From: a virus
Virus record (IMG/VR): IMGVR_UViG_3300048928_000557
Span: 1 to 26,082 of that record
Reading direction: 5' to 3' (one strand)
Length of the DNA stretch: 26,082 nt
This document shows, in pieces, positions 1 through 26,082 of the stretch; position 1 is the first letter of the stretch, and each line of letters starts with the position of its first letter. Under the pieces are notes generated by a model. The model did no database searches. It had not been told where the DNA came from and saw only the letters and a list, made by a program, of their open reading frames with translations. The position numbers were made by a program, and so were the translations under genes.

Positions 1-552
1 CTAAATCTAATATTTAGAAACTCGAAAAAAACTGGGAGCTCAGGCCTTAAAGCTTTATGTGAAAACCTCAGTGAAACGCTTCAAAGGCATCTTACCATAT
101 GTATTTTTGACCGAGACGAACGCCCTATAATTAACGAGATGAGCGGATCTCCAGGAAATTACAGGGATCACACTAATAACGTGTTTAGTCTAATAATACC
201 TATACCTGAGTTCAGGGATCCAAGTGATCTCATTTGCATTGAGCATCTGTACCAAGACGCTCAGATTTACACCTCCGACAATCAAGGGAGGAGATTGTAT
301 TCCAAGGATGAATTTGATTCTTTAGGTTGCCATAAAAACGACCCTCAATTATTTTGCAGAGTCAGCAAGCAATCATTGATATACGATGATCAAGTCATCA
401 ACTTGCATGAAAAAAGAAATGTTGCCCTGCCTAAAAATAAATTCGCCGATTATATTTTCAATGGAGCGCCACCGTTCAGTAATGTTGACTTCAGCGGGTT
501 TCGCGGTACTTTCACGCAAATCGTGGCAATTGCTGCTTCGTACAGCAGATGA
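1..552 (+). CDS. 3' end of an unrecognised protein (possible Toprim-like C-terminus)
   Basis: The frame is open from the first base of the window to a TGA at 550-552, so this is the last 183 codons of a longer gene whose start lies to the left. The first in-frame ATG at 139 is probably internal, because coding character continues upstream of it. The visible part has an acidic strand (ICIFDRDE, about residues 34-41) and later a hydrophobic strand followed by CIEHLY (about residues 77-82). That spacing of Asp-x-Asp and a later Glu is reminiscent of Toprim/OLD-type nuclease ends, but the match is weak and I do not assign a function. It is AT-rich compared with the phage genes and convergent with the next gene pair, so it belongs to the left cargo island. 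Confident as a coding region, unsure of family. Confidence 0.6.
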   Translation, partial: LNLIFRNSKKTGSSGLKALCENLSETLQRHLTICIFDRDERPIINEMSGSPGNYRDHTNNVFSLIIPIPEFRDPSDLICIEHLYQDAQIYTSDNQGRRLYSKDEFDSLGCHKNDPQLFCRVSKQSLIYDDQVINLHEKRNVALPKNKFADYIFNGAPPFSNVDFSGFRGTFTQIVAIAASYSR

Positions 553-637
553 GTTTGTATTCGAACGAACACGCGCAGTTGCTAAGCTGAATTTTTACAT
601 GTCGGTTTAGCTGCCGAAGTATATTACATATACCCCT

Positions 638-1432
638 TTAAGATTTTGGCGTCGATCGATTTGCTAAGCGAGTGGCCTGATCCTTCTGGACTGCATTTCC
701 AAACCAATTGGGAACATTCATTCCGTCCCGAGCATAAAGACGTTCTGGAACATCCTGCCAAAACTTTATAATTGCATCCGAAAAATCTTGAAGTTGCGAA
801 TCTGAAACCTTGACATATGTGTAATCAAGAAAATCAATGCCGACAAGCAATGGATCAATCACAGCGCATGGGTATACTAGATAATAGGGGTATTTTTTCT
901 TTAGCTCACTGAACGACCCTCCATTACCATGTTTGTACACATTAACTACGCAACGACATGCGTCAATTTGCTCAAAATATTGCCCACCTCGTATTGGCCA
1001 ACCATAGCTTTCCATCAAATCAACAATATCGTTGAAATTTACTTTCCAAATTTGAGTAACAGCAGTATCACTTCCATAAGCATGTCTCACTTCTTTTGCC
1101 ACCCAATCACGCAACTGCTTTTCCCACTCGTGAAACATTCCAGCGACGACACTAAGTCGAGTTTGGTCGCGCATATCACTTAAAAGTTGATGGTGTTCGA
1201 TACCAGCCTCGTAAGAAGCCTCATAGTAAGACCCGACGTCGTGTCGGTCAGGGTCGAAATTCTTGCTGTGCTTATCCAACCACTCATCAGCGGCGCGCTC
1301 AGACTCTGCCTCAATATCCTCGAACTGTGAAAGCAAGCGTCTACGTGCTTGCTCCAAGAAAAAAAGTTGTTTGTCGATCAGAGACTGCTTAAACGATTCC
1401 CACATAAAAAAAACAACCTGGCTGTCACTCAT
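638..1432 (-). CDS. Hypothetical protein, possibly HEPN-like; partner of the Ntn-hydrolase gene
   Basis: 264 residues from the ATG at 1432. An ATG seven codons further upstream (1453) is less likely because GGGGAGAA sits about 8 bases before 1432. The protein is largely helical and charged, and its second half carries R160, N164 and a KHG triplet at 167-169 (RCVVNVYKHG). An Arg followed by a conserved His-Gly at the end of a helix is typical of HEPN-domain proteins, where Arg and His form an RNase site. The spacing here (seven residues between R and H) is slightly longer than the usual four to six, so the call is tentative. It starts about 33 bases after the stop of the proteasome-like gene on the same strand, so the two are very likely co-transcribed and act together. 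No signal peptide or membrane segment is visible. Confidence 0.65.
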   Translation of the reverse strand: MSDSQVVFFMWESFKQSLIDKQLFFLEQARRRLLSQFEDIEAESERAADEWLDKHSKNFDPDRHDVGSYYEASYEAGIEHHQLLSDMRDQTRLSVVAGMFHEWEKQLRDWVAKEVRHAYGSDTAVTQIWKVNFNDIVDLMESYGWPIRGGQYFEQIDACRCVVNVYKHGNGGSFSELKKKYPYYLVYPCAVIDPLLVGIDFLDYTYVKVSDSQLQDFSDAIIKFWQDVPERLYARDGMNVPNWFGNAVQKDQATRLANRSTPKS

Positions 1433-1465
1433 CGCTCGTTCTCCCCAACCCATCGTGAAACGTGA

Positions 1466-2302
1466 TTATCGAGAATTTTCCGAGGCATTATGTGGCCTCG
1501 GCTGACGCTGGGCTTTTTCAAGTATGTTCATTGTTTTGCCACAGCATCGTTCAAACAAATTATTACGCCACTCGATATTATTTAAAAAAGGATTATCATT
1601 GATTTCAAGTCCATTCATAAATCGACTCCCGTTGTGTATGACCCCAAAGCTAATTGCTGCCCCCACTTTGTAAAGTCCAACTAGTTGAGGTGGGCCACCA
1701 CTATATGGATCCTTTCCGGACGCAAGCGCATCACAAAAAGCGCCAAATACGCTCCGACTTGTTCTTCCTCTTCCTTGAGGATCCTTGACTTTCGGTCCAG
1801 TCCACTCATCATATGAATGGTATAGTGAGGGTTTTCCGGATCCACTACTTGCAATAATCCCAGAGGTTTCTGGCAGCACACAATTTTCAACCATCACTCC
1901 CTTAGCACTTACTTTTATTATGGCAGCATGGAAGGTAGAACTCATTTTAGAGCCTACTCTTGAAGCATAGATGATTTCACACGCATCATGCTGAGAAATA
2001 GGCTGACTTCGATAACTATCGTTTATTTTGGTCCTAAGTTTCTCAAGCTTTACAGCAAAACTGTCATCAGCAACGAACAACAGACCGCTGTCGATAAGCT
2101 CAACTAATTGCCCTAAAATTTGAATTGGAAATGTGACTGATCCACAATACCCAAATATCTCAGGGCTAGTTTTTGATGCAAAAATTTTGCGACCAACGTT
2201 CCAGTATTTTCCACGGCCCCAAGAGATACGACTGTCGCTGGCAATATAGATTGAAGCAGGGCCGTGCGTATCGATACCTGTCCACGATAATAAAGTCGTC
2301 AA
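1466..2302 (-). CDS. HslV/proteasome beta-like Ntn-hydrolase
   Basis: 278 residues, starting at a TTG (2302) with a GAGGTG ribosome site 7 bases before it. The N-terminus reads M-TTLLSW; removal of Met would expose Thr as the N-terminal nucleophile, just as HslV matures to TTIVSV. Numbering from that Thr, an IASDSRISWG segment carries an Asp at 22, where HslV has its conserved Asp in GGDGQVSLG. NVGRKIF puts a Lys at 38, matching the catalytic Lys of HslV (ARKVRR). FGYCGS followed by an amphipathic helix (QILGQLVELI) matches the HslV GFAGG segment and helix. The protein is about 100 residues longer than HslV, and no HslU-type ATPase lies beside it. Family knowledge suggests a self-compartmentalising peptidase or a regulatory acyl-cleaving Ntn enzyme. 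The substrate is unknown. Its only neighbour in the operon is the HEPN-like gene downstream. Confidence 0.75.
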   Translation of the reverse strand: MTTLLSWTGIDTHGPASIYIASDSRISWGRGKYWNVGRKIFASKTSPEIFGYCGSVTFPIQILGQLVELIDSGLLFVADDSFAVKLEKLRTKINDSYRSQPISQHDACEIIYASRVGSKMSSTFHAAIIKVSAKGVMVENCVLPETSGIIASSGSGKPSLYHSYDEWTGPKVKDPQGRGRTSRSVFGAFCDALASGKDPYSGGPPQLVGLYKVGAAISFGVIHNGSRFMNGLEINDNPFLNNIEWRNNLFERCCGKTMNILEKAQRQPRPHNASENSR

Positions 2303-2765
2303 CCTTTACACCTCATCAAAAATTCAATATTCTAGCCAACATCTTGGTTCTGTTGGAATCAAAAACGAGCAACCCCGGGCCCTTCCACCAATAAAACACT
2401 ATGGGGGGGACAGGCAGAGAACATTCCCCCAGGTCACTGGGGGAGTCCCGGTCATCTGATACACCCATTATCTCCCCCTTTACTGAACACGTGACACGAT
2501 CCCGTGCCCTTAGCTTAAGGTATCTCCTCCTACCAGCGCACACCAACATATTGACTGGGTTCCTAGTCAGTAACGAGTTCCCGCGTCATTCGCTCTTGGC
2601 TAGGTGGCAGTGGTGCAGTACGCGTCATGCTCGCAAATTTCGTGCAAGGCTCGTCAATTGAGACTGGCCGGGATGGCCATTAGCCTTTTTTACCTTCCTC
2701 TTTCCGAACTGAGATATTCTCTTGTTCTGGCCATGCCGCGCAGGTCAGAGGGAAAGGGGTTCAAA
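2303..2765. promoter_or_regulatory. Divergent intergenic region between Ntn-hydrolase and DUF3800 genes
   Basis: About 460 bases without a convincing gene, from which two genes diverge, so it should hold both promoters. It contains a strong hairpin (CCCCCAG, loop GTCA, CTGGGGG at 2426-2443) and a smaller palindromic stretch (TGACT ... AGTCA at 2551-2568). Short open frames on both strands lack a ribosome site and resemble nothing I know. No clear -10/-35 pair was identified. Confidence 0.4.
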
Positions 2766-3941
2766 ATGGAAAAAATTTACGCCTTTGTTGACGAGTCTGG
2801 AAACCATGACTTGGACACATCCAAATCGGGCAGTTCAAACTTCTTCGTAGTTTGTTCTGTAATCGTCGCCGAGAAAGAATTGGAAGAATGCTACGCGGGA
2901 GCGGAAGCGATTCGAGTTCAGCACTTTCAAAAGGGTGAGATAAAATCGAGCAATATCAAGATCAAAGACTCGATACGGCGACTTCGCATTCTAGATCAAT
3001 TTTGTCAACTCCCTCTTAAACTATACATTACTGTCGTCGATAAAAGTCGTCTGTATCAGGATGGCGGCTTTCAACATAAAAAATCCTTCATTAAATATAT
3101 GAACGGTCTTTTATATCAAAGACTTTTTCTGAATTTCGCTCACTTACAGGTGCTCGCAGACGAGCATGGCAGTGCGGAATTTCAAGAAAGCTTAAAAAGC
3201 TACCTTATGAGCAGGTATGCAAACGATTTATTCGGGCAGTCTGTTTTTGAAACGAAATGCAGCAAAGACGACGTCATGATTCAAGTGGCTGATTTTTTCG
3301 CGGGCACGATTGCTCAGATTTATGAAGGTAAAGCCACTGCGGATATAGTCGCAAAATATAAAAACATGCTTAGCAGCCTCAGCCTGGGCATTCTTGAGTG
3401 GCCTCCCCAGTATCAGTCACTCTTACCGCCTTCCTTGAGTGCCGTTGACTACGCTGATTACGAGGTTCATCGACATGCTCTGAATCAAGCTGACAATTTC
3501 ATAGCAAAGGTCGGCCATGCAATGGATGAAGACGAACGCCTTCAACTGTGCATACTTAACTTCCTTCGTTTCAAGAGTGAATTTCTCGGAAACAAGGACT
3601 ACATTTCCACTAGCGAAATCGAAGTTCACCTACGAGCTAATGGATTTGGCGACCTGACGGAGCAAAAAATCGGGTCTAGCGGAGTGGCAAAGCTTCGAGA
3701 TCGAGATGTAATCATCGCAAGTGGTGCTAAAGGTTACAAAATTCCACAAACACGAGCAGACATTACTGATTTTCTAAGTCGGGCCTCTAGTCAAATTGTG
3801 CCGCTGCTGGATCGGATTAAGAAAGCTCGCGACGTTTATATGCTGGCAAGCCGAGGTGAATACGACATACTGAAAACGGCAGATCTTTCTGACCTTCAAA
3901 GACTGCTGGATTCGCTTGATCCTATAAAGAGCTCTAAGTGA
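2766..3941 (+). CDS. DUF3800 domain protein with C-terminal winged-helix-like extension
   Basis: 391 residues from the ATG at 2766, which is preceded by an AAAGGGG-type ribosome site. An in-frame ATG at 2604 would add 54 residues of unlikely composition. The N-terminus IYAFVDESGN is the hallmark of DUF3800, an RNase H-like-fold family; the second hallmark is IQVADFFAG at about residues 172-180, where the Asp completes the acidic site. DUF3800 proteins are commonly found in mobile and defence-associated loci, and their activity is poorly defined. The region after about residue 260 is not part of the core domain. It looks like a winged helix (STSEIEVHL ... a wing around SGAKGYKIP) followed by a helical tail. 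The gene stands alone on the plus strand between divergent and convergent neighbours. Confidence 0.8.
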   Translation: MEKIYAFVDESGNHDLDTSKSGSSNFFVVCSVIVAEKELEECYAGAEAIRVQHFQKGEIKSSNIKIKDSIRRLRILDQFCQLPLKLYITVVDKSRLYQDGGFQHKKSFIKYMNGLLYQRLFLNFAHLQVLADEHGSAEFQESLKSYLMSRYANDLFGQSVFETKCSKDDVMIQVADFFAGTIAQIYEGKATADIVAKYKNMLSSLSLGILEWPPQYQSLLPPSLSAVDYADYEVHRHALNQADNFIAKVGHAMDEDERLQLCILNFLRFKSEFLGNKDYISTSEIEVHLRANGFGDLTEQKIGSSGVAKLRDRDVIIASGAKGYKIPQTRADITDFLSRASSQIVPLLDRIKKARDVYMLASRGEYDILKTADLSDLQRLLDSLDPIKSSK

Positions 3942-4022
3942 ACGCGATTTTGGCGCGCTTCTTGACGATCGTATAAACCATGAAGACCGGCTAGCCTCAC
4001 ATCGACTCACGCTGAAGCAAAA

Positions 4023-4056
4023 AGCTGGACGTAAACGCTTTATAAAGCCCCCAGCT
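4023..4056. terminator. Possible bidirectional terminator between convergent genes
   Basis: AGCTGG (4023-4028) pairs with CCAGCT (4051-4056), and an inner perfect palindrome GCTTTATAAAGC lies at 4037-4048. The element sits between the convergent DUF3800 and HEPN/RES genes. There is no clear U tract, so this is a structural guess. Confidence 0.35.
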
Positions 4057-4082
4057 CCTATGCAAACTGGTGCCTCAAGGTT

Positions 4083-5345
4083 TCAATCCCAATCATCGTC
4101 GTATTCGGGCTCATCCGGAATCCATTCCAGATCTTTTCCAATGACTTTTGAATCAGTCGGTGTGAATTTAACGGCCTCAATCTTGTGTAGAACCATAGTT
4201 TCTGGAATAAATTCAATACCAGAGGTTTTGGTAATTAGGCGCTGAGCCGTTAACCGTACGGCAGGATGTTCAACTGTCACTACATGAGTAAAAAGGACGA
4301 TGTTCAACCCATCCTTTTTTTGCACTGATGAAAATATAACCCCGTCAATTCTCGGAGTGTGCTGTGTAGACAAATACTCCGCGATTACTTGTGTTGTTAA
4401 GTACTCTCGCTCCTGCTTTGGCAAAACCGGACTGCTTATTTTGCTGTGAAAAGTACGAAGAAACCTCCTTCGCTCTTGCTTAAGACGATATTCCGGGTCA
4501 AACATACTTATGGGAGCGTGCTCATAGGCCTCCTCGAGCACTTTGAAATCAAGAACTCGAACATCACGTGTCAATCGAAACTCTCCACTGATAACGCTCC
4601 CCCCAACTGGTGGCCTAAGCTCCGCTATACAGGTCTCCCTATCAAATGCTCCATAGAAAACGGGCACGCCCTCAGGATTCATTCGGCCTGCAGTAGCAAG
4701 ATCTTTAGGGGGCGCAGACATCTGAGCAGAGGGATCCTCCAGAATGCGCGTAAGATCACCGGGAGAGTCGCATAGACGAGCTCGGAACAGTTTTTCACCA
4801 TCACATTTTTTAATAGTGCGAACGGCATGCGAGAATGAGCCGGGCCGTCTATAGGTTTGAAAAGAATCGATATTTTTGAACAGCCATATGAGGAAATCTT
4901 TACCGCCTTGGTTAAAAAAACGACTTTTATGCATAATTCCGGTTCGAAATTCATTCCATTTACGTTCGGCTTGAACCGGTCTCAACTGCTTTACGGTAAA
5001 AAGGTCCTCATCGTTAAAGCGACTTTCTCCTCCGTTCTTCCGATCATAATACGAACAGGCAGTCAGCTCTGCGCAGACATCTTTTACAAGGCGGCAGTCC
5101 TCATCACATCCAAGAATATCAGCTACATGGTAATCAAGACCATCACCTCTATCATAGTTGTTGGAGGGGATTAAGAATTTTCTAATAAGCTCGGCAACTA
5201 AGTCAGCCAACCTGCTTATACCTATGACTTCGCATTTTCTATGACAGTAAGAGCATTCTCCCAATATCCTCTCATTTAGAATTAACTTTTCAAGGTGGGG
5301 ATCCTCAAGGCATCCATAGCAAACCAACGCTTCCCGATCATCCAT
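4083..5345 (-). CDS. HEPN/RES-domain protein with N-terminal zinc ribbon (probable toxin-like NAD-targeting enzyme)
   Basis: 420 residues from the ATG at 5345 (AGAGG ribosome site 8 bases upstream); a TTG at 5351 is a less likely start. Residues 9-34 contain two CxxC pairs (CYGC at 9-12 and CSYC at 31-34), a zinc ribbon. A helical HEPN-like N-terminal domain follows (about 45-165), then a RES domain from about residue 185. The RES signature is visible as FRARLCD (Arg about 188), AGRMNPEGVPVFYGA (Arg 221), CIAELRP (Glu 242) and FSSVQ (Ser about 339-340). RES toxins degrade NAD+ by phosphorolysis in the best studied systems. The architecture matches the known HEPN/RES N-terminal domain plus RES arrangement. 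No Xre-type antitoxin gene lies beside it, so it may be self-controlled or activated by an external signal rather than a classical toxin-antitoxin pair. Confidence 0.82.
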   Translation of the reverse strand: MDDREALVCYGCLEDPHLEKLILNERILGECSYCHRKCEVIGISRLADLVAELIRKFLIPSNNYDRGDGLDYHVADILGCDEDCRLVKDVCAELTACSYYDRKNGGESRFNDEDLFTVKQLRPVQAERKWNEFRTGIMHKSRFFNQGGKDFLIWLFKNIDSFQTYRRPGSFSHAVRTIKKCDGEKLFRARLCDSPGDLTRILEDPSAQMSAPPKDLATAGRMNPEGVPVFYGAFDRETCIAELRPPVGGSVISGEFRLTRDVRVLDFKVLEEAYEHAPISMFDPEYRLKQERRRFLRTFHSKISSPVLPKQEREYLTTQVIAEYLSTQHTPRIDGVIFSSVQKKDGLNIVLFTHVVTVEHPAVRLTAQRLITKTSGIEFIPETMVLHKIEAVKFTPTDSKVIGKDLEWIPDEPEYDDDWD

Positions 5346-5437
5346 ATACAACCTCTACGAGTGCTTTTGAGGGAATCGCCTCAGCCAGTGTGAATCATCG
5401 CACTGGCTCAATGCCACTCCAAGCGCTGTCTTCACAA

Positions 5438-5458
5438 CTCCTTAAACCCAATTAAAAG
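5438..5458 (+). promoter_or_regulatory. Shared element, copy 1 (candidate phage late promoter of block A)
   Basis: CTCCTTAAAC, three variable bases, ATTAAAAG, ending 55 bases before the protease start codon. The same string recurs at 18826-18846, 53 bases before the first gene of block B, with 18 of 21 positions identical. Both copies lie at the junction where cargo ends and plus-strand phage genes begin. A promoter or activator site is the simplest reading; an attachment-like site is the alternative. Confidence 0.55.
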
Positions 5459-5513
5459 TCCCACGCCATCCACCAACCCAAACTGGTGTAACACCACCGC
5501 GCGGCCCACAATC

Positions 5514-6533
5514 ATGAAACCCCTCCACATCTTCAAACCCGGCACCCACACCGCCATGTGCGGCACCAGCTTCAACTTCACCGAATCCGACCTAACCGCC
5601 ACCGTCGCCGCCTACAACCCATCGCTCCACGAAGCCCCCATGGTCATCGGCCATCCACAGCACGACGCCCCAGCCGCCGGCTGGGTCAAATCCCTATCCG
5701 CCACCGCCCAAGGCCTAATCGCCGAACCCCAACAAGTCGACGCCACCTTCGCCGAGCAAATCGCCAAAGGCAGCTACAAAAAAATCTCCGCCTCCTTCTA
5801 CCACCCAGACGCCGCCAACAACCCCGTGCCCGGCGTCTACTACCTGCGCCATGTCGGCTTCCTCGGCGCCCAGCCGCCGTCAGTAAAAGGCCTGCGCCCC
5901 ATCGAACTGGCCGACGACGAACAAGGCGTCATCGAGTTCAGCGACCACGGCCACTACCTCAGCGCCGACCTCTGGCGCCGCTTCCGCGAATGGCTCATCG
6001 GCCAGTTCAACAAAGACACTGCCGACCAGGTCGCCCCGTCGTGGGCCATCGACAGCCTCGCCGAAACCGCCCGCCAGCCAGAACAGCCCCTGCAAACCGC
6101 CTTCTCAGAACCCACCCAAACCACACAGGTCACCCACATGCCCGAGCAAGATACCGCCGCCCTGGAGGCAGAAAACAAGCGCCTGAAAGCAGACATCGCC
6201 AAGCGTGATAACGCGGCTCGCATGGCCGCGCAAAGCGCCATTCACACCGCCAGCGTCGACTATGCCGAGAAGCTGGTGGCGGCAGGCATGAAGCCCGTTC
6301 ACGCACCAGCAGTCATCGCTGCACTGGACTACGCCGAGTCCAGTCAATCGCCGTTGGAGTTCGGCGAAGACGACGCCCGCCAACCCTTAAGCGAAGGCCT
6401 CAAAGCCATCTTCAACGACCTAACCGGCGGCATCAGCTTCGCCGAAGTCGCCACCAAATCCCGCGCTGACGACACCACTAAACCAGCCACCAACCCCTTA
6501 CTCGCCGACGCCGAAGCCCGCGCCCAACGATAG
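5514..6533 (+). CDS. Phage head maturation protease (Mu gpI-like), probably with nested scaffold
   Basis: 339 residues, the first gene of phage block A. The N-terminal part (residues 1-130, with motifs such as MVIGHPQHDAPAAGWV and KKISASFYHP) resembles the protease of Mu-like and related phages, which cleaves scaffold and capsid during head maturation. The C-terminal third is charged and coiled-coil-like (LEAENKRLKADIAKRD around residue 215-235), as expected of a scaffold segment fused to the protease. The start codon is poorly served by a ribosome site (GCGCGGCCCACAATC). Decoration and capsid genes follow within 10-15 bases, so translation of this operon begins here. Portal and Mu gp30-like genes, usually just upstream, are absent, and a cargo island occupies that place. 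Confidence 0.8.
   Translation: MKPLHIFKPGTHTAMCGTSFNFTESDLTATVAAYNPSLHEAPMVIGHPQHDAPAAGWVKSLSATAQGLIAEPQQVDATFAEQIAKGSYKKISASFYHPDAANNPVPGVYYLRHVGFLGAQPPSVKGLRPIELADDEQGVIEFSDHGHYLSADLWRRFREWLIGQFNKDTADQVAPSWAIDSLAETARQPEQPLQTAFSEPTQTTQVTHMPEQDTAALEAENKRLKADIAKRDNAARMAAQSAIHTASVDYAEKLVAAGMKPVHAPAVIAALDYAESSQSPLEFGEDDARQPLSEGLKAIFNDLTGGISFAEVATKSRADDTTKPATNPLLADAEARAQR
6138..6533 (+). CDS. Possible in-frame nested scaffold protein within the protease gene
   Basis: An in-frame ATG at 6138 (protease residue 209) would give a 131-residue protein starting MPEQDTAALEAENKR, beginning exactly at the coiled-coil segment. In Mu (I/Z) and lambda (C/Nu3) a scaffold protein is made from such an internal start. 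Only a weak CAGGT precedes it, so this rests on family precedent and the placement of the coiled coil. Confidence 0.4.
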   Translation: MPEQDTAALEAENKRLKADIAKRDNAARMAAQSAIHTASVDYAEKLVAAGMKPVHAPAVIAALDYAESSQSPLEFGEDDARQPLSEGLKAIFNDLTGGISFAEVATKSRADDTTKPATNPLLADAEARAQR

Positions 6534-6542
6534 GAAAACCCC

Positions 6543-6911
6543 ATGGCCACATTCACCCAACCCAAAGACCTGGGCGACTTGCTGCTGGTCGAAGTCAGCC
6601 CCGGCTGGACCCGCTCCAAGGCCACGCTTCTGGCCGGCACCAACTACCCGCTGGGCCAGGTGCTGGCCAAAGTCGCCGGCAAATACCAACAGCTCGATCC
6701 AGCAGGCACCGGCGCCGCCAAGAAAGCCGCCGCCGTACTGGCCGAACCCATCGACGCCACCGCAGGCGATCAACCCGGCATCGTCATCGCCCGCGGCGCC
6801 GTCCTCGCGCTGGACCAACTCACCTGGCCGCCCGGCATCACCGAGCCCCAAAAAAACACCGCCCTCGACGAACTCAACACCTTGGGCATCGTCGCCCGCG
6901 CCACACTCTAA
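6543..6911 (+). CDS. Phage head decoration protein (lambda gpD family)
   Basis: 122 residues, starting 9 bases after the protease stop with an AGGAAAA ribosome site. It has the small beta-rich pattern of lambda gpD-type proteins: an early TLLAGTNYPLGQVLAKV segment, a run through LAEPIDATAGDQ, and IVIARGAVLALDQLTWP near the end. Trimers of this protein cap the capsid lattice and stabilise the expanded head. Its place between protease and major capsid protein is the lambda-like order. The length is close to the 110 residues of lambda gpD. Confidence 0.85.
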   Translation: MATFTQPKDLGDLLLVEVSPGWTRSKATLLAGTNYPLGQVLAKVAGKYQQLDPAGTGAAKKAAAVLAEPIDATAGDQPGIVIARGAVLALDQLTWPPGITEPQKNTALDELNTLGIVARATL

Positions 6912-6924
6912 TCAGGAGCCCACC

Positions 6925-7905
6925 ATGAACCTGCAAGACCTGTTCAGCGTCGCCAACCTCACCGCCGCCGTGAACAAACTCCCGGTCATGCCCGGCAAGG
7001 TCGGCGCCATGGGGCTGTTCGACGAAAAAGGCGTCACCAGCACCACTGTCATCATCGACGAACGCGAAGGCCGGCTGGTGCTCGTGCCCAACACCTCACG
7101 CAACGACGACCCGGCGCCCATCAAAGGCAACAAACGCAAACGCCGCACCTTCGAAACCCTGCACCTGCCCATCAACCGGCCGCTGCTGCCCAGCCAGTTG
7201 CAAGGCATCGCCGCGTTCGGCCAAGAGAGCGCCACCACGCCCATCGCCACCGTCATCAACGACCACCTGCAAGACCTCAAAAACAGCATCGAAGCCACCC
7301 GCGAGTTTCAGCGCGTCGGTGCACTGCGCGGTCAACTGCTCGACGCCGACGGCTCGCTGATGTTCGACCTGTTTGACGAATTCGACGTCAAACAGAAGAA
7401 GGTCACCGTGCTGCTCGGCAACCCCGACACCAATGTGCGCAAGGCCTGTCTCGACGCCAAACGCCACGCCGAATCTAAACTCGGTGGCGTCATGGTCACC
7501 GGCTTCCGCGCCTTCTGTGGGCCGGACTGGTTCGACGCCTTCACCGACCACGCCAACGTCAAAGCCGCCTTCGCCAACTACCAGGAAGCCCAAGACCGCC
7601 TCGGCGGCGACCTGCGCACTGGCTTCACCTTCGGCGGCATCGAATTCATCGAATACGACGTCACCGTCAGCGGCCAGCGCTTCATCCCGGCCGACATCGC
7701 CCAGGTCTTTCCCATGGCCCGCGGCGTGTTCCGCCTGTTCAACGCCCCGGCCAACTACAACGAAACCGTCAACACCCTGGGCCAGCCGTTCTACAGCAAG
7801 GCCGAGCCGCGCAAAATGGGCAAAGGCTGGGACCTCGAAGCCCAGGCCAACCCGTTGGCCATGTGCTTGTTCCCCGAAGCCCTGGTCGAGCTGAAGGCGG
7901 GTTGA
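6925..7905 (+). CDS. Major capsid protein (lambda gpE family)
   Basis: 326 residues, close to the 341 of lambda gpE, with a good ribosome site (AGGAG). It opens MNLQDLFSVANLTAAVNKLP, typical of the family, and contains QLQGIAAFG, LRGQLLDADGSLMFDLFDEFDV and the C-terminal GKGWDLEAQANPLAMCLFPEALVEL, which read as standard parts of the gpE-type HK97 fold. It forms the icosahedral shell and follows the decoration gene directly. The long open frame on the opposite strand here is an artefact of its GC-rich codon use. Confidence 0.9.
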   Translation: MNLQDLFSVANLTAAVNKLPVMPGKVGAMGLFDEKGVTSTTVIIDEREGRLVLVPNTSRNDDPAPIKGNKRKRRTFETLHLPINRPLLPSQLQGIAAFGQESATTPIATVINDHLQDLKNSIEATREFQRVGALRGQLLDADGSLMFDLFDEFDVKQKKVTVLLGNPDTNVRKACLDAKRHAESKLGGVMVTGFRAFCGPDWFDAFTDHANVKAAFANYQEAQDRLGGDLRTGFTFGGIEFIEYDVTVSGQRFIPADIAQVFPMARGVFRLFNAPANYNETVNTLGQPFYSKAEPRKMGKGWDLEAQANPLAMCLFPEALVELKAG

Positions 7906-7908
7906 CCC

Positions 7909-8340
7909 ATGCGCTATTGCACCCGCGCCGACCTCGGCCACGCCATCCCGCAGATGACGCTCATTCAGCTCTCCAACGACGACCCGGCCGCCACGCAGCC
8001 CAACGAAAGCGTCATCGACGACGGCGTGCGCCACGCCCAAGAACTGGTCGACGGCTACCTGCGCGGGCGCTACCACCTGCCACTCGACCCGGTGCCCACC
8101 ATGTTGCGTGATGCCGTGGTCTACCTGGCGCGGCACTGGCTGTATCAGCGTCGCCCCGAAGGCGCATTGCCCGACGCCGTAAAAGACAGCCGCAAAGACA
8201 CCCTCAAACTGCTGGAAAACATCCGCGACGGCGTCGTCACCCTAGGCCTGCCCACCGGCCACGCCGCGCCGGAACCGGGCGAGATCCGCGTGCGCTCACG
8301 TCCTCAACAATTCAGCGCCGAGACGTGGGGGCGCTACTGA
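7909..8340 (+). CDS. DUF1320 head-tail connector protein (Mu gp36-like)
   Basis: 143 residues starting three bases after the capsid stop. The N-terminal MRYCTRADL and the segment GVRHAQELVDGYLRGRYHLPL followed by LRDAVVYLARHWLYQRR are characteristic of DUF1320, the gp36 family of Mu-like phages, placed at the head-to-tail junction. The helical core fits known connector folds. Its TGA overlaps the ATG of the next gene (ATGA), which implies translational coupling. Confidence 0.85.
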   Translation: MRYCTRADLGHAIPQMTLIQLSNDDPAATQPNESVIDDGVRHAQELVDGYLRGRYHLPLDPVPTMLRDAVVYLARHWLYQRRPEGALPDAVKDSRKDTLKLLENIRDGVVTLGLPTGHAAPEPGEIRVRSRPQQFSAETWGRY

Positions 8341-8828
8341 TGACCCAGGTGATCCCTAAAACTCAAACCAAGCACCTGATGGACGCCGTGCTCGCAAAAC
8401 TGCAGCACGACGTCGGCCACGAACTGATGGTCGAGCTGTTCCCCGAAAACCCGTTGCAATACCGCCTCAACCACCCACGCGGTGCCGTCTTGCTGGCCTA
8501 CGGCAAGTCCACCTTTGGCGTCTCGGAGAGCACCGATGCGACCTTTCAAGCCCGCAACGTGGTGCTGCGCCTCACGCTGATCTTTCGCCAGCTCAACGGC
8601 ACCGCTGGCGTAATCAGCTACCTCGACCGCATCCGCGCCTGCCTCACGGGGTGGTATCCGCCCAACGCCGACCAGGCCTGCCGTCCACTGTCCGAGCAGT
8701 TCATCGGCCACCAAAACGGCGTGTGGCAGTACGCCCAGGACTTCGCCACCCGCACTACGCAACTGCAATTCATGCCTCCCGAACACGGGCCGCTGCTCAA
8801 ACACGCTGCATTCGAGGACCACCCATGA
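8340..8828 (+). CDS. DUF1834 (Mu gp37-like) tail terminator-type protein
   Basis: 162 residues from the ATG at 8340, which overlaps the stop of the DUF1320 gene; an earlier in-frame start at 8325 is not needed. The middle carries an alternating strand pattern (VLLAYGKSTFG, VVLRLTLIFRQLNG) and the helix GVISYLDRIRACLTGW, as in gp37/DUF1834 proteins. These occupy the same place in Mu-type phages and probably cap the tail at the head side. It overlaps the next gene by four bases. Confidence 0.8.
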   Translation: MTQVIPKTQTKHLMDAVLAKLQHDVGHELMVELFPENPLQYRLNHPRGAVLLAYGKSTFGVSESTDATFQARNVVLRLTLIFRQLNGTAGVISYLDRIRACLTGWYPPNADQACRPLSEQFIGHQNGVWQYAQDFATRTTQLQFMPPEHGPLLKHAAFEDHP

Positions 8829-9058
8829 ACCTGACCCGTTATCGCTACACCGGCCCGCAAAGTGCCGCCTCCCTGCACGTGGGCGATACCGCCGAGCCAC
8901 TCGACGTTCAGCTGCTGCCAGGCAAGCCTGTCGAGCTGCCGGCCGATCACGAATACACCGTCGTGCTGTTGGCGCTCAAACGCCTGACACCGCTACCGGC
9001 CCACACAAAGCCGGCCAACAAAACTGCTGTCGCGTCTCTAAAACCAGAGAAGGAATAA
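8825..9058 (+). CDS. Small phage protein between gp37-like and sheath genes
   Basis: 77 residues from the ATG at 8825, translationally coupled to the preceding gene (ATGA). It sits where Mu-like phages usually have a DUF2635 protein, but I do not see the DUF2635 signature. The first 55 residues look like a small beta fold (ASLHVGDTAEPLDVQLLPG ... YTVVLLALKRLTPL) and the tail is Lys-rich and disordered. Position suggests a minor joining or structural role; the function is not recognised. Confidence 0.65.
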   Translation: MNLTRYRYTGPQSAASLHVGDTAEPLDVQLLPGKPVELPADHEYTVVLLALKRLTPLPAHTKPANKTAVASLKPEKE

Positions 9059-9064
9059 ACGCCC

Positions 9065-10489
9065 ATGCCAGCCAACTATTTGCACGGCATAGAAACCACC
9101 GAAGTCGAGCGCGGGCCTCGCCCTGTTCGGGTAGTCAAATCGGCGGTCATCGCCCTGGTCGGCACCGCGCCGGTCGGGCCCGTCAATGAGCTCACCTTGT
9201 GCTTGAACGACACCCACGCCGCCCAGTTCGGCGCACACCAAAGCGGCTTCAGCATCCCCGAAGCGCTGCAAGGCATCTACGACTTCGGCGCCGGTACCGT
9301 GCTGGTCGTCAACGTGCTCGACCCAGCCATCCACAACGCCAAGGTCACCGACCAACCCCAACAGTTCGCCGACAACGACCTGCTACAGCTGGCGCATGGC
9401 GCGCTGCAAACCCTGCAACTAAAGTCCACCGACGGGTCGGTCACCCACGGGCTAGGCACCGACTACACCGTCAACATGCTCACCGGCCACATCAGGCGTC
9501 TGGCCACCGGCGGCATGGCCGCCAACGCCCAGATCAAGGCCGACTACACCCATGCTGACCCAAGCCAAGTCACCCCGGCCGACATCATCGGCGGCATCAC
9601 CCTCGCGGGGCGGCGCACCGGCTTAAAGGCCTTTCAAGACAGCTACAACCAGCTGGGTTTCTTCCCCAAAATCTTCATCGCACCAGGTTTCAGCACCTTA
9701 AAGGCAGTCACGGCCGACCTGGCCATCTCGGCCGGCCAAGTCGGTGGCGTGGCCTACGTCGATGCCCCCATCGGCGCCACCGTGCAACAAGTGCTGGCTG
9801 GGCGTGGGCCGTCCGGTGCCATCAACTTCAACACCAGCAGCGATCGGGTCCGCCTGTGCTACCCACACGTCAAGGTGTACGACGCCGCCACCAACGGCGA
9901 GCGCCTGCAACCCTTGTCGATCCGCGCCGCCGGCCTGCGCGCCAAAATCGACAACGACCACGGCTACTGGTGGAGCAGCTCCAACCAACCCCTACTGGGC
10001 ATCATCGGCCTGGAACGGCCACTCACCGCACGCATCGACGACGCCACCAGCGAGGTCAACCTGCTCAACGAAAATGGCATCACCACCGTCTTCAATGCCT
10101 ACGGCACCGGCCTGCGTTTATGGGGCAACCGCACCGCGGCCTGGCCCACCGTCACCCACATGCGCAACTTCGAAAACGTACGCCGCACCAAAGACGTCGT
10201 CGACGAATCCATCCGCTACAGCGCGCTGCAATTCGTCGACCAGCCCATCACCACCTCGCTCATCACCAGCATCACCGAAAGCGTCAACCTGTTCCTGCGC
10301 AAACTCATCGGCGACGGCGCCTTACTCGGCGGTGAATGCTGGTACGACCCGGCCCGCAACCCACAAACCGAACTGGAACAGGGCCACGCACTGTTCAACT
10401 ACAAACTCACCGTGCCGCTGCCGTTTGAACGCGGCACCTTTGAAACCGAAATCACCGGGGATTACCTGGTCAACCTGGGGAACGCATAA
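9065..10489 (+). CDS. Contractile tail sheath protein
   Basis: 474 residues with a GAAGGA ribosome site upstream. The N-terminus (YLHGIETTEVERGPRPVRVVKSAVIALVGTAP) is the classic sheath opening. The C-terminal half contains GLRLWGNRTAAWPTVTHMRNFENVRRTKDVV and DGALLGGECWYDPARNPQTELEQGHALFNYKLTV-type features of P2 FI/Mu L-like sheath C-terminal domains. It polymerises round the tube and contracts to drive injection. Its stop is immediately followed by the ATG of the tube gene. Codon use is strongly C-biased like the genes before it. Confidence 0.92.
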   Translation: MPANYLHGIETTEVERGPRPVRVVKSAVIALVGTAPVGPVNELTLCLNDTHAAQFGAHQSGFSIPEALQGIYDFGAGTVLVVNVLDPAIHNAKVTDQPQQFADNDLLQLAHGALQTLQLKSTDGSVTHGLGTDYTVNMLTGHIRRLATGGMAANAQIKADYTHADPSQVTPADIIGGITLAGRRTGLKAFQDSYNQLGFFPKIFIAPGFSTLKAVTADLAISAGQVGGVAYVDAPIGATVQQVLAGRGPSGAINFNTSSDRVRLCYPHVKVYDAATNGERLQPLSIRAAGLRAKIDNDHGYWWSSSNQPLLGIIGLERPLTARIDDATSEVNLLNENGITTVFNAYGTGLRLWGNRTAAWPTVTHMRNFENVRRTKDVVDESIRYSALQFVDQPITTSLITSITESVNLFLRKLIGDGALLGGECWYDPARNPQTELEQGHALFNYKLTVPLPFERGTFETEITGDYLVNLGNA

Positions 10490-11014
10490 ATGGCAGGCTT
10501 TAGCGCGCATCGCATTTCCAATGCCAACGTGTATCTGGATGGCAGCAGCTTCTTTGGTAAGTGTGAAGAGATAGACCTGGGCACCATCAAAACGGTGATG
10601 AGTGACTTTCAAGGGTTGGGGATGGTTGGGCTGATTGAGCTGCCGGATGGCATCGACAAGCTGGAAGGGAAAATCACCTGGAATAGCTTTTATTTCGAGG
10701 CGGCTAAAAAGCTGGTGACGCCGTTCAAGAGCGTGCAGTTGCAGTGTCGATCGAACGTTCAGGTGTTCAACAATGGAGGGCTGGTGAATGAGATTCCGCT
10801 GGTCACGACCATGACCATTACTGGTAAGGAATATCAGCTAGGCACGCATAAACCGCGTGACCCGACGAAGTACGAGACGCCGTTTTCGGCTACCTACGTG
10901 CGGCAGATGATCAATGGGGAAGAAGTGGTGTTGCTGGATTATTTGGCGAATATTTTTCGGGTGGGTGGTGAGGATCAGTTGGCTAGGTACAACAAAAATC
11001 TTGGAATTTCCTGA
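10490..11014 (+). CDS. Major tail tube protein (P2 FII family)
   Basis: 174 residues, ATG adjoining the sheath stop. The segment SNANVYLDGSSFFGKCEEIDLGTIK and the later GLGMVGLIELPDGIDKLEGKITWNSF match P2 FII-type tube proteins, which stack as hexameric rings inside the sheath. The end, with TYVRQMINGEEVVLLDYLANIFRVGG, is also typical. Base composition shifts at this gene: it is less C-rich and uses more T- and G-ending codons than 5514-10489. It is the last gene of block A, followed by a terminator; the tail chaperone and tape measure genes that should come next lie 7.9 kb away. Confidence 0.9.
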   Translation: MAGFSAHRISNANVYLDGSSFFGKCEEIDLGTIKTVMSDFQGLGMVGLIELPDGIDKLEGKITWNSFYFEAAKKLVTPFKSVQLQCRSNVQVFNNGGLVNEIPLVTTMTITGKEYQLGTHKPRDPTKYETPFSATYVRQMINGEEVVLLDYLANIFRVGGEDQLARYNKNLGIS

Positions 11015-11027
11015 TATCCACTAACAG

Positions 11028-11053
11028 AAGGCCGCTCATGAAGTCGGCCTTTT
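11028..11053 (+). terminator. Rho-independent terminator after the tail tube gene
   Basis: AAGGCCG (11028-11034) pairs with CGGCCTT (11045-11051) over a 10-base loop, and the stem runs into TTTTG. It lies 13 bases after the tube stop, so it ends block A before the cargo island. A terminator inside what is normally one tail operon supports separate transcription of the two blocks. Confidence 0.8.
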
Positions 11054-11149
11054 GTCATGTAAAGCTAGTATTCAGAGCAGCTTTATGACTTCCTTTAAAT
11101 AGCCACTCCTATGCAGAAGGGATAGCAACGTTAAGCGACCAGTTCAAAC

Positions 11150-12022
11150 TTATTTTTGGAATGGTGCTGGATCGATGATGTACTCGTCGATACCCCCATG
11201 GGAGCCTTGGTAGTGAATGGGGAGAGGTTTTTCGGATGGTATGATTCCAAATTCCAGCTGGCTAGCATCCATGCCAGGAATGAATGGCGAGAAAAAAAGT
11301 ACTCGGCTCGCGAACAGTGAAATGTCTCCATTTACGAGGGCTGGAATTTTTTTTCCAATTTGGGAGAATTTCTCTGGAGCACTGAACGCGATAGAGTACG
11401 AATTTATAAAATATCGCTCTCGGTAGAGATCCTCAGTATTGAATTTACTTTTGAGCGCCAATCCCCGCCGAAGAAAAATATCACTATCACTGATGCTATC
11501 ACTGTTAGGGTGACTTTGTTTCCACTCTTCAATATGGCGATAGATCATTTGATCGTTGACCATCAAAATCATTCCAATATCTTCAGCTGCAATCAACGGC
11601 TCTAAATCTTCCGATAGGTCTTCAGCCTGAACAAACTGGGTTTCATTACCGACCAACAAACGCAGATAGTCATATATTGAACGTTTAAGTCGTCTGCATC
11701 GACCATCTAGTCGCTTGCTTTTTCCGTCAAGCCACTCTTCAGCGAGAACTTCGCAAAACAGCTTAAAAACACCATCTGGAAGCTTGCTCTCCAGCTCATT
11801 GGCAAACTCTTTACGGAAGGCCTCCTTGTTTTCCGTGAAATATTTCAACATATCTATTTCTAGTTCGCAGCTGTCTACAAGCTTAAATATTTCATTGTTT
11901 TGGCTACGCTCAATTGAATCGCCCTCGACGTGTGCAGCAATAAGAAAGCGCTCCATAAATGCTGCAGACATTTGGTATTGCGGCAGCAAAGATGTATCGA
12001 GAGCTGTAGTTGGCGATTCCAT
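11150..12022 (-). CDS. Hypothetical protein, operon partner of the Abi_C gene
   Basis: 290 residues, ATG at 12022 with only a weak ribosome site. I do not recognise the family. The first 150 residues are helical and charged (LEIDMLKYFTENKEAFRKEF, then a basic cluster KSKRLDGRCRRLKRSIYDYLRLL). The last third looks globular and beta-rich (FINSYSIAFSAPEKFSQIGKKIPALVNGD, then LFASRVLFFSPFIPGMDASQLEFGIIP) and may be an enzymatic or sensing domain. No signal peptide or transmembrane segment is seen. It lies 74 bases downstream of the Abi_C gene on the same strand, so the pair is probably one two-gene system. Confidence 0.6.
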   Translation of the reverse strand: MESPTTALDTSLLPQYQMSAAFMERFLIAAHVEGDSIERSQNNEIFKLVDSCELEIDMLKYFTENKEAFRKEFANELESKLPDGVFKLFCEVLAEEWLDGKSKRLDGRCRRLKRSIYDYLRLLVGNETQFVQAEDLSEDLEPLIAAEDIGMILMVNDQMIYRHIEEWKQSHPNSDSISDSDIFLRRGLALKSKFNTEDLYRERYFINSYSIAFSAPEKFSQIGKKIPALVNGDISLFASRVLFFSPFIPGMDASQLEFGIIPSEKPLPIHYQGSHGGIDEYIIDPAPFQK

Positions 12023-12096
12023 AATATTCCAATATTAAATGTTTTATTTTTGAGTTTCGCTGCAAAAATTTTCGACAATCGATCAACACTGACGAG

Positions 12097-12837
12097 TTAT
12101 CTATTTGGCAGTTGGGCTTCCCATGTTCCGAGTAGATACAAAGAGAGAGAGCCTGCAAGATTCACCGCAAGCTCCGCATGGCGTGGCGCAGGTTTAACTC
12201 CAGCCTTACCAGTGCCATGTGAATCACTCAGACGATTTCGAAGTGCGCCAAGTCCTTCAACAACAGCTGTGCAGCCACCTAATATCTGCTTGAAAACCTG
12301 TTCCGTATGCTGTGAAGGTGCAAGGTTCAGCAACTCTGCTGTTTGACGATAGAGCTTATTCAGGTCAGGGCTGTCAGCATACTCAAGCCCAGCCGCTTCA
12401 AGGATGTGCTTGCAGACGGACTCTAAGAGGGTTCTAGCCATCGTAATAGCACCCTCGGGGTCAGTAGCTCGGCGCTCCAGTGATTTGGTCCAAGCTGCTC
12501 TTACATGCTCCGAATCGAACCGCTCAATAGCACCAGTGACGGCATGATCTGCCGGTGAAGCTCCACCTTTTTCGACGTAATCTAGCAACGGTCGGAACTC
12601 TTCCCAGATGTAGGTTCTGCGTTCGGCATATGTGCCGTACTTACCCTTTATGAACTGCCAAAACTGGCTGAGGCTCCTGCAAGTTCGTACAAAGCGCGGA
12701 ACCATTGTGGCGAGGGTTGAATCAGCCATGACCACTTGACGCAGCTTCAGGTAAGCAACGTCGTCTTCGTTACCTCCTGTAGCCTGCGATACCAGGATTC
12801 CTTGCAGCGCTTCTGCTTCTTCGGAGAGAGGGTGCAT
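12097..12837 (-). CDS. Abortive-infection C-terminal (Abi_C, HEPN-type) protein
   Basis: 246 residues. The C-terminal half matches the Abi_C domain: EGAITMARTLLESVCKHILEAAG, then DLNKLYRQTAELLNL, then QILGGCTAVVEGLGALRNRLSDSHG. R200, N201 and H207 form an R-x6-H pair of the HEPN type, so it is a plausible ribonuclease that attacks host or phage RNA when triggered. The N-terminal 100 residues are helical and may be the sensing part. The domain is known from abortive-infection proteins such as AbiJ. The AT-rich downstream gene is its likely partner. The start is supported by ORF position; only a weak AGG lies upstream. Confidence 0.8.
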   Translation of the reverse strand: MHPLSEEAEALQGILVSQATGGNEDDVAYLKLRQVVMADSTLATMVPRFVRTCRSLSQFWQFIKGKYGTYAERRTYIWEEFRPLLDYVEKGGASPADHAVTGAIERFDSEHVRAAWTKSLERRATDPEGAITMARTLLESVCKHILEAAGLEYADSPDLNKLYRQTAELLNLAPSQHTEQVFKQILGGCTAVVEGLGALRNRLSDSHGTGKAGVKPAPRHAELAVNLAGSLSLYLLGTWEAQLPNR

Positions 12838-13209
12838 TTCTGACCTACTGAGTGAGTTCGTGACCAGAGGACGGGCGTGTTCAACCAGATGCTAGCAGCA
12901 TAGCGGCGAACCACCTCGTCGGGGGACTAGCCTTAGAAATCGAGATCGAGCGACCTCAATTTATCTATTCATCGATTACCAAACGACGACTTGAAGCACC
13001 GGATTTGCTAGTGCACTGCTTCATACAGCCCGAAGAGGGCGGCGTTTCAAGTCCTCATTCGTATAGCCGCATCCATAGTCATGTCAGATAGCTGCCGGCA
13101 AGTGAGGCTGCATTTACTTGCTTGGCTCATCGTGTCAATGTGCCATACCTCAGCAGTGGCATCTAGGCTGCACGGGCTCGGAAGATTCATTAACACAAGG
13201 AGCATGTTT
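12838..13209. promoter_or_regulatory. Divergent intergenic region (Abi_C and MBL-fold genes)
   Basis: About 370 bases with no supported gene. An in-frame ATG for the MBL protein at 13081 lacks a ribosome site, and its 43 extra residues look non-coding. A small hairpin (ATGCT, loop AGC, AGCAT) lies near 12890. Promoters for both divergent genes should be here; none was clearly read. Confidence 0.35.
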
Positions 13210-14514
13210 TTGAAAAAAACAGCGTTGCACGCGTCTATTCAACAGCTACCTGTCGGTCAAGGCGGCTTCCTGATTGGTCAAATTAAGGATGACCATTCAC
13301 GCGTGTTCACCTACGCATTTGATTGCGGTTCAATCAACCGGGAACACTTTGAGCAAGGTTTGTCTTTTTGTACACCAGGTAAGATCGACATACTGTTCGT
13401 TTCTCACCTGGACGCTGACCATATCAATGGAATCGATGCGCTAGCTGCACATATGCAGATTGATACGGTGGTTCTTCCCTGCTTGGACGCGTTGCACATG
13501 ACCATGATCGCTTGCGAGGCGATTGGAGAGGCAGGGATTCGAATGTCGGTACAGTCATTCCTAGCTGATTCCTCAGGTTGGCTAGCAGATCGAGGCGTCA
13601 AGCAGATCCTTCATGTACAGCGTGCTGACAGTGCAGCCGAGGCACAACCTTTCAATCTCGATTCTGAGCAGTCAAACGAAGGCGATGTAGTGTCGGACGG
13701 TGAAGAGGCTGACGCAGATCGCCCTTACACAGTCCGCTCTCAAGGTGTTAGTGAAACCAAAACTATACGATCAGGGACGGTTGTAGTACGAACGCTCAGC
13801 GAACACTCGTCAATTTCAGTTGGTGCAGGTGGAAAAACGGCATCCTGGTTGCTGGTTCCCTATGTTCACCCTTTCCCAAGTGAGGATGTAGCGTTATTTC
13901 GTAAGGCGGTAGGGAGTTTGTTCCCTTCCACGTTCGCCAATCGGACGGCCGCCTCAAAACCATTCGCGAGAAAATTGCTGGAGCTGCTCCGCGATGAAGA
14001 TAGCCGTGAGACGCTGAAATCCTGCTATTTCATTCTTTCCAGTGATAACAACAAACCCTCATTGAGTCTGTATTCCGGGCCTCATCCACGGGTTACCGGA
14101 ACAAGGCATATTATTAGATCCGAAGAGCGCCACTGGCCTTTTTATTCCTCTCCACATCTGAGGCTCGCACCTACAAGAGGACCGCACGCAAACAAAGGGG
14201 GGGCTTGGCTTTGTACTGGGGATGCGAACCTAAAGAGGGTTGGCACGAGAAAACCATGGCTCCAGAGATTCCAGAACTTGCTTGATGAGGTAGAGGTTTT
14301 TATTTTGCCGCACCACGGCAGCAATCGTAGTATTCATAACGATGTTATTAATCGCATGAAAGGTTCTATGATGGTTGCTTGTGCCGCAACCGGACGTGAT
14401 AAGCACCCGCATCACCTTTTACTCGGCAGACTGCAGATGTATGACCAATGCGTTTGGCAGGTTTCGGAAGATATTGAAAGCGGTTACGCACTCAATGTAA
14501 CTCTCACCAATTAA
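13210..14514 (+). CDS. Stand-alone metallo-beta-lactamase-fold hydrolase (ComEC C-domain-like)
   Basis: 434 residues if it starts at the TTG at 13210. AAGGAG at 13197-13202 is 7 bases before that TTG but only one base before the ATG at 13204, so TTG is preferred although either is possible. The MBL metal-binding motif is H66-x-D68-x-D70-H71 (SHLDADHING). Further signatures are an LCTGDAN segment (metal-bridging Asp) and LPHHGSNRS at about residue 366, both as in the MBL domain of ComEC/Rec2. An acidic linker (SNEGDVVSDGEEADADR, about residues 155-175) looks disordered. No membrane segments are present, so this is a soluble relative, probably a nuclease or phosphodiesterase. It sits alone between a divergent Abi_C gene and a 330-base gap. 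Confidence 0.8.
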   Translation: MKKTALHASIQQLPVGQGGFLIGQIKDDHSRVFTYAFDCGSINREHFEQGLSFCTPGKIDILFVSHLDADHINGIDALAAHMQIDTVVLPCLDALHMTMIACEAIGEAGIRMSVQSFLADSSGWLADRGVKQILHVQRADSAAEAQPFNLDSEQSNEGDVVSDGEEADADRPYTVRSQGVSETKTIRSGTVVVRTLSEHSSISVGAGGKTASWLLVPYVHPFPSEDVALFRKAVGSLFPSTFANRTAASKPFARKLLELLRDEDSRETLKSCYFILSSDNNKPSLSLYSGPHPRVTGTRHIIRSEERHWPFYSSPHLRLAPTRGPHANKGGAWLCTGDANLKRVGTRKPWLQRFQNLLDEVEVFILPHHGSNRSIHNDVINRMKGSMMVACAATGRDKHPHHLLLGRLQMYDQCVWQVSEDIESGYALNVTLTN

Positions 14515-14843
14515 AGTGTTTAGCGTTGTTAGAAAATGTTCGCTATGGGGCCCTCGGCAGATTTTCTGGGGATTACTTGCCTCATAGCCTGGTGCAAGTC
14601 CAATACGTATCTCACACGCTCCTCCAGACAACCTATCAAGGGTCAGAACATGGTAGGGCTATAGACATTGAGCAGAGCATCAGTAGCTTTTTTTTGAAAG
14701 CCTTTAACACAAGGGGCCTACATCTTTTCGGCAAAATCAGGCCCACTAGCTAGCCTGAGCCGGGAGGTGCAGGATGAACCCCACCCATCAAACACTCGTC
14801 AAAAGACGGGTGCCAAGACAAACCCATAAGGAGCTTTAATACC
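14515..14843. other. Intergenic stretch before the DUF3892 gene
   Basis: About 330 bases with no convincing gene; a 75-codon plus-strand frame (14526-14753) lacks a ribosome site and any recognisable pattern. An imperfect hairpin (CAC-T-CGTC, loop AAAA, GACG-G-GTG, about 14787-14806) lies just before the DUF3892 ribosome site and may affect its expression. An AAGGAG ribosome site is at 14828-14833. Confidence 0.35.
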
Positions 14844-15146
14844 GTGTCGAATTTTGATTACTACGTATCAGCCACTGACTACAACAGCGACGGTACGCAT
14901 ATCGCTAAATTGCGAGTGCACGAATTCGGAGCTGCCGGAAAACTCAAGGATCCCGTGGAGATGACTCGCCCTCAGGTGATTGAGTTGATCAACAAGAAAA
15001 AGACATTTAGTACGATGACAAAAGGCTCAGATGGAAATTGGAAAGCGGGAGCTAAGCTTGAAGTCATTTCGGTTACAACCGATTACCTTAAGACAAAAAA
15101 AGATGCGTCCACAAGAGACAACCTTGAGAATTTACCTTCGATCTAA
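14844..15146 (+). CDS. DUF3892 family small protein
   Basis: 100 residues from a GTG, with AAGGAG 10 bases upstream. The C-terminal KLEVISVTTDYLKTKKDAS and TRDNLENLP stretch is the DUF3892 signature (a final YLxTxxDxxxxDNLxxLP), and the centre shows the usual strand-helix layout (PQVIELINKKKTFSTM). The family is widespread in small bacterial proteins of unknown function that often sit in accessory regions. It is a single-gene unit, closed by a strong inverted repeat about 40 bases later. Confidence 0.8.
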   Translation: MSNFDYYVSATDYNSDGTHIAKLRVHEFGAAGKLKDPVEMTRPQVIELINKKKTFSTMTKGSDGNWKAGAKLEVISVTTDYLKTKKDASTRDNLENLPSI

Positions 15147-15183
15147 GCTGTCTATTTTTTTGGTTAACTAATTGAGTGAGCCT

Positions 15184-15219
15184 CGTGTTAAGCGGCAGTC
15201 TTTGCTGCCGCTTAACACG
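15184..15219. terminator. Perfect 15-bp inverted repeat, likely terminator
   Basis: CGTGTTAAGCGGCAG (15184-15198), loop TCTTTG, CTGCCGCTTAACACG (15205-15219). The stem is perfect and lies downstream of the DUF3892 stop and downstream of the convergent membrane-protein gene. There is no U tract on the plus strand, so termination may be bidirectional or the repeat may have another role. Confidence 0.65.
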
Positions 15220-15380
15220 ACAAAGGCGGCTTAGGTTAGCGGCTACTCAAACTCCTACAGCTCAAAAATAGACTGTTGAGTAGTACACCTTCTGACAGAC
15301 CAGCCTCGTAATAATGCGCTCCCTTCATCACAGAAGCTTCAGATCCGCTTGCAGTCCGACCAAGCGTGAGAGGTATGGCG

Positions 15381-16292
15381 TCACTCACCAGTCTTTTTCT
15401 CCACAATGATCTGGTCATTCGGGATATCCAACTGGCGTTGAAGTTCGCCATCCTTGAAAGCAATAACAGTCGTATTACCAAACCCTTTGAATTGGACAGT
15501 GACACCGGCATAAGCCTTGTAGCCTTCTGGTGCCTTGGCTTCTTTGACTACCAGAGCATCAGGCAACAGGGCGTTATAAGGCGCTTTAACATACACGGCG
15601 GCTTTCTCAATGCGAACCTGAGCCATGCGCATGGCGCCATCCATGAGTAGACCTGAAACACCACCCATCACTAATGGCAGCAGCATGACGACAGTGATGC
15701 TTACCAGATAAGCGCTTTTCTTCTTTCCGGCCTCACCCGAGCTCTGTAGCTCGTCCTTCTCGGGAGTGACGATCACAGAATTCAGTAGCCGTTCATGACG
15801 ACGGTACTGGGATCCCGCTGACTTTGCTATGGAATAGAAAACGTAGAGCGCTATCGAAAGCACCGGCAAATTCCAGTAGGCCACGTTGTCATGTTGTCCA
15901 AATGCCCAGATCAGCACCACAGCCACCAGCGCGAAAGGAATGGACCCCCAATGGAACCGGGCCATTTCATACGCCATTTCTTTTTTCGGGTTAACTTTTT
16001 TCTGTATACGTGCAAATACGAAGTTAAAAATGGGTCGCGTCACAATCGACAAGCAAATGCCCAGCGAAACTAGGCAACCGACGAACATGGCATAAACAAC
16101 ACCAAAACAACTCGCGGCCAGCAGGAACAGCAGCCCGTCGCCCAAGGTCAGACCCTGGGGGAAATGACCAACCCGTAATGCATAGATGATCACGCAGGCA
16201 CTGCCTAAGGCGATACTGAATTTGAGTGCAGCACCGGTTAGCTTCAAAAGACTTTCAGCGGTGGACTCAAGGGAGGAAATCACTGTTTTCAT
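15381..16292 (-). CDS. Multi-pass inner-membrane protein, function unknown
   Basis: 303 residues, ATG at 16292. Five hydrophobic segments are visible at about residues 20-40, 52-84, 117-132, 141-157 and 194-216. Between the fourth and fifth is a basic cytoplasmic-type loop (QYRRHERLL). The last 80 residues form a soluble, probably periplasmic, beta-rich domain (VYVKAPYNALLPDALVVKE and TVQFKGFGNTTVIAFKDGE) ending in KKTGE. I do not recognise the family. It is convergent with the DUF3892 gene and shares the intervening inverted repeat. Codon use is closer to Pseudomonas core genes than that of the HEPN-type cargo. Confidence 0.7.
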   Translation of the reverse strand: MKTVISSLESTAESLLKLTGAALKFSIALGSACVIIYALRVGHFPQGLTLGDGLLFLLAASCFGVVYAMFVGCLVSLGICLSIVTRPIFNFVFARIQKKVNPKKEMAYEMARFHWGSIPFALVAVVLIWAFGQHDNVAYWNLPVLSIALYVFYSIAKSAGSQYRRHERLLNSVIVTPEKDELQSSGEAGKKKSAYLVSITVVMLLPLVMGGVSGLLMDGAMRMAQVRIEKAAVYVKAPYNALLPDALVVKEAKAPEGYKAYAGVTVQFKGFGNTTVIAFKDGELQRQLDIPNDQIIVEKKTGE

Positions 16293-17131
16293 GAAGGCAC
16301 ATCTGTGGGGTGGATTTAGAAGTTTTTACAACTCTCCAGCATGGTATCGACGCGATCATTCATAGCATGAGCGCACAGAGTAATCAGCGGTTATCGATGA
16401 CGTGGGCATGGTGAAACTTCGTGGAAAGTTTCGAGCGGCCACGCTCTCCGACGGCCAAAGATTTCCCCAATATTTTTCAAAGCCGTCACCCGCTGTAGGA
16501 CAGCTATTCAGTGCACTCCGTGCGATCTCGTGCGGCTACAACCCCCAACGCTATTACCTACAAACACAACCGAATCGACCGGCAGACGCACCAAGTCGCC
16601 GTCGGTAAATTGTCTCCCGTCACCATTCGCAGTGACCGGGCGGAGCAGCCCGTAGCACGTTAAGTTGCACGCGCATCTTTTGTAAGGGACAGGCAGCTCC
16701 ATGCCTGATTTTGATGGTAACTGTACGCCGGGTGCCCTCGGGCAACCCGGCATTGCAAAGCTCCTACTCGGTCCCATTACCGGCGTACAGTTACCATCTT
16801 TTTTCACCCCCCCGCACGGTTCCATTCAAGGGGAGCGCCGTAGCGATCAGCGTCGTCCCCATCAGCCGGTGACTAATCCGGCATCCGCCTACCAAAACTC
16901 TTCAAAAGCACCGCGTCGCCACGCGAGTCCGGCAGGTTTTAAAGCGGCCAGCGGCTAAGGTAGCGCCCCGGGAAAATGTCGGACGCATCCTCGATCGTTG
17001 GAAACCTTCACGCGTTTAACGTACGCGTTTTAGGCGCTCATCCTCGCGTACGCATTGCAGCCACGAACAACTCAGCTGAACTGGGAAGACCCGTGCTACC
17101 TTCCAGTCTCATTCATGACAAGGAGGTCGCC
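16293..17131. other. Long non-coding stretch with a 19-bp inverted repeat
   Basis: About 840 bases with no supported gene. It contains a degenerate copy of a motif that also precedes the DUF6124 leader (16533-16561 versus 17793-17821) and a 19-bp perfect inverted repeat (16713-16798). A ribosome site AGGAGG at 17121-17126 serves the lipoprotein gene. The rest looks like decayed intergenic DNA; short open frames on both strands are unconvincing. Confidence 0.5.
16713..16798. repeat. 19-bp perfect inverted repeat with nested hairpin
   Basis: GATGGTAACTGTACGCCGG (16713-16731) is exactly reverse-complementary to 16780-16798, with 48 bases between. Inside the left half, a GC hairpin (GCCGGGTGCCC against GGGCAACCCGGC with one bulge) can form. 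The right arm runs into TTTTTT, so it could end transcription. The arms also contain ACTGTAC, a string seen in some MocR-type operators, so a remnant operator is an alternative. Confidence 0.6.
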
Positions 17132-17725
17132 ATGCGCACCCTTTATATCCCTATCATCCTGGCGGCAACTTTTTTGGTATCTGGTTGTAGCATCAAGCAA
17201 ACCGTGACGCCTGCTGAGCTGTCTTCCGAGATGACGCCAGAGATCTGTCTGATCCCCGCCGAAGGACTACGAGAGGGGTTCAACACAGCCTATGAAAACC
17301 TGCTCAAAAACAAGGGATTCCATACGCGTCAGCTTCCGCCAGGCAGCAGCCCGTCCAGCTGTCCTCTTTCGACGACGTATATCGGTACCTGGTCGTGGGA
17401 CCTAGCTATTTACATGAGCTATGCAGATATCCGCGTTTATCAGTACGGCCAGCAGGTGGGCCAAGCGGAATATGACTCGCGTTGGGGTGGCGGTCGGGTC
17501 ATTGATAAATTCATTAATGCTGAGAAAAAAATCACAGAACTGACCAATCAGCTGTTTCCAAACGGTGCCGCAGGCTTAAAGGGCGTTAAGGAGTCAAAAT
17601 CTGGCACCGGTGCCGCACTCCTGACAAAAGACGCTTACCAACAGCGACAGCTCAAACAGCTTGAACAGCAAGGCCTCCCCTATGAGGAATACCAGAAGCG
17701 CTACAAGCTGATCATGGCTGACTAG
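17132..17725 (+). CDS. Sbal_3080-family lipoprotein
   Basis: 197 residues from the ATG at 17132, preceded by AGGAGG at 17121-17126; an upstream in-frame ATG at 16976 has no ribosome site. The N-terminus is a lipoprotein signal (MRTLYIPIILAATFLVSGC) with the lipobox LVSGC and Cys at 19. The mature part has SIKQTVTP, a TYIGTWSWDLAIYMSYADIRVY core and GGGRVIDKFINAEKKITELTNQLFPNG, which match the Sbal_3080 family as I remember it from Pseudomonas and Shewanella. The C-terminal 45 residues (QRQLKQLEQQGLPYEEYQKRY) are an extra helical tail. Residue +2 after the Cys is Ile, so outer-membrane sorting is expected; the role is unknown. Confidence 0.8.
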   Translation: MRTLYIPIILAATFLVSGCSIKQTVTPAELSSEMTPEICLIPAEGLREGFNTAYENLLKNKGFHTRQLPPGSSPSSCPLSTTYIGTWSWDLAIYMSYADIRVYQYGQQVGQAEYDSRWGGGRVIDKFINAEKKITELTNQLFPNGAAGLKGVKESKSGTGAALLTKDAYQQRQLKQLEQQGLPYEEYQKRYKLIMAD

Positions 17726-17792
17726 GCTTACGATGATGCGCATAAACACGTTTAAGGGTGCGCGTTTAAAGACACCCTCTGTTACGTCCTAT

Positions 17793-18110
17793 CGGCTACA
17801 ACGCCTTGCGTCGTTACCTACGCGTGCGCCAGAATCCGCTGGCTTGTGCGGCTGTGGGGCGGGCTATATCGTTTCCCTGTCACTGAAAAACAGTGATCGG
17901 GTTTGGTAGCCCGTTTTGAAAACATCCGCATGGCGACATCTTATGCAGTCTCTTTTTGGGACTCGGCTTTATATGGTGGTCATGCGTGGGGCTCCTTGTG
18001 AGCGCCGGGTTTCCCGTTTTCGACCGGTCTACCAACCCACGTATGGCCGCCACCCGCGTTTGGTAGCGAGGGTGATGGCTCCTCAATCTCAGTATTGAAA
18101 ATGGGAGCTT
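17793..18110 (+). ncRNA. Structured leader/candidate RNA in front of the DUF6124 gene
   Basis: Read directly: 17974-17990 pairs without interruption with 18036-18052 (17 bp, including three G-U pairs). The sequence GTTTGGTAGC occurs twice (17901-17910 and 18058-18067), flanking CTACCAAC (18029-18036), which can pair with either copy but not both. A small hairpin CACTG-AAAAA-CAGTG lies at 17881-17895, and another (CGGG ... CCCG) follows at 17898-17913. Near the end, GCTCC (18078-18082) can pair with GGAGC (18104-18108), which holds the ribosome site. This looks like a riboregulatory leader or a C4-type antisense RNA; only the structure is claimed. Confidence 0.55.
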
Positions 18111-18115
18111 CATCT

Positions 18116-18484
18116 ATGTTCAAAGTTACGCCTAACCCCCCCAATACCGGTCCAGTACCCTACGACGCCTTTATTGATCTTGACCCCAAGAAAATGAAAG
18201 AGGCGGCCGACCGCGCACTCAGCTTCTACCTGAACCCCGGGGCGATGAAAACGCAGATACCGCCCCACAGGCCCAGCACCATTTTCACCATCGACGCAGC
18301 GGTGGATGACGAAACGTTGCTCGTCGAGGCTTGCGAGTCGTTGGCATCAGCCAGCGCCTTGGTCAACGATCTCGTCGACTTGACGGACGACCCACGACGC
18401 CAAACGATGCTGGTACTGCAACGGGTCATCATGTTGGGTGAGTTAGCGGTCAATCGCGTACTGGATAACCACAAGCCTGGGTAG
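18116..18484 (+). CDS. DUF6124 family protein (Pseudomonas-type)
   Basis: 122 residues from the ATG at 18116, with GGGAGC 8 bases upstream; a start seven codons earlier (18095) overlaps the ribosome site and is rejected. The pattern MFKVTPNPPNTGPVPYDAF, then AADRALSFYLNPG, then DDETLLVEACESLASASALVNDLVDL and VIMLGELAVNRVLDNH is the DUF6124/DUF3077-like family that occurs in many copies in Pseudomonas. The protein is a short helical domain of unknown function. It is preceded by a complex RNA leader that can hide its ribosome site, and it is followed by a hairpin terminator. It is a good genus marker. Confidence 0.85.
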   Translation: MFKVTPNPPNTGPVPYDAFIDLDPKKMKEAADRALSFYLNPGAMKTQIPPHRPSTIFTIDAAVDDETLLVEACESLASASALVNDLVDLTDDPRRQTMLVLQRVIMLGELAVNRVLDNHKPG

Positions 18485-18496
18485 TCGCCAGGCGGG

Positions 18497-18524
18497 TAGC
18501 GAGGGTGCGCTTGCGTCCTCGCTA
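18497..18524 (+). terminator. Hairpin terminator after DUF6124 gene
   Basis: TAGCGAGG (18497-18504) pairs perfectly with CCTCGCTA (18517-18524), with a GC-rich inner stem (GCGC ... GCGT). Only TTT follows, so termination may be partial. The arm repeats the GGTAGCGAGGGTG string seen in the leader at 18062-18074. Confidence 0.6.
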
Positions 18525-18563
18525 TTTAGCAGCATTCAAAAGTCGCTACCGCGACAAGCTTCT

Positions 18564-18755
18564 TTATTGTTTCTTGGTAATGCCACCGACGTAGAACCGC
18601 AGATGATGGCGCGCAGCGCTTTCAGCGCTCAGGCCACGCAGCTCTGTTGACCGCTGCTCCCCATTCGGTAAAAACACCGTTAACGTATCGCCCTGCACCC
18701 AGTAAGGGGCGGCGTACTGCGTACCTTCATGCTCGATTGTGACTTCGTCTTCCAT
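18564..18755 (-). CDS. Small hypothetical protein
   Basis: 63 residues, ATG at 18755, with an AAGGTG-type ribosome site upstream on the minus strand. The sequence is balanced and looks like a small beta-barrel domain: EVTIEHEGTQYAAPYWVQGDTLTVFLPNGEQRSTEL, followed by a helix and RFYVGGITKK. I do not recognise a named family, although the composition is that of a real protein. It lies immediately before the shared element and the tail chaperone gene of block B, facing away from them, so it is the last cargo gene. Confidence 0.6.
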   Translation of the reverse strand: MEDEVTIEHEGTQYAAPYWVQGDTLTVFLPNGEQRSTELRGLSAESAARHHLRFYVGGITKKQ

Positions 18756-18825
18756 CTACAACACCTTGTCCTTCTATGGAGTGATTGCCGCTCGATAACG
18801 ATCCTCGATCGAGCCGCGAAATCCT

Positions 18826-18846
18826 CTCCTTAAACTCGATTAAAAG
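18826..18846 (+). promoter_or_regulatory. Shared element, copy 2 (candidate phage late promoter of block B)
   Basis: CTCCTTAAAC, three variable bases, ATTAAAAG; identical to copy 1 (5438-5458) at 18 of 21 positions, and 53 bases before the chaperone ATG against 55 before the protease ATG. No third copy was seen in this window by eye. Confidence 0.55.
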
Positions 18847-18899
18847 CCAGCGTCTGCGCCCAGCGCCACCATCAGGGCTCTCAACCTGGAGCCCACACA

Positions 18900-19214
18900 A
18901 TGGCCGACGCACTCAGCTTCACCCTCAAATTCCCCTTCAAAAGCGCCAGCGGCGACACCCTCAAAATCCTGTCCATCACGCGCCTCAAACGCAAAGACAT
19001 CAGCGCCGCGCAAGCGGTGACCAAAGACGAAGGTGCCATGGAAGACCAACTGGTGGCCAAGATGCTGGGCATCACCCTCGAAGACCTCGGCGAGTTCGAC
19101 ATTGCCGACTCATCGTTAGCTACCGAGGTGTTGCGGGAAATGGCAGCCGGTAGAGCCATTGCTGCAGTCCTGGGACGAAGCACTGCTATTGGTGCTGCGC
19201 CTGCAGCCGTCTGA
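18900..19214 (+). CDS. Tail assembly chaperone (Mu gp41 / P2 E-like)
   Basis: 104 residues, GGAG 8 bases before the ATG. The pattern ADALSFTLKFPFKSASGDTLKILSITRLKRKDISAAQAV, then DQLVAKMLGITLEDLGEFD, is typical of gp41/gpE-type tail assembly chaperones, which coat the tape measure protein during tail assembly. In contractile phages this gene lies between tube and tape measure; here it does too, except that 7.9 kb of cargo separates it from the tube gene. The last 25 codons (AAGRAIAAVLGRSTAIGAAPAAV) lose domain character, whereas another frame there makes better protein, as expected if translation shifts frame. Confidence 0.75.
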   Translation: MADALSFTLKFPFKSASGDTLKILSITRLKRKDISAAQAVTKDEGAMEDQLVAKMLGITLEDLGEFDIADSSLATEVLREMAAGRAIAAVLGRSTAIGAAPAAV

Positions 19215-19314
19215 AATCGAACGGCTAGACATGGTGGATTACTGGCGCTGGGTAGCGGTATGTCAGCGCGAGATTAACCGCCGGCTCGAACTCGCCGAGC
19301 AATCGAGTAGCTGA
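19120..19314 (+). CDS. Overlapping second frame of the tail assembly chaperone (E'/gp42-like extension)
   Basis: The frame +1 (equivalently -2) to the chaperone is open from 19120 to a TGA at 19312-19314 and reads well from about residue 15: LQSWDEALLLVLRLQPSEI, then ERLDMVDYWRWVAVCQREINRRLELAEQ. The chaperone stop at 19212-19214 lies inside it. Such overlapping chaperone frames are fused by ribosomal frameshifting in P2 (-1) and Mu (-2). No clear slippery heptamer was found; the rare AGA codon at 19152-19154 and the CGGGAAA run at 19134-19140 are candidate positions. Independent initiation, for example at TTG 19159, is also possible. Confidence 0.6.
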   Translation, partial: LPRCCGKWQPVEPLLQSWDEALLLVLRLQPSEIERLDMVDYWRWVAVCQREINRRLELAEQSSS

Positions 19315-19534
19315 CCACCGTCACCAAGCCAACCACAAGCCCCGCCAGCAACGCGCCGCCCGCAGCAATAGGGGCGGCCGCCAGCGCCAGCAGTGGCAGC
19401 GCCAAGCAAAACACCAGCACCGCCGCCCACACCGGCAAGTGCACCAGGCACAGCCAGGCAAGCCAGATCACACCGGCGCCGATGGCCAGTGCATAGAGAA
19501 TCTTGGCGGTGCGTAAAGCGGCTTTTTCAAACAT
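19274..19534 (-). CDS. Possible small two-helix membrane protein on the opposite strand
   Basis: 86 residues from the ATG at 19534. It reads as MFEKAALRTAKILYALAIGAG followed by continuous hydrophobic stretches (about residues 12-32 and 36-75) and ends in a basic RRVRAGG. It fills the otherwise empty gap between the chaperone second frame and the tape measure gene, overlapping the former by 41 bases. No good ribosome site is visible, and antisense frames of Ala-rich GC-rich DNA often look hydrophobic, so this may be an artefact. A holin-like or moron protein is conceivable; no family was recognised. Confidence 0.35.
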   Translation of the reverse strand: MFEKAALRTAKILYALAIGAGVIWLAWLCLVHLPVWAAVLVFCLALPLLALAAAPIAAGGALLAGLVVGLVTVVSYSIARRVRAGG

Positions 19535-19552
19535 GCCCAAAGCGTAGCAACT

Positions 19553-22141
19553 ATGGCTAACGAAGTCCTCGTCGGGTTAAAAATTGGAGCAGTTGTCTCT
19601 GGCAGCTTGAACGCGGCATTCGGTTCGGCTAAATCGACCGTGCTGCAATTGGGTCGCGCCCTCCATGGCCTCACGGCCAAGCAACAGCAGATGGGCAACG
19701 AATTGTCGGCGTCGTTGGCCCGTGGCGGCACGGGTGTCGAGCGCCTGCGCCGGCAATACGCGGCGGTGGGCAGCACCCTTGATCAGCTCAAAATCAAACA
19801 AGACCGCCTCACCGCCAGCATCGCCCGCGGTGAAACCCTGAAGACCAGACGTGGTGAACTGCGCGGCCAAGCCATGGAAGTGGCCGGTACTGGGGCGGCG
19901 TTGGGTGCGCCGATTTTTCAGTCGATGAAAACAGCCGTCGACTTCCAGGACCAGACCCGCGACATCGCCATTACCGGCGGCTTCGACCTGGAGCAAGAAG
20001 CCGACCTCAGCCAGGTGATGCGCAAAGCAGCGCTGCGGTGGAACCAGACCCAAACCGACGTTGCCAATGGCACCGCCATACTGATCGCGGGCGGTATTGC
20101 CAGCGCCAAAGAGTTGGCCGCCTACGCACCCGTCATGGCCAAAACAGCCACCGCCACCCGCGCCAGCATGAATGACCTGGGCTCGGTGGCCATTGCGCTC
20201 AACGACAACCTGGGCATTGGCGCCGCAGGCCTTGAACGGTCCATGAACATGCTCGCGTTCGCGGGCAAAAGCGGCCAGTTCGAACTCGCCGACATGGCCA
20301 AATGGCTGCCGCAGTTAACACCCCAGTTTGCCGCCTTGGGCATTACCGGGGAGCGCGCCGTGGCAGAGATCGGCGCGTCGTTACAGATCGCCCGCCGTGG
20401 TGCCGGTAGCAATGACGAGGCCGCCAACAACTTCAAAAACTTCCTCTCAAAGATCACCGCGCCCGAGACGCTCAAGTCATTTGAAAAGGCTGGCATCGAT
20501 CTCAAAGGCAGCATGAAGAACCTGGTCAACGAAGGGCTTTCGCCTGCGCAGTCGATGATCAAAATCCTCACCGCACACCTCGGCACAAAAGCACCGGCCG
20601 CAGCCGCCGAGTACGGCAAGGCGCTGGACATAAAGGACGAGCAAGAACGACACATCGCACTGGCTCGGTTGGATGAAGCCTACAAACTCGGCGCGTTGTT
20701 TACCGACCAACAAGTCTTGTCATTTGTCCGCCCCGCATTGGCCAACCAAAAAGACCTGAGCGGCATCAAGCAAGGCAGCAAAGACGCCGCGGATAAAGGC
20801 GTGCTGGATCAGGACTGGGCTAAACGCATGGGCAGTTCCAAGGAGCAACTCAAAGAGCTGCGCAACAACCTGACCGACATCGGCCTCTCGGTCGGCAACG
20901 CGCTGCTCCCCGCGATTGTCGATGTCAGCCGTGCAGTGGTCCCGCTCATGCGGTCGTTCTCGACATGGGCAGAGCAAAACCCTGATCTCATCAGGGGTGT
21001 AGTGGGCCTGTTGGGCGGTCTGTTACTGGGCAAAATGGCCTTCATCGGCGTTGCTTATGGGGCCAACCTGGTGATGTCACCCTTTGTCGCCATGACCCGC
21101 ACCATCACCACACTCTCCGCCAAATGGACGCTGCTGCAGGGGATGTGGCAGATGGGCAAGTTCACGCCACTGACAACCGGCTTAAGCCGCGTCGGTCGGG
21201 GTATGCGCACGGTGGCCAGGTACGGCGGGTTGTTCTTGCGCGGCCTGACCACCGCCTTGGGCGCACCGTTGATGATGATCGCTCGCGGTGGCCTGTTCCT
21301 GGGCAAGATTCTGGGCGGTACCTTGCTGTTCGGGTTGAAGCTCGCCGGGCAAGCTGTCCTCTGGCTCGGCAGGGCCTTGATGATGAATCCCATCGGCCTG
21401 TTGATCACCGGTATCGCGCTGGGCGCCTACCTGATTTACCGCTACTGGGCACCGATCAAGACCTTCTTCACCGGCCTGTGGGACGAGGTAAAAGCCGGCT
21501 TCAGCGGTGGTCTGTCCGGCATCCTCGGGTTGTTGGCTAACTTCTCGCCGCTGGGCCTGGTCTACCGAGCCTTTGCCGGCGTAATGAGCTACTTCGGCAT
21601 AGAGCTACCGGGCAAATTCACCGAGTTCGGCGGCATGCTGATCACAGGGCTGGTCAATGGCATCAGCAACATGGCCGGGGCCCTCAAAGACAGCGTCGTG
21701 GGCATCGGGTCGTCCGTTAAAGGCTGGTTTACCGAAACACTCGGCATACAGTCACCCAGCCGTGTGTTCATCGGCTACGGCGCCAACATCAGCGAAGGCG
21801 CCGCCATTGGCATCCGTGCTCAGGCAGGTCTGGTACACAGGGCCGCACTCGATATGGCCGCGCAATCAAACGTCGACGTTGCCCCGCCAAACGCCGCGCA
21901 GGTGTCCAAGGCAAGCATGATGGGCAGCGCTTCGCGTATATCCCCAAGTGCAGGCCCTAGTGCGGCGGGCCCAGTGAATTTCCATTTCTCACCTCAAATC
22001 AACGTACCTGCTGGCGCGGACATGGGCCCAATCAATCAAGGGTTGCAGGCCAGCTACACCGAATGGATGCGCATGATGGAGCGCTACATCCACGACCAGC
22101 GTCGCCGCAGCTATGGCCCATCCCATCAGGGGGGCGTCTGA
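19553..22141 (+). CDS. Tail tape measure protein (TP901-type core)
   Basis: 862 residues. An N-terminal coiled coil (about 25-100) is followed by the TP901 core, with AVDFQDQTRDIAITGGFD (about residue 126) and repeated helices such as MAKTATATRASMNDLGSVAIALNDNLGI. Hydrophobic segments at about 478-515 and 560-630 (including LLITGIALGAYLIYRYW) are typical of tape measure proteins, which are thought to cross the inner membrane during DNA entry. The C-terminus contains GWFTETLGIQSPSRVFIGYGANISEG, a widely conserved motif of this family, then a Pro/Ala-rich tail. Its length sets tail length; at roughly 1.5 angstroms per residue that predicts about 130 nm. Its stop overlaps the next start (ATGA). 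Confidence 0.9.
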   Translation: MANEVLVGLKIGAVVSGSLNAAFGSAKSTVLQLGRALHGLTAKQQQMGNELSASLARGGTGVERLRRQYAAVGSTLDQLKIKQDRLTASIARGETLKTRRGELRGQAMEVAGTGAALGAPIFQSMKTAVDFQDQTRDIAITGGFDLEQEADLSQVMRKAALRWNQTQTDVANGTAILIAGGIASAKELAAYAPVMAKTATATRASMNDLGSVAIALNDNLGIGAAGLERSMNMLAFAGKSGQFELADMAKWLPQLTPQFAALGITGERAVAEIGASLQIARRGAGSNDEAANNFKNFLSKITAPETLKSFEKAGIDLKGSMKNLVNEGLSPAQSMIKILTAHLGTKAPAAAAEYGKALDIKDEQERHIALARLDEAYKLGALFTDQQVLSFVRPALANQKDLSGIKQGSKDAADKGVLDQDWAKRMGSSKEQLKELRNNLTDIGLSVGNALLPAIVDVSRAVVPLMRSFSTWAEQNPDLIRGVVGLLGGLLLGKMAFIGVAYGANLVMSPFVAMTRTITTLSAKWTLLQGMWQMGKFTPLTTGLSRVGRGMRTVARYGGLFLRGLTTALGAPLMMIARGGLFLGKILGGTLLFGLKLAGQAVLWLGRALMMNPIGLLITGIALGAYLIYRYWAPIKTFFTGLWDEVKAGFSGGLSGILGLLANFSPLGLVYRAFAGVMSYFGIELPGKFTEFGGMLITGLVNGISNMAGALKDSVVGIGSSVKGWFTETLGIQSPSRVFIGYGANISEGAAIGIRAQAGLVHRAALDMAAQSNVDVAPPNAAQVSKASMMGSASRISPSAGPSAAGPVNFHFSPQINVPAGADMGPINQGLQASYTEWMRMMERYIHDQRRRSYGPSHQGGV

Positions 22142-23022
22142 TGTTTGCCATCCTGGGCGATATCGAATTCACCGTGGCCGGCGGCATCAGTGGCATGGAA
22201 CAAAGCGGCTCGGCCGACTGGGCAGAGCACGCACGTATCCAGGGCAAGCCCTTGCTGGAATGGATCGGTGAAGGGCTCGATGAATGCACTCTGACCATCG
22301 AACTGCACCCAATACTGGGCAATCCAGAGCAACGCTTAAATGCGTTGCGCCAGGCCAAAAGTGAGCATCAACCGTTGGCGTTTGTGATGGGCAGCGGTGA
22401 GTACTTGGGGGCCTACGTCATCACCCAAATGTCCAATGCCATCCGTCGTGCAACCGCCGTGGGCCAGATCAAGGCGGCCACGGTTCATCTGAGCCTTAAG
22501 GAATACACCGGGGCGTTTACGCGCAAAGTCGCCCGACCGGGCCTGCTCGATTCTGCCGTGAACGGGACATCGGCAGCCACCGCCGGTAATCCCGGTCTGA
22601 TCTCGCGCCTGATGCCCACGCCCAGTACCGTCCAAGCGGTGATCGGCCACGCAAAAACAGCCGGCAACCTCCTCAAGGCTGGCCAGAATGTGTACCAAAC
22701 AATCAAGAGCGGCAACGCCTCGATGATCCTCGGCCAGGTTCCGCAATTGTTAGGCGTCACGGCCCGGGCCATAGCACCGCTGCAAGGGCTGAAGGCAGCC
22801 GCCGGGCTACTCGAAGACGGCGCCGACCTGTCGCAATTAGGTGAACGCGTATTGGGCAGTGTGATGGGCGCTCGAACAGCCCTTGATCCGGTCGACCTGG
22901 GCAACATCATCGACCGGTTCTCGGCATCTCACGAATCGCTCGACCAGGCGATCACCACACTGCACAGCGCCCGTACCCGGCTGGCGGGCTTGGCAGGCCA
23001 AGTCTTGACGAGGAAGGCCTGA
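22141..23022 (+). CDS. Tail protein gpU-like with long C-terminal extension
   Basis: 293 residues, ATG overlapping the tape measure stop. Residues 1-135 follow P2 gpU: MFAILGDIEFTV, HARIQGKPLLEWIGEGLDECTLTIEL, NALRQAKSEHQPLAFVMGSGEYLGAYVIT and a final AATVHLSLKEYTG. gpU is a tail completion protein at the head-proximal end. P2 gpU is about 159 residues; this protein continues for about another 155, helical and Ala/Leu-rich, ending LAGQVLTRKA. The extension has no recognised domain and resembles DNA-circulation-type or tape-like helices. The gene is coupled by ATGA overlap to gpX, keeping the P2-like U-X-D order. Confidence 0.8.
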   Translation: MFAILGDIEFTVAGGISGMEQSGSADWAEHARIQGKPLLEWIGEGLDECTLTIELHPILGNPEQRLNALRQAKSEHQPLAFVMGSGEYLGAYVITQMSNAIRRATAVGQIKAATVHLSLKEYTGAFTRKVARPGLLDSAVNGTSAATAGNPGLISRLMPTPSTVQAVIGHAKTAGNLLKAGQNVYQTIKSGNASMILGQVPQLLGVTARAIAPLQGLKAAAGLLEDGADLSQLGERVLGSVMGARTALDPVDLGNIIDRFSASHESLDQAITTLHSARTRLAGLAGQVLTRKA

Positions 23023-23228
23023 TGTTTATCACCCATGTCACCACCGAAGGCGAACGGTGGGATCAGTTGGCTTGGCGTTATTACGGCGATGCTCATCGCT
23101 ATTTACCGATGGTTCAAGCCAACCCTCATGTGCCGATCACCGCCATCTTGCCGTCAGGTTTGACCTTGGCCATCCCCATCCTCGAACCCGTGACCTCCGC
23201 CCAGGACCTGCCACCATGGATGCGATAA
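23022..23228 (+). CDS. Tail protein X (LysM-like)
   Basis: 68 residues, ATG overlapping the gpU stop. GERWDQLAWRYYGDAHRYLPMVQANP and LPSGLTLAIPILEP form the short LysM-like fold of P2 gpX-type proteins. Its end overlaps the gpD start (23216). P2 gpX is similarly about 67 residues. It probably helps join hub proteins in the baseplate. Confidence 0.85.
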   Translation: MFITHVTTEGERWDQLAWRYYGDAHRYLPMVQANPHVPITAILPSGLTLAIPILEPVTSAQDLPPWMR

Positions 23229-24247
23229 TCCCCGCCCAGGTACCGCAAGCGCGCTTCGTGCTGACCTACCAACAGCACAACATCACCCGTAACGTCAGCC
23301 AGCATTTGCTCTCGGTGTCCTATGACGACTACCTCACCGGCCAAGCCGACAGCCTGGCCGTCGAACTGGAAGACACCGACGGCAAATGGCGTGAACAGTG
23401 GTATCCAGGCCATGGCGACAGCCTCACCTTGTCCATGGGCTGGGAAGGCCAACCACTACGCGCCCTCGGCCGTTTCGAAATCGACGAAGTCGAACTCAAT
23501 TGCCCTCCCTCGACCATCACCATCCATGGCTTGGCCACCGGCATCAAAGCGGCGTTGCGCACACCCTCACACCACGCCTATGAAAACACCACGCTGCCGG
23601 CCATCGCCCAACAGATCGCCGCACGCCAGGGCCTGGAACTGATCGGCACCATCCAACCCATCCCACTCGATCGCCTGACCCAGCAAGACGCCGACCTGAC
23701 CTTCCTGCGCAACCTCGCGGCCGAGTACGACTACGCCTTCAAAATCACCGGCCATCGCATGGTCTTCCATGCCATCAGCGCATTAGCCAAAGCGGCGCCA
23801 GTGGCAACGCTGGTACTCCAGGACCTAAGCAACGTGAACCTGCGCGACCAAATCCAAAACGTACCCCAGGCCGTCGAGATCAAACACAAAGACCCCGCCA
23901 CAAAAACACTGGTGACCTACAAGATCGAAAACAACCAAACCGTCGCGGCACCCAGCAGCATCAGCAAAACCACCACCAGCGGCGACACCCAAAAAAGCCG
24001 AAAACGCAGCGCCTCGACCGAAGAATCCAAAGCAAAAGCCCAAGCCGAACTGGCCAAAGCCAACCGCGAACGCACCACCGGCAACTGGTCAGCCATGGGC
24101 CGGCCCAACCTGGTTAGCGGCAACGTCGTCACCCTGGTCGCAGCAGGAAAACTCGGTGGCCGTTACCTCATCACAGCCTCACAACACCGCATGACCCGCA
24201 AGGGCTACACCGTAAGCCAATCAGTCAGCCGCGTATCCGCGCCCTGA
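23216..24247 (+). CDS. Baseplate hub/tail protein gpD-like (phage late control D family)
   Basis: 343 residues from the ATG at 23216, which lies within the last codons of gpX; the frame extends upstream to 23057 but that part is a shadow of gpX. The family pattern is visible: DSLAVELEDTDGKWREQWYPGHGDSLTLSMGW, GRFEIDEVELNCPPSTITIHGLATG, QQDADLTFLRNLAAEYDYAFKITGHRMVF. These make the hub that sits above the spike, equivalent to T4 gp27. Around residues 250-285 there is a Ser/Thr/Lys/Ala-rich flexible insert (TTTSGDTQKSRKRSASTEESKA). Codon use is strongly C-biased. The spike gene follows 18 bases later. Confidence 0.88.
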   Translation: MDAIIPAQVPQARFVLTYQQHNITRNVSQHLLSVSYDDYLTGQADSLAVELEDTDGKWREQWYPGHGDSLTLSMGWEGQPLRALGRFEIDEVELNCPPSTITIHGLATGIKAALRTPSHHAYENTTLPAIAQQIAARQGLELIGTIQPIPLDRLTQQDADLTFLRNLAAEYDYAFKITGHRMVFHAISALAKAAPVATLVLQDLSNVNLRDQIQNVPQAVEIKHKDPATKTLVTYKIENNQTVAAPSSISKTTTSGDTQKSRKRSASTEESKAKAQAELAKANRERTTGNWSAMGRPNLVSGNVVTLVAAGKLGGRYLITASQHRMTRKGYTVSQSVSRVSAP

Positions 24248-24265
24248 CAACAGAGAGCCAAACAA

Positions 24266-24799
24266 ATGGGTGTTGAACTTGAATACGGCGAAGTCAGCGC
24301 CGTGGACTATCTCACTTGCCGCATCCGCGTACGCCTGGATGATCGCGACGGCCTTCAGACCTACTGGCTCAACATCCCCCAGCGCAACACCCAAGGCACA
24401 CAACGCCGACCGTTGATGCCCGAACTGGGTGAGCAAGTCGCGGTGCTGCTTGATGCTGATGGCGTAGGTGGTGTGTACCTGGGCGGCATCTACTCAACCG
24501 CCGAACCGCCGCCGATTGTGGATGAGGACACGGACTATGTGCGGTTCAGAGATGGGACGGTCTCGACCTACGACCGGGCGGCCGGGGTGATGACCCTGGA
24601 TTGCGTGGGAGCTTTGCTGGTGAAGTGCGGGCGCAACATCACGGTTGAAGCGGATGAGCCGCTAGTGGTAAAAGCGCCTTCGGCGACGCTTGAAATCCCG
24701 CAGGTTTCCTTGAACGGTAACCTGCAGGTGAATGGCGATATCAAAGCGACGGGCACCATCATGGATGCTGGCGGCAACTCAAATCACCACAGCCACTAG
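24266..24799 (+). CDS. Baseplate spike protein gpV
   Basis: 177 residues with a GAGAG-type ribosome site. The N-terminal OB-like domain reads EYGEVSAVDYLTCRIRVRLDDRDGLQTYWL, then MPELGEQVAVLLDADGVGGVYLGGIYS, as in P2 gpV/Mu gp45. The C-terminal half repeats short beta strands (VEADEPLVVKAPSATLEIPQVSLNGNLQVNGDIKATGTI), the triangular beta-helix of the spike. The final residues NSNHHSH include an H-x-H that in P2 gpV and related spikes binds an iron ion at the membrane-piercing tip. The normal next genes (W, J, I, tail fibre) do not follow: a minus-strand gene begins 3 bases later. Codon style becomes G-rich from about 24490. Confidence 0.9.
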   Translation: MGVELEYGEVSAVDYLTCRIRVRLDDRDGLQTYWLNIPQRNTQGTQRRPLMPELGEQVAVLLDADGVGGVYLGGIYSTAEPPPIVDEDTDYVRFRDGTVSTYDRAAGVMTLDCVGALLVKCGRNITVEADEPLVVKAPSATLEIPQVSLNGNLQVNGDIKATGTIMDAGGNSNHHSH

Positions 24800-24802
24800 A
24801 CT

Positions 24803-25522
24803 TCAGTCCCAGCACACTTCTCCGGTGGCATCTCTCGGATAGTCATCATCAACTTTGACGTGAACAACCCCTCTGTCATTTATCACACGGGTAGCTTGAG
24901 CCCAAATACCACCGACACGACGCAACCTGATCTTTTGCTGAACTGGACCGTTTCCTGCAGTCATGAAGACGTTGAAACTTCGAGAATCCCCACTCTCTAA
25001 ATCATGTTCCAGTACAATTTTAGAGTGTCGAGGCAGCAAATCCCCGACGGAAACGAAAGTGTCGGCCTCGTCTGCTCGCCCGTGTGAGACGGTAGCGTCA
25101 AAAATATCTAAATCAACAATTGTGGCCTTTGCCCGATACACAGGAAACTCGCTACCCCCACCATGGACCGCTAACCATGTGCTGCTGTCATCACCATGAG
25201 CGATGATCCGGAAGTAAAAGAAACTGTCTCCTCCCGTCACATACCCAATGAGCCGCTCAGTCTGATGTTCCAAACGCTCTGTCATAAGCTGGATGCGATC
25301 CTGTACTAGGGAAAGGCTATTTTCGACTCCAGCCTGCTTTCGGACTCTGAAAAACTGGCCCGTCATCCAGCTAACAAAAAAAAATGCCCCTCCAAAATTC
25401 GCTCCTATGGATTGAACAGTCACTTCATCTATGACGTACGCTGTCCATGCAACAGAGACAACCAAGGGAAGACTGAATTCTTTAACGAGTTGGACTGCTG
25501 TCCGTTTGATACTTCCCTTCAA
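24803..25522 (-). CDS. Membrane-anchored hypothetical protein with coiled coil
   Basis: 239 residues from a TTG at 25522 with GGAG 7 bases before it. Two membrane segments are at about 15-31 and 38-58, then a coiled coil (NSLSLVQDRIQLMTERLEHQTERLIGYV, about 68-95), and a soluble beta-rich domain with several HGD/HGG turns (FRIIAHGDDSSTWLAVHGGG). No family recognised. The layout of membrane anchor, linker and soluble domain suits a sensor or effector. It lies 74 bases downstream of the DUF4145 gene on the same strand and is convergent with the spike gene, with only three bases between stops, so it has been fitted tightly against the phage block. Confidence 0.65.
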   Translation of the reverse strand: MKGSIKRTAVQLVKEFSLPLVVSVAWTAYVIDEVTVQSIGANFGGAFFFVSWMTGQFFRVRKQAGVENSLSLVQDRIQLMTERLEHQTERLIGYVTGGDSFFYFRIIAHGDDSSTWLAVHGGGSEFPVYRAKATIVDLDIFDATVSHGRADEADTFVSVGDLLPRHSKIVLEHDLESGDSRSFNVFMTAGNGPVQQKIRLRRVGGIWAQATRVINDRGVVHVKVDDDYPRDATGEVCWD

Positions 25523-25596
25523 AGCGCCACTCCAATCACATTTTTTGGTGCCGCGACCTAATGTGCACGGCTATCAACTCATCATCATAGAGACGA

Positions 25597-26082
25597 CTAA
25601 ATATCACGACGTTTGTTTTCAGGGGTGAGTGCTCGTATTGCATCGAGCTCCTTTTCCTCTGTGATGCAGTGACGAACCGCCATGTTCAACAGACTAAAAA
25701 GCGCGAGCGCTACCTCAGGGGTGTCATTGAGGTTAACGGTTCCGGGATGCACAGACTCATTCCCGAAGATACGGATGGTGTCGAATGCCTTCAGCACACG
25801 ACTAGGCAATCCTTTTTCTACAAGCTCGCCAATCTGTTTGTGGATTTCGCCTTTTTTGCCTAAAAGCTCCTGACAAAGCTTTTGCACGCACAACCGTAAC
25901 AAGGCGGCCGCTGCACGAGGAGAGTGAGTAAAAACCAACCTGGCTTCCTCAAAATCAACTTTTATATCGGCAGGCATATCATCCTCTGCCTGAGGTGCAA
26001 CGCATTCCAGCGGAAAGATGAGGGCCTGCCGTCCTCCTAGTAGCCCTTGCATTGGTAGCTCAGGCCTTGGCCGACCTATGAA
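25597..26082 (-). CDS. DUF4145 (HEPN-like) protein, 5' end missing
   Basis: The frame is open to the window edge, so the gene continues to the right; an ATG at 26052 is probably internal. The visible part has the DUF4145 core: VDFEEARLVFTHSPRAAAALLRLCVQKLCQELL, then VLKAFDTIRIFGNESVHPG, then ALALFSLLNMAVRHC. The IRIFGNESVHPG segment is the HEPN-like helix end in this family. DUF4145 proteins are frequent in defence and restriction loci, often as accessory or toxin components. It is followed 74 bases later by the membrane-anchored gene, so they may form an operon. Confidence 0.75.
   Translation of the reverse strand, partial: FIGRPRPELPMQGLLGGRQALIFPLECVAPQAEDDMPADIKVDFEEARLVFTHSPRAAAALLRLCVQKLCQELLGKKGEIHKQIGELVEKGLPSRVLKAFDTIRIFGNESVHPGTVNLNDTPEVALALFSLLNMAVRHCITEEKELDAIRALTPENKRRDI

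Follow-up and report, generated by a model that had tools for sequence, protein, structure and literature searches.

The window, meaning the whole 26,082-nucleotide stretch of DNA that was analysed, is a 26-kb IMG/VR virus record for which the Pseudomonas phage Komp_PAO1_1 is the nearest relative of the structural genes (65% of the stretch at 71% identity), and the carrier of the gene considered here is a prophage. Two blocks of defence-like cargo are held by this prophage, one (1–5351) containing a retron-type reverse transcriptase (RT), a DUF3800 gene (PDC-M04A) and a RES gene with HEPN_RES, and the other (11150–16292) containing Abi_C/AbiJ and a metallo-beta-lactamase-fold protein. The relevant features are as follows:

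1–552, plus strand: C-terminal 183 aa of a retron-type RT, convergent with the gene pair below both here and in a second locus (L016); a neighbour, any functional link being putative
638–1432, minus strand: downstream gene, a 264 aa helical protein of phrog_19541 that is no conserved partner of the Ntn gene; the longest open reading frame reaches 1453
926–946, minus strand: VNVYKHG motif, HEPN-like N-x3-H-G with Val replacing Arg, from family alignments
1466–2302, minus strand: gene for a predicted proteasome-like Ntn hydrolase, 278 aa, TTG start; AlphaFold2 model, fold matches and ~45 relatives
1694–1711, minus strand: D198-P-Y-S-G-G203 (Asp166/Ser169 motif), from alignments and register with 20S beta
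1835–1843, minus strand: G154-S155-G156 (Ser129 loop), from alignments and register with 20S beta
2141–2143, minus strand: Gly54 codon (equivalent to oxyanion Gly47), Gly in 45/46
2186–2188, minus strand: Lys39 codon (equivalent to Lys33), Lys in 46/46
2234–2236, minus strand: Asp23 codon (equivalent to Asp17), Asp in 45/46
2297–2299, minus strand: Thr2 codon (equivalent to proteasome Thr1), 44 Thr and 2 Ser in 46; model residue 2 lies on Thr1
2309–2314, minus strand: Shine-Dalgarno-like GAGGTG, six bases ahead of the TTG, read from the sequence

Both minus-strand open reading frames given in a preliminary description of this DNA (1466–2302, with a TTG start and 278 aa, and 638–1453) were confirmed. 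The TTG start is supported by the GAGGTG ahead of it and by the Ntn homologues, which have a start codon at the equivalent position followed by Thr. The better start of the downstream gene is the ATG at 1432, because it is preceded by GGGGAG and fits the starts of homologues, and with that start the 33-base gap previously noted between the two genes holds. Comparison with one other Pseudomonas locus gave dN/dS values of ~0.07 for the Ntn gene, with dS near saturation, and ~0.15 for the downstream gene, which suggests purifying selection on the two of them. The RT end at 1–552 has a Toprim-like C-terminal region; the complete copy in L016, a P. weihenstephanensis island (L016:8747–10453, minus strand, 569 aa), matches PADLOC RT-TIR_XII (E = 8.9e-178) and RT-Toprim_I-C, and the end common to both loci is 94.5% identical, a much higher value than the 74% recorded for the adjoining Ntn gene.

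An AlphaFold2 model of the Ntn protein, generated with the family alignment as input, was obtained with a pLDDT of 93.7 and a pTM of 0.91. Foldseek and VIA-align placed this model on 20S proteasome beta subunits (Z = 18.5, 3.3 Å over 204 residues with 2fhg), with Anbu as a further fold match (Z = 17.3), and residue 2 superposed on proteasome Thr1, so that the Ntn sandwich fold proposed from the letters alone is borne out as one of the proteasome beta type. The N-terminal M-T-T, the Asp, the Lys and the GYCGS turn to which the preliminary description drew attention are all present, the Asp being residue 23 counted with Met and 22 counted from Thr, and the Lys residue 39 or 38 on the same reckonings. 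Conservation of the Thr and the Lys likewise withstood the alignment of 46 relatives, in which the nucleophile position following Met is Thr in 44 and Ser in two, and the Lys33 equivalent is Lys throughout. The Asp17 equivalent is Asp in 45 (Glu in one) and the Gly47 equivalent Gly in 45, counts to be read with the fact that the Asp position lies inside one of the search patterns and the Gly just past the end of another; by way of comparison, Thr, Lys, GSG and DxxSGG lay outside the selection criteria used to find the relatives. The family alignments also show a G(S/T)G and a D-x-x-S/T-G-G-type motif, within which the Ser169 equivalent varies. In an hhalign comparison with an actinobacterial 20S beta subunit (L072), Asp17, Lys33, GSG and DxxSGG were all in register, the score itself being weak, and fold match and register together suggest that Thr, Asp and Lys would meet in space. 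Predicted fold and conservation thus agree on the proteasome/HslV-type Ntn hydrolase with exposed N-terminal Thr and intact catalytic set that had been proposed, and as regards enzyme class alone the assignment as a proteasome-like Ntn hydrolase is made with high confidence.

Profile searches placed the protein less securely. No credible model match was found in Pfam, NCBIfam or PADLOC: Pfam PF00227 (Proteasome subunit) was absent for 36/36 members at E values up to 1, and PADLOC 2.0.0 gave no match at E values up to 1. PHROGs returned a faint HslV match for the window protein (E = 0.026), and the phage HslV profile phrog_1040 was matched by 11 of the 36 members (best E = 6.1e-5). Profile kinship to HslV or Anbu was sought with hhalign against three-sequence alignments and rejected on the lack of any significant score, the motifs nonetheless being in register with those of HslV. 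The profile check proposed at the outset, against HslV, Anbu and proteasome, yielded the weak HslV match of phrog_1040, but neither a Pfam match nor a significant hhalign score. The family profile likewise found nothing when run against PDB sequences and, given these insignificant scores, kinship rests on the fold, the motifs and the weak phrog_1040 match.

Among known relatives, the 20S proteasome beta subunits (PF00227; M. tuberculosis 2fhg, Rhodococcus 1q5q) share with the Ntn protein the fold, the N-terminal Thr, Asp17/Lys33/Gly47 and the GSG and DxxSGG motifs in register, whereas the Ntn protein has only 14–15% identity to them, no Pfam match, no propeptide and no adjoining alpha subunit gene. 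HslV (ClpQ) of HslUV resembles it in the M-T start that exposes Thr, in the spacing of D and K and in the weak phrog_1040 match, but the Ntn protein is ~100 residues longer and its gene has no adjoining HslU. As previously stated, the window shows no HslU-like gene, either in the open reading frame translations or in the profile matches of the scanned proteins, and no unfoldase gene recurs beside the Ntn genes of 44 loci. Anbu is similar in fold (Z = 17.3) and in having neither a propeptide nor a known unfoldase; unlike Anbu, the Ntn model has no long C-terminal helix H5, and no helix of four or more residues past residue 195. The L016 host has a separate HslVU elsewhere in its genome, Anbu is separately encoded in certain host genomes, and in total HslV, Anbu or 20S genes were found elsewhere in six of eight host genomes, so the Ntn protein is no replacement for those enzymes.

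Relatives were sought by tblastn on plasmids and by one scan of 84,980 species genomes, which together yielded ~45 from at least six bacterial phyla (Pseudomonadota, Bacteroidota, Actinomycetota, Cyanobacteriota, Chloroflexota and Acidobacteriota, plus a Campylobacterota plasmid). A set of 50,697 phage records contained no relative, even at an E value of 10, and viral contigs contained a single one with an integrase-like open reading frame near it. Distribution is patchy, with the gene present in 4 of 399 Pseudomonas genomes, and in the family tree the Pseudomonas members are split over at least three separate groups, a pattern expected of mobile genes. A very divergent Pseudomonas relative was detected by HMM at L114:6386–7237 (minus strand), where an internal GTG puts Met-Thr at the expected place and suggests a wider superfamily. 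A P. aeruginosa plasmid copy (L006:6001–6570) is missing its N-terminal part and has an IS1182 transposase gene adjacent.

The family may already have been recorded: Fuchs, Alva and Lupas (2021; PMC8665760) described 22 orphan, uncharacterised proteasome-like families, for which they reported no genomic context hinting at function. It is quite conceivable, if not the reading that we would choose, that the Ntn family is one of those 22 and that the novelty lies in its genomic context alone: Fuchs et al. searched nr iteratively in 2020, the phylum ranges of several of the 22 are comparable to its own (PMC8665760), and the Ntn family should have had members enough to form a cluster. The 22 families resemble it in being proteasome-like, in keeping the catalytic set, in having no AAA+ partner and, in some cases, in being spread by phages. 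However, the hallmark insertions (S3/S4, long pore loop, long H3/H4, C-terminal domain) are not obvious in the Ntn model, and the Ntn family, in contrast to the absence of informative context reported for the 22, is found in defence-rich islands.

For 122 proteins encoded next to Ntn genes, matches at E ≤ 1e-8 covered 193 PADLOC models, as against 10 models, mostly generic helicase, ATPase or regulator, for 90 control proteins from genomes of the same set, a contrast drawn with a small, unmatched control and inflated because one RT alone matches dozens of PADLOC models. The breadth of systems near the Ntn genes is independent of that inflation, and includes HerA, SIR2, type III restriction-modification, DRT3, retron RT and the candidates PDC-S31 and PDC-S06; a neighbourhood of defence genes is, even so, no proof of function. 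Seven of the neighbours are phage-type integrases. Another fixed partner of the Ntn gene was looked for by comparing, all against all, the four genes on either side of it in 44 loci, and was rejected, no neighbour family recurring in more than three of these loci. On a Paracoccus plasmid (L005:3835–6825) 39 bases separate the end of a HerA-type ATPase gene from a divergent Ntn relative (23% identity), and the two possibly form an operon. Elsewhere the defence-type genes lying 31–170 bases from Ntn genes differ, with HEPN_Toprim_N upstream in L004:4677–6774, RiboL-PSP-HEPN downstream in L022:7001–8536 and DUF3800 downstream in L024:7001–8909; the neighbours that the Ntn gene uses may be interchangeable.

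In established proteasome chemistry, once Met has been removed, the hydroxyl of the exposed Thr attacks the substrate, helped by Lys/Asp and Ser/Asp. By analogy, a methionine aminopeptidase would take off Met1 of the Ntn protein, a step that would suffice to expose Thr because the protein has no propeptide. The Thr hydroxyl would then attack a peptide bond aided by the Lys33/Asp17 equivalents, the Ser/Thr of the GSG motif (129) and Asp166/Ser169, with the Gly47 equivalent forming the oxyanion hole. The enzyme would operate with no dedicated AAA+ unfoldase and, with neither unfoldase nor propeptide, its substrate should be accessible without unfolding, or its control should lie in assembly or a trigger. 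It should accordingly cleave (or, connectase-like, ligate) a particular accessible protein, or be activated on assembly or by a phage trigger, and its most likely role would be that of an anti-phage effector or regulator, which is favoured because of the defence-rich context. The reading that we favour on balance, as somewhat the better bet, is that of a stand-alone proteasome-like N-terminal-Thr hydrolase carried as cargo by mobile elements and defence islands, and likely to be anti-phage. The gene itself, its predicted fold, the conserved catalytic set, the lack of a fixed partner and the defence-rich neighbourhood are what the analysis shows; how the protein is processed and assembled, that it is a peptidase, what triggers it, what it targets and that it serves defence are inferred from these.

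Counting against that reading, fold alone is no proof of peptidase activity, since connectase, a proteasome relative, is a ligase (PMC8665760). The single Glu at the Asp17 position, the two Ser nucleophiles, the variable Ser169 equivalent and the lack of any relative in the 50,697 phage records weigh against it as well. A proteasome-fold ligase or modifier of this kind, or a housekeeping enzyme of the mobile element acting, for example, on a phage or plasmid protein substrate, would have no role in immunity, and is the foremost rival as regards function. That this fold is capable of ligation is known from connectase (PMC8665760), and several Ntn copies are located beside integrases or in prophages. 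Nevertheless, this alternative is judged rather unlikely: the Ntn model has no two-helix S3/S4 insertion and keeps both of the helix pairs of ring-forming members, and defence genes are more frequent around the Ntn genes than in the control.

The remaining proposal concerned the downstream protein, initially taken for a possible HEPN RNase toxin. This is a member of phrog_19541 (PHROGs, E = 1.8e-60), which is carried by many enterobacterial plasmids, by viral contigs and by 15 of the 399 Pseudomonas genomes. Its model is a helical bundle (pLDDT 88.7), and it resembles HEPN proteins in being all-helical and in its N-x3-H-G motif. The R...KHG motif to which the preliminary description pointed is present as R167...K174-H175-G176, but R167 varies across the family, the core motif of which is VNVYKHGxG. 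HEPN identity is not supported: none of 13 aligned family members matched any Pfam HEPN family at E values up to 10; the conserved Arg of R-x4-6-H is missing, Val taking its place (V170-N171-x3-H175); and the best structural row, a Csm6 region at Z = 6.6, is a weak match within the helical-bundle background. An HEPN RNase was therefore dropped and a role as an RNase toxin is not supported, a degenerate, non-catalytic HEPN being possible. The only match to PADLOC 2.0.0 spanned 29 residues of ThsB (E = 0.029), and was taken as chance. The phrog_19541 family, with its NVYKHG motif, is common on enterobacterial plasmids, 135 records of which gave a match, and in viral contigs, and its loci L007–L014, L054–L071 and L116–L121 have no Ntn gene near.

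The two genes adjoin in only two of ~45 Ntn loci, the window and L016, which have the same gene order, protein identities of 72–76% and, in both, convergence of the pair with the retron-type RT. The downstream gene is absent from all other Ntn loci, several of which are short contigs, and the loci of the downstream-gene family, 26 on plasmids or viral contigs and six further ones in Pseudomonas (32 in total), all lack a nearby Ntn gene. Across the 399 Pseudomonas genomes, four contain the Ntn gene, 15 the downstream gene and one both. A conserved Ntn and downstream pair was rejected on this survey of loci and genomes, which leaves the earlier suggestion of a two-part defence design unsupported. 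The linkage is a local cassette, probably assembled within a defence island: the L016 element carries integrase-like, large primase-like and SIR2-like genes (labels from reading the sequences rather than from gene-by-gene profile searches), DUF2971/PDC-S31, the Ntn gene, its neighbour and the retron RT. A system in which control passes from the Ntn peptidase to an HEPN-type RNase encoded 33 bases downstream, or the other way round, would be consistent with the gene order and spacing that the window shares with L016, with purifying selection on both genes and with the different HEPN genes close to Ntn genes in L004 and L022, but is most improbable in view of the few loci and the one genome in which the two genes meet, the 32 downstream-gene loci devoid of Ntn and a downstream protein with no HEPN profile match, no conserved Arg and a weak fold match.

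What is new is that a family which has kept its active site and lacks a partner lies in defence islands; the superfamily itself is already known, and a literature search found no paper tying HslV or proteasome-like proteins to phage defence or defence islands. We tentatively propose, as a possibility short of an expectation, that the gene constitutes a single-gene anti-phage system with a proteasome-family protease effector, working with no ATP-driven unfoldase and carried into at least six bacterial phyla by islands, plasmids and prophages. Bacterial proteasome relatives lacking unfoldases are numerous, and mostly have no known role; for this family, a full active site, location in defence-rich islands and the absence of a Pfam or PADLOC match together suggest a testable function, namely immunity by a proteasome-fold protease.
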